Below, in pieces: positions 1 to 64,000 of a stretch of DNA of 64,000 nucleotides. Source of the stretch: Cepaea nemoralis (lineage: Eukaryota > Mollusca > Gastropoda > Stylommatophora > Helicidae). The notes under the pieces are model-generated. The model saw only the letters and a program-made list of their open reading frames with translations. It had not been told where the DNA came from and made no database searches. Position 1 is the first letter of the stretch, and each line of letters opens with the position of its first letter. The position numbers and the translations under genes are program-made. The stretch is from NCBI GenBank assembly GCA_014155875.1, contig JACEFZ010018349.1, forward strand, positions 62,001 through 126,000, written 5' to 3'.

Positions 1-444
1 TGAAGCACTGGTGGAATTCGAACTCAGTGAGAACCTTGATGATTGCAAGGTAGTGAATTTCAAAGTTGATAGAAGTGATCTCTGTTACCAGTCACCATGG
101 CCTGTTTGTTATGCTTCCGGCCCGGCTGGGTCGTCATGGGACACCTTGTATATTATCATGCTTAAGTGGTGTGTACCTACAATGGTTTACCTTAGTGAAG
201 CCGAAACTTGGTCCAGTGACCTAAGACATTGATTTACTTATTGGTGTAAACACCGGAGTGACATGCTTGATAGGGTAGGGATCTACCCCATTCCGAGGTG
301 TTGAACATTGACAGTGTAGGTTAGGATGTGATTGATACCCATCGACCAGGGTAGTTACTTGTGAATTTGTGAAGATCTATTATTCCAAGGGACATGGGAA
401 TAGGTGAAGTGTTGTATTCACCTGTTAGACTTTGCAAGTGACAT
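1..444. other. Sequence left of the 5' LTR
   Basis: No gene, repeat or RNA is recognisable here. The shared LTR sequence begins right after it, near 442-445. It does not resemble the DNA upstream of the 3' LTR (6290-6697). I cannot tell whether it is host DNA or part of another retroelement. A 73-codon open frame (11-232) has no recognisable motif and I do not call it a gene. Confidence 0.4.
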
Positions 445-1158
445 TGTGTTTATGTGGAGCGAACGCTCATGTTATAGGTGACTTATCAGTGTGTATGTCA
501 CTTACGAGACAGAAGAGCAACCAGGCTCTTGAACATTAGGGTACGGTGCTACACGTACTTGTCTGCAGTTGGGAGACAGCTAGTATTCTAGGGTCGGCCC
601 AGACTTCATCCGTAGAGTGTGACGGTGATATAGTACGACATCAAGGGAGGATCCTTGATCACCAGTGCAGTGTCGGTCAGGCAGTGGTACTACGCTTGAT
701 CAGCCCGAGAGTTGGATCACTGAAGGAAGAGGGAACTTTGGAGAGGCATCAGACCTTGGAGTTCCTGTCCACTGGATGTTCCTGGGTGAGTCGTAACCAC
801 GACAGGACGACCGCACGAACTATAGTCACAGTCTCTATGATGAAGAAGAATCATCTGTAGATCTGCTCTTGTACATATTGTCTTATAGTCCGGCTTTCAG
901 CCATCCTTCTCTGTGTTGCAGTTGACGTAGTTATGAATTAAATTTTGTTCTGTTAGCTATGACTTTGTGCAGTGGTATGACTTGTGTTTTGTCCGAGCCC
1001 CCTTGGGGTAGGAAACCCTAGGTAGGGGAGGGGAGGTTCAGCTGTCCCGGCTTGTGTGGGGCCTGGTAGATGTGAAGTGCTAGTGAGGTGGTTGGAGCAA
1101 AGGCTGGGGATATTATCTATAGTAGCAAACCAGTCCAAGCCCCGGCGGTCTTGTTACA
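445..1158 (+). repeat. 5' LTR
   Basis: Direct repeat of 6698-7410, beginning tgtgtttatgtgg and ending cttgttaca. The identity extends three bases further left (cat) at both copies, so the left boundary is uncertain by a few bases. LTRs normally carry the promoter and polyadenylation site. I did not identify a convincing TATA or AATAAA within it. Confidence 0.85.
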
Positions 1159-1165
1159 GATAGAG

Positions 1166-1183
1166 TGGGGGCTCGTCCGGGAT
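1166..1183 (+). promoter_or_regulatory. Primer-binding site for tRNA-Pro
   Basis: The 18 bases tgggggctcgtccgggat lie seven bases after the 5' LTR end. They match the tRNA-Pro-type primer site known from murine-leukaemia-type retroviruses and some Gypsy-like elements. In the element's RNA this is where a host tRNA would anneal to prime minus-strand DNA synthesis. Confidence 0.85.
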
Positions 1184-1400
1184 CTTCTCTTTGTTCTGAC
1201 ATCTCGTAGGAATAGGTTATAGTGTCATCTGTCCTATACCTATTGTCTACTTGACGAGTAGGGCTACTGATACCTTTCTCTTCGACGTGGACAGACATTA
1301 GTTAACTTAGTATAGATTGTTAGTTACATTGTTGGTTATAGTATAGTTAGCATTGTAATTGGGTATTGCATATCTATATTAGGACTAAGTTACACTAAGC

Positions 1401-2504
1401 ATGGCTACTCGTACTTTAGATCTAGCTAAGGTGCGGGCATCTGCAACTGAGATGGGATTGGAAGGTGAGGCATTCAAAGCCTATGTACTGGAAGTAGAGA
1501 GAGACTTCAGAGCAGAAGAGAGGGAGCGAAGAAAGTCAGAAGCTGAGCTTGAAGCTCGAAAGCTAGCTCTTGAAGAGCAAAAGTTGGTGGCAGACCAACA
1601 GTCACAGAAACTTGCAGCTGACCTAGAGTCTAAGAAATTAGACGCTAGGAAACTGGAAATGGAACATGAGTTCCGTATGAAGCAACTTGAGGTAGAGGCT
1701 AAATCTGTTGGTGAAACTGAGGGAGCAGTAGGTGGAGCAGCTTTACCTAGCTCATCAGCAGCCAGCAGACCAGCTTACCATGCTATGAAATGGCCGTTTC
1801 CACCATTTGAACCTGACCAAGAGAAGATAGATCAATTCTTGGAGAAGTTCGAGGCGATGTGTAAAGCTATGGGCTTAGAGCCTGAGCGTTGGAACTTAAA
1901 GCTTTCACAAGGACTCCGTGGCACCGCATACAAAGTGTATGCGCGTCTTCCCCCAGGGATGGAAAATGATTATCCAACCCTGAAATCGGCTCTTTTGAAA
2001 AGATTCGAAATGACAGCCCATGCTTACCGGCGGAGGTTCAGAACCTCCAAAAGAGAACCAGGTGAGATGTTCTCAGCCTATAGTGTGAGGTTGAACTCAT
2101 ATCTTTTGAAATGGATGGCGTTGGCCAGTTTCAAAGAGGATTATGAGAGTTTGAGAGAGTTGATGGTGGTGGATCAGATGAAAATGCAGATGTCCAAGCC
2201 TTTAAGGAATTTCTTAGGGGAAAATGGGGCGGAAAGGCTAGACATAGTAAATACGTTAGCTGAAAGGTATGTGGAAGTCTATGGTGAGACTGGGGATACC
2301 AGTCAGACTGATCCACAGAAAAGGCAGAAGGGGCATGATCAGAAGCCCAAGACCAAAGGTCCCAAGGAATCATCCAATGTAGCAGATCCTGTGGTAAAAG
2401 ACTCTGGTAAGAAACCCGAGAAGCAAAGCCCTCCCGCCTCCCCAAAACGGAAGTGGAGTAAGAGGTGGTGTAAGTACTGTAGGTCACCTTCCCAAATACA
2501 GTAG
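1401..2504 (+). CDS. gag: Gag-like structural protein of the LTR element
   Basis: A 367-codon frame. Residues ~30-105 are a highly charged, Glu/Lys/Arg-rich predicted coiled coil. Residues ~125-290 resemble the Gag/SCAN-like capsid core of Gypsy elements, with hydrophobic and aromatic blocks such as KWPFPPFEP and a YRRRFR...PGEMFSAY stretch. The C-terminus is Lys/Pro-rich and ends in the first half of a zinc knuckle (CKYC). The second half (an H and a C at the expected spacing) lies just downstream in another frame, so a two-base excess near 2490-2500 has truncated the protein. The first ATG follows a leader of ~240 bases after the LTR. Gag normally packages the element RNA; that role is inferred from position and composition. 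Confidence 0.75.
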   Translation: MATRTLDLAKVRASATEMGLEGEAFKAYVLEVERDFRAEERERRKSEAELEARKLALEEQKLVADQQSQKLAADLESKKLDARKLEMEHEFRMKQLEVEAKSVGETEGAVGGAALPSSSAASRPAYHAMKWPFPPFEPDQEKIDQFLEKFEAMCKAMGLEPERWNLKLSQGLRGTAYKVYARLPPGMENDYPTLKSALLKRFEMTAHAYRRRFRTSKREPGEMFSAYSVRLNSYLLKWMALASFKEDYESLRELMVVDQMKMQMSKPLRNFLGENGAERLDIVNTLAERYVEVYGETGDTSQTDPQKRQKGHDQKPKTKGPKESSNVADPVVKDSGKKPEKQSPPASPKRKWSKRWCKYCRSPSQIQ

Positions 2505-2616
2505 ACTGTCAGAGGAAGCTGAAGGACTTGCACTTTGCTTGTCTCGCCGCGACTAGGGATAGACCTAGCGAGACCCCACATGGGGATAGAAGAAACCAGA
2601 GCCGGAGAGATCACCT

Positions 2617-4062
2617 GTGGTCGAGACGATAGAGGTGAATGGGCAGCAGGTGGAATGTCTATACGATACAGGATTGCAGTTTGAGGCTGTAATCTCATCC
2701 CACCTTGTGAGCCCAGGGCAGCTCACCGGCGAGACAAGAGAATTCCAGCCGGCCATGAGAAGCTCCGTAGCTATGAACTTGCCGATTGCTCGGATTGACA
2801 TTCGGTGCAAGTATGTTACGGGTAGCATCAAGGCGGCTGTGCTGCCTGATCCTATTTACCCTTTGATCCTCGGTCATCCACATGTATTCTTGGGGGCTCC
2901 CAGGAAACATTGTCTAGTGAGCGCTAGGCAGGCCAGGGCTAAGGATGGAAAAGGGCAGTGTGGTAAGTTGATTGACCATTCTCTTGCGAGGTTAGTGAGC
3001 AGTGCTCAAAGTAGGGACCCGACCTTGCGTCCTTACTTACTGGAGTTGTCCAAAAGTTCCGACCCGCCAACTCCGGGTCAGTTCTATGTAGAAAACCGGT
3101 TGCTTTATCGCAGAGCCGGGCAAGGGGATAGCCAGTACGGTCAGATGGTAGTCCCTACTGACTACAGATCCCGCTTGATACATAGAGTGCATACCTTATC
3201 CTTAACCGGACATAAGGATGTTGGGACAACAGTCCAGTGTCTTTCCAGCCACTACTACTGGCCTGGAATGACAGGCGACGTGCGGAGATATATCCGGTCG
3301 TGCTCAACGTGTTGTCTGGCAGCACCAAAGCACAGGACCAGAAACGGTTTATCTCTGCAGATCGGAGATAGGGTTCTCGCGCTTCTCCCAATCGAGGGGG
3401 CGGAATTCGAACTCGGATGGCAGGGCCCTTTTCCTGTGGAACGGATAATGTCCCGATCCACGTATGAGGTGAAGGTCCGCGGGGAATTGCGTAAGTTCCA
3501 TTGTACTCTCCTTCAGAATTTGGAGAGGTCCGAGGTAGTTTCTCCACAACGTAGTGCGACTACCATCGCGCTAGATTCGATTCTGGGTCCAGACGAGGGC
3601 GAGGTAGACTCAGTCCTACGCAGTACATCCTGTGGGGAGGGTCTGCGATCTTTTGAGCGTTCACCCGGGGAGAGGGCGAACAGGCTCCGTCGGGAAGAGG
3701 CCCATGGTGTTAAGTACACTGGGAATCGAGGTCGGACAGGCGAAGTCACATCTGGCACGACGGGACCGTCGGGTGACTCGATACACCGACAGGCTCACTG
3801 TCCTTACTCGCGGGAGGGAAGGCAGGAGCAAAGGTACTCCAGACGAACCTGGAGTGGGCGACCATTCATTTCGGTCAACATCCGCGAACAGTCCGCAAGG
3901 GTGATGCCTAGTCGGGATAGGAAAAATCCTATTGTCGGAAGGGACGGACGAACCTTCAGTAAAGTAACCGATGGCCTACACCAGGTGGATGCGGAACAGT
4001 CCAGTTTAGCGGGTAACCCGATCGCCAGGCCGTTACGTTTCGGGCCTAATCGCTGGAGATAA
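2617..4062 (+). CDS. pol: Protease-integrase remnant fused in frame, RT and IN core missing
   Basis: A 481-codon frame. Residues 14-19 hold the aspartic-protease active site (LYDTG) and residues ~80-93 have the second hydrophobic protease block. At about residues 107-118 the text changes directly to pre-integrase sequence. An HHCC zinc-binding domain follows (His ~189/192 and 199, Cys 229 and 232, with a YYWPGM block between). At about residues 243-245 it jumps to the integrase C-terminal domain with its G-W-x-G-P-F motif (residues 267-272). Reverse transcriptase, RNase H and the DDE core are absent, yet both joins keep the frame. The tail from ~310 on is Arg-rich and unrecognised. Gypsy pol is normally well over 1000 residues. 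The frame is open but not a working polymerase. Confidence 0.75.
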   Translation: MVETIEVNGQQVECLYDTGLQFEAVISSHLVSPGQLTGETREFQPAMRSSVAMNLPIARIDIRCKYVTGSIKAAVLPDPIYPLILGHPHVFLGAPRKHCLVSARQARAKDGKGQCGKLIDHSLARLVSSAQSRDPTLRPYLLELSKSSDPPTPGQFYVENRLLYRRAGQGDSQYGQMVVPTDYRSRLIHRVHTLSLTGHKDVGTTVQCLSSHYYWPGMTGDVRRYIRSCSTCCLAAPKHRTRNGLSLQIGDRVLALLPIEGAEFELGWQGPFPVERIMSRSTYEVKVRGELRKFHCTLLQNLERSEVVSPQRSATTIALDSILGPDEGEVDSVLRSTSCGEGLRSFERSPGERANRLRREEAHGVKYTGNRGRTGEVTSGTTGPSGDSIHRQAHCPYSREGRQEQRYSRRTWSGRPFISVNIREQSARVMPSRDRKNPIVGRDGRTFSKVTDGLHQVDAEQSSLAGNPIARPLRFGPNRWR

Positions 4063-6697
4063 CGTACGTCTGAGGTGGTGGTTGGTGAGCCAGCATCCAT
4101 ACCATTATGGTAGATCTCTCCGGGGAAAGTGAACGTTATGGAACGTCCTTTCCTGTAAATCCAGTCTCTATAGAGTAGAGGGCAGAGTTCAGACAGATCT
4201 TGGTCTAGTGAGTTCGACCGGGTCGACCATCTTAAGTGGGGGCCTCTGTGACGAAACGACTGCAGATAGTCTGGTCTCTGAGTTATATCCCTTTGATGGG
4301 ATGGCGAAGGGTTAGTCTCCCTGGAATTAGTAACAGTAAATAGGGGGTTTCCCCTCGAAAGTAGTGCGTGACGTCACGATTCTGGTTATTTCTAGAGAAA
4401 TCTAGAATGTCCCCCAGTAAGTGCGTACGTGGTCAAGATCAAGCTAGACTCACAATTGCCTCATGGAACACGGGATTGTGGAAGTATCCGTGACGCAGGA
4501 CTTCTCCGTGGCTCATGGAATTCACTCGGCCCGTGAAGGCATTGTGACGACGCACTTAGCTGGTCGTGATCAGTCGCCAGTCGGACCTCAGCGTAGACAG
4601 ATCGCAGAAATGTGCTGCTGAAATTTGATGTCAGTGTTCGCAGCCAGAGCGGGACATCAGCAGACAAGATTGTGATTTCGGAATCACAGGTCAGTTGAAT
4701 ACTTTGTCTATTGTTTAACTGTTGTCCTTATACCGCGCCTACCTTCCCGAGAGAATTATTCGCCGCCCGAATCGTCTTCGCGAAGCGCATAAATTGTACC
4801 GCCCGCCGTCTGCATTTTTAATTAGCGATTATCGATCGGCTAGGTAATGTGTTGACAGACGGGGCCAGCCATGCAAACAGCTGGGAGTGTGTATACACAA
4901 TAGGCCGGAACGTGTGTTCTTTCTAGTACTGGTGTAAAACCTTTGTTTGTAGATTGATAGAATTCTAAACTGTTAGTTTACAAATGATTTGCATGGTTAG
5001 TGATATGTATGATATTATCACTGCTTTGTGCAAGGAAGATTCCGGTACTTTACCAAGTGTGTAGCAGTGACTTGTTTGGTTTAGTAATTACACACGCAAT
5101 GCAGGTTGTTTGTCATTCATTACATAGAAATGCTAGATGCTGTTAATAATGATAAGTTAGGGCTTGTTATTATTATAGATGTATAATTTGCTTCGTTAGA
5201 TTAGGATTGTAACTTAGATGTTAGATCAGTGGTGGTGATTATTCTTGGAATCAAGGTGTGATTCATGGGAAAGATCGGCAGGTAAGTATTTGCGGTGTAA
5301 TGGTACCAGTGTTATTCCACGTAGGAAGAATGGTGTTACATTTATTGGATAACAGTTGATAGGAAGTATTTATGAGACCTATTGTCACTGCTTGTTTACA
5401 TGTCCGTCCGCTAGAGTGACCGTGCGTGTTCAATCTTGCGTATGTCTAGTCAACCGACTGGGAAGTAGGCCGGTCCGCCCGACCCGTTAGGTTGCAGGTC
5501 CGACCCAAAGCGATCGTGCTTATCCGATGGTTGAACATACCCGACCGAGAGCGATGCGGCGCTCTGTAATTCGAGGCCGTTGCGTCTAGGTAGATCCAAG
5601 ATAGGAACCGAACCGGGTCTGTCTCTATTATTCTACTCTTCCAGAAACCTGACTCTGTTCATGGAGTACTTGAGGTACTGCCGTGAAGTAGGAGTAGTAT
5701 GTTAGGGGAATGAATCCCCCAAAAATGAGGAGCTGAGAGTTGGTAGAGGAGAGGCTGGAGGCCTTGCTACATTGGATGACGTGGCCTAAGTCGTCACGGG
5801 ACAAGATGCACGGGACCCACAGTAGCTGTGGGAAAGTGTATTGGTGGATGGCCACCAAAGCTGTGCTCGACCGGCACAGAGATGACCGACCAGAATGGAA
5901 GGTCAGTTAATAAAAGGCAACTCAGGTTCTGGGACAGGGATCCCAGGACGGAGCGATGGCTGTGATATGAGTTTGTTATTTAAGTTTAACAATTCATGAG
6001 TTATCCTTAGTTAATACTATAGTAATGAATTATAAGGAGTATAATTTATTATGGTACATATAGTTATTAATGTGTGTAGTTGATCAATCCATGGGTGAAG
6101 GGATTGGTTAATTGGTGAGTATGTGTGGAAGGAGGATTGTCCGGCTGGGCACCTCCTAGATAAAGTAATCACTACACTGAAAGGGAAGTAGGTGTATTTG
6201 TTGATTGATGATGGAAGATGAAACAGGAGTGGACTAGCACCAGGCGAGGATGCTTTGACAGAGTCATACAGTCGACTCTGGTGCTAGGGGGCTATCGGTA
6301 GCCCAGACGAGTTACTTGACTATGCACAGGTGTACTATTGCTTTCTCTTACATCATCATGCCTATACATTATAGTTAAGAGTGGATCTATGATGTGATGA
6401 TCTCATACATATATCTTTATTGTATTATGTATAACTGAGAGGCAGGTGTAATGGTGGAGATGCAGTTAGTTCTTGTTGTAGTTGAGTACTCACACCACCC
6501 CCTCCGTGTTTCAGGATTTGTTATTACTATACCTAAGGAGATTCCAGAGTTTAACCATGAATTCTAAGGGACCGGCTCATTCCAGTGCCGATCAAGATGA
6601 TGGTTAAGGCATTACTGGGAGCGGTCATCGGAATCTGCCGAGATCAAAGATTGAAAAGTCTGAGTACCGAATAAGTCGGTAGGTCTATGCTATGCAT
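4063..6697. other. LTR-element interior with no recognised gene
   Basis: About 2.6 kb between the pol remnant and the 3' LTR. No open frame longer than ~80 codons stands out and no envelope-like signal peptide plus membrane segment is evident. A short dyad (ttctagagaaatctagaa, near 4390) and a purine run (ctagggggct, near 6282) are the only local features noted. It may be decayed pol/env sequence or non-coding packaging DNA. Confidence 0.5.
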
Positions 6698-7410
6698 TGT
6701 GTTTATGTGGAGCGAACGCTCATGTTATAGGTGACTTATCAGTGTGTCAGTCACTTATGAGACAGAAGAGCATCCAGGCTCTTGAACATTAGGGTACGGT
6801 GCTACACGTACTTGTCTGCAGTTGGGAGACAGCTAGTAGTCTAATGTCTGCCCAGACTTCATCCGTAGAGTGTGACGGTGATATAGTACGACATCAAGGG
6901 AGGATCCTTGATCACCTGTGCAGTGTCGGTCAGGCAGTGGTACTACGCTTGACCAGCCCGAGATTTGGATCACTGTAAGAAGAGGGAACTTTGGAGAGGC
7001 ATCAGACCTTGGAGTTCCTGTCCACTGGAGGTTCCTGGGTGAGTCGTAACCACGACAGGACGACCGCACGAACTATAGTCACATTCTCTATGATGAAGAA
7101 GAATCATGTGTAGATCTGCTCTTGTACATATTGTCTTATAGACCGGCTTTCAGCCATCCTTCTCTGTGTTGCAGTTGACGTAGTTAGGAATTAAATTTTG
7201 TTCTGTTAGCTATGACTTTGTGCTGTGGTATGACTTGTGTTTTGTCCGAGCCCCTTGGGGTAGGAAACCCTAGGTAGGGGAGGGGAGGTTCAGCTGTCCC
7301 GACTTGTGTGGGGCCTAGTAGATGTGAAGTGCTAGTGAGGTGGTTGGAGCAAAGGCTGTGGATATTATCTATAGTAGCAAACCAGTCCAAGCCCCGGCGG
7401 TCTTGTTACA
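6698..7410 (+). repeat. 3' LTR
   Basis: Second copy of the ~714 bp LTR, same orientation, ending gtcttgttaca. Single-base differences from the 5' copy are scattered along its length, with one C-run length difference. This is the pattern of two initially identical LTRs that have drifted. Confidence 0.85.
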
Positions 7411-7558
7411 AGTACAGGCATGCAGTCTTTTGTGTATGATCTACAGTGAGTACACAAAGAAACGCGGAAAGCGGAGCTGGTAAACTTTACAAAAACAACA
7501 TAAGTGGTAAAATGGACGTTGCGTCTATGAAGACTTCTTCAGCACATACAAAAAGACA

Positions 7559-7808
7559 GGGAGTCTCCGTGGCGAAGTGGTCAAGCCGTCTGACTCAGGC
7601 TATGGAGGTTGTGGGTTCGATTCCGGGCCGCGTCCTTTGGTTCACGAGTGCATTTTATCGGAGACCTCTGAGGGTCGTGGCTGGAGCTACGGAGTTCGTG
7701 CTTTGTGCGACGCTTTCCGCGCTGCGGAAAGAGACTGAGCCATATAAGATAAACCCCGGTGCAATGAAGTCGACCCTGTCGACTTTTAAGCGACTTTTTT
7801 TTTAAACT
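7559..7808 (+). mobile_element. tRNA-derived SINE with 13-bp TSD
   Basis: The 250-bp unit starts with a tRNA-like head: A-box-like tggcgaagtgg and a B box ggttcgattcc at ~7615. A core with ggagttcgtgctttg follows, and it ends in a T-rich tail. It is flanked by exact copies of atacaaaaagaca (7546-7558 and 7809-7821), a target-site duplication. The block around ggagttcgtgc recurs in the SINE at 12021-12448, so the two share a central domain. RNA polymerase III transcription from the A/B boxes is the expected mode. Confidence 0.85.
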
Positions 7809-7821
7809 ATACAAAAAGACA

Positions 7822-8009
7822 CCGATACAAACTATATTGTAATACATGCAAACAAAGTCCCTGGCTGAGGTGCTGGGATGTGTGGTTTATAAGACACACA
7901 AATAAAACTGTCTGCCACGAGTTCCGTGGGTAAGCTAATTGGAAGTGATGAAGTGGCTAAAGTGTAAACTAACATGAAATGTGTGTGTGTGTGTGAGTGT
8001 GTGTGTACG

Positions 8010-8061
<52 letters not shown>

Positions 8062-9134
8062 TGTGTTAGAGAGAGAGAGAGTTTGGTGCGGAGATGGTGA
8101 ATCTCTATAGAAGAGAAGCGAATGGGATTGACACAGATAAAGAAAAGGGAGAGTGCACAAATAGAGAATTAGGAATGACAGACATCTGAGACCGGGAGGA
8201 TTAGATGTGCTAAACATTGTAGACTTGCGGCGAAAGAGACCCCAAATGACAAACTAGGCGGTTTTCTAAAATCTTGCCATCTCTTTCAAGAGATAAGCAA
8301 GATGCAATAGCCATAATCTAGAAGATCTTAAGCCGGTAGTTTAGGATGCCAGATGAACCATAAAGAAAATGCACGTCTCCACTGTCCGCCATCTCACAAC
8401 AAAACACCATGCCGCACAATTTGAGACTCGCTGGAATACGCACTTCTCGTGATAACATATGTAATTCACTAAATTATTCACAGGCGCTGAAAGAAAGTAG
8501 CTGCACTCTTTGTTGGCATCCCCCCCTCCCCGTCCCCTCTCTTGGGACATAACTCACGCGCGATCCTATTGTTTCTTGAACCACACTCACTGTGCAAGTT
8601 GCCCTCAGCGAGATGAGGAACCGTCGGTCTTCCACATGGTCTAATTTTAAAAGAGCACAAATATCCAGATTGAAGGAGGTCAAATCATGAATTACTGCTT
8701 CGGTTTTTGCACTCGACTTCACAAATCCTAGGAAGAAATAGCTATCGACAAGGGTCGGTGACCTATGTTGGAGTCCAAAGAAAATAAACAGTTCTCCCTG
8801 GAGGTTCGGCAAATCGTGTCTACCCTTCTTTGTCATGGTACCGTTTCCCAAAGCCAAATATTTCTTTATAATATGTGACTATTGGTGGTTTGACTGAATT
8901 TTAAGCAAGCGCAATATTAGTTTCATGTTTGGTTGTGCACCCTTTTAATATTTACTTTTAGAACAATCATTACATTTTCTGAGTACTTTTTATACAGTCG
9001 ATTTATGAAAAGTTTCTATTTTCGATTAATTGTTATATTTTCTAGGTATCTTATTCACAGTCTATTAGTGGAATAGTCATATTTTCTGGGTATTCTTTAT
9101 ACCTATTCTTTATATCATTCTTTATACCTTTACA
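7822..9134. other. Intergenic DNA with GT/GTGC microsatellite
   Basis: Contains a (GT)n-(GTGC)n-(GA)n simple repeat at 7980-8081. A 127-codon minus-strand open frame (8474-8857) has no motif I know. It could be a chance frame or a lost exon. Otherwise nothing recognised. Confidence 0.45.
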
Positions 9135-9262
9135 CCGACGCTTGGCCACGTGGCGTGGTCGAGACAGGAACACGGAGCTGATCCACGACTCTGGTGATCT
9201 AGAGAGATGGCAAAACATGACCGTCCACGCTTATCGGCATGACACTTGATGGATGGATGGAT
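9135..9262 (+). mobile_element. RTE 3'-end fragment
   Basis: Matches the last ~120 bases of the RTE element at 42811-42935 (cttggccac ... gagacaggaacacgg ... cacgcttatcggcatg) and ends in the same (ggat)n short-repeat tail. It is a heavily 5'-truncated insertion, which is usual for RTE retroelements. Confidence 0.75.
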
Positions 9263-9497
9263 TCTTTCTACAATATATTGGCGGACGACAAGGATACAGA
9301 TAATTAACTTTTAAATTGATATTTTCATATAGTGTTTTTAGTGTAGTTGTGTTTGTTTGTGTTTGTTTGTTCTGTGCTGACAAACGCTTTAGCCGCAACA
9401 TCAATTTTGTTACTTCTAATCGTGTTCTAGCAAAGCTCACTATCTACTTCTCGTGTTTTAGTCATTCATTTATTATATTTTCTGGGCACATTTGTCC

Positions 9498-9680
9498 AAC
9501 TTTCGCTATTGATCAAAGAAAAAAGAAAATCCCACATTTTGCTACTGATCAACCCAAACAAGCTTTCCACATTTCGCTAATAATCAAATTAATCTTTCCA
9601 CATTTTGCTAACACTCAAATCAATCTTTCTACATATCGCTACTGATCACACCAATAAGGTGTTTCGCATTTCGCTATTGT
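9498..9680 (+). repeat. Diverged 31-36 bp tandem repeat
   Basis: Five to six imperfect units, each built on tttcgcta-N-ctgatcaa followed by a pyrimidine-rich ccacat block. Units vary from ~31 to ~36 bp and are diverged, so the array is old. Confidence 0.6.
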
Positions 9681-10117
9681 TGTAACCAAAGAAGAGTGTA
9701 TATGTATTATTCATTCCGTAGCTAGAGCATTGGTTTTATGTTCTGTATAGGAAATGCGAAGACGTCTGTTGTAACATTTGCACTGAATAGTCCGGATTCT
9801 TTGCTCTGAGTCTATCATTTACTATCAACACGTATCCAGTATTCAGACCCATACATGCCACCGGGGATTTGTTGACTTTAAATGTTCGTATATATTATGC
9901 TTAATTGTTAATTTGTGCACACTAAAACTCTGCTTACTGGTCACAACTTCACCGCGGATCAAGCACGACAGGACGTTTTTGATCATCAGATGTGGTCCCG
10001 TTCGCCGAATGTGTCAGTTCTTTGCCCTTTCAGGGGGCAGGCTCACACGGGTTATGCTCCCGGGCATTTTATACGTGTACATCAGTTGTGCATAATATTA
10101 TACGTCAGTTTGAAAAT

Positions 10118-10345
10118 ATACGGGAGTCGCGATAGCTTAGTAGCCGTAATGGCTAGACGTGTCGCCATGTTGGTCATGGGTTCGAATCCGCATCAAGATG
10201 GATATTTTTTTTAAACATTGGCGTGACCTCCCAGGTCGACCCAGCCTTATAAATGTTATCAGAAAATGTTTTGGGAAGTAACGGCTGCGCATGATTCTAA
10301 CAACATCACGCACCTGTCATAAAATATGGATCTAGCACTACATGT
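10118..10345 (+). mobile_element. tRNA-derived SINE (fragment)
   Basis: The head at 10125-10195 carries an A-box-like tagcttagtagc and a perfect B box gggttcgaatcc, then a T run. Downstream is cctcccaggtcgacccagcctta, a non-tRNA body. I see no target duplication and the 3' end is unclear. Confidence 0.55.
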
Positions 10346-11385
10346 CCATTGCCGTGGAGAAGGGTTCTTTACTGTTTTATGACTTAGAAAATGTACGCCA
10401 TTGTAGATATCCGAGGTAAATTACATTTGAAAGTCTCTCGAGGGGGGAAAGGGGGGGGGGGAGAGATTACAGTATTCAGGGAATTCTCACACACGCCCTG
10501 TCCTCATTTTCAAAGAGTCCCATTACTAATGGTAACAGTTGCAGTCAGATTATGTCTGTCTGGCCTTTCCCTGAAGTACTCTTTGTCAGCTCCTTTTAAT
10601 CACTTCCTGTCGCACCATTCTCTTCAGGCAATGATGCTTCAGGGCCATGACTACATCTGCATTATCGTGCACCAATACCCCACCGAGAGGTGCAGACCCA
10701 GCCAATCTGTCCATCTGCTCTTTTCCCAACACACCAGTATGTCCTGTGGAAAAGATCCTTAGGATGCCCTTTATCTTTTAGCTTTTAATTGAAGCATCCA
10801 CTCTGCACGAAGCTTGTCTGTTTACACCCTTCTCAGCATTCTCTGTGAGTCCGTTACACTAACTACATGTGTGTGCTGTTTGTCGCCCTGGCAGAGGAAC
10901 ACCTTAGTGACTGCCTCCAACTGTATGTGAATAAACATGTCAACTGTTCGTCACTATCAGATCTTCCAGACCTAGAAACAATCATTACTGAAGTGGGTAA
11001 TATGTCCTAGATATGGAACAACAAAGCATCGGTGTTAATGCATTGTAGTGCGACTTAAAGCTCTGAAACTTGACAAATCTTATACAGGCATAACAACATT
11101 TATCAGCCACATATGTGTGAGAATAGTTCGATTTTTGAGATAAAATTATCATTCAGTTCGTCGACGAACAACTATCGTGCAGCATCTTGCAAACGACTAC
11201 AAAAATAGTTTTCGAGTTCCAACCATAGGTAATAAAAGTGAAGTAATCTATGATCTAGCACAGATTTACAGTTGCCGTGAACACGAAAGGGTAGGATAAC
11301 AGTGTCTATACATACAACAGAAACACATAAACACCTTAAACGATTAGAGACATCGGACGTTGACAGTCAAGATTTTTTTTAACAC
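10346..11385. other. Intergenic DNA, nothing recognised
   Basis: No gene or repeat family identified. There is a G-run at 10447-10461. A 123-codon plus-strand frame (10391-10762) lacks any motif and crosses that simple run, so I do not call it. Confidence 0.4.
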
Positions 11386-11592
11386 GTTATGAAAGAAAGA
11401 AACTAGAAAACTTAGTGACAACTGACACAACTGTGGATAATGGAGCAACTGGAAAGCAGAGAAGTAAATATCTGGATGGCTTGGCCACATAGCATACTCG
11501 TGAACATAGAGCTGATTCAAGACTCTTTTGATGGTGTGAAATGGCGAAACATAACCGCCCACGCTTATCGGCATGGCACACGATGATAGGTA
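11386..11592 (+). mobile_element. RTE 3'-end fragment
   Basis: Resembles 42730-42930: tggatggcttggccaca, then a-catagagctgat, then cccacgcttatcggcatgg and a short gatga tail. This is the decayed C-terminal coding end plus the 3' end of the same RTE family. Confidence 0.7.
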
Positions 11593-12020
11593 CAACCGGT
11601 CATTAGACTTCTCGTGACACTTCACCGTTACGTCACAGCATACTGTGGATGGAGGAATGATTTTTCATAGTCTGTGTAGAGAATCTGCACCAAAAGTAGA
11701 ACAGTTTCTTAAAGGTATACACATCTGTGTCCATGCTAAAGGACCTTTTGGAAGAAGTATTATCCATTGACAGGTTAGCATTTTTTTTTTTCATTGTCCC
11801 GAGGCTTCAGGTCAACACCCCCCCCCCCCCCACCCCCCTTCAAACCCCACCTCCGGGAATTTCATTGGATTACTGTGGCTGTAGCTGATATCAGACAGCC
11901 CGTGGGATCAACACCTTGTGACACAAATTGAAAGGCAGAAAATCAAATGTTTCAGCCATCTCGTCAGAACGCAACATCATCAACTACCAGCACTGGCGCT
12001 ACATCAAAGAAGATCTGATA

Positions 12021-12448
12021 ATGCGGGGGGGGGGGGCTGAGTGGTCTCGAGGTATGGTGTCCGCCTCGAGTGCTGGAGGTCCCGGGTTCAGGCCCCGGTG
12101 AGGACCGGGATTAATTTAAAAAATCCACCTGGACTTCCAGAAATAAAATTTCCCCTGATCTCTGGGTAGTGAGATTGGACGCCCGTGTGTATTGTTGCGC
12201 ACATAAAAAATCCCTTGGCAGTTGGAAATCGAAAAAGAGTAGCCTAACGGCGCTGCGTGGGAAAAATTTCGAGTTAAACATCTACCCATAGTATTTCAGG
12301 ATCCTCGCCGATGCAACGGAGTTCGTGCATTGAGCTGAGTTTCTCCAGACTCAGGTTTGAGTTAGGAGGAGAACGGAGCAATTATGGGTTAAACTGTGTG
12401 CCGTGATGTTGATCCAACGACTAAACGACTAAACGACTAAACTAAACT
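12021..12448 (+). mobile_element. tRNA-derived SINE with 10-bp TSD
   Basis: The 428-bp insertion is flanked by agatctgata on both sides (12011-12020 and 12449-12458). The head has ctgagtggtctcgaggtatg (A-box region) and cccgggttcaggccc (B-box region). The body includes cggagttcgtgcattgagc, shared with the SINE at 7559. The tail is (acgactaa)n. It has split an older retroelement 3' end whose sequence resumes at 12459. Confidence 0.85.
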
Positions 12449-12669
12449 AGATCTGATACAACAGCAAGAGGACGCCCGAGAAGAAAATTAACTGACGTCA
12501 TCAAAGACAGTGTACAATCACACGGAATGACGCTATCCAGTGCCACCCATCGGGCGCTGGAACATCAACTATTCCTCCACACGACGCTTGGCGGCAAAAT
12601 TTGAAAATGATGATGATGGTGATGATTATGATGATTAAATTGAAGGTGATGATGATAATAATTATGAGA

Positions 12670-12748
<79 letters not shown>
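12670..12748 (+). repeat. (ATG)n microsatellite
   Basis: Uninterrupted trinucleotide run. It produces long poly-Met and poly-Ile open frames on both strands that are not genes. Confidence 0.95.
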
Positions 12749-13020
12749 CCAGATCGAGTGCTGATTGGTCTAAAAGTATGGGGTTAGTACCCAACAACCA
12801 ACACGCTTCAAGACGTGAAGAAGGGCTCTTTCTTTACAAGTCAAGCCAGCTGGAGAACAGAGTAACCAACCAACCAACTGGACCAAATATCTTCTGTAAC
12901 CACGTAGGGATAAATTACATTCAAGTAAGTGTATACTTTTATCATATGAAATAAAAACAGATATGTGTAACTCCTGCGAAAAAGTGAGAGATATTAAACG
13001 AAGACAAAGACACCGTGTAC

Positions 13021-15146
<2,126 letters not shown>

Positions 15147-15244
<98 letters not shown>

Positions 15245-15266
15245 GTGTGTGTGTGTGTGTGTGTGT
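15147..15266 (+). repeat. (CT)n followed by (GT)n compound microsatellite
   Basis: CT run to 15240, then ttc and a GT run to 15266. Confidence 0.95.
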
Positions 15267-15447
15267 CTGCATCTAGTATCACTCACTATTACGCAGGAGT
15301 TACGCATACCTAACAGTTATTATTTCCTATTGTTATATCCTGTTACAGCCGTTACTTCTCTTCTCGTCCACTTTCATAGTTTTAAGTTACAATGTCACAG
15401 TTTTCGAGGAAATCATGTGTTGTGCATATCCAGCTTAACCTATCGTT

Positions 15448-15702
15448 GTTGCGTGTCCTTTGCAGGACGTTGCCATAAACCCCAGGTTGATTTTCTTGGT
15501 AGCCGATTATAACCTAGATGCAATGAGCGCGTTTCACAAGACACCGTCATATCGACTCGAAAGTTCGAAATCAGCTGCCGACCATGGTAATAATATGGGT
15601 CGGTCGTTCAGAACGCTTAGAAATGCCTAGTAACTCACAAACAGCCAAACAAAAAATAAATAAATTGAGACTGACTGCGATGTCCTATAAAGGACATGCA
15701 AC
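15448..15702. mobile_element. Inverted pair of SINE tails (MITE-like, family A)
   Basis: It begins gttgcgtgtcctttgcagga and ends with the near reverse complement (tcctataaaggacatgcaac), giving a 255-bp unit with ~25-bp inverted ends. The same terminal sequence closes dispersed copies at 17226, 17407, 39418 and 59551. It is either a MITE or two SINE copies joined head to head. The interior carries cacaaacagcc, also seen in the other copies. Confidence 0.55.
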
Positions 15703-16133
15703 TAAACTATAGTTAGTTGACTGTGTCTGGTTCACAAGCTACGTTGTGTTCCCCCACTCCCACTTTTTATGTTGTGGTTGTCGTTTGCAAAATTGATATA
15801 TGGGGTCGTTACATGTGTCCATGTTTATGTTACATGCGTGAGTAGTTGATATGAAATGCACGTCCTGAATTGGAAAGACACTGTTTGAACATATGGACAA
15901 GAAAGGTTCAATCGAACACCGCCCATTGCTTTGTCTTTCCTAATTCTTTTTTCAGTATCCCAAAGGGAGATCAGCAGATCATTTCAGTATCCCAAAGGGA
16001 GATCAACAGATCAAAGGGGACAGTATCAACTGCTGATTCACAGCCTGAGTTTCTGATACTTCTCGGCTGCAGATGGCAATGCCAGCTGTTTCTCGTTGTG
16101 AAACCGGCGATTGTTTTTTTTTTGTTTTTTTTT

Positions 16134-16164
<31 letters not shown>

Positions 16165-16970
16165 GGAGTGCAACGAGAAATAAAATGGTGGAAGGAAATG
16201 TCACAATTTTTGTGAAATATTGAAACAATACAATTAATTAGCAAATATTATGTATCACTTATAGAACAGAGTCGTAAATAAATACACTTAGTATTGTTAG
16301 GCGGTTACAGAAGGAGAAGAAGGAAGTAGAGATTAGAGTACGCAATAGACAACATAATATTTGAAAGCTATAGTTACCGATCGGGATTTGAACCTGTCAC
16401 CTCCAAATAACGACAGCGCTCGCTGCAGGAATAAGTGTACTTTTCTGTGTATCACGTATAGAAGGACGCAAAACTTATCATATATGGGAAACACAAGACA
16501 ACAATATTGAAATTTAATCAATAGACACTTTTTCTTTCAATATCTATGTTGTCTGGTGTGACCTTTCATCTTCTTTTATCTACATTGCCCAAACAAACAA
16601 CAGAAAGAGGATGGTGCGCATATCCCAATTACAACATCTATCTAAAACAATTGTCTAATTCAACCCAAGTCAATTATCATTAACATAGTGTGACATGCTG
16701 ATAGGCGTGGGTAGCCATAGTTTTGCAATGTCACACGATCATCAGTGTATTGGATCAGGTTAGCCATCAGTCAATCAGGTGTCGTCTCCACAATGAAAGT
16801 TGGTTGCAATGGATCTCTATTACTCTCTATCTTTCACGCTTATTGTACACACTGACAGACTGTTGTTCATCCATCTGTTGATATTATCTTCTCACTTATA
16901 CCGTTGTTTAGACCTTTCTCGCCTGCCCTCAGCTGTTCTTTCCAGTTGGTTTTTTTCTTTTAATGTTGCT
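15703..16970. other. Intergenic DNA with poly-T/poly-G run
   Basis: It contains a local duplication of atcccaaagggagatca (15957-16008) and a T-then-G homopolymer at 16114-16166. A reversed B-box-like gggatttgaacc at ~16386 could mark a minus-strand tRNA-like SINE head. No gene seen. Confidence 0.4.
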
Positions 16971-16989
16971 AAAATAAACACCGGGATCC

Positions 16990-17226
16990 GTGGCCAAAGT
17001 CTTGCGAACGCGGTTCGTGAGCCGCTTACCAGGCGTTCGGAACGCAGCTGCGACCGATTTCTGCAGCAGACCGTGTCGCGTTGTGTTATGACGTGTTCGT
17101 ATGGGAGCCGGTCGTTCAGAAAGCAATGGCAAACTACTGAAAGTAAAAACCTGCCTAGTACATCAACAGCAGTTGAAAAAATGCTGGTGTTGACAGCAAT
17201 GTCCTGTAAGAGATATGCAACATTTT
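16990..17226 (+). mobile_element. SINE family A, near full-length copy
   Basis: The head includes gcgttcggaacg (degenerate B box). The middle has ccggtcgttcagaaagcaa and the end is cctgtaagagatatgcaac. The minus-strand copy at 39418-39655 matches over its whole length, which sets the approximate family unit at ~235 bp. Confidence 0.65.
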
Positions 17227-17406
17227 AAAAAAATAGAGCAAACTATCTTTTCTTAATGTTTCATCACCTATCTTTTTATTCCCAATCTCTCTGGGACCTC
17301 TCAATTTCACTGGTTGTGTTTCCGTGAAATGCGATCTTATTTCTACATATCTCAGGGGCTTCATTTTGACTTTCCAATTTCTTGTGCATTATCAAGGTTT
17401 CCGCTG

Positions 17407-17560
17407 CATATAGTTAGTTGCATATCCTTTACAGGACGTAGCAGTCAACTCCATCATTTTTGTGGCTGTTTGTGATACCAGGTAAAGTTTACGCTCATGT
17501 AGTATACATCTTGCAAGCCGCCACATCGCTGTTTGAATTTCCCCGCACTACCTTCCAGTT
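17407..17560 (-). mobile_element. SINE family A, minus-strand 3' part
   Basis: Starts with the family terminal sequence (gttgcatatcctttacagga) followed by gcagtcaac and ggctgtttgtgat, as in the other copies. The tRNA-like head is degraded. Confidence 0.6.
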
Positions 17561-18146
17561 AGCAACAGCGCCAACAACCACCACCATTAGAATTAAATTC
17601 AAATTTAAAATATGAAGGAAGTAGCACCTATAGTTTAAGAAGAAAGATGAAATTTATTAAATATACAAGCTATTTCATTTCCACTATTGAGTGTTACAAG
17701 AATTCATTGAGTGTTTACGTTATTGTTGTTATTAATTAATATACCCTAGATATTAATTGTTTGGCTGAGGGCAGAGGGGCAAGGAAACTCCACAAGAATA
17801 TTATTATTGTTCGAGGAAATCGTTTTCTTGTTCACCTTGGGGGATTCCTTGGCTCTCCTGGGCTCTATTTATGGACTCAAGCAATTGAGCCAGGGAAGGC
17901 TAGTAAGATTATAACGGGGCAGGATCACATTGGGAAAGAGGAACTTTAGTTGTCCTCTATCTCTTTGAGATTTTCCCGAAACATCCGATAGCTCAGTAGT
18001 TTGCCAGTGCTTTGTGAACGACCGGCACTCATACCATTGTATAACACCAATGCCAGGCGGTCTGCATCCACATCACCAGCATCTGAGTTTCGAATGGGGT
18101 ATGTGTGTGTGCGTGCGTGCGTGTGTGTGTATGTGTGTGTGTTTGT

Positions 18147-18186
<40 letters not shown>

Positions 18187-18390
18187 AAACATTTGACAAT
18201 TCTCATTTTTAAAGTGCTATTTACCTATCTAGATGATAATACTGTTTCATGTTTTTGAAAATAGTTTTGCCCTTTCCAACTCCTCTTCTAGATCTCTATT
18301 ATAACTGATATCCCTCTGATTGTGTCTGATATAGCTCAGATTGTATCTGATATCCCTCAGCCTCTTTACAACATTGACGCTTTAGGTGTA
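17561..18390. other. Intergenic DNA with SINE-A remnant and GT microsatellite
   Basis: 17985-18095 resembles the middle of SINE family A in minus orientation (cagtagtttgccagtgctt ... accggcactcataccat). A (GT)n-rich run follows at 18101-18183. Near 18306-18365 are three ~22-bp repeats of tctgatatccctcagattg type. No gene. Confidence 0.45.
18101..18183 (+). repeat. (GT)n-rich microsatellite
   Basis: Interrupted GT/GTGC/GTTT run ending in pure GT before gaaaaaaca. Confidence 0.9.
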
Positions 18391-19024
18391 GCATTTGCGA
18401 ACCCTTATCAAAAGTCTTATCGATAATCAGAAAAACGGCGTAAATGGGTGCTCCATAGGAGCAGCCTCGCCCGGTAGGCGTAGTCATGTTCACCAGATAT
18501 CTCCAGACCGTCATCAGGCGACTGAGTGCAAAAGAGTATCAACATTGAAAGTAAGAACTTGAAATGTAAGAACTATGAGTGGGGAAGGAAACTTTGATAA
18601 CATTAAGAATGAAATGAGAAGATTAAATATTAACCTGTTAGGTATATGTGAGATCAGATGGACAGGAATGGGCATTATAACATCTGAGGAATATAAAATA
18701 ATCTATTCTGGTAGAGAGAAACAACAGCGAGGAGTCGCAATTATAATGGATACAGAGAGATGAAAATCGATCAAAGGATATTTTACTGTATCAGACAGAG
18801 TGTTACTGGTGAAGTTGAGTGGAAGACCTTTTGATGTCAACGGCATACAAGTTTATGCACCAACAGCAGACAGTAGTGATGAAAGCTTTGATGAATTTTA
18901 TAATGATTTAGAGAAAGCCTTCAAGAAATGCAAGACTTCTGAAGTAACTATCATAATAGGTGACTTGAATACCAAAGTTGGAAATCAACAGGACGGATGT
19001 ATAGTTGGCAAGTATGGACTAGGG
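18391..19024 (+). pseudogene. RTE retroelement, 5' part (AP endonuclease), split by hAT
   Basis: From about 18575 the frame encodes the start of an apurinic/apyrimidinic-type endonuclease of RTE elements: a short N-terminus, LLGICEIRWTG, then a stop near 18763, then VYAPTADSSDESFDEFY and IIIGDLNTKVG. These are the nuclease core motifs. Coding stops abruptly at 19024 in the middle of a conserved block, and the same block continues at 39757. The leader with gggagcagcctcgcccggta-like sequence starts near 18440; the exact 5' end is uncertain. The enzyme would nick target DNA for target-primed reverse transcription, but the copy is dead (in-frame stop plus insertions). Confidence 0.8.
19017..19024. 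other. hAT target-site duplication, left copy
   Basis: gactaggg, identical to 39749-39756. Eight bases is the standard hAT duplication length, and removing one copy plus the element rejoins the RTE frame. Confidence 0.9.
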
Positions 19025-19274
19025 CAGAGATCACCAAACTACGACCCGCGGGCCGAATTCGGCCCGCGACGTCATTTCATCCGGCCCGCCGACGGTACTC
19101 GAACTTGCTTGACACAAAGTATGGAACACGAGACGTTGTGATATAATTTAAATGTAAATATTATGTTTTGAATACTATGGTCTGTCCAGAAATGAATGCC
19201 TTAATTCACGATCAATTATTTTGTAAACTGTCTGTTGCATCGTTCTGAAATTTTTTTTTGCCGTCTTAGATTTA

Positions 19275-19280
19275 CCCCCA
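19275..19280. other. 6-bp target duplication of the palindromic element, left
   Basis: ccccca, repeated at 32965-32970 immediately outside the right arm. The C-rich motif makes a chance match possible, but it falls exactly at both arm ends. Confidence 0.7.
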
Positions 19281-19499
19281 AGTAGTTATATATGATGCCT
19301 ACTAGCCCCAAGGAGAAGGAGCGCACCTATTTTACTAAGAATAAAGAAGGAGGAGCGGTAGGAGCCGGTAGGTGCTGTCGTTTTTTAGTAAGCGCAAAGA
19401 AGCAGGTGCGGGACATAACTCATGAGTAAAAAAAATCGTCTGTTTTTGTGATATTACCTCCCCTTTTTGAAGAATTTTATTTTTATAAAAATTAAAATT

Positions 19500-19932
19500 T
19501 AATGATTATTGTTATCATGGGTTGTAGTCGGCGGGTCTTAGTGGCGTTAGTTGTTAAGGGATGGGTGAGTTGCGATGTAGCTAGGTAAATGCTTCCGAGC
19601 ACTATCATCATATCCTTTTAGAGCTTCAAATGAAAACCTTACAAATATCAAATGGCCAGTAGTATTGATTTTAATGGGTATGGCTTAGCGAAAGTCGGTG
19701 TTAAGGAGTGGGTAGCGGTTACTAGTGAGCCGTAGAGGGCCGTAGTGGTTTAAACAATATCATCATACAGATTAAAAATGAAAACCTTAAAAAAGTAAAG
19801 ATGACCGGTATTATTGCATTTAGTGGGTATGACCTGTGATATCCATTGTTAAGGGGTGGGGTGAGTGGATGAGTAATTAGATAAACGCTTCTGAACACTA
19901 TCATCGGGTTCGAATCCCAGTGGGGAGGTCTA
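19500..19932 (+). repeat. Three ~148-bp tRNA-like tandem units (left arm)
   Basis: Three diverged repeats each contain tgttaagg-ggtggg(tgag) (near 19551, 19698 and 19846) and cacta-tcatca. The last ends in a perfect B-box-like gggttcgaatccca (19907-19920). This looks like tandem copies of a tRNA-derived SINE head carried by the arm. The mirror lies at 32313-32745. Confidence 0.55.
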
Positions 19933-20029
19933 GTGGTAGAAGAAATATTGATAATGTTTTTGTTACTTAGTTGTGATGGAGAGCTCTGGTGTTATTAATC
20001 CGGCTATATTTAGAAAAGGAGCTGCGGTG

Positions 20030-20270
20030 TGCTGGTTGCTGAGTATGTTTAGGTGGTACCCCAGACACTGTGGAAGTGACAGGTTCGACTCTTGGTACTT
20101 TGTCGTTGGTAAAATTGCCAGTCATCAACGTGTGGGTGTCTAGTTTATCATACGGGTCAGGGTCGCTTTGTCCGGCCGTGTCGCCGCAGCCACAAGTCCC
20201 ACCACTGATGAAAACCACAGGCATCAAATTTTACACTTGTACCTATGCGTCACAAAATATAACATAACTT
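20030..20270 (+). mobile_element. SINE-like block in left arm
   Basis: A B-box-like gacaggttcgactcttg at ~20079-20095 is followed by a body with catcaacgtgtgggtgtc and ccggccgtgtcgccgcag. The mirror is at 31975-32215. It could be a SINE captured before the arm was duplicated. Confidence 0.45.
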
Positions 20271-21059
20271 AAAAATCAGAATACGATTCAAAATCACAAC
20301 AGGTGTTGCCAAAAATCAATACTCATCTTCATAACGGCTAATCCAGGGGATTATCGTCATCGTAATGACCAAGTCAGGTTATTGCTATTACTGATATCTT
20401 CAGGGCTGCAAATAGTTCGCGATATTAATAAAGGTTCATATAAAGGTTGGAAGGGGATTAAGAGCGTAACACCTATTGTCGTAATATCCTATAAAAATCA
20501 ATAGCACTACTCTCGAGTTTTCTCATATGTGGCGGTTGGGGATTATGGGCTAGGTGTGTGTGTCCTTATGCAGTTAAAACGGGTGGTATGAGTAGGAGAT
20601 ATCACAAACAGTATCAGCATGTGCCACTCTGTTCTTAAATATCAGTAGTTCGTTATTCTTGTGACAGTGAAAACGATTGGGGTTTGAAAAAGGATGGTGT
20701 ACTATGTGATACATGTCACCCCTGTCAGCGCATCGTAGCTGTGATCTGGGTTGTCGCCTATTACATCCGGGTGTGAAAATAATCAAACATATTTCAAATC
20801 AGATCAATAGGCATGCCTCTATATAGCTGCACTGCGAACTTGGTTAGAGTCTACTTTAGGAAGTATTGTATGTTTGTGTATGCGCATTTACTACGACTTA
20901 TAAATGGGAGTAGTATTGGAGAGCGGCCGTTATGTATACATTATCAGAGTATGTTGCCTTACAGGGCTGGTGTAGTGTCTTTGTGTCTGCTACGCTGTAT
21001 GTATTGTTCTGTTGCCTTGTATTATTTGGAGGGAGTTTCATGTGGTTGTCAAGTTAATT

Positions 21060-21250
21060 TTTCCCCACTCAGAATCCACATCCCCAGTGTCATTAGATGG
21101 TTTTTAACTTGTCTGCCCATTGTCCTCGCTTCACATTCATACAATAGTATAGGTTCTATGTAGTACTTGAACACTCTTTTTCTCCTTGTAATTGACATCT
21201 TTATATTAGTCATTATGTTTTCCACCTTACCAAAGACTATCTTCAACATA
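21060..21250 (-). pseudogene. RTE reverse-transcriptase fragment (left arm)
   Basis: The minus-strand reading contains YIEPILLYECE, QVKNHLM and MWILSG, matching the C-terminal part of the RTE polymerase read at 42420-42600 (YIEPVLLYGCEVWTM, MWFLRRM). Only ~60 codons remain. It shows the element acquired host retroelement DNA before its arms were duplicated. Confidence 0.75.
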
Positions 21251-21750
21251 TCGAAGCTTGGTCTATCCTCTTAAAGACAACTACTTCTTGTAGTCTCTTT
21301 GCTACATTTTCCCGTGTCAAGCTTCATGTCTCTGATCGTCTGTATTAGTGTGTTAGAAGTAAACCAACATCGCACAAGACAGCCATACACTACCACAATG
21401 TATACAAAAAGAAGCAATACACATAATCACAGTATATAAATATAGTACTAAATAGGAAGTAGTTGAAAGAATTCAAGTACATTATTACAAGGTAAATTAA
21501 ACACAGTGATATGTATAAAATATCACACACCCGTGTTACATTAGCACATAAGTACAAAGCACAAGGGTATGAAATACGTTGGTGTATTAGTTACATACAA
21601 ATGAACCATACAACATACCGGCAAGTCCGCTACGGGACCTAACTCGTGTGAAGTTATGTCTGTAACCAACAGAAATGTGTGTGTGGTAATAACTACAATG
21701 TCTGTCTTTCATCATGTATCTGACCTGTTTGCATACCACTACATTCCTTC

Positions 21751-21960
21751 GTTCACTTGTTGTATACTACCAATCAGGGTAATTGTCCTATAATTGACCC
21801 ACATTTTATGTTAGACAAGCATTGATTGGCTGTTCACTTGTGGTCTACAACCAATCAGGGTAATTGTCTTAGAATTGACCCACATTTTATGTTAGACAAG
21901 CATTGATTGGCTGGCAACTATAAGGTGGGCGGGGCTTACTGTATGTAATATATATCCAAC
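21751..21960 (+). promoter_or_regulatory. Pol II promoter with duplicated CCAAT unit (left arm)
   Basis: Two 81-bp direct repeats (21751-21831 and 21832-21912) each contain ccaatcaggg and an inverted CCAAT (gattggct). They are followed by a GC box (ggtgggcggggc, 21924-21935) and a TATA-like taatatatat (21947-21956). The zinc-finger ATG is ~540 bases downstream. The arrangement is that of a compact eukaryotic or viral Pol II promoter. Activity is inferred. Confidence 0.6.
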
Positions 21961-22494
21961 TCACTACCTCTCACTCACTTTGTGATGTACACAAGAACGA
22001 CGAAAGATTGGATCTTCAGTTTTGTGATTATTCAATGACTATTTGCCTTCAAGTTTAGAAAGTTTGCCATTTACCGTTTTGTCTCAGTATCCACGGACTA
22101 TCAGCCATATACGGACCTACAGCTTTTGCGGCTCTTTCTTCCAATTTTTGGACATTCACAACTGCCTTGTAAGAATTATCAGCCAGATTCTTACCCTGAC
22201 GCATCCGAAGTGTAAGCAACCTCGTTATTCTGCCATAGTTTACAACGTCATCTGCAAAGAAGTCATCGGCGTTTGAAACAAAGACGAGGAAAAAAGTGTT
22301 CGGGATTGAAACAGTTTACTAGACTAGTGAATAACACATCTTGTTGTTTGAGTATTTGACTTACCTATCTAGCCAACATCGTGTTATCGACCTTTGGTGA
22401 AAGATAGAAACTAAATATATTCAACGCTATATTCATCGGCTCGCTGTGAACGTGTGTCAAGTCGACAGTTGCTTGTCTCAGTATCAAGTCGCTA

Positions 22495-23340
22495 GTGAAC
22501 ATGCCTAAAAATACAAAGATGTCAACTAGGCAATCATCTGAGAACCACTTATGTGCAACTTGTGGGAAAGGTTTCACTGAAAGGCGCAGTCTGCTTCGCC
22601 ATACTCGGACCAGTCACAGTACCAAGGAGCAAGTGTATTCGTGTCACACTTGTGGTCATAAGTTTAACAGAAAAGACAATCTACAACGTCACATTACAAA
22701 GGAACACACTACACCAGAAGTATCACCCAGTGTAATACCAACAGACGCTTCAACACCCGCTTCAGCAACACTACGTAAGAGACATGTGGCTACTAATAGT
22801 GATGTGGCAGTCAGCGAGAAGAAGACTAAACAAGACGAAAACTCCCAGCCAGTCAGTGACACACAACCCAAGGATGAAGCGGCTTCTTTACACACTCTTC
22901 CAGATGATATTAGACAAGTATACACCGACAACTGGAGTAGTATCAAAACACATCACAAGATAAACAAATATATGTCTGTCTATACATTTTATATTAGCCC
23001 ACACACAATCCACCCTAAAGACTGGGCATCTACCTTGAACAAGATCTTTACCATTCAAAAGAGCATATTCAAAATCAACTTTAGTTATCATATAGTCCTT
23101 AGGCACAGCGAAACAGACGCTCTTCGATTGTATCACGCATCTTCAAATAATGCTTCTGTCTTAGAACTTCCACAACTAATCAAAAATAGACAAGACTTTG
23201 ACGATTTTATCAAAATAGTACACGAACATGACGTTCTTACCTACGCTATGCAACAACGTCCAAATACCAAATACACTACAGAGACGATTCCAGCTATATG
23301 TTTTTATGTCTATCATATCCCAGAATTCCGGCTTGTTTAA
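22495..23340 (+). CDS. C2H2 zinc-finger protein, left-arm copy
   Basis: 281 codons, uninterrupted. Two C2H2 fingers: residues ~21-43 (CATCGKGF...LLRHTRTSH) and ~50-72 (CHTCGHKF...LQRHITKEH). A Ser/Thr/Pro-rich and Lys-rich linker (~73-135) contains a possible nuclear signal (KKTKQ). A globular C-terminal module (~140-281) is rich in aromatic and hydrophobic residues (YTFYISP, FKINFSYHIVLRHSE, LRLYHASSNN). I have a memory-only impression that similar finger-plus-module proteins occur beside DNA polymerase B genes of large invertebrate elements. A sequence search is needed. The likely role is DNA binding, perhaps at the element's own repeats. AATAAA overlaps the stop (23339-23344). The identical protein is encoded in the other arm. 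Confidence 0.75.
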   Translation: MNMPKNTKMSTRQSSENHLCATCGKGFTERRSLLRHTRTSHSTKEQVYSCHTCGHKFNRKDNLQRHITKEHTTPEVSPSVIPTDASTPASATLRKRHVATNSDVAVSEKKTKQDENSQPVSDTQPKDEAASLHTLPDDIRQVYTDNWSSIKTHHKINKYMSVYTFYISPHTIHPKDWASTLNKIFTIQKSIFKINFSYHIVLRHSETDALRLYHASSNNASVLELPQLIKNRQDFDDFIKIVHEHDVLTYAMQQRPNTKYTTETIPAICFYVYHIPEFRLV

Positions 23341-23575
23341 TAAATAACGCCCCTTTTATGACCCACGTTAGGCACCACTGTGCATGATCATACTAGATAT
23401 AACATTCCATATTTAACCATCCGTTTTGTATACTGTTCCTTTTTGTGTGTGTAAACTTTGCTGGAAATACTGTAAAATAAACAGTTTTATGTATTATAAG
23501 TGCGTTCACTTGTTGGTTTTTAGTGTTGACGGTACATATGAGTGTCATGTGGTGAGCGGGTGTTACATGTTGATG

Positions 23576-24960
23576 GCCAAGTCAAGAAATATCTCAGTCA
23601 TTCTTATAAAAATTAGGAAAATATGTTAACCTAAGGAGAAAAATATTGCCCAAGTAAAGAAAAAATTTACACAAAACTTATAAAACTTAGGAAAATGTGT
23701 TAACCTAAGGAGAAAAATATTGACCAAGTGAAGAAAAAATTTACACAAAACTTATAAAACTTAGGAAAATTTGTTAACTAAATGTGAAAAAATATTTCTC
23801 AAGTGAAGAAAAATTTACACAAAACGTATAAAACTTAGGAAAATGTGTTAACCTAATGAGAAAAATATTGCCCAAGTGAAGAAAAAATGTACACAAAACT
23901 TATAAAACTTAGGAAAATGTGTTAACCTAAGGAGAAAAATATTGTCCAAGTAAAGACATGTTTCAACTAGTCTTATAAATATGTCGCCCAAACTTATGAA
24001 CATTAGGAATATGTGTTATCCAAAAGGGAAAAATATTGACCAAGTGAAAAAATATCTCAACCATACTTATGAAAAGGAGAAAAATGTGTTAACCTAACGG
24101 GAAAAACATTGGCGAAGTGAAGAAATATCTCAGCCATTCTTATAAAAATTAGGAAAATGTGTTAACCTAATGAGAAAAATATTGCCCAAGTGAAGAAAAA
24201 ATTTACACAAAACTTATAAAACTTAGGAAAATTTGATAACTAAATGTGAAAAAATATTTCCCAAGTGAAGAAAAATTTACACAAAACGTATAAAACTTAG
24301 GAAAATGTATTAACCTAATGAGAAAAATATTGCCCAAGTGAAGAAAAAATTTACACAAAACTTATAAAACTTAGGAAAATGTGTTAACCTAGTGAGAAAA
24401 ATATTGACCAAGTAAAGAAAAACATACACCAAACTTCTGAAAAGTAAGAAAATTTGTTAACCAAAGGGGAAAAATATTGGCCAAGTGGAGAAATATCTCA
24501 ACCATACTTATGAAAAGGAGGAAAATGTGTTAACCTAATGAGAAAAATATCGACCAATTGAAGAAAAAAGTTACACAAAACTTATAAAACTTAGGGAAAT
24601 GTGTTAACCTAATGAGAAAATATCGCCCAAGTGAAGAAAAAAGTTACACAAAACTTATAAATCTTAGGAAAATGTGTTAACCTAATGAGAAAAATATCAC
24701 CCAATTGAAGAAAAAAGTTACACAAAACTTATAAAACTTAGGAAAATGTGTTAACCTAATGAGAAAAATATTGACCAAGTAAAGAAAAACGTACACCAAA
24801 CTTCTAAAAAGTAAGAAAATTTGTTAACCAAAAGGGAAAAATATATGGGCTAAACTATGAAATATGTTGACCGAACTAAGAAAGTGTGTTAACCAAAGGG
24901 GGAAAAATGTTGGTCAAAACATGAAACATCTCGACCAAGCTTATAAATATCTCGTGTAAA
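23576..24960 (+). repeat. ~74-bp minisatellite, left arm
   Basis: About 18 imperfect units in the pattern cttataaaacttaggaaaat, then gtgttaacctaatgagaaaa, atattgcccaagtgaag and aaaaaatttacacaaaa. The GTTAAC hexamer is a small dyad repeated every unit. It lies just downstream of the zinc-finger stop and poly(A) signal. It could be a binding array, a replication or packaging signal, or neutral satellite. Confidence 0.88.
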
Positions 24961-25242
24961 CTTATTTAAAAAAAAAGTAGGAACACATATTGCTTCTGTA
25001 GTTATGTCAAACGTGTCTTGAACTTTTATCTGAACAGGCATTTCACAAGACATAATCATCAACGTCAACACTTTCCCTCTTTTACATTACCGAAAGTTTC
25101 AACTTATCAGTCCAGAGTATCCACTAAAGAAGCACTTATGCATACTAATCACCCAGCTCTTCACACTCTTGGTGTTTTTTTTCTTTTTTTTCTTTTCTAA
25201 CGCAAAGTGTCTCTGTCTTTCGTAGATAACTTCACAACTTTT

Positions 25243-25730
25243 CTATGTAGCACCACTAACAACGCCAAACCTTCGTTTCACATGAGCTCTAATGAAACAG
25301 TCATAACAACATTTAGGGCAATCTGTGGCTCCACCTGGGATAGTTTCAATATCATCTGAGTATTCGTCAGCAAAGATCCACTTCCCATGGCTGATATCTT
25401 CAACTTTCTATACCACAATGTCTGTTACACTAACCTTCCATTGGTCCATCTTTCAACAATACAAAGAGTGTTCTCGAAGTCTAGCTAACATAACATTGCT
25501 TACTTTGTCCACCTCTATCACACTTTGTCATTTCACAGCTGCAATAGCGGCAAGTCTGCAACCAACCAACAGTGTCTGTTATGAAGTCGACCTTTCTTAA
25601 AGCCACGTCTGCCTTACTGAACCCTTGAATACCCTCTACCACATCGTCTAACCGACTTTCAACATTTCATACCAAATAACATTAACATTCTCTTTGATTA
25701 CAGAACAACTGATTTTCTGCTGACTAAGCA
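25243..25730 (-). pseudogene. Broken Cys-rich coding-like frame, left arm
   Basis: The minus strand has two open stretches separated by stops. One contains CRYCSCEMTKCDRGG. The other contains DISHGKWIFADEYSDD followed by CPKCCYDC. The clustered CxxC pairs look like a zinc-binding protein that has decayed. Product unknown. The plus strand also has short open frames over the same DNA, so orientation is not certain. Confidence 0.3.
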
Positions 25731-25904
25731 GATTTTCCAACCTCGTGGAGATAAATCATATGCCCCCTAACCTACTAGGCGCTATTCTAGACAACGAATA
25801 TGGTAATCGACCAGCACCCCTAGGCAGAACTTGAAAAAACAACAGAGCTTGGGTTATTGAGACGAATGAGTTGCATTCCTTGGACTACCAGAAAGACATC
25901 AAAC

Positions 25905-26026
25905 ACAACAAACTCTTTCTTACTAACCCTAACCCTAAGTATAAATCAACTAACCCTAACCCTAAACCTAAGTATACATCAACTAACCCTAACCCTAACC
26001 CTAACTATACAACAAACTCTTTCTTA
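25905..26026 (+). repeat. Telomere-like CCCTAA block between 18-bp direct repeats, left arm
   Basis: Three ~33-bp modules of ctaaccctaaccctaa (one with an accctaaaccta variant), separated by gtataaatca/gtatacatca, occupy 25923-26008. The identical 18-mer acaacaaactctttctta sits at 25905-25922 and 26009-26026. CCCTAA reads toward the palindrome centre. Confidence 0.85.
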
Positions 26027-26127
26027 AGAGACATAGATACAAACCAAAGTTAGAAATGAAAAAGTTAAATTTATGTGATTACATTTTAATTAAAATTTAA
26101 AACTAATAAATCGCACTTTTATTGCGC

Positions 26128-26202
26128 GCTTCACTTAATATACAGATATAGGGTAAGTATAGGTATAAGTTAGGTATAGGACATATATCAAACTTACATC
26201 TT
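26128..26202. other. Palindrome spacer (75 bp)
   Basis: The only sequence without an inverted partner. It is AT-rich with several gtataggt/ggtataagt-like steps. On transcription or strand separation it would be the loop of a 6.8-kb hairpin. It is bounded by attgcgc and gcgcaat. Confidence 0.85.
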
Positions 26203-26303
26203 GCGCAATAAAAGTGCGATTTATTAGTTTTAAATTTTAATTAAAATGTAATCACATAAATTTAACTTTTTCATTTCTAACTTTGGTTTGTATCTATGTC
26301 TCT

Positions 26304-26425
26304 TAAGAAAGAGTTTGTTGTATAGTTAGGGTTAGGGTTAGGGTTAGTTGATGTATACTTAGGTTTAGGGTTAGGGTTAGTTGATTTATACTTAGGGTTA
26401 GGGTTAGTAAGAAAGAGTTTGTTGT
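26304..26425 (-). repeat. Telomere-like TTAGGG block between 18-bp direct repeats, right arm
   Basis: Inverted counterpart at 26322-26408 with the 18-mer on both sides. Across the centre the order on the plus strand is CCCTAA then TTAGGG, the opposite of a telomere-telomere end fusion. Confidence 0.85.
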
Positions 26426-26599
26426 GTTTGATGTCTTTCTGGTAGTCCAAGGAATGCAACTCATTCGTCTCAATAACCCAAGCTCTGTTGTTTTTTCAAG
26501 TTCTGCCTAGGGGTGCTGGTCGATTACCATATTCGTTGTCTAGAATAGCGCCTAGTAGGTTAGGGGGCATATGATTTATCTCCACGAGGTTGGAAAATC

Positions 26600-27087
26600 T
26601 GCTTAGTCAGCAGAAAATCAGTTGTTCTGTAATCAAAGAGAATGTTAATGTTATTTGGTATGAAATGTTGAAAGTCGGTTAGACGATGTGGTAGAGGGTA
26701 TTCAAGGGTTCAGTAAGGCAGACGTGGCTTTAAGAAAGGTCGACTTCATAACAGACACTGTTGGTTGGTTGCAGACTTGCCGCTATTGCAGCTGTGAAAT
26801 GACAAAGTGTGATAGAGGTGGACAAAGTAAGCAATGTTATGTTAGCTAGACTTCGAGAACACTCTTTGTATTGTTGAAAGATGGACCAATGGAAGGTTAG
26901 TGTAGCAGACATTGTGGTATAGAAAGTTGAAGATATCAGCCATGGGAAGTGGATCTTTGCTGACGAATACTCAGATGATATTGAAACTATCCCAGGTGGA
27001 GCCACAGATTGCCCTAAATGTTGTTATGACTGTTTCATTAGAGCTCATGTGAAACGAAGGTTTGGCGTTGTTAGTGGTGCTACATAG
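26600..27087 (+). pseudogene. Broken Cys-rich coding-like frame, right arm
   Basis: Mirror of 25243-25730 with the same interruptions, so the gene was already broken when the arms were duplicated. Confidence 0.3.
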
Positions 27088-27364
27088 AAAAGTTGTGAAG
27101 TTATCTACGAAAGACAGAGACACTTTGCGTTAGAAAAGAAAAAAAAAAAACACCAAGAGTGTGAAGAGCTGGGTGATTAGTATGCATAAGTGCTTCTTTA
27201 GTGGATACTCTGGACTGATAAGTTGAAACTTTCGGTAATGTAAAAGAGGGAAAGTGTTGACGTTGATGATTATGTCTTGTGAAATGCCTGTTCAGATAAA
27301 AGTTCAAGACACGTTTGACATAACTACAGAAGCAATATGTGTTCCTACTTTTTTTTTTAAATAA

Positions 27365-28752
27365 GTTTACACGAGATATTTATAAGCTTGGTCGAGATGT
27401 TTCATGTTTTGACCAACATTTTCCCCCCTTTGGTTAACACACTTTCTTAGTTCGGTCAACATATTTCATAGTTTAGCCCATATATTTTTCCCTTTTGGTT
27501 AACAAATTTTCTTACTTTTTAGAAGTTTGGTGTACGTTTTTCTTTACTTGGTCAATATTTTTCTCATTAGGTTAACACATTTTCCTAAGTTTTATAAGTT
27601 TTGTGTAACTTTTTTCTTCAATTGGGTGATATTTTTCTCATTAGGTTAACACATTTTCCTAAGATTTATAAGTTTTGTGTAACCTTTTTCTTCACTTGGG
27701 CGATATTTTCTCATTAGGTTAACACATTTCCCTAAGTTTTATAAGTTTTGTGTAACTTTTTTCTTCAATTGGTCGATATTTTTCTCATTAGGTTAACACA
27801 TTTTCCTCCTTTTCATAAGTATGGTTGAGATATTTCTCCACTTGGCCAATATTTTTCCCCTTTGGTTAACAAATTTTCTTACTTTTCAGAAGTTTGGTGT
27901 ATGTTTTTCTTTACTTGGTCAATATTTTTCTCATTAGGTTAACACATTTTCCTAAGTTTTATAAGTTTTGTGTAAATTTTTTCTTCACTTGGGCAATATT
28001 TTTCTCATTAGGTTAATACATTTTCCTAAGTTTTATACGTTTTGTGTAAATTTTTCTTCACTTGGGAAATATTTTTTCACATTTAGTTATCAAATTTTCC
28101 TAAGTTTTATAAGTTTTGTGTAAATTTTTTCTTCACTTGGGCAATATTTTTCTCATTAGGTTAACACATTTTCCTAATTTTTATAAGAATGGCTGAGATA
28201 TTTCTTCACTTCGCCAATGTTTTTCCCGTTAGGTTAACACATTTTTCTCCTTTTCATAAGTATGGTTGAGATATTTTTTCACTTGGTCAATATTTTTCCC
28301 TTTTGGATAACACATATTCCTAATGTTCATAAGTTTGGGCGACATATTTATAAGACTAGTTGAAACATGTCTTTACTTGGACAATATTTTTCTCCTTAGG
28401 TTAACACATTTTCCTAAGTTTTATAAGTTTTGTGTACATTTTTTCTTCACTTGGGCAATATTTTTCTCATTAGGTTAACACATTTTCCTAAGTTTTATAC
28501 GTTTTGTGTAAATTTTTCTTCACTTGAGAAATATTTTTTCACATTTAGTTAACAAATTTTCCTAAGTTTTATAAGTTTTGTGTAAATTTTTTCTTCACTT
28601 GGTCAATATTTTTCTCCTTAGGTTAACACATTTTCCTAAGTTTTATAAGTTTTGTGTAAATTTTTTCTTTACTTGGGCAATATTTTTCTCCTTAGGTTAA
28701 CATATTTTCCTAATTTTTATAAGAATGACTGAGATATTTCTTGACTTGGCCA
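27365..28752 (-). repeat. ~74-bp minisatellite, right arm
   Basis: Inverted counterpart of the left array with the same order of variant units, including the shorter variants with ttttgtgtaac. The conserved order shows the arms diverged very recently. Confidence 0.88.
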
Positions 28753-28985
28753 TCAACATGTAACACCCGCTCACCACATGACACTCATATGTACCGTCAA
28801 CACTAAAAACCAACAAGTGAACGCACTTATAATACATAAAACTGTTTATTTTACAGTATTTCCAGCAAAGTTTACACACACAAAAAGGAACAGTATACAA
28901 AACGGATGGTTAAATATGGAATGTTATATCTAGTATGATCATGCACAGTGGTGCCTAACGTGGGTCATAAAAGGGGCGTTATTTA

Positions 28986-29831
28986 TTAAACAAGCCGGAA
29001 TTCTGGGATATGATAGACATAAAAACATATAGCTGGAATCGTCTCTGTAGTGTATTTGGTATTTGGACGTTGTTGCATAGCGTAGGTAAGAACGTCATGT
29101 TCGTGTACTATTTTGATAAAATCGTCAAAGTCTTGTCTATTTTTGATTAGTTGTGGAAGTTCTAAGACAGAAGCATTATTTGAAGATGCGTGATACAATC
29201 GAAGAGCGTCTGTTTCGCTGTGCCTAAGGACTATATGATAACTAAAGTTGATTTTGAATATGCTCTTTTGAATGGTAAAGATCTTGTTCAAGGTAGATGC
29301 CCAGTCTTTAGGGTGGATTGTGTGTGGGCTAATATAAAATGTATAGACAGACATATATTTGTTTATCTTGTGATGTGTTTTGATACTACTCCAGTTGTCG
29401 GTGTATACTTGTCTAATATCATCTGGAAGAGTGTGTAAAGAAGCCGCTTCATCCTTGGGTTGTGTGTCACTGACTGGCTGGGAGTTTTCGTCTTGTTTAG
29501 TCTTCTTCTCGCTGACTGCCACATCACTATTAGTAGCCACATGTCTCTTACGTAGTGTTGCTGAAGCGGGTGTTGAAGCGTCTGTTGGTATTACACTGGG
29601 TGATACTTCTGGTGTAGTGTGTTCCTTTGTAATGTGACGTTGTAGATTGTCTTTTCTGTTAAACTTATGACCACAAGTGTGACACGAATACACTTGCTCC
29701 TTGGTACTGTGACTGGTCCGAGTATGGCGAAGCAGACTGCGCCTTTCAGTGAAACCTTTCCCACAAGTTGCACATAAGTGGTTCTCAGATGATTGCCTAG
29801 TTGACATCTTTGTATTTTTAGGCATGTTCAC
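28986..29831 (-). CDS. C2H2 zinc-finger protein, right-arm copy
   Basis: Same 281-residue protein as 22495-23340, with no amino-acid difference, transcribed toward the palindrome centre from the opposite side. The two genes therefore converge on the minisatellites and telomere-like blocks. Preserving both reading frames in a region where the neighbouring hAT and RTE genes are riddled with stops suggests recent duplication, gene conversion or selection. It uses the single-unit promoter at 30370-30494. Function as for the left copy, inferred only from the fingers. Confidence 0.75.
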   Translation of the reverse strand: MNMPKNTKMSTRQSSENHLCATCGKGFTERRSLLRHTRTSHSTKEQVYSCHTCGHKFNRKDNLQRHITKEHTTPEVSPSVIPTDASTPASATLRKRHVATNSDVAVSEKKTKQDENSQPVSDTQPKDEAASLHTLPDDIRQVYTDNWSSIKTHHKINKYMSVYTFYISPHTIHPKDWASTLNKIFTIQKSIFKINFSYHIVLRHSETDALRLYHASSNNASVLELPQLIKNRQDFDDFIKIVHEHDVLTYAMQQRPNTKYTTETIPAICFYVYHIPEFRLV

Positions 29832-30369
29832 TAGCGACTTGATACTGAGACAAGCAACTGTCGACTTGACACACGTTCACAGCGAGCCGATGAATATAGC
29901 GTTGAATATATTTAGTTTCTATCTTTCACCAAAGGTCGATAACACGATGTTGGCTAGATAGGTAAGTCAAATACTCAAACAACAAGATGTGTTATTCACT
30001 AGTCTAGTAAACTGTTTCAATCCCGAACACTTTTTTCCTCGTCTTTGTTTCAAACGCCGATGACTTCTTTGCAGATGACGTTGTAAACTATGGCAGAATA
30101 ACGAGGTTGCTTGCACTTCGGATGCGTCAGGGTAAGAATCTGGCTGATAATTCTTACAAGGCAGTTGTGAATGTCCAAAAATTGGAAGAAAGAGCCGCAA
30201 AAGCTGTAGGTCCGTATATGGCTGATAGTCCGTGGATACTGAGACAAAACGGTAAATGGCAAACTTTCTAAACTTGAAGGCAAATAGTCATTGAATAATC
30301 ACAAAACTGAAGATCCAATCTTTCGTCGTTCTTGTGTACATCACAAAGTGAGTGAGAGGTAGTGAGTTG

Positions 30370-30494
30370 GATATATATTACATACAGTAAGCCCCGCCCA
30401 CCTTATAGTTGCCAGCCAATCAATGCTTGTCTAACATAAAATGTGGGTCAATTCTAAGACAATTACCCTGATTGGTAGTATACAACAAGTGAAC
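30370..30494 (-). promoter_or_regulatory. Pol II promoter with single CCAAT unit (right arm)
   Basis: Same TATA, GC-box and CCAAT arrangement on the minus strand, but only one 81-bp unit (30414-30494). Its distal half matches left unit 1 (ttgtatactacc) and its proximal half matches left unit 2 (gtcttagaattg). It is thus a hybrid left by recombination between two units. Confidence 0.65.
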
Positions 30495-30994
30495 GAAGGA
30501 ATGTAGTGGTATGCAAACAGGTCAGATACATGATGAAAGACAGACATTGTAGTTATTACCACACACACATTTCTGTTGGTTACAGACATAACTTCACACG
30601 AGTTAGGTCCCGTAGCGGACTTGCCGGTATGTTGTATGGTTCATTTGTATGTAACTAATACACCAACGTATTTCATACCCTTGTGCTTTGTACTTATGTG
30701 CTAATGTAACACGGGTGTGTGATATTTTATACATATCACTGTGTTTAATTTACCTTGTAATAATGTACTTGAATTCTTTCAACTACTTCCTATTTAGTAC
30801 TATATTTATATACTGTGATTATGTGTATTGCTTCTTTTTGTATACATTGTGGTAGTGTATGGCTGTCTTGTGCGATGTTGGTTTACTTCTAACACACTAA
30901 TACAGACGATCAGAGACATGAAGCTTGACACGGGAAAATGTAGCAAAGAGACTACAAGAAGTAGTTGTCTTTAAGAGGATAGACCAAGCTTCGA

Positions 30995-31185
30995 TATGTT
31001 GAAGATAGTCTTTGGTAAGGTGGAAAACATAATGACTAATATAAAGATGTCAATTACAAGGAGAAAAAGAGTGTTCAAGTACTACATAGAACCTATACTA
31101 TTGTATGAATGTGAAGCGAGGACAATGGGCAGACAAGTTAAAAACCATCTAATGACACTGGGGATGTGGATTCTGAGTGGGGAAA
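30995..31185 (+). pseudogene. RTE reverse-transcriptase fragment (right arm)
   Basis: Mirror of 21060-21250 with the same protein remnant on the plus strand. Its presence in both arms means capture predates the inverted duplication or was copied by gene conversion. Confidence 0.75.
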
Positions 31186-32312
31186 AATTAACTTGACAAC
31201 CACATGAAACTCCCTCCAAATAATATAAGGCAACAGAACAATACATACAGCGTAGCAGACACAAAGACACTACACCAGCCCTGTAAGGCAACATACTCTG
31301 ATAATGTATACATAACGGCCGCTCTCCAATACTACACACATTTATAAGTCGTAGTAAATGCGCATACACAAACATACAATACTTCCTAAAGTAGACTCTA
31401 ACCAAGTTCGCAGTGCAGCTATATAGAGGCATGCCTATTGATCTGATTTGAAATATGTTTGATTATTTTCACACCCGGATGTAATAGGCGACAACCCAGA
31501 TCACAGCTACGATGCGCTGACAGGGGTGACATGTATCACATAGTACACCATCCTTTTTCAAACCCCAATCGTTTTCACTGTCACAAGAATAACGAACTAC
31601 TGATATTTAAGAACAGAGTGGCACATGCTGATACTGTTTGTGATATCTCCTACTCATACCACCCGTTTTAACTGCATAAGGACACACACACCTAGCCCAT
31701 AATCCCCAACCGCCACATATGAGAAAACTCGAGAGTAGTGCTATTGATTTTTATAGGATATTACGACAATAGGTGTTACGCTCTTAATCCCCTTCCAACC
31801 TTTATATGAACCTTTATTAATATCGCGAACTATTTGCAGCCCTGAAGATATCAGTAATAGCAATAACCTGACTTGGTCATTACGATGACGATAATCCCCT
31901 GGATTAGCCGTTATGAAGATGAGTATTGATTTTTGGCAACACCTGTTGTGATTTTGAATCGTATTCTGATTTTTAAGTTATGTTATATTTTGTGACGCAT
32001 AGGTACAAGTGTAAAATTTGATGCCTGTGGTTTTCATCAGTGGTGGGACTTGTGGCTGCGGCGACACGGCCGGACAAAGCGACCCTGACCCGTATGATAA
32101 ACTAGACACCCACACGTTGATGACTGGCAATTTTACCAACGACAAAGTACCAAGAGTCGAACCTGTCACTTCCACAGTGTCTGGGGTACCACCTAAACAT
32201 ACTCAGCAACCAGCACACCGCAGCTCCTTTTCTAAATATAGCCGGATTAATAACACCAGAGCTCTCCATCACAACTAAGTAACAAAAACATTATCAATAT
32301 TTCTTCTACCAC

Positions 32313-32745
32313 TAGACCTCCCCACTGGGATTCGAACCCGATGATAGTGTTCAGAAGCGTTTATCTAATTACTCATCCACTCACCCCACCCCTTAACAAT
32401 GGATATCACAGGTCATACCCACTAAATGCAATAATACCGGTCATCTTTACTTTTTTAAGGTTTTCATTTTTAATCTGTATGATGATATTGTTTAAACCAC
32501 TACGGCCCTCTACGGCTCACTAGTAACCGCTACCCACTCCTTAACACCGACTTTCGCTAAGCCATACCCATTAAAATCAATACTACTGGCCATTTGATAT
32601 TTGTAAGGTTTTCATTTGAAGCTCTAAAAGGATATGATGATAGTGCTCGGAAGCATTTACCTAGCTACATCGCAACTCACCCATCCCTTAACAACTAACG
32701 CCACTAAGACCCGCCGACTACAACCCATGATAACAATAATCATTA
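32313..32745 (-). repeat. Three ~148-bp tRNA-like tandem units (right arm)
   Basis: Inverted counterpart of 19500-19932, with the B-box-like motif as tgggattcgaaccc at ~32325-32338. Confidence 0.55.
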
Positions 32746-32964
32746 AATTTTAATTTTTTTAAAAATAAAATTCTTCAAAAAGGGGAGGTAATATCACAAA
32801 AACAGACGATTTTTTTTACTCATGAGTTATGTCCCGCACCTGCTTCTTTGCGCTTACTAAAAAACGACAGCACCTACCGGCTCCTACCGCTCCTCCTTCT
32901 TTATTCTTAGTAAAATAGGTGCGCTCCTTCTCCTTGGGGCTAGTAGGCATCATATATAACTACT

Positions 32965-32970
32965 CCCCCA
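32965..32970. other. 6-bp target duplication of the palindromic element, right
   Basis: ccccca, directly after the right-arm terminus ataactact. It pairs with 19275-19280. Confidence 0.7.
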
Positions 32971-33048
32971 CCCAAGGAATATGTCTTTGATAGGTCCAAC
33001 AGCAACTTAAATCATGGAAAGCGGCGACATTTCTTTGATGTGTGTGTG

Positions 33049-33079
<31 letters not shown>

Positions 33080-33967
33080 ATGCGTGCGTGCGTGCGTGTG
33101 TGCGTGCGTGTGTGTGTGTGTGTGTGTGTGAAAAACCAGTGATTTCTCGCTAACAAACTTGTTTTACAGTAATGTCCCGTTCCACTACTCGAGGCTCTTG
33201 TCATAAAGCCAATCCCATTTCCCACGAGAAAATTAACTATTCAACGGTAATGTTTCCGTGTGAAGACGTAATACATTTAATAATGTGCACTTCATCTCTG
33301 ACACGTAAATTATATACTGCATAACAACAAACTTTGAAACCTGCTGTACAATCTCCAGAACATTTTTTTTTGGGGGGGGGGGGGGGGCGGGGGGGGTGAA
33401 CATAATGATAAGGTCATATACTAAATCTCATCATTTTCCCTCAGTTGGTTACTAAGATATGGAATTTTATATTGGGACAGACAAAAATAAACAGACTATA
33501 GGAGATCTTCACACGAACGGAGACCCCCTGGCTGCTATATGTCTTAAATTTACTATTTTTAATTATAAATTATTGTATCTAGATTTTCTTGTTTATTGTA
33601 ATGTTTGCTTATTTCGCGCCATTCCAAGTCCTTCCCCGGCTAGTGGTAGCGCCGCCTACGCTCTGACGTTACCATGGTTTCCATGGCAACAAATACACAC
33701 GCATCTTTCCCTTCCCCTGATGCGTCGGGCTGTCAACACAGATCCGATGCTCCAGAAATATTTACTTCTTTTTGCGAATTATCCATATTATAGGTATGTA
33801 ACAATGATTTCTTTGTTTGACCGTGATAGGTAAGTAAACTACAAGTGTGAATAGAGGCAATAACGTAGCAAACATAGCATTAAAATGCCAAGGAAGCCTC
33901 GGGTTATTACGAAAATATTATCCCCAGCTCAAAAGAATTCCCCGGTCAAGATGTTAATCAAGCTGGT
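32971..33967. other. hAT interior 5' of the transposase
   Basis: Non-coding hAT sequence with a (GT/GTGC)n microsatellite (33040-33130) and a T-then-G homopolymer (33363-33398). An open frame of 124 codons (33459-33833) has no known motif. Confidence 0.5.
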
Positions 33968-33975
33968 CTCTAGGC

Positions 33976-34175
33976 CAGTGTTTTTCAACCTTTCTGCTAG
34001 AGCAGATCCTTACGCAAATGTTTACGTTGCTCGAGGAACTCTACGCGATGATCCAAGTGTCTATCCTGTTTCATGTAATAAACCAGATGGGCAGAAATGT
34101 TGCATTTAGGTGATTTCGGTCTGTATCGGCAGAACCCCTGGCTGCCACTCGCGGAACCCCGGTTGAAAAGTTCTG
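33976..34175. mobile_element. 200-bp hAT-type MITE nested in the hAT
   Basis: Inverted ends cagtgtttttcaacc and the complement of cagaacttttcaacc, flanked by exact 8-bp ctctaggc (33968-33975 and 34176-34183). There is no coding capacity. The ends differ from those of the host hAT, so another hAT family mobilised it. Confidence 0.88.
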
Positions 34176-34320
34176 CTCTAGGCTGTTTATTTAGACCGAT
34201 GAGCCGTAGCTTCACCGGTGACTCGTAGTCCTCTGATTTTCTTGTGTTTCAATAGGATTTCAATTATGTCTCTAATGCAATGTATTTTTCATTTTCAGAT
34301 CCCGTGTACTTCACCCTACA

Positions 34321-37300
34321 TTATGGCTACTAAGAAAAGAAAAGTGGACACCGAGTGTCGCGTTTTCAATGAAGAATGTGAAGTAAAGAACTTCTTTGTG
34401 TAAAAAAGGACCAGAAAACCAGTTGCATAATATGCAGCGAAAGTGTTGCCGTTTTGAAAGAGTACAATCTTCAGCGTCAACACGAAACAAAACATCTATC
34501 AACATATTCAAAGTTTTCTGAAAAGTACGCTCTGAGAAATATGAGTCCATGAAACGTAGTTTAGAAACACAAAGAAATCTTTTCACGAGAAAGTGTACTG
34601 AAAATGAATCTGTCACTCATACAAGTTACAAAATAGTGCATAAGATGGCAAAACGACGAAAACCGTTTACTGATGGCAACTTCATCAAAGAGTGAATGAT
34701 ATATGCAGGAATTGACTTGTGTCCGAAAAAACCGATTTGTTTGGAACTATCAACCTTTCAGCAAGTTCAGTTGTGCGAAGAAAAGAACAACTTGGTGAGA
34801 ACATAGTGCTACAGACACGCGAGAACAAAAACTAGGAACTTGTTGTCGAATTCTCTGGCTCTGGATGAGCCTACTGATCTCTAAAGTACGTCACAACTTC
34901 TCGTGTTCATTCGTGATATCAATTTGGACTTTCAGATAACGGAACAGTTGGCATCCGTAGACATTTTCATGGAAGTGCAAAAAGTTTTGCAAGGTTATAA
35001 CCTTCATTGGAATCAGCTTCGATGTGTTGTTGATGAAGGGGAAAAACACATGGCTGGAGGGTCTGCAAATTTCGGACCCTCTGTTCATACACTGCATCAT
35101 ACATCAGCAAGCACCCTGTGGGATAGACTTAGATATTTATTGTGTTCTGAAATCAGTCGTTTCTGCTATGAACTTCATTCGAGAACATGCCCTCAATCGC
35201 CGTCAGTTCCAGGCTTTTCTTGAAGAAACTGATTCTGAATTCTGTGATTTGTCTTATCATACACCAGTGAGATAGCTCAGCTACGGTAAAGTCCTGTTTC
35301 GTTTTCACAAGCTCCAAAACGCAATTGATGTTTTCCTCACTGAAAAAGATAGAGCTATCCACAGCTGTCAGATCCTACTTGGCTGTCAAAGTTGTAATTT
35401 TTGGTCGATATCACATCCCACATGAATTAACTGAATTTTAAACTTCAGGGAAAGAATAACCTCGTCTGTGATCTCTACAGAATCTCATCTCATCTCATCT
35501 CATCTCATCTCATCATGTTCCACTTGTACCTTGCGGTGTCGAGGTGAAGTATGAACATCGTGAGAGTGCCCGATTATGGGCTTCATGTATCAATATTCCC
35601 ATGGACTCTGCTATTCCCTCCGTCCTACGTTTACGTGGTCGGCCCTCTTCCTCTGTTTCCATCTGGTCTGTACATCATTGCTTGTTGTGGTATGCTGTTG
35701 ACTGGTAACCTACTTGCATGGCCAAACCATGTGACTTGCTGCTTTCTAATAAAATCTAGTGCTGCTATAACCCCCACTTTAGTCCTGATTTCTTCGTTTC
35801 TGATCTTATCTCTTCTTGATACGTTGAGTATTCTTCTCAGGAATCTCATTTCTGTTGTTGTGATTTTTCTTTTCTCTTTTCTGTCATTGTCCAGGTTTGG
35901 CATTGGTAGCATAGAGTTGGTAGGAAGATTGTGTTGTAAAGTGCTTTCTTAGTAGTTATTGATACATGTTTGTTCTTTAGTATTGGTGCCATTTGTCCAA
36001 TGAGTTGGTTTGCCTTATTGCATCTATTTTCGATCTCGTCTTCTGATCTGCCATTTGATGATATTATACTTCCTAGGTACTTGAAACTCTTTACTTGTTT
36101 CAAGGGATGTTCGTTTAGGTGAATTGTTATTGTTTTTTTCTTCTTTAGTTATAGTCATTACCTCTGTTTTGCTTGTGCTAATTTTCATGTTATGTTCCCT
36201 ACACATTTCGTTTAGACTATTCATGTGGTCTTGTAATTCAGCTTCTGATTTTGCTATTAGTGCTTGGTCGTCCGCAAACAGGAGTTCTCTAATGGTTAGA
36301 TTTGCAGATGGTTCTTCTTCTGTGCTCTCGTCATGCGGTGTTCTTGTGGTCTCTGTTTGCCTGGTTTCTTTACATATGTTGTCTATATATGTTATGAACA
36401 AGAGAGGGGACAGGACACAACCTTGTCATACTCCAGATCTTATGGTGAAGGGTTCTGAGTGTCCTCCAGTTGCTCTCACTATGCATTCACTGTTGTTATA
36501 TAAGCTTCTACATAGGTTTGTTAAATGTGTACTCACTCCATATTGTTTAAGGATTTCCCAAGCTTGTTTCTATCTACTCTATCAAATGCCTTTTCTTGGT
36601 CGACAAAGGCTAAGTAGAGTGTTTCATTGAATTCGATTGATTTTTCTATAAGTTGTCTAAGAGAAAAATGGCATCTGTGCATGCTTTCTTTTTCCTAAAT
36701 CCAAGTTGTGTTTCGCTTAGCTGGGGTTCTGTAGTATTTCGTAGTCTTTTCTCAAGAATTTTGCAAAATATTTTCCCAGTATGACTCAACAGTGAAATGC
36801 CTCTGTATTGTGTGCAATCTCTTTTGCTGCCTTTGTTTTTCCAAATTGGGATAATTATGGCGTTTCCCCAGTCTCCTGGTGTCTGTTGTTCTACCCAAAC
36901 ATGGTTGAATAGTCTATGTAGCCATGCTGTTCCTACTTCTCTTGCTGCTTTAATTAGTTCATTTGGTATTTCATCTTGTCCCGGTGATTTGTTCAATGGG
37001 GCTAATCTGATAGCTTCTATAATTTCTTCTTTTAGTATGTCTGGTTCTAGTTCTTCAGTGGCATCTGTGTAGGTTTCTTGAAGTTCTGTGACATCTGATG
37101 GGGTGTTGAGAAGTTGTTCGAAATACTGCTTCCATCTTATTAGGATTTGTTTTTGTTCACTTATTGGTTCTCCATTTTCGTTGTTAATTATTTCAGTTGG
37201 GTCAAAGGAATCTCCACTGGTTCGCATTGCACTTATCTTTTTGTAGAAGTTTCTAGTTGCCTCCTTGTAGTTTTTATTTATGGTTTCTCAATACTCTTTC

Positions 37301-39201
37301 CGGTCTTTTTATTTTTCCCTCTTTACTATTCTATTCCCATGTCTTCTCGCTATTCTATATTCTTTGTAATCACATTCCTGTTTGCTCTTCAACCACTTTT
37401 TATATTTTTCCTTTTTGTCTTTTACCGCTTTCTTTACCTCTGCGTTCCACCAACCTGTTATGTTCTGTATCCGTGTTTTACGTTTTTTCGTGGTTCCACG
37501 TGTTATTTTTGCAGAATTTAAAATGCTTGATTTGAACATCTCCCATTCTTCTTCCATTGTTTTTCTTTCTATAGGTAATTTTACAAAGATTTCAGTTAGT
37601 TCTTTCTCATAATTTTCCCTTACTGCCTCGTCTTTAAGGTTTTTTAAGTTTACTGATTCGCATGGCATGTATTTTCCTGCTCGTTGCTTTCTTCTTCTGA
37701 TGGTTCTTATTGTGGCAACGACTGCTTTATGATCTGTGTCTATACTTAAGCTGGGCACTGCCCTTGCATCTAATTGCATCTAATAAATTTTTCTTTCTGT
37801 TATTTCTTGTTAATATAAAATCAACTTGGCTTATGGTATCTAGATCGTTCCATTTATACCAGGTATATATTTGTAAGTCTTTGTGTTTATAGAATGTGTT
37901 TGTACTATAGAGGTCGTGTTGGCTGCATAGCTCTATCAGTCTACCTCCGTTATCATTTCCTTAATTATGTTGGTCTCCAAATGCTCCAAGATGTTTTTCT
38001 ATGCCCATTCTGTTATGTCCTAGTCTTGCATTGAAGTCTCCAATAACTATGATGTTGTCCTGCTTATCTATTTTATTTAGCACGTCATGGATGTCTTCGT
38101 AGAATTCCTCGCATTCTTGCTAATTTTTGTTTGTATTACATGGTGCGTATATTTGTACATATGTTGTAATTGTTTATTCTTTTATTCTCACAGTTATGAT
38201 TCTTTCTTATATATATTTTATTTCTAGTATTCCTTGTGCTAGCTGTGGTTCGATGACTATTCCCACGCCGTGTCTTGCCCTTTCTTGCTGTTCTACTCCA
38301 GAGTAGACAAACGTGTAACTGTGGTAGAGCTCTTTGCATCCTTTCCCCTTTGTTCTGGTGTCCGCTATTCCCATCAGTCCAATTTTCCTCTCTTCCGTTG
38401 TTTCTATAAGCGCTTCTTCTTTACTACTGAAACCGCAGACGTTCATTGTGTCTATTTTTTGAGTCGCTGATCTATCTCGTAGTCCATTAACATTGCCTGG
38501 TCGATATCCGTTTGGGTCAGTCCATTTATACTTCTTAGTTTTTCTACGAGCAGTATGAAGATCCCCTGCCGGCTTGCTAGGCCAGTCGCAGGTTAAGGAC
38601 ACAATCATCATCAGAATCATCAAAAGATTTCGGAGAAAGCTGTCATTTTTGAAGCACAACTGTAAGGAGAAAACGTTTCTCATTTTCACTGTTTCAAAGA
38701 ATTTTGCGCTGCAATCGCCGAAGATGTCAACCTCGATTTTCCGTGAAAATAAAATTATTCGTGACTTGAAAAAGCATTTTTTGGGGGTAAGACATTTTCA
38801 GACCTTGACAGAACTGAGAGTGACATTCTTTTGTTTAGAATCCGTTTTATTGTAACCTTAATGATGTCCCATTTGAACTACAGTTGGAGCTAGATGATTT
38901 GCAAGTAAATGACTTGTTGAAAGAGAAACATAGAGGAGGAAAGCCTGTTAAATTTTACCGCTGTTTATCTGATGTTGACTTTCCAAAAATGAAGAAATTT
39001 GCCGCTGGTATGGCATCAGTGTTTGGAACAACTTATGTCTACGAGCAAACATTTTCAGAAATGAAGTATGTGAAGTCAACACATCGAAGGAGATTGACTG
39101 ATGAACATTTAACAGCATTTCTCTTGATTGGATGCAGCAATTCCAAACCAAACATTGATAATATAATGAAAGCCAAATATCAGTTTCACAAATCTCACTA
39201 A
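34321..39201 (+). pseudogene. hAT transposase (GTF2IRD2/ZBED-like), broken and split
   Basis: It starts MATKKRKVDTECRVFNEE, the N-terminus seen in vertebrate GTF2IRD2-type and related hAT proteins. A decayed zinc-finger region with in-frame stops follows. Middle pieces lie at 34903-35260 in two frames. Then comes the RTE-like insert (35485-38611), after which the protein resumes (IIKRFRRKLSFLKHN). The C-terminal hAT dimerisation domain is at 38880-39201, with FPKMKKFAAGMASVFGTTY, ...FSEMKYVKS and RRRLTDEHL. Stops, frameshifts and the insertion make it non-functional. The intact enzyme would cut and rejoin at the terminal repeats at 19025 and 39748. Confidence 0.85.
35485..38611 (-). mobile_element. 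RTE-like non-LTR retroelement, full-length, minus strand
   Basis: Flanked by cagaatc (35478-35484 and 38612-38618). The 3' end, at the left, is a (gagat)n tail at 35485-35513. Minus-strand coding pieces run in order: AP-endonuclease start (38207-38560, with MNVCGFSSKEEAL and GLMGIADTRTKG), linker (37309-37779), and reverse transcriptase (36024-37227, with PGQDEIPNELIK, QYRGISLLSH and the catalytic FADD near 36267-36278). The C-terminus follows (35631-36103). Several frameshifts make it inactive. Its length of ~3.1 kb is normal for RTE. It is a different lineage from the split RTE at 18.4-42.9 kb. Confidence 0.85.
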
Positions 39202-39417
39202 ACTTTTTCGCTGCTTAGATTGTGAGATTCGGATATGTGCACACCATGTCTGATGTAACTGTCATTTTGCTAACGTTACCATCGTTAGAAACTATTTTTT
39301 AGTAAATAAATATGTTGGTTGTCTTTGTTTTTTGTGCATTGCACGCCGCTCACGCATAATAAACTTAGTTTTTCGTCTTTTTTCCCCAGAGCTTTCGTTC
39401 TGTCTTGCAAGTAATGT

Positions 39418-39655
39418 TAAAGTTAGTTGCATTTCCTTTACACGATGTTTGCAGTCAACACCAGCATATTTTGCTGTTGTTGATGTCTTGGCAAGTTTAC
39501 GTTCAGTAGTTTGCCATTGCTTTCTGAACAACCGGCACCTATACCATAGAGTAAAAAAACAGTGCAAAGCGGTCTGCTGCCAAATCGCGCGCAGCTGTGT
39601 TTCGAACGCTGGTATAGGGATTACGAACCGCATCCGTAAGACCTTCGCCATGGAG
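39418..39655 (-). mobile_element. SINE family A, minus strand, inside hAT 3' region
   Basis: Reads gttgcatttcctttacac, gcagtcaacacc, ggtctgctgccaaatcgcgc, then gtttcgaacgctgg (reversed B-box region). It matches 16990-17226 in inverse orientation over nearly its full length. Confidence 0.65.
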
Positions 39656-39748
39656 ACGGCGCAAGTATTGTACAGAATGAGTATGCGGCCCGTGCTCGTC
39701 ATTTTGTCAGTTATCCGGCCCGCCGTGAGAAAAGTCTGGTGACCCCTG

Positions 39749-39756
39749 GACTAGGG
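39749..39756. other. hAT target-site duplication, right copy
   Basis: gactaggg, identical to 19017-19024. The RTE frame continues immediately after it. Confidence 0.9.
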
Positions 39757-40691
39757 GAACAAAATGAAAGACGTTACAGACTTGTACTGTGGGCAAAAGA
39801 ACATGATTTGATTATTGGAAACACCTGGTATAAACAGCACCCAAGGAGATTATGGACATGGAGGAGTCCTGTTCATAAGATCAGAAATCAGATTGATTAC
39901 ATTCTCATCAATAGATGATTTCGAAATTCCTTTAAAAAAATTAAAGAAAGTCAAATATTCACCAAGAAACACAACATTTGATCTACAGGCACTGAAGAGT
40001 GAGGAGATAAAATATAAATTCAACGTAGAGGTAAAGAACAGCTTCGATGCATTGTCCGATATGGAAATATTATTTCAAGACGCCAGTGACGAAGGGAAAT
40101 ATTAAAGAAATCAGTCAACCAAGCTGCATAAACAATCATCCCAAAAATAAATATAATAGGATGCAAGAAATGGTTGACAGAAAACATCTTAAAACTCATA
40201 AGAATCAGAAGAAATAACGAAAATAACAAGGGAAAATATGAAGAGATTCACAGGAAAATTTGGAAGCTATGCTAAGAGGCAAAAGAAACATGGCTTGATG
40301 AAAATTGCAAGGAAATTGGAAACCAACACAACACCCGGAATATCAAATTAATGCACAAAAGAATTAATGGCATCACTAACAAAAGAACACACACATCAAC
40401 GGGCTGACTAAAAACCAAAGATGGCAAAATCATAATAGAAAATTATGTGAAGACCTTTATGAAGATATAAGAGAAGAACAATATCATCGGAATAATATTG
40501 AAGGATCATCAATTTTGAAGATGGAAGTTCAGAATGCTCTTAATCATACGAAAAATGACACGACGCAGAGTTCAGATAACATCACAATAGAAATTATCAA
40601 TGCCTTAGAAGAATATGGAATAGGCCAAGTCACCAGACTGCTGAACGCAATATACGATACTGGAGATATACCTCTTGAATTATGTAATTCT

Positions 40692-41544
40692 CACATGTTC
40701 ATGCTCTAGTTAAACAAATAGCCAAAAAAGTATACCAACTTGCCAAAATTAAAAATTTCCTTGACGAAAACACAAGAAAGATATTCTATACTTCTCATAT
40801 ACAAACACATATTGATTACTGCTCCACAGTCTGGGATGGATGCTCCAAATCAATAACAAAACGCTTATATTCACTCCAGAAAAGGGCAGTGCGTTTAATT
40901 AATGGTGAAAAGCTTACCGACAATGCTAACCTATATAAACGTCTCCGGTTACTGCCACTCCACAAACGCCTGCTTTTTAATAAGACCAAACTAATTCACA
41001 AAATCCTATTTCAAAATGCTCCAAGCTACCTTTGGCCATTGTTTAAATATAACGCTAGACATAGCGAACGACTAAATATACTTCATGTCCCTAAACCTAG
41101 GATAGACATATAAAACAAGCTTAGCATACTCTGCCGCTCAGTTGTGGAACAATCTTCCACAAGAAATCAAAGACACCACCAATCATGATACATACATTCG
41201 CAACCTGTTTGAACACTACCTTAGTACAGACTACATACCCCCATAACAAATAACACAAAAAAGACAATAATGGTAACTTATCTCAAACGACAACTAGCCA
41301 AAATACATTCCCTTATGTATGGCACGTTACACCCTCCTTAGGTATTTATAATGCCCATGTTAAACACTGCCTCAGTGAGTCATTTGTTATTGATTATTTT
41401 TCATGCGTTTTAATGTTCTTTTGTTGTCAAAAGTTGCTTCATAAGTGATGTTGAATGAAAGAATGTATGAGAGGAAATAGAGAAGAAGGGCAGAATGTCA
41501 GACGGGCCTGCGTGCCCAATTCTTAACCCTTTGAAAATAAAGAC

Positions 41545-41627
<83 letters not shown>
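40692..41627 (+). mobile_element. CR1/Jockey-group retroelement 3' fragment with (TTA)n tail
   Basis: A 936-bp insertion between aattct duplications (40686-40691 and 41628-41633). It encodes the C-terminal end of a non-LTR polymerase: HIDYCSTVWDG, LQKRAVRLI, LLPLHKRLLF and, in a second frame, AAQLWNNLPQEIK. A 3' UTR, an aataaagac end and a (tta)n run (41546-41627) follow. It is 5'-truncated. Deleting it restores the RTE coding order exactly at the insertion point. Confidence 0.88.
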
Positions 41628-41630
<3 letters not shown>

Positions 41631-42935
41631 TCTATATTTATTGTAATCCCGAAGAAATCAGGAGCCTTGGAATGTGATCAACATCGAACAATTGGTATAA
41701 TGAGCCACATCATGAAGATTTTGCTGAGAATTATCATGCAAAGAGTTAGGAAGAAAATACAACCCGAAATAGAAGAAGAACAATGTGGGTTTGTAGAAGG
41801 CAATGGTACAGTAAATTATGTATATATACTGAAAACAGTAATTGAACGTTCTATAGAAGTAAACAAAGATCTATATCTTTGCTTTATTGACTACACAAAG
41901 GTTTTCGATAAAGTAAGACATGTTGATATGATAAGGATGCTTGAAGATCTACAAATTGATGGAAACGACCTTAGACTTGTAAACAACATATATTGGAAAC
42001 AACAATTGATAACGATGTAGGTCAACATCAGCTTATTAAAAGAGGTGTTAGACAGGGATGTGTAATGTCACCAGATCCCTAAACAGTGAAAATATTTTCA
42101 GAAATATAGAAAGATATGGAAGGTATCAGCATTGGGGGAAAGATACATCAGCAACATAAGATATGCAAATGATACAGTCTTGATTGCAGACAGTGAACAG
42201 GATCTGCAACATTTAGTAGATGCGGATGTTGCACACAGTGAACAACTTGGGTTAGAACTGCATAGTAAGAAGACACAGATTATGGTCATCACTGGGAAGA
42301 AGGAAATACCACAATGTTATATACGAGTAAATGGTCATAAGTGAATCGATACAGTTATCTCAGAAACGTCACAACATCTGATGGGAGATGCCTTGAAGTG
42401 ATTAGAACAAGAATTGCCGTTGTGAAGGTAGCCTTTTGCAAGATGAAAAACATACTGACCAATAAAAAGATATCAAATGAAACGAGAAAAAGGGTGTTAA
42501 AGTGCTACATAGAACCTGTACTTTTGTATGGTTGTGAAGTGTGGACAATGAGCAGTCAAGCTGAAAAACATCTGATGGCTGTGGAAATGTGGTTTCTGAG
42601 GAGAATGCAAAGAATACCATGGACAGACAGAAAAACCAATGAACAAGCCCTTCAAGAAACAAATGAAGATCGTAAACTGATTAGAGACATTAGACGTAGA
42701 CAGTCAAAATATTTTGGGCATGTTATGAGAAGAAATGAACTGGGGAACTTGGTGACAACTGGCAAGATCGAAGGGAAGAGACCAAGGGGAAGACCGAGAA
42801 GTAAATACCTGGATGGCTTGGCCACATGACATTGTCGAGACAGGAATACGGAGCTGATCCATGACTCTGGTGATAGAGTGAGATGGCAAAACATGACTGC
42901 CCACGCTTATCGGCATGGCACATGATGGATGGATC

Positions 42936-44219
42936 AAAAGTTAACGTGTACAAACTACAAACATACGACAGGAGAAAGACACTAAAGCGAGCCAACTTCA
43001 TTGGAGTAATGCTATTGTGGCTTGAATGTCAATTTGTGCCAGTCTATCTATAAATGTGTCCAGTACCAGCCACATTTGCGTTAAGTAATTATTGTCTCAA
43101 TCTTAACTGAATACTTTAACATGAGACGGCTTCTGGGGTCTCACTGTGTTCTCGATTTATTTGTGTAGAACATCGACAGAAATAAATGTATCAATGGAGC
43201 TTCTTCATTAAATGAGTAAAATTAGTCAGATAAACAGGTCAAGTACAGGACCCCCCTTCGCGCCTTCAGGCATACTGGATGTGTGGTGTTCGCCATATAC
43301 TTGTATAGATCACTAGGTACTCGGTAAATGATGATGCCACGCAGGCAGTCTTTGCTTCCCGTGACTTTCCATGGTACTTATGTAAGGCTGGATCTACCTG
43401 GAAACTCAGGTCAGTTTCTATACATCCGCTTCAGAAGAGGTTCAAACACATGACCATAAGATTGGCAGGTAAGTGGGCTAGTCACTGCACTGATGGGTAT
43501 CGTCTTGTTGATGTGGTGTTTCTATCACTTGCCACCCATTTAACACATTTGCTACTAGATTTAACATTAGTAAAGTGTAGATGTTAATTAGTACTCATTG
43601 AAGAGAAGTGAGGAAAAGTGTATACCAGAGGGGGCACTCACCGTTTTAATCATCATCACCATCATCACTATACTATCAAGAGGTAGATCATTTGCAGAAT
43701 GCCGCTCTCTTCGAACATAGTAAAAGTATAATATCCATTTACTACCATGTGTTTGTTTATATTGCAAGATCTGTTGATACCCGCTGTGCTTGGATTTGTT
43801 TATATTGCGAGATCATTAACATACTCCTTGTGACTGTATTTGTTTATATTGCAAGATCAATAACATACCCGCTGTGTTTTTATTTGTTTATATTACAAGA
43901 TCAATAATATGCCCGTTGTTTTTGTATTTGTTCACATAGCAAATCAATAACACACCGTCGTATTTGTGTTATTTAAAAAATATGTTCGAAAGCAGTGTCC
44001 AGCTGTGAGTCTTTGATGTGACAGTGCCATCACATATTAAAGTCCTGAATTTCCGGAAGAATATTTCCGTTCCTTAGCAGGCGACGAGCCTGTGCTCGAA
44101 CCCTCGTCAGAGCGTGCTCATAGAATTACCAGCGCGGTTCCCTGCATCTTCACTAACGACGAACGTGATCTGCTGCCTGGGGCTCCAGTCCATATGTACA
44201 CATGGCTGATTTGCCAATC
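42936..44219. other. Intergenic DNA with ~50-bp tandem repeat
   Basis: 43745-43965 holds about five diverged units of ttgtttatattgcaagatca followed by ataacatacccgctgtg. No gene or RNA recognised in the rest. Confidence 0.5.
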
Positions 44220-45492
44220 TTAAATGATGTCCACACTTGGTAGGACCCATTCAAAGAAATCATTGTGTTCTAATGCTGAAATCTGGTCTGCCAATGGCTA
44301 TTATTGATTCTTTTACCTTAAATGATGTCCAGACTTGGTAGGACCCATTCAAAGAAATCATTGTGTTCTAATGCTGAAATCTGGTCTGCCAATGGCTATT
44401 ATTGATTCTTTTACCTTAAATGATGTCCAGACTTGGTAGGACCCATTCAAAGAAATCATTGTGTTCTAATGCTGAAATCTGGTCTGCCAATGGCTATTAT
44501 TGATTCTTTTACCTTAAATGATGTCCAGACTTGGTAGGACCCATTCAAAGAAATCATTGTGTTCTAATGCTGAAATCTGGTCTGCCAATGGCTATTATTG
44601 ATTCTTTTACCTTAAATGATGTCCAGACTTGGTAGGACCCATTCAAAGAAATCATTGTGTTCTAATGCTGAAATCTGGTCTGCCAATGGCTATTATTGAT
44701 TCTTTTACCTTAAATGATGTCCAGACTTGGTAGGACCCATTCAAAGAAATCATTGTGTTCTAATGCTGAATCTGGTCTGCCAATGGCTATTATTGATTCT
44801 TTTACCTTAAATGATGTCCAGACTTGGTAGGACCCATTCAAAGAAATCATTGTGTTCTAATGCTGAAATCTGGTCTGCCAATGGCTATTATTGATTCTTT
44901 TACCTTAAATGATGTCCAGACTTGGTAGGACCCATTCAAAGACATCATTGTGTTCTAATGCTGAAATCTGGTCTGCCAATGGCTATTATTGATTCTTTTA
45001 CCTTAAATGATGTCCAGACTTGGTAGGACCCATTCAAAGAAATCATTGTGTTCTAATGCTGAAATCTGGTCTGCCAATGGCTATTATTGATTCTTTTACC
45101 TTAAATGATGTCCAGACTTGGTAGGACCCATTCAAAGAAATCATTGTGTTCTAATGCTGAAATCTGGTCTGCCAATGGCTATTATTGATTCTTTTACCTT
45201 AAATGATGTCCAGACTTGGTAGGACCCATTCAAAGAAATCATTGTGTTCTAATGCTGAAATCTGGTCTGCCAATGGCTATTATTGATTCTTTTACCTTAA
45301 ATGATGTCCAGACTTGGTAGGACCCATTCAAAGAAATCATTGTGTTCTAATGCTGAAATCTGGTCTGCCAATGGCTATTATTGATTCTTTTACCTTAAAT
45401 GATGTCCAGACTTGGTAGGACCCATTCAAAGAAATCATTGTGTTCTAATGCTGAAATCTGGTCTGCCAATGGCTATTATTGATTCTTTTACC
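44220..45492 (+). repeat. 98-bp satellite, 13 tandem units
   Basis: The unit runs from ttaaatgatgtccagacttg to ttattgattcttttacc. 13 x 98 = 1274, and the array is 1273 bp because one unit lacks one A (near 44769). Only two or three other single-base changes are visible (first unit tccacac, and gacatcattg near 44942). Such homogeneity implies recent amplification. No open frame runs through it. Confidence 0.95.
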
Positions 45493-45519
45493 TGGTGTAT
45501 ACGCTGCTATCTGCTTCGT

Positions 45520-45800
45520 CCCTGACTGGCACCTTGCCGTCTTGACAGACGATAGTTTGTGTTTTTTTTAAACAGAGCATGACCCCTCTCTCGACTTGCC
45601 TAGATTACTCCAGGTAAAAGGTTACCACCAACACGTCTGGAACAAGACCAGCTGCAGAAGGTGCCGGATCAGCAAATTAATGCTCTAACTGTTCGCCTGT
45701 CGGAGTTCCCATCCTGGACCAGTTGCCGACCAAGGTTTTGAGCCTGGTCCATCCTGCCATGACATTTAGTCTTTCGGTTGTATTTCATCGCACTACGGTA
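45520..45800. repeat. Dispersed repeat, copy 1
   Basis: Shares an interrupted match with 46690-47025: cttgacagac, ctctc-cgacttgc, attactccagg, tctggaacaagac, agc-gcagaag and gtcc-tcctgcca. Class unknown. There is no terminal inverted repeat or B box that I can see. Confidence 0.5.
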
Positions 45801-45929
45801 AGGCTTATACTCTCCAAATTGAGCTTTACCGCCCGAAGCCGTTGGCACAATGTGGGGTCTCGGGTTTGGTGAGCACCGCCCAACATTCGTCACTAACATA
45901 AAACGGGTAGAACCGTCTTCATCCCTATT

Positions 45930-46393
45930 AGCAGTCAGCGTAAGATCACCATACAGTGGATACCATCCCACTGTGGAGTCCCCGGAAACGACAGAGCTGA
46001 TCGATTGGCTAAGGAAGGAGCAAAAGAAGAACAACCTGATGTGCCTATTACATACCACCAAAAGAAAAGAATGATCAAATCAATCAGAAAGCCTCCAAAC
46101 CTTACTCAAGACGACTACAGAACAGGACACAATAGATTACGCAACCACTTGTATACAAAATTCAAGATTGGTGACTCAGCCATGTGCACATGTGGTTTGG
46201 CGTCGCAGACAGCAGAGCACATACTCCAGGATTGCCCAAACTACATATCCAGGCGAACCTTCTGGCCTAGTGAGACAGCAGTGGAAGATAAACTCTATGG
46301 ACCGCTGAATGAACTAAAAAAGACTGTTAGATTCATACAAGAGACAACATTGCAGTTGTAGACATGTTTCAAGCGAACGAAAGAAGAAGAAGA
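45930..46393 (+). pseudogene. Nimb/Jockey-like RNase H 3' fragment
   Basis: Reads QWIPSHCGVPGNDRADRLAKEG, the RNase H C-terminal signature. This is followed by a DDYRTGHNRLRNHLYTKF segment and a CxC...H...C zinc motif, ending with a stop at 46361 and a (gaa)n tail at 46381-46393. It is homologous to the last ~150 residues of the element ending at 55088, but 5'-truncated. Confidence 0.8.
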
Positions 46394-46689
46394 ATATGAT
46401 TATATATCCAGGATGATAACAAGTAATATGTACTTACAGTCAACACCGCAATACCCTGCAGATGCCAGCAACGAAACGGACACACAAACTGGGTAAGCAG
46501 ACGCCGCGATTCCTTTTCGCAAAGTATCCTCCATGTTACAGTTACATTCAAACTACGAAGAGACATATACTGTAATATGAATCCTGGATTTACAACATTA
46601 AAGTGTGGGCAGGCCAAAAGAGGTAATCCCACACAATAGCGCCATGATCCAGTGTTCGTGAGATCATTTATATTTGACACTCACATCTT

Positions 46690-47025
46690 GACAGACAATT
46701 GTTTCTTACATTGTGCTTCAAACAAGGCATAATAACATAGCCAGACCAGTGATGGCGTTATATCTCTCCATAGCACAAAGCCTGGGCTAAATTGTGAAGA
46801 ACATATGTTGCCCATGCAGCATGATCACTCTCTCGGCTTGCTTAATTTACTCCAGAGGAAAGATAACGCCAAAACATCTGGAACAAGACAAGCCGCAGAA
46901 GCTGCTGAATCAATAAAGCAATGCTCTTACTGTTCACCTGTCCAAGCTTTGATCCTAGGCCAGTTGGACTGGTCTGTCCTGCCAGTTTGACACTGCTGCA
47001 GCAGTTTATCGTCTGTGTCCTACCA
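46690..47025. repeat. Dispersed repeat, copy 2
   Basis: Second copy of the 45520-45800 repeat, with roughly 90 extra bases inserted after the first third. Confidence 0.5.
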
Positions 47026-48868
47026 GGGCCCATTATGAAAGCAAATAGTAGCAACACTGTGGCCTCTCGTGCATGTCATAAAAGGCCGAAAAAGGAAGGT
47101 TGGCGTGGGATTGCGCATCTCATCCTGTACACAACGTTAGCTACAATATTCAGTCTTGAATAAGTCTATAAAGGCTTAGCATGAGTCGATTGGTATTTAT
47201 GCTCATTTGGGAGATAAAAGGCAGAAGCAGAAGAAAACAGCAGTGGATGAGCTGTGGTGGTATAGTAGATTGTTTGCGTACTTACCAACACGGTGGTAGA
47301 GAATTCAATCAAAACTGTTAAAATGAAATAACATATTTCCACTTCCCTATAAATATTTCTCAAGGGAGATAAACAATACTTTATTTTGAATATAAAATGT
47401 TTTCATTTTCATGCTCTCCCTTGTCTATACTTCGAACAAGGCAAGTCGCAAAAGTTAATTTTTCCCAACATGGGTATACAGGGAGATGTTAAAGTGAAAC
47501 CTAAAGCATATACTGACACAGAGGGCCAAGTGTTAAGTTTTAACAAATCCTAGATTATGGCACTGCAAAGTGAGGTGACCAGATTCATTTCCTGTCACCT
47601 TTAATTTCCCAGAAACAGTATCCGTTTCATACGGCTTTTCAATGTCACAGTATGTCATAACTGCATGATAATCCAATTCTGCTAATTTCGAGCTTTGAAC
47701 ATGGACTTTATCTGATCAAGACATGACACTAACCACTACTCCACGATTCCTGATCTTCGGGTATGGAATATTGATACAGTATAACATAAATGGGCCTTAG
47801 AAGGTTCCAGCAGTAAGCTTCAACTCTGCACAAATCTGAACACAGTGCACTTGTATGACTGTGTGATGAAGTTGTTTCTTGTATGTCTATGTGATGTAGT
47901 TGTTTCTTACATGTTTGTGTGATGAACTTTCTTGCTTGTATGTGTGATGTAGTTTCTTGCATATCCATGTGATGTACTTTCTTGCTTGTCCATGTGATGT
48001 ACTTTCTTGCATGTCTGAGTGACACACATGCACACACACACACAAATACACTTACAAAAACAGTTAAGTTGAAGACAAAAGAAAACTGAAATGCATTAAA
48101 ACTGTTTGAGTTCATATTTACAATATTATTACATTTGACAGGCACAGTTGAAATATCATGGCAAGATAACTCTTGATTAAAGTTTTACTTGGCTAACAAA
48201 GTGTTTTTAGAATATCAAAAATCAAAACTAAGCAAAAACAAAATACAAAACAGAATGTTGTTACATTAAATGATAAGCACTGAAAGACCACCACAACTCA
48301 CTGAATGAATTACATTTTGCTGATGTTTAGGAGTTAAATACACAATGACAAAGAAAAATTGCAAAACCATATAAATGCTTTATCTGAGGTATGTATATAA
48401 TATATAATATGAAGGGCAAAATCTCAAATACAGAAATCACAAAAATGTGTACATCATCAACGCACTTTATAGTACATATATGTAACACCATCGTCATGAA
48501 GCTAATGTAAAATAACCAGAAATAATCCTTTGCAGGATGTTGATATCATCATGAAGCTAATATAAAATAACCAGAAATAATCCTTTGCAGGATGTTGATA
48601 TCATCATGAAGCTAATATAAAATAACCAGAAATAATCCTTTGCAGAATGTTGATATCATCATGGCCTCCTTAAAAGTCTATTAATCTCTCATCAGTTCTC
48701 CTGCCTCATGCACCCTCAGTCTTAAGGTTTCTGCAAAGCCCTGCGTTCATCTTTGTGCTGGTCTATTTCTCCAGGAACTGTGTCCTCCATTACTATTCTG
48801 AGCAACTGTGACTTTTAATATGTCCAAAGGAGTTGCTGCGGGTAGAAACATTACGTCTCTTCGTTTAA
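47026..48868. other. Intergenic DNA with two short tandem arrays
   Basis: 47850-48030 has five to six diverged ~32-bp units (catgtgatgtactttcttgc type). 48493-48660 has three near-identical 55-bp units (tcatgaagctaatataaaat, then aaccagaaataatcctttgc). No gene seen. Confidence 0.5.
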
Positions 48869-50147
48869 TACTATAGTTACTGGGACGTTGTAAGACAGTT
48901 CATAACGAAGGCTCGAAAAGGTTTGTCAGCAATGAGAGTCATGGCAACTGTCAATATCGAGCAAAGACTGCTAATACTTCTGTTCCAAGGACTTGTGCTT
49001 TCACGCATCGAGTATGCCCTGGCCATCCTCACTGCCAGCCCCACACAGATTGGAAGACTTGAAAAGGTACAAAACGAAGCCATGTGCATCATTTTGGGCT
49101 GCACGAGAGACACCAGCTGTGTAGCAATGAGATACCTCCTTGACTTCCCGACAATGGAACACAGGATCAAGATCTGGAGAGCTCGTGCATACTTAAAAAT
49201 AAGTGCAGATGAGCAGCACCCTCTGCATGACGCTATATTCAGAGAAAAGGGTGACAGGCTAAAGAGGGGCAAGTCATGGATGGGTCGGGCGGAAGATGTC
49301 ATCAGACAGGTCTGCAGTCTTACCAGTATCAACCCCGGCAAAGAATGGGTGCCAGTGCCTCCAGCTTTTAAGTGCACTTTCTCCTGCATTATCACACTCG
49401 ACAGACGGTGCAGAGAGCAGAACCCTGCCGCTGTCAATGCAGAGGTTAACGCGCTCATCTATGAACACTCAGATAGCCCCAAAGTGCTCATCTATACAGA
49501 TGGATCTGTTGTAAAGCAGCAGAGAAGTGCGTGGGCATTTACAGCCCCTTCAGCGGGCCGAACCGTTCAAGAATCCAGTGGTGCCCACTCTATGACCACG
49601 AGCAGCATTGGAGGTGATGGCAGTTACACAGGCTTTCGTATGGCTGGAATCACAGCATTATACCAACGTGTGTGTACTAAGTGATTCAATGAGCATGATT
49701 CAAAAGGTCGAAGCTGGATCTGTACGTAGACAGTGGACTGAGTCGCTGCGGAAGTCTGTTGTCCGTAAAATCACCTTCATCTTCGTCCCGGAACATGCGG
49801 GAGTCGAGGAAAATGAACGAGCTGATAAACTGGCTGGCTCTGCACCCCCTGCAGATGGCCAGCCCATGGATCGTGCCGATGTTATTAATATCCTCAAAGA
49901 TATGGCGAGAACAGAGGACTTTGACGTCAGTGATTCCACATCGCTGTCCAGGATGAAAGACTTGGGAGTAAGAATCGGCACAGCCAGACGCGAGAGGTAC
50001 ATCAGGAAAACAAAGCGCCTCATCAACCAACACAGAACTGGCACTATTAGCCACCGGACGCTGATGCATATGCTGGGGGGAGGATCTGAGCACCTATGGA
50101 CATGTCCGGAGTGCAATGAAGATACCCCAACTGATAACTGATAACTG
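48869..50147 (+). pseudogene. Non-LTR retroelement 3' end: RT thumb and RNase H
   Basis: The frame to ~49600 has LSRIEYALAILTASPTQIGR and LEKVQNEAMCIILG (polymerase thumb/C-terminus), then VLIYTDGSVVKQQRSAWAF (RNase H start). A one-base shift near 49600 moves to the next frame, with CVLSDSMSMIQKV, then FVPEHAGVEENERADKLAG (RNase H end), and a WTCPECNEDTP zinc motif before the stop at 50139-50141. The end is a short (ctgataa)n tail. It is a different lineage from the 51236-55088 element. Its last ~110 bases also head the deleted copy at 57497. Confidence 0.78.
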
Positions 50148-50179
50148 TAAGACACAGTACACAGTTTCAATTTACAAGA

Positions 50180-51009
50180 TGTCTTGTCAAGTCAAGAAAG
50201 CTGCTGCAGCATTATCAAAAAAAGCTGCTGCTGCTGTTGCTACATATAAGGATGAGACAAATTCAAATTCTGTTGTGGTGGAAAATTCAGTGGCCGCACA
50301 GGCCAGCAATGCTTCTGACCCTGGCGACGAAGTTGATGCAGATGCAGTGTTTGTATCATGTTCAACACCCCAACAGGGTGCCACAATTGGAACTAAAGAG
50401 AAATTCAATTTCAAACTCGTAAAGAAGCGTAAAAATGAGTATGCCGACGGAGCTGAAACCTTAAAAACACAAAGTTGTAAGGAGACCTGGTCTCAGACGA
50501 TGAGTTAAAGGATATCGTACCTGAAGTAAACAGGGACAACGGCGCATCTGATTTGCAGATAATACAACAAACAATTGCATATATTAAAGTTATGGATAGA
50601 GAGTATGCGAGAAAATATGATAAGTATAGAAAGAGAGCAGATACTTCTGCGCCAACGCTTAAATGACGAGAAAAGAGAGAAGCACATGCAAGAACATCTG
50701 GAAAGAAGTCTGAATGCTCTAGTAAGAAAGAAGGAAGACTTGAGCGTGTGCTTCAATGAAATTCAATTTCGTCTAGTACGTGTAGAAAGAGAAAAGAAGA
50801 ATCTGAAAGAACATCTCTTACGAATTGAAAATAAGAAGGCAGCTCCCCCTCTGCTGTGTGTCCACCGTGACGAGGTAGAGGGGCTTGCGCGTTCCAATGA
50901 CCCCAAGAGCTATGCCGACGGTAGCACAGCTACTGGTAGGGTCACCCATGTCGGACAGGTCAAGGGAGAGGGACCAGACGAAGAGACACACAAACCTGCT
51001 GCCTTGTAG
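50180..51009 (+). pseudogene. ORF1-like HLH/coiled-coil protein, left copy, frame-broken
   Basis: It starts MSCQVKKAAAALSKK, an Ala/Lys-rich N-terminus. It then breaks at 50508 because four bases present in the right copy (near 57967) are missing, and breaks again near 50597. The continuing frame 50575-51009 carries the coiled coil (REQILLRQRLNDEKRE... EREKKNLKEHLLRIENKK) and runs ~60 codons further than the right copy before its stop at 51007-51009. See the right copy for domain reasoning. It may be the element's RNA-binding ORF1 or a captured host gene. Confidence 0.5.
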
Positions 51010-51230
51010 GTAGGCTGGGGACAGTCAAAGGCTAGGGAAAGCACCCCGAATAAATGCTTGTCGAAATCGGATGTACTGAGCCACAGGCTTGACAAAGTAG
51101 TGCAACGTAAAACCTGCTGCCTTGTAGGTAGACTGGGGACAGTCAAAGGCTAGGGAAAGCATCCCGAAAAATGCTTGTCGAAATCGGATGTACTGAGCCA
51201 CAGGCTTGACAAAGCAGTGCAACGTAACTT
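50996..51230 (+). repeat. Two 117-bp leader repeats (left copy)
   Basis: Direct repeats start cctgctgccttgtaggtag at 50996 and 51113. Each contains small potential hairpins (aagca...tgctt; agccacaggct). They lie immediately before the endonuclease frame, so they may be promoter repeats such as those amplified in some non-LTR 5' UTRs. The right copy has them at 58477-58711. Confidence 0.8.
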
Positions 51231-51235
51231 AATTC

Positions 51236-52612
51236 ATGATGTCACAAATCAAAATTAATCGTTATGGTGCTAATCCCGCGAAGTCCCATCAGGCGGTGAT
51301 AGTGCCGGGCCCCCTGCCTCGAGGGGGTCCACCCATGACTACTGGTGGTCACCTTCCCCTGTGCTGTGGAGTCAAGGCACAGAGGAGTAGGTTAAGAGCT
51401 ATTGACCAAATACCCCGGACACTCAACATACTACAGTGGAATGCCGAAGGAGTTTACAACAAGAAAGTCTCCCTAACACAGCGTCTTCATAAAGATAGAA
51501 TAGATGTGGCATGCATTCAAGAGACACACCTCAACGCCAATCGCAAATTCTCAGTCAGAGGATATCAGGCCACACGTTTCGACCGCGAAGGACACAAAGG
51601 AGGAGTTCTAATACTTACACGAAATACAATACCTTGCAGCGAAGTATCTGTGATCTCTGACAACCAAACGGAAATTATAGGTGTTGATATAATGATAAAG
51701 GACGTGAAAATAAGAATCTACAATCTGTATAGCCCAGCAGATAAGGACCTTACACTCTCAAACATGAAAATAACTGACACAAACTGCATTATTGTCGGAG
51801 ACTTTAATAGCCGTTCAGAAAGATGGGGATACCCAGATACTGACAAAAGAGGAGATGAATTGGAGGACTGGGAAATAGACTCAAATCTCCATCTACTCAA
51901 CAAAGCGGATGACACACCGAGCTTCTACTCCAGAAGATGGTTTACCACTTCTACTCCAGACTTAGCTTTCTGCACAGGAGACATCCTCCACAAAATCGAT
52001 CGCCATGTGCTGGACCAATTAGCAGGTAGTGACCACAGACCAATCAAGCTTGTAATGAATATGGAGTATGTTCCACAGGAGCAAAAGCCTTTGCCCCGCT
52101 GGAATTACAAACGAGCAGATTGGGACAGATTTGCCATACTAACAGACAAATATTGTGAAAACATAAATACACGATATGGCAACATGAAGCAAATGGTGGA
52201 AAGTCTAAACAGAGCGATAATACAGGCAGCCACTGAGTCTATTCCAAGAGGAGCGAGGAAAAATTACAAACCATACTGGACTGAAGAACTACAAAGTTTG
52301 GAAGACAAAGTTGAAGATGCCAGGAAGACAGCAGAGAGAGAACAAACAACTGAAGCGAACATCTCTCTCAAAGCCATCTCAGCAAAATATAAAAGAACAG
52401 TAAATCATACAACAAGAGATTGTTGGAGGGAAAAAACAGAAAACCTGAATTTTGACAGGGATGGAAACAAACTATGGAAACTAGTGAAAGCCATGAACAA
52501 TGAAGGACCTAGAAACAAACAAATAACAATTAAACAAGGAAATGCCTTGCTTACAGGAAAAAAGGCTAGCAAATGCACTAATGGAACACTATGCAAATGC
52601 AAACCACATTGA
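51236..52612 (+). CDS. AP endonuclease part of the Nimb/Jockey-like polyprotein
   Basis: 458 codons. After a Gly/Pro-rich start (PGPLPRGGPP), the endonuclease begins at ~residue 65 (LNILQWNAEGVYNK). It continues with DVACIQETHL (~90-98), YNLYSPAD (~160), the catalytic IIVGDFNSRSERWG (~185-198), DLAFCTGD (~248) and SDHRPIKL (~271). This set defines the apurinic-type nuclease that nicks the target. A linker to the polymerase follows. The frame is left at ~52555-52562, at a run of six A: one base too many shifts to the RT frame, and this frame ends ~17 codons later. No other lesion is seen. Whether the extra A is real, a sequencing indel or a programmed +1 site is open. Confidence 0.85.
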   Translation: MMSQIKINRYGANPAKSHQAVIVPGPLPRGGPPMTTGGHLPLCCGVKAQRSRLRAIDQIPRTLNILQWNAEGVYNKKVSLTQRLHKDRIDVACIQETHLNANRKFSVRGYQATRFDREGHKGGVLILTRNTIPCSEVSVISDNQTEIIGVDIMIKDVKIRIYNLYSPADKDLTLSNMKITDTNCIIVGDFNSRSERWGYPDTDKRGDELEDWEIDSNLHLLNKADDTPSFYSRRWFTTSTPDLAFCTGDILHKIDRHVLDQLAGSDHRPIKLVMNMEYVPQEQKPLPRWNYKRADWDRFAILTDKYCENINTRYGNMKQMVESLNRAIIQAATESIPRGARKNYKPYWTEELQSLEDKVEDARKTAEREQTTEANISLKAISAKYKRTVNHTTRDCWREKTENLNFDRDGNKLWKLVKAMNNEGPRNKQITIKQGNALLTGKKASKCTNGTLCKCKPH

Positions 52613-55088
52613 TATTACAACCGAACAGAAGAAAGCAATCAAAGACAAACAGATACATCATAGAAATACAGAGACAGCAGCAGAATATATGATGGCAAAT
52701 CTAACAATGGAAGAAATGGAACAGGCAATGAATACCCTAAAAAAGAAGAAATCACCAAGAAAGGATGGAATCACAAATGAAATGCTAATAGGACTAGGCA
52801 CTAAGGCAAAGAAGAAACTACTAGCAGTCCTAAATTACAGCTGGAAGAGAGGAATAGTCCCACAGGCATGGAAGGAAGCTATACTAATACCAGTCCCAAA
52901 GAAAGGAAAAGACCTGGAAGAACCAAATGGCTATCGACCTATCAGTCTACTTAGCTGTGTAGGAAAATTAATGGAACGCATTATCAATGGCAGGCTAACA
53001 TGGCATCTGGAAGAAAACAAACTCTTAACACCACACCAAGCAGGATTCAGAAAGTACAGATCCACTGAAGATCAAATAACCTATATAGCTCAGGAAATAG
53101 AGGATGCCTTCCAAGAGAAAAAGCACACACTAGCGGTCTGGATAGATTTAGAAAAAGCATTTGATAAAGTATGGAAGGAAGGACTGAAAGTAAAACTGCA
53201 AAAAATGCATGTTTGTGGGAATATGTATAAATGGATCAGCCACTACCTTGAGAACAGAACTGCCAGGACAAAAGTACAAGGACAAACAAGCAAAATGATG
53301 CTGTTGGAGCAAGGTGTCCCCCAAGGAGGAGTTCTTTCACCAACATTATTCCTAGCATATATAAATGACATCACGGAAAATTTTCCAGCCAGAGTACACA
53401 CATCATCCTTTGTAGATGACCTAGCCATATGGACATCTGAAGAATATATTAGTACAGCTAACAGCAGAATACAGCAAGCCTTATTAGCACTAGAGGACTG
53501 GTCAAAATCATGGCTAGTGAAGATAAGTGAGGAGAAAACAACATGCACAGTGTTCTCCCTCTCAAATAAAACTCAGCAACCTAAGCTGGTATTGAATGGA
53601 AAAATATTGCGCCATGAAGAAATTCCAAATTATCTAGGAGTCACCTTTGATCGTTGCCTGACATGGAAGACACAGGTTGAGAAAAATCTAACAAGAGCAA
53701 GGCAGAGAATGGCAATCATGAAAAAGCTTGCTGGTACAACGTGGGGAGCAAATAAGAAAGTTCTCAAGAAGTTATATACTGGACGGGTGAGGCCAGTACT
53801 GGAATATGGCATTGCAGCTTGGGCAACAGCAGCTAAGTCAAACTTTAACAAAATAAGTAGAGTCCAAAACCAAGGAATGCGAATCATAACTGGAAGCCTG
53901 AAGACAACGCCTATTAATGAACTAGAAAAGATCACTTGTTTACAACCAATGCAGGACAGAAGAGATAGCAGAGCCCAGCAACAAGCAGAAAAATTTAGAA
54001 GATTGACAGACCGCCCTATGTGTAACAGGTTTAATGGTTTTGGAAAGGGAAGACTGAAGCGTAGCAACTTTGTAGAAACTGCAAAACGAAAGATTAGGGC
54101 AGATCCCATACTTAACATATCAACAGTTAAGCCCATTTACAATGCACACAAATTCCCAGCTTGGAGACAGCAGCAACTGCCTGAGATGATAGAAAACATT
54201 CCTGGTATTGAGAAAAAGAACACTCAGAATGAAACTGAAAGAAGAAATATAACCCTAAATTACATAAAAGAACATTACCCAAGCAGTAACTGGACCCATG
54301 CATATACAGATGGATCAGCCAAAAATTCAATAGAAAATGGAGGAGGAGGAATTCTCCTAAATTTAAAAAATGGAGTGAAAAAAACACAGTCAGTGGCAAC
54401 TGGAAAATTTTCAAGTAACTTCAAAGCGGAGGTGGAGGCTTTGAAAACTGCAGCAGAAATGCTCTTAATGGAGGAAAACAAAGAGAAGCAAATAGCTATC
54501 TTCACAGATGCAAAGTCAGCTGTCTCAATACTGAAGAGCAAAAATAGCACAGAACTAGCTGACCTAAGAGCAGCACTCCATGGTCTATGCCAGAAATCCA
54601 AAATTGTTGTAATACAGTGGATCCCATCACATTGCAGTATACCTGGAAATGAAGAGGCTGACAGACTAGCAAAAGAGGGCGGACGACTACCACAGCCTGA
54701 CATAGACATAACCTATAATGAGGCAAAGAGGTTTATAAAAAGCACCTATAGAGCCAAATGGGAAACAGAGCATCCAGGCCACCAGAAGGATGATGCATAT
54801 TACAAACTCGACCGAAGAGAACAAGTAGCAATCTTCAGACTCCGCACAGGACATAACAGGCTGAAATACCACTTGTTCAATAAACTAAAGATAGGAGATA
54901 CCGATGAATGTAACTGTGGAACTGGTAAAATGACAGCTAAACATTTGCTGCAAGAGTGCCCAATATATGCAGAACAGAGAAAGGTATTTTGGCCCACACC
55001 TGCTTCATTTGAGGACAAGCTCTATGGAGATATCAACAAGCTCAAGTTGACTGCAGCTTACTTTAACTACATTCAGGTTGACATTTAA
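52542..55088 (+). CDS. Reverse transcriptase-RNase H part of the Nimb/Jockey-like polyprotein
   Basis: 848 codons from an internal ATG. True coding enters from the upstream frame near 52562. RT motifs: KDGITNEML (~74), NGYRPISLLS (~128), QAGFRKYRSTEDQI (~166), WIDLEKAFDKVW (~198), QGVPQGGVLSPTLF (~256) and the catalytic FVDD (~288). Thumb: LYTGRVRPVLEYGIAAW (~405). RNase H: AYTDGSAKNS (~587), KAEVEAL (~630), IFTDAKSAV (~655) and QWIPSHCSIPGNEEADRLA (~688). A C-x-C-x8-H-x4-C zinc motif (~790) ends the protein. It synthesises and processes element cDNA at the nicked target. Its integrity implies recent insertion, so this may be a near-active copy. Confidence 0.9.
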   Translation: MPCLQEKRLANALMEHYANANHIDITTEQKKAIKDKQIHHRNTETAAEYMMANLTMEEMEQAMNTLKKKKSPRKDGITNEMLIGLGTKAKKKLLAVLNYSWKRGIVPQAWKEAILIPVPKKGKDLEEPNGYRPISLLSCVGKLMERIINGRLTWHLEENKLLTPHQAGFRKYRSTEDQITYIAQEIEDAFQEKKHTLAVWIDLEKAFDKVWKEGLKVKLQKMHVCGNMYKWISHYLENRTARTKVQGQTSKMMLLEQGVPQGGVLSPTLFLAYINDITENFPARVHTSSFVDDLAIWTSEEYISTANSRIQQALLALEDWSKSWLVKISEEKTTCTVFSLSNKTQQPKLVLNGKILRHEEIPNYLGVTFDRCLTWKTQVEKNLTRARQRMAIMKKLAGTTWGANKKVLKKLYTGRVRPVLEYGIAAWATAAKSNFNKISRVQNQGMRIITGSLKTTPINELEKITCLQPMQDRRDSRAQQQAEKFRRLTDRPMCNRFNGFGKGRLKRSNFVETAKRKIRADPILNISTVKPIYNAHKFPAWRQQQLPEMIENIPGIEKKNTQNETERRNITLNYIKEHYPSSNWTHAYTDGSAKNSIENGGGGILLNLKNGVKKTQSVATGKFSSNFKAEVEALKTAAEMLLMEENKEKQIAIFTDAKSAVSILKSKNSTELADLRAALHGLCQKSKIVVIQWIPSHCSIPGNEEADRLAKEGGRLPQPDIDITYNEAKRFIKSTYRAKWETEHPGHQKDDAYYKLDRREQVAIFRLRTGHNRLKYHLFNKLKIGDTDECNCGTGKMTAKHLLQECPIYAEQRKVFWPTPASFEDKLYGDINKLKLTAAYFNYIQVDI

Positions 55089-55765
55089 AGGTGCATGAAG
55101 AAGTATTTAGACTTCCACACTTCATACCACAAGCATGTCGGTTACACAAGCCTCCCAGAGGCATGAAATGGAATATTGCTTGGATAGCAAATCCATTACG
55201 TGGAAAGTGCGAATCGAAAGCTCACTGTGTGAGCTTCATAAAAGGTGGAAAAAGTGTCCTAGTGGCACAAATGGAATATTGCTCAGATAGCAAATCCATT
55301 ACGTGAAAAGTCCGAATCGAAAGCTCACTATGTGGATGTCATCTGCAGACTGCATTTTTCTGGCTTCCGGAAGAACAGCCTATGGTGAATGGAAGGCCCA
55401 ATATACGGAAGTGAGGCTAAGCAGCCATGTGCAGGACGTGACGATTCCTTGGGTGAGCCCAGTACCAGAGCACTGTGTGTTGGCTCTGCAATTATGGAAG
55501 CCTCCTTGGATGGTGGGGAATGCCCATGATCTGCCCCTGCCTTCCCTAGAGGGCTGACCAGGATGCCTCTGGCTGTTCAATATGGGCCAGCTAGGATGGG
55601 AGATAACACCACAACAATGAGTCTAACGTCCTAAGAAACCCCCGGGAAGGTTAACCCGGTCAACAAATGCCCGCAGAACGGCGCAAGAACGCAGCTCTGC
55701 TGTAAACAAGCACAACGCAATCACGTCCGGGAAAAAACTCTGAATGAACGCAGAAGAAGAAGAAG
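55089..55765 (+). other. 3' UTR of the Nimb-like element with (GAA)n tail
   Basis: It holds two ~110-bp-spaced copies of ggaatattgct-ggatagcaaatccattacgtg (near 55170 and 55271), an inverted cccccgggaaggttaacccgg stretch, and ends in gaagaagaagaag. A (gaa)n tail also ends the RNase H fragment at 46393, which supports this as the element terminus. Confidence 0.7.
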
Positions 55766-56254
55766 ATATGTCCAAAGTATTTCCGTTTCCTAGACGTAAT
55801 GCTTTTTATGACTTAGTTTTATTCAATGTTCAGATCTTGTAGAATGTCAGTATTCGTCTTCTTCTTGGTCCATGATATTCTATGAATGTTTCTATAACAT
55901 TTTAATTCAAAATCCAAATTTGTTTTCTGTAGGGATTATGAACTGGCCATGACTCATTATCCATATGTAGCCAAAGAAAAGAAGTATGATCTCAACTATT
56001 TTACGTGAATGGATCAAAATTGTCTTTGGTCTCATCATTTTTACATTTCTCATTACATTTTCTGTATATATGCTGAACAAGTAGAGGGAGAGAATGCAGC
56101 CCTGCCTTACTTCCCTTTATACCTAAAACCAGTTTGACATTCCCTGGCTGCTTGTTGTTCATGATATAATAATTCAATTAAGTAGGTCAAATGGGAAACT
56201 CCAGATCTATCAAGATGATCTACAATTTCCAATGTTGAACAAAGTCAAATGCCT
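55766..56254. other. Downstream DNA partly copied in the right element
   Basis: 55766-55971 is also present at 59235-59431, i.e. it travelled with the retrotransposed copy. After that, 55972-56254 is unique-looking. No gene seen. Confidence 0.6.
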
Positions 56255-56571
56255 TACTTTCATCATCATCATCATTTGCCATGCCGATATAAGCGTGGGC
56301 GGTCATGTTTCGCCATCTCACTCGATCACCAGAGTCGTGGTTTCTTTGCCTTCCCCTTGTTCTCTTCCCCTCGATCTTGCCAGTTGTCACCAATTCCTCC
56401 AATTTATTTCTTCTCATAGCGTGACTAAAAAATATTGACAGTCTACATCTAATTTCTCTAATCAGTTTACTATGTTCATTTATTTCTTGTAGGACCTGGT
56501 CATTGGTTTTTCTGTCTGTCCATGGTATTCTTCGCATTTTCCTCAGAAACCACATCTCCACAGCCATCAGA
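56255..56571 (-). mobile_element. RTE 3'-end fragment, minus strand
   Basis: The minus-strand reading has MAVEMWFLRKMRRIPWTDRK and GKIEGKRTRGRQ, the C-terminus of RTE. The tail is (gat)n at 56260-56275. Compare with 42570-42935. Confidence 0.8.
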
Positions 56572-57150
56572 TTTTTTACTTTAGCCTTACTTTATGATGG
56601 CTCACTTTAGTCTATACATAACATCGAAGTCAAACAGGTTCAAGAATTCAAAATGGTACAAGCATCTTCAAGTCATTTTCCACAGAAGATGGGAGACAAG
56701 TGATAGTCATCAGCCAGGATCCTCTTCATTGCCCTCCAGACAGGTCCACACTCTTATCTCCACCTCAACATCTACACCAGAGGATATTAACTAATCCTAC
56801 CAGGTCTGTGTTGGTTAATCACGTCTTGGGCTCTTGACACAGTGTTCATGTCTGGCAGATCCCCACTTCACTCCCATCACCTTCACTCTGGACAAGTGTT
56901 CAACAGCATATGCCTTCCAACACTCTGCTAACAGTACCAAACGTAGATGATATCTAAGTTGCAAGAGAAGAATCTCATAGCATCTTAAATAAAATGCTAG
57001 AGATAAATTGATGTCTTCACAAGACGACACTGTATTAGAAAAGCATAACATTCCCTGCACTGAACTAATAGAGACGCAACAAAGAGATTCAGACTTCTTG
57101 TAAGAATGAAGCCAGATCAGCCACGTTTATGTCCCTACAATCCAAGAAGC
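56572..57150. other. Intergenic DNA, nothing recognised
   Basis: No motif-bearing frame, RNA gene or known repeat found. Confidence 0.4.
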
Positions 57151-57345
57151 TCAGGCTATAAAGTTTGAGGAAGACTTAAAATTAGAAGTATTGATTCCAA
57201 TAAGTGAATATTCTCTCTCTTTCTCTTTCCTTTGCCCTTTATTCCCCCATTCCTTGGGGCACAGACCCTTAACCAACTCACTCCAAGTCATCCTATCTTT
57301 GGCTATCTCCTGCAGCTCGCTCCATGTTCTCCCGTTATTATACAT
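57151..57345 (-). mobile_element. Non-LTR polymerase C-terminal fragment
   Basis: Minus-strand GRTWSELQEIAKDRMTWSEL followed by VKGLCP resembles the extreme C-terminus of AP-endonuclease-type non-LTR polymerases (an RxxWRxLV-type ending). Short and 5'-truncated. Confidence 0.5.
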
Positions 57346-57641
57346 TTCTCTTCTGCATGTCTTTTAAGAGCTTCCTTTATACTTTTTTTTACCAGCTCAG
57401 TACATAATCCTGCATACCACTTTCAAAACATAGCTGCGGCCGATTTGGCAGCAGATCGCCTTGTGTTGGTTTTTATAACATGGTATGAGTGCCTGTTGTT
57501 CTGGCACTATTAGCCACCGGACGCTGATGCATATGCTGGGGGGAGGATCTGAGCACCTATGGACATGTCCGGAGAGCAATGAAGATACCCCAACTGATAA
57601 CTGATAACTGTAAGACACAGTACACAGTTTCAATTTACAAG

Positions 57642-58214
57642 ATGTCTTGTCAAGTCAAGAAAGCTGCTGCAGCATTATCAAAAAAAGCTGCTGCTGCTGT
57701 TGCTACATATAAGGATGAGACAAATTCAAATTCTGTTGTGGTGGAAAATTCAGTGGCCGCACAGGCCAGCAATGCTTCTGACCCTGGCGACGGAGTTGAT
57801 GCAAATGCAGTGTTTGTATCATGTTCAACACCCCAACAGGGTGCCACAATTGGAACTAAAGAGAAATTCAAACTCAAACTCGTAAAGAAGCGTAAATATG
57901 AGTATGCCGACGGATCTGAAACCTTAAAAACACAAAGTTGTAAGGAGACCTGGTCTCAGACGATGAGAGAGTTAAAGGATATCGTACCTGAAGTAAACAG
58001 GGACAACGGCGCATTTGATTTGCAGATAATACAACAAACAATTGCATATATTAAAGTTATGGAAAGAGAAAAGGATAGTATGCGAGAAAATATGATAAGT
58101 ATAGAAAGAGAGCAGATACTTCTGCGCCAACGCTTAAATGACGAGAAAAGAGAGAACAAGCACATGCAAGAACATCTGGAAAGAAGTCTGAAAGCTCTGA
58201 TAAGAAAGAAGTAA
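57642..58214 (+). CDS. ORF1-like HLH/coiled-coil protein, right copy
   Basis: 190 codons from MSCQVKKAAAALSKK; the frame is open further upstream to 57579. Residues ~1-20 are Ala/Lys-rich. A polar linker follows. ~75-90 are basic (KLKLVKKRKYEY). ~100-135 look like a helix-loop-helix (WSQTMRELKDIVPEV, loop NRDNGAFD, LQIIQQTIAYIKVME). ~135-190 are a long charged coiled coil with heptad Leu/Ile/Met. The basic-HLH-zipper-like order suggests a transcription-factor ancestry; alternatively it is an unusual ORF1, which in this retroelement group normally has CCHC knuckles (none here). The stop at 58212-58214 is a G-to-T change relative to the left copy, where coding continues. Confidence 0.55.
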   Translation: MSCQVKKAAAALSKKAAAAVATYKDETNSNSVVVENSVAAQASNASDPGDGVDANAVFVSCSTPQQGATIGTKEKFKLKLVKKRKYEYADGSETLKTQSCKETWSQTMRELKDIVPEVNRDNGAFDLQIIQQTIAYIKVMEREKDSMRENMISIEREQILLRQRLNDEKRENKHMQEHLERSLKALIRKK

Positions 58215-58715
58215 GACTTGAGCGTGTGCTTCAATTAAATTAAATTTTGTCTAGTACGTGTAGAAAGAGAAAAGAAGAATCTGAAAGAACATCTCTTACG
58301 AATTGAAAATAAGAAGGCAGCTCCCCCTCTGCTGTTGTGTCCACCGTGACGAGGTAGAGGGGCTTGTGCGTCCCAATGACCCCAAGAGCTATGCCGACGG
58401 TAGCACAGCTACTGGTAGGGTCACCCATGTCGGACAGGTCAAGGGAGAGGGACCAGACGAAGAGACACACAAACCTGCTGCCTTGTAGGCAGGCTGGGGA
58501 CAGTCAAAGGCTAGGGAAAGCACCCCAAATAAATGCTTGTCGAAATCGGATGTACTGAGCCACAGGCTTGACAAAGTAGTGCAACGTAAAACCTGCTGCC
58601 TTGTAGGTAGACTGGGGACAGTCAAAGGCTAGGGAAAGCATCCCGAATAAATGCTTGTCGAAATCGGATGTACTGAGCCACAGGCTTGACAAAGCAGTGC
58701 AACGTAACTTAATTC

Positions 58716-59066
58716 ATGATGTCACAAATCAAAATTAATCGTTATGGTGCTAATCCCGCGAAGTTCCATCAGGCGGTGCTAGTGCCGGGCCCCCTGCCTC
58801 GAGGGGGTCCACCCATGACTACTGGTGGTCACCTTCCCCTGTGCTGTGGAGTCAAGGCACAGAGGAGTAGGTTAAGAGCTATTGACCAAATACCCCGGAC
58901 ACTCAACATACTACAGTGGAATGCCGAAGGAGTTTACAACAAGAAAGTCTCCCTAACACAGCGTCTTCATAAAGATAGAATAGATGTGGCATGCATTCAA
59001 GAGACAGGATGCCTTTGGCTGTTCTATATGGGCCAGCTGGGATGGGAGATAACACCACAACAATGA
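58716..59066 (+). pseudogene. Truncated endonuclease start of the deleted copy
   Basis: Same N-terminus as 51236 (116 codons) up to VACIQET, where the 4-kb deletion joins 3'-UTR sequence. The catalytic residues downstream are lost. Confidence 0.85.
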
Positions 59067-59681
59067 GAGTCTAACGTCCTAAGAAACCCCCGGGAAAGTT
59101 AACCCGGTCAACAAATGCCAGCAGAAGTCGGATGTGTCTGCCTAACGGCGCAAGAACGCAGCTCTGCTGTATACAGGCACAACGCAATCATGTCCGGAAA
59201 AAAACTCCGAATGAACGCAGAAGAAGAAGAAGATATGTCCAAAGTATTTCCGTTTCCTAGACGTAATGCTTTTTATGACTTAGTTTTATTCAATGTTCAG
59301 ATCTTGTAGAATGTCAGTATTCGTCTTCTTCTTGGTCCATGATATTCTATGAATGTTTCTATAACATTTTAATTCAAAATCCAAATTTGTTTTCTTTAGG
59401 GATTATGAACTGGCCATGACTCATTATCCATAGATCGCCTTGTGTTGGTTTTTATAAAATGGTGTGAGTGCCTGTCATTCAGAAAGCCAAAAAATCACAA
59501 ACAGCCAAAAAGTGCTGTGGTTGACTGCGACATCCTGTAAAGGATATGCAACTTATATGTTTGCCCTGTGGATTCCAGACAAAGGCATACCTCGTTGTAC
59601 TATATTTAGGTTTTATTGTTGTACTATGTTTAGGTTTTATTGCTAGCGTCTTTTCCTCAACTCCTGATTCACGATATTTAT

Positions 59682-60110
59682 ATCACCATCATCATGTGCC
59701 ATGCTGGTTAGCGTGGGCGGTTATGTTTCGCCTTCTCACTCGATCACCAGAGTCATGGATCATCTCAGTGTCCCTGTCTCAACCATGCCATGTTGCCAAG
59801 CCATCCAGGTATTTATTTCTCTGCCCTACCCTTGTTCTCTTCCCCTCGATCTTGTCAGTTGTCATCAAGTTCTCCAATTCATTTCTTCTCATAATGTGGC
59901 CAAAAGATTGTGACTGTCTATGTCTAATTTCTCTAATCAGTTTACGATTTTCATTTGTTTCTTGTAGGACTTGGTCACTGGTTTTTCTGTCTGTTTTCTT
60001 TATATTTTCCTCAGAAACCACATTTCCACTGCCATCAGATGTTTTTCAGCTTGTCTGCTCATTGTCCACGCTTTACATCCATACAAAAGTACATTACAAG
60101 TTGACATAAT
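59682..60110 (-). mobile_element. RTE 3'-end fragment, minus strand
   Basis: The minus-strand reading has NVLLYGCKAWTMSRQAEKHL, then a small gap and RKTSDQVLQETNENRKLIRE, then MRRNELENL and IEGKRTR. The 3' end lies at 59682 with a (gat)n-type tail. Same family as 42341-42935. Confidence 0.8.
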
Positions 60111-61414
60111 CGTGACAAGAACACGGAGCTGATCAAAGACTGGTGACTGCTTGAGATGTGAATCATGGCTGAACATATTTATCAGCATGGTACATGATGA
60201 GAAGATGATTCAACATTGTTTCAGATTAACATTTATATTATGATAAAAAGACAGGGCACATCATAAAAATGTAAATAAATTCACAAGTACTAAGGCAGGC
60301 AGGCAGACAGGACAAGACAAGTCAGGCAGGCAGGCTTCTAAACATGTGTGTCAGAGAAAGACACTGTGTCAATGTATTCTAAGCATATATGAATGTGTGT
60401 ATACATGAACAAGGACTTTTTCTGTCAGTTAAAATAAACAATTCTGTATGTGCAAGAATTCTCATTTTTTCTGGTACCAAGATTTGTGTGTAAGCATAGA
60501 AATATGTACACTGTTTATGTACATGTACATGTGTGTACATGCATGTTTATGATTGTGTTCATGCCTGTATGTCAGTGAAGAGGAAAGAGTTATTTTTAAA
60601 AAAACATTATACTAGTACATTTGTGAACATATATTTTTTACACGTATATTATTTACATATTGAACAACATCAGAAAGTCTCTGAATTGTCATTGTTAAGA
60701 CACAATAATTAAAAAATATAAATCTGGGTGACTTTCATTGTTTCAGTAATTTGCGTATTAAATGACTAGCTAATTTCAGCAGTTTAGATGCACGACTGCT
60801 TTCATGAGTTTATTTACTGCTGGATAGATGACTACATCAGTAGTGTGATATTCCTGCACAGAATGCTTCAGCAATGTGTGTATTCAACACACATGATTAT
60901 TTTAGCAGTTTGGATCCTCTTGATTAGATTGCCTTAGTAGTTCCAATGTTCCTGTACAGTTTACTGTTTCAGCAAATCAGCATGTTCTTCTTCTTATAGT
61001 CCATGCTGTGTGGCATTTTTTATTATGTCTGTTCACAGCCCTCTGTATTATGTACTGCCAACCATTCCTGATACTAAGATCATCATCGTCTACATGACTA
61101 TTCAAGCAGTTTATTTATTCCAAAAATATTGAATATTCCAATCCATATTATTGTTTCAGCAGCTTGTATAATCAACATCTATATGACTGTTTCTGTTGCT
61201 TGGGTATTTATTATGTTGACGATAGGTTATAAAATCCTCGCCAAGAGCCCAAGCAATGGAAAAGAAATGCTGGCATCATTTTTTTTTCAAGAATATTACT
61301 GTTTCTAAAGCTATATCTTTACATACAGTTTACTTCTTCTTTTCTTCCTCTCCTTCTATGTAGTCTTTGATAATTAAACTGTTACATGTTCTCATGGTGA
61401 TCTTAACTGTTTTT

Positions 61415-61446
<32 letters not shown>

Positions 61447-62433
61447 AATTCCTCTTTAGTTCCATATAAATTGGATTTTAGTATTGATTCAGAGAATGAG
61501 TACATCTTTCTAACCTCACAGAAATGAAGACAATCCTTCAGAATATAGCTTTGTTTGCTTAGTCCACACATGAATAGTGATGAAGCTGACATTTGAAGTC
61601 TGTGTGCGTCTTGTATGCCTCCTTCCTTGTACAGTGACTGTCTGTGATGATCCATGGCCAGGCAAGTTCCCATGATCAATGTGACCACTGTTTGTAGGTG
61701 ATCATGTAAGAGCACAATCACTGTAGCACCTGCTACATATTCTAGGATGCTTGAATGTGGAGTTTGCTTGGGTATTGCAGGGAGGGACGTATGAGAGGAT
61801 GAAGTTGGTGTGTTCACAACCAATGTTTCAGTCGAACGATTAACATTTACACCGTGTATGCCTGTGCGTGCTGTTGGTTTGTCAGGACTGCTGCCTGTTC
61901 CACTTGTCACATGGGACAGTGAGGAGCATTTTGTGTGATATTCACTGGCACAGGAATATCACCTGCAGTTGACAATTTACTTCTCAGCATTATGTATATA
62001 CACCACGTAGTTGACAGCTGCATGAACAAACATGCTGCTTGTTCTCTGCAGGACACTGCAATCAACTCCAGGTTGATTTTTCTAGGTAATTTTACTTTCC
62101 GTAGTTTGTCAGTTTTCTAAATGAGAAGCCAACGTTGAACTCCAACTGACCAGTGTAGGGTCAAGCACCGGAAGTTTAATAGCTAGGGTGTCCAACTGAC
62201 CAGTGTAGGGTCAAGCACCAACTGACCAGTGTAGGGTCAAGCACCAGAAGTTTAATAGCTAGGGTGCTCGTCTTCTCTGTCACACCAACTGTAAAAATGT
62301 CATACAACTGAATGTGTCACAACACTTTGAATAGCCACATTTGTTGGTGAACAGTTTCAGCAGTTTAGTATCCACAGTGCAGCACTTGAGAAAACACCAA
62401 TAAGTCTGAGGTGTTAACATAATGAAGATGTGT
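60111..62433. other. Spacer or 3' UTR region left of the host exon
   Basis: It contains aggcagg repeats (60295-60335), a (ttg)n run (61410-61446), a SINE-A tail remnant (62038-62095) and nested repeats of ccaactgaccagtgtagggt (62143-62245). A minus-strand frame at 61392-61930 (GTGSSPDKPTARTG...) is preceded by a possible acceptor (tgtgccag). It could be a further 3' exon or 3' UTR of the gene at 62434-63069. Unproven. Confidence 0.4.
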
Positions 62434-63069
62434 TCAAATCCAAGTAATGTATGTTCTTTTGTGTACTGTTAAGGGTGATGTTGGTGGCTTTGACCTCGCA
62501 GGCTTCTTGGATATGTGTGAGTTGCTGTGTTCACCTGAAGATGAACTCACCAGACGAGCTGATGAAGTTGTCATGGCTACTGCACCATCACTGTCTAAAC
62601 TGTTACCTCTTTCATGATATCTGTAATCTGGATAATGATGATTTAGAGATGTTTCTGGATTAATTGAAATATCTAGAAGTTCTGGACTGCTGGAGCAATC
62701 ATTTATTTCTTCTAAACTTCCACCGAAGGAAGAATAAGAATAATTCACTTCACTTTCATTACAAAAATCATCACTTTTGTTGTATGCTTCTCTCTTAATA
62801 TAATCACAAGAGTGCTGATTCACATTAATGTCTAGGGGAGATACAGAAAAAGTATTTCTAATTCTACCCAGCCTCCCGGACGTTTGGCCTCTTCCAGAAG
62901 TTGCAATCATACCGAGGCCTTCAAGTTGTACAGCAATGTTTTCATAGTTTGGAGGCGAGTACTCCTTGTAAGGATTGTCCTCACTGTATGGGGGAAGAGC
63001 TGCTCCGTATGGGGGATTATATTCATCAGCATCAGATAATGGAGCACATCTACCCATGTGACGCTGTCT
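62434..63069 (-). CDS. Terminal coding exon of an unidentified host gene
   Basis: On the minus strand a good acceptor (ttttgtttcag) precedes 63069, and the frame runs 211 codons to a stop at 62434-62436. The peptide begins RQRHMGRCAPLSDADEYNPP. It contains three Pro-Tyr motifs (NPPYG, LPPYS and SPPNYENI), then a Ser/Asn-rich acidic stretch (SEVNYSYSSFGGSLEEI) and a basic Ser/Pro-rich end (KKPARSKPPTSP). PPxY-like motifs typically bind WW-domain proteins such as Nedd4-type ligases. That and the low complexity suggest the cytoplasmic tail of a membrane protein. No family recognised. Upstream exons would lie beyond the (TG)n tract, outside the window. Confidence 0.6.
   Translation of the reverse strand, partial: RQRHMGRCAPLSDADEYNPPYGAALPPYSEDNPYKEYSPPNYENIAVQLEGLGMIATSGRGQTSGRLGRIRNTFSVSPLDINVNQHSCDYIKREAYNKSDDFCNESEVNYSYSSFGGSLEEINDCSSSPELLDISINPETSLNHHYPDYRYHERGNSLDSDGAVAMTTSSARLVSSSSGEHSNSHISKKPARSKPPTSPLTVHKRTYITWI

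Positions 63070-64000
<931 letters not shown>

What the first reader, a model, noticed from the sequence alone, without database searches (positions are those of the whole stretch)
19281..32964. 13.7-kb fold-back element with Polinton-like ends carrying two copies of a zinc-finger gene
Seen: 6.8-kb arms, collinear from end to end, a 75-bp spacer, termini 5'-AG...CT-3' and ccccca on both sides. Known: Polintons/Mavericks make 6-bp duplications and have AG/CT ends, but their inverted repeats are normally well under 2 kb and flank polymerase B, integrase, ATPase and capsid genes. Inference: a non-autonomous derivative in which one end was copied in inverted orientation, mobilised by an integrase in trans. 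This would be an undescribed architecture (palindromic transposon with coding arms).
Basis: partly seen in the sequence, partly recalled or inferred. Interest (0 to 1): 0.92.

Follow-up and report, generated by a model that had tools for sequence, protein, structure and literature searches.

The report
Mirror-image jumping genes from Polintons
A jumping DNA element in this animal genome is almost a perfect mirror image of itself, exists in hundreds of copies, and seems to rebuild one half from the other when it multiplies, an arrangement that our limited searches did not find described for this virus-like class of transposon.

Summary
The 13.7-kb fold-back is real. Its arms agree in 6752 of 6848 aligned columns and it has a perfect 6-bp target duplication. 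A 22-mer from its centre occurs 814 times in the host genome (up to one mismatch; control 0). All 9 other copies read in pieces (8 insertions) are fold-backs. Six of 7 testable insertions, window included, have exact 6-bp duplications. AGTAGT...ACTACT is the commonest vertebrate Maverick end motif. A second fold-back family carries polymerase B in both arms. Its ends nearly match those of 14.6-15.2-kb elements with one scored polymerase. 'One end copied inverted' is thus well supported for that family and, by analogy, for the zinc-finger one. Left and right arms differ by 0.1-2.8%; divergent elements by 4.7-12.5%. In four divergent elements the two arms are sisters with full support; three young elements are unresolved. 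Best reading: palindromic Polinton derivatives whose arms are made alike at replication, probably by snap-back copying, and integrated in trans. Gene conversion between arms is the main rival. Integrase, capsid and packaging genes were not tested.

The parts
19275..19280 (.). left copy of the 6-bp target-site duplication (ccccca)
   Evidence: read directly; identical to 32965-32970
19281..26127 (+). left arm, 6847 bp, beginning AGTAGTTATATATGATGCC
   Evidence: inverted repeat; 6752 of 6848 columns identical to the right arm
21751..21913 (.). 81-bp tandem pair, single in the right arm: the largest difference between the arms
22501..23340 (+). zinc-finger gene, left copy (279 aa, two C2H2 fingers, C-terminal part of about 150 aa without known relatives)
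   Evidence: 139 scored matches in the same genome; no relative of residues 126-279 at E 10 in the large protein search
23603..24844 (.). about 74-bp minisatellite in the left arm
25923..26015 (.). 33-bp repeats rich in CCCTAA-like hexamers, left of centre
26128..26202 (.). 75-bp asymmetric spacer, the loop if the element folds; homologous in other copies that keep it
   Evidence: 814 genome matches to its 22-mer at up to one mismatch, control 0
26203..32964 (-). right arm, 6762 bp, mirror of the left arm
26315..26407 (.). 33-bp repeats, right of centre
27482..28723 (.). about 74-bp minisatellite in the right arm
28986..29825 (-). zinc-finger gene, right copy, same 279-aa protein
32965..32970 (.). 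right copy of the 6-bp target-site duplication (ccccca)

Best explanation
This is one copy of a high-copy family of palindromic, Polinton-derived mobile elements. Shown: both ends are the same terminus; the arms are near-identical inverted copies around a homologous 75-bp centre; testable insertions carry 6-bp target duplications; in divergent elements the two arms are each other's closest relatives; and a second palindromic family with polymerase B in both arms shares its termini with single-polymerase Polinton-type elements. Inferred: (1) palindromes arise when the displaced strand of a protein-primed, Polinton-type replication snaps back near an internal point and is copied, so that one end and its genes become two mirror halves; (2) the product has a replication terminus at each end, so a helper polymerase can replicate it, and its single strand can fold into a hairpin with a 75-nt loop whose stem is copied, so both arms descend from one template in a cycle; (3) an integrase in trans inserts it; (4) after insertion the arms drift and the centre is often damaged by asymmetric deletion. 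The zinc-finger protein is probably an element-borne DNA-binding accessory, not needed in cis, because some fold-back copies lack it in both arms.
For: Nine other copies read in pieces (8 insertions; C26526 and C4747 share flanks) are all fold-backs. Of 9 insertions counting the window, 5 keep a complete centre and 4 have an asymmetric deletion at or beside it. Exact 6-bp duplications: 6 of 7 testable, the seventh 5 of 6. AGTAGT/ACTACT with 6-bp duplications is a reported Maverick end class. Zinc-finger matches: 44 of 95 contigs carry two and 44 of 44 are convergent. Centre 22-mer: 814 matches, control 0; within 30 bp of the element midpoint in 7 of the 9 two-ended elements where one was listed. 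Left-right differences 0.1-2.8% against 4.7-12.5% between divergent lineages; C10275, C13016, C25214 and C26505 have left and right arms as sisters at 100/100, C3912 99/100, C6389 93/97. Zinc-finger loss and module differences are present in both arms of C3912, C13016 and C25214. Polymerase family: C9089 arms about 6.1 kb with a 67-bp spacer, C19005 centre palindromic, six convergent pairs. Of 31 two-ended elements among listed ends, 12 have one scored polymerase (14.6-15.2 kb), 6 have two (12.2-16.1 kb) and 13 have none scored.
Against: No integrase, capsid or ATPase was looked for successfully (PF04665 unanswered). No ordinary parent of the zinc-finger family was found. C9089 shows a 5-bp, not 6-bp, duplication, and the polymerase families begin AGTAGG or AGTAGA, not AGTAGT. 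C26526 left and right arms are not sisters, and C356 and C17003 are weakly resolved. Differences between arms are unevenly spread: C13016 has 61 of 68 in about 750 bp, C26505 50 of 85 in the outer 1.5 kb, which suggests tract exchange in the chromosome. 11 of 20 two-ended elements had no exact centre listed. No replication intermediate was observed.
Confidence: 0.58

Rival explanations
1. Fold-back by repair: the long inverted repeats grew from ordinary terminal repeats by break repair that copied one end onto the other, and arm-to-arm gene conversion in the chromosome keeps them alike, as proposed for Galileo. No replicative snap-back is needed.
For: Galileo terminal repeats of one copy are 98-100% identical, and repair-driven extension of inverted repeats has been proposed (PMC3573991, passages). 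In C13016 61 of 68 left-right differences lie in about 750 bp; in C26505 50 of 85 lie in the outer 1.5 kb; in C10275 14 of 28 in one 750-bp stretch.
Against: A longest-identical-run test finds nothing unusual in 6 of the 7 elements tested (P 0.16-0.59; C13016 P below 0.001), though that test is weak. In C26526 and C4747, which share one insertion, left-right divergence (12 and 17 differences in about 2.3 kb) is close to that between their left arms and their right arms, so no continuing conversion is seen there.
Confidence: 0.3
2. The fold-back is real but not Polinton-derived: an unrelated DNA transposon with 6-bp duplications and AG...CT ends.
For: The window's contig has no match among the 95 polymerase B matches reported, and the zinc-finger arms share no long sequence with the polymerase B pieces compared. 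Other superfamilies also make fold-backs (PMC4079207, passages).
Against: AGTAGT/ACTACT plus a 6-bp duplication is a reported Maverick signature. Polymerase B sits in the sister fold-backs of the same genome.
Confidence: 0.12
3. Assembly or library artefact (fold-back read).
For: Fold-back artefacts in long reads are known (PMC12870357, title and start of abstract in the search listing).
Against: Different flanks with matching 6-bp duplications, arms with private mutations, hundreds of matches to the same centre.
Confidence: 0.01

Closest known systems
Polinton/Maverick transposons
   Same: AGTAGT...ACTACT ends and 6-bp target duplications as in vertebrate Mavericks (PMC8097293, passages). A sister palindromic family, and single-polymerase elements with ends like that family's, carry polymerase B.
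   Different: Vertebrate Maverick terminal repeats are 46-1447 bp, mean 402, in elements with eight conserved genes. Here the inverted repeat is the whole element. No polymerase B match was reported on the window's contig; integrase and capsid genes were not tested.
Fold-back transposons (Galileo, Tetris; FB recalled)
   Same: Long inverted repeats with internal tandem repeats, mostly non-autonomous, high identity between the two repeats of one copy (PMC3573991 and PMC4079207, passages).
   Different: Those are placed in the P or Mutator superfamilies; Tetris duplications are 8-10 bp. The longest Galileo repeat quoted for D. mojavensis is about 1.26 kb. Here the arms are 6-7 kb, carry genes, and duplications are 6 bp.
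Snap-back (self-complementary) defective virus genomes, as in adeno-associated virus
   Same: One genome end with its genes becomes a self-complementary molecule that can replicate with helper functions (PMC8235507, passages).
   Different: Those are subgenomic molecules in virus populations. Here the palindromes are integrated, multi-copy families.

Membership tests
Polinton/Maverick | 6-bp target-site duplication | tested here: met
   6 of 7 testable zinc-finger-family insertions exact, 1 with 5 of 6. In the polymerase family the one site read shows 5 bp.
Polinton/Maverick | AG...CT termini, commonly (AGT)2...(ACT)2 | tested here: met
   Searches (one right end, C26505, reads ACTATT; C25214 right end truncated; 428 matches to the end pattern, control 2). 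Polymerase families begin AGTAGG or AGTAGA.
Polinton/Maverick | protein-primed type polymerase B inside the element | tested here: not met
   No PF03175 match on the window's contig among the 95 reported (91 of 296 candidates scored), no frame over 296 aa in the arms. Met in the sister palindromes. So the zinc-finger element is at most a derivative, not a complete Polinton.
Polinton/Maverick | retroviral-type integrase | not tested
   No integrase search was run; no frame over 296 aa in the arms, spliced genes not considered
Polinton/Maverick | packaging ATPase, protease and capsid genes | not tested
   PF04665 search unanswered
Polinton/Maverick | short terminal repeats (46-1447 bp in vertebrates) | tested here: not met
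   6.8-kb arms
Fold-back transposons of the P or Mutator kind | long inverted repeats with internal tandem repeats | tested here: met
Fold-back transposons of the P or Mutator kind | 8-10 bp duplications as in Tetris (7 bp for Galileo is recalled) | tested here: not met
   6 bp
Snap-back replication derivative | same gene set and same terminus at both ends, derived from one end of a longer element | tested here: inconclusive
   Fits the polymerase family by coordinates. For the zinc-finger family the longer parent was not found.
Snap-back replication derivative | hairpin or self-complementary replication intermediate | not testable with these tools
   needs DNA from the animal

The most novel reading that the evidence does not exclude
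The element's true genetic unit is one arm. It replicates as a hairpin (6.8-kb stem, 75-nt loop) with a protein-primed Polinton-type terminus, opens into a palindromic dimer, and integrates in that form. Snap-back derivatives thus became a self-sustaining, repeatedly evolved class of transposon: two families here, one carrying the polymerase itself, one a satellite with a zinc-finger protein. Regeneration of both arms from one template would repair and homogenise the element in each generation.
Probability: 0.33. Interest if true: 0.86.

Novelty: new variant of a known kind. Interest (0 to 1): 0.74.

Why it matters
Long near-perfect palindromes are usually unstable (general knowledge), yet here one is a successful mobile element in hundreds of copies. 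To my knowledge Polinton replication is inferred from genes rather than observed. Palindromes whose arms are alike at birth would be a genomic footprint of the replication mode and make it testable. They would also link transposon fold-backs to the snap-back genomes known from viruses, and show a way by which a virus-like transposon spawns parasites of itself.

Tried and rejected
Artefact: rejected (see rivals). Relatives of the zinc-finger protein outside this genome: none in phages or IMG/VR. The large protein search gave three zinc-finger hits matching 18-19% of the query and none for residues 126-279 at E 10. A parent Polinton for the zinc-finger family was not found. The 1.45 kb upstream of one common polymerase (C380, L064) has no long similarity to the zinc-finger arm. 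RNA families and tRNAs in the window: none at the default thresholds. Selection on the zinc-finger gene: one 79% pair gave dN/dS 0.58 by NG86 (0.65 by YN00), 58 amino-acid changes against 68.1 +/- 3.9 for random placement, and zero stops against 2.2% of random placements. Against constraint, in young copies nearly all changes replace an amino acid (9 of 10 nucleotide changes between window and C26505 left). The polymerase pair gave dN 0.088, dS 0.770.

Faults and dropped rows: one search aligned right-arm pieces in the wrong orientation and is not used; one search replaces it. In one search the C26526 and C4747 right arms include part of an insertion and are set aside. In one search the window's right-arm copy was cut out of register and its rows are ignored. 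C4747 was dropped from the tree test as the same insertion as C26526. That test rejected 'all contig-left arms one clade, all contig-right arms another' (deltaL 1415, pAU 1e-7), but left and right are arbitrary for an element that can insert either way. I therefore rest on the sister pairs and not on that P value. On rechecking the arm differences proved less evenly spread than I had first written, so the odds of the best reading and of the novel case were lowered and those of gene conversion raised. The right end of C25214 is truncated and that of C13016 lay outside the fetched piece. C7638, the tenth other contig with paired ends, was not fetched.

Lower bounds: one search scored 40 of 3362 candidates, 139 of 10233, 91 of 296, 40 of 428. 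Single hits there do not show that a partner is absent. Pattern lists show at most 100 places: one search used 100 of 309 ends; one search used 100 of 428 ends and 100 of 814 centres (exact ones only); one search used 100 of 181 plus all 38. The structure prediction of the zinc-finger protein was accepted and had not finished, so no fold is claimed. The genome search answered 9 times and was busy 37 times. Requests were repeated unchanged except for fewer loci; the end pattern was replaced later by a broader one.
Full report
THE OBSERVATION. The window holds an inverted duplication of 6847 bp (19281-26127) and 6762 bp (26203-32964) around a 75-bp spacer. Aligned end to end, 6752 of 6848 columns agree: 9 substitutions, an 81-bp tandem unit present only in the left arm, and gaps of 5 and 1 bp. 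It starts AGTAGT and ends ACTACT and is flanked by ccccca on both sides. Each arm has an intact 279-aa two-finger C2H2 protein gene, a 74-bp minisatellite and, near the centre, CCCTAA-like 33-bp repeats.

IT IS A MOBILE FAMILY. The window lies in a 3.47-Gb, 26,579-contig genome. The first kilobase of the arm finds further copies; ten other contigs show ends in + and - orientation 10-26 kb apart. Nine of these ten were fetched in pieces (C7638 was left out) and all nine are fold-backs. Two of them, C26526 and C4747, have the same flanks and the same secondary insertion of about 8.4 kb and count as one insertion. Target duplications: exact 6 bp in 6 of 7 testable insertions (window, C356, C26526/C4747, C6389, C26505, C10275), 5 of 6 in C3912. 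The right end of C25214 is truncated and that of C13016 lay outside the fetched piece. With the window there are nine insertions. Five keep the complete centre. Four (C6389, C26505, C25214, C10275) have a deletion at or beside the centre that cuts unequally into the two arms; the spacer itself is still found in C6389 but not in the other three.

SIZE OF THE FAMILY. A 22-mer from the centre, with up to one mismatch, occurs 814 times; read backwards, 0. The degenerate end pattern occurs 428 times, control 2; an outer-arm 22-mer 309 times, control 0. Among the 100 ends listed, neighbouring ends under 25 kb apart are + then - in 27 of 34 cases; the seven exceptions include a 3.17-kb tandem of arm ends on C3476. 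On contigs up to C5324, 20 elements have both ends listed. Nine of them contain a listed exact centre, and in 7 it lies within 30 bp of the midpoint. Of the other two, C4747 carries the 8.4-kb insertion and C3912 is off by 1.8 kb. The zinc-finger protein gives 139 scored matches on 95 contigs. Forty-four contigs have two matches, all 44 convergent, and 51 have one. In 125 of 139 there is no internal stop (counted; these are the best-scoring matches).

ARMS EVOLVE TOGETHER. Over the outer 1.85 kb the two arms of one element differ by 0.1-2.8%. Divergent elements differ by 4.7-12.5%, and the young ones (window, C356, C26526, C4747, C6389, C3912) by 0.05-1.5%. In the tree the arms of C10275, C13016, C25214 and C26505 are sisters at 100/100, C3912 at 99/100 and C6389 at 93/97. 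The window's own two arms and those of C356 are weakly resolved, and C26526's are not sisters. A lasting split into two arm lineages cannot produce fully supported sister pairs in four divergent elements. Structural changes are symmetric too. C13016, C25214 and C3912 lack the zinc-finger segment in both arms, and C3912 carries window-like outer 1.9 kb in both arms with diverged inner parts. So at or before insertion both arms largely trace to one template.

After insertion the picture is mixed. The shared C26526/C4747 insertion shows left-right divergence (12 and 17 differences) like its allelic divergence (16 and 9). A longest-identical-run test is unremarkable in 6 of 7 elements. But C13016 has 61 of 68 differences in about 750 bp, C26505 has 50 of 85 in its outer 1.5 kb, and C10275 has 14 of 28 in one 750-bp stretch. 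Tract exchange therefore happens, and gene conversion as the homogenising force is not excluded.

POLINTON KINSHIP. Vertebrate Mavericks most often end 5'-(AGT)2//(ACT)2-3' with 6-bp duplications and terminal repeats of 46-1447 bp (PMC8097293, passages). The zinc-finger family has these ends. The genome is rich in polymerase B of the organellar/viral type: 95 matches. Two contigs showed convergent pairs. C9089 proved to be a 12.2-kb palindrome with a 67-bp spacer and a polymerase frame of 1404-1409 aa in each arm. Its inner 2643 bp differ at one site between arms, and its duplication is 5 bp. C19005 has a palindromic centre with 95% identical arms and a spacer of about 0.77 kb. A DNA search raised this to six convergent pairs among 13 contigs matching at 95% or more; the other seven showed one scored match.

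The end sequence of this family nearly matches that of single-polymerase elements. Of 31 elements with both ends listed, 12 have one scored polymerase 2.7-2.8 kb from one end and are 14.6-15.2 kb long. Six have two, 3.3-5.6 kb from the ends, and are 12.2-16.1 kb. Thirteen have none scored. Polymerase pieces of the two kinds differ with dN 0.088 and dS 0.770.

MECHANISM. The reading I prefer is replicative. A displaced strand of a terminal-primed replication folds back and is copied. The resulting palindrome has a terminus at each end, and its strand can refold into a hairpin with a short loop, so that a cycle can rebuild both arms from one. Snap-back genomes made of one virus end, able to replicate with helper functions, are described for adeno-associated virus (PMC8235507, passages). 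The formation and hairpin steps, and integration in trans, are inferred. The chief rival is terminal-repeat extension by repair plus gene conversion, as argued for Galileo (PMC3573991, passages).

THE ZINC-FINGER PROTEIN. No relatives of its C-terminal part were found outside the genome. Against a 79% copy it shows 98 nucleotide and 58 amino-acid changes, no stops, and dN/dS 0.58, a mild constraint; young copies give no sign of constraint. The first finger's helix segment (position recalled from the C2H2 fold) differs between subfamilies, as might happen if it reads the element's own DNA; that is speculation. Fold-back copies without the gene also carry the family's ends, so it seems not to be needed in cis.

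NOVELTY. Fold-back elements are known from other superfamilies (PMC4079207, passages). In the listings of eight paper searches I saw no palindromic Polinton. One paper says expansion of Polinton inverted repeats has been reported; I did not see its source. I therefore call this a new variant of a known kind.

Noticed in passing
G000:C3476:39123-49629: Four copies of the arm end in direct order 3.17 kb apart: a fold-back end turned into a tandem array.
   Followed up: no
L025 and L026 (C13016): Outer arms nearly identical except for about 750 bp with about 8% divergence (61 of 68 differences), probably a tract copied in from another element.
   Followed up: partly
G000:C4403:219606-226076: The two zinc-finger genes of one convergent pair match the window's at 94% and 84%, an unusually unequal pair.
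   Followed up: no
44219-45493: 98-bp tandem array, 13 copies, 99% matches.
   Followed up: no
50992-51227 and 58471-58707: Two similar tandem pairs of a 117-118-bp unit, each followed by a similar reading frame (51233 and 58713); looks like two copies of one retroelement, the second shorter.
   Followed up: no
window 26128-26202 and genome: The centre 22-mer is found more often (814) than the outer-arm 22-mer (309) at one mismatch, hinting at palindromes that share a centre but have other arms; the two patterns may simply differ in conservation.
   Followed up: no
63428-64000: GT microsatellite running off the window end.
   Followed up: no
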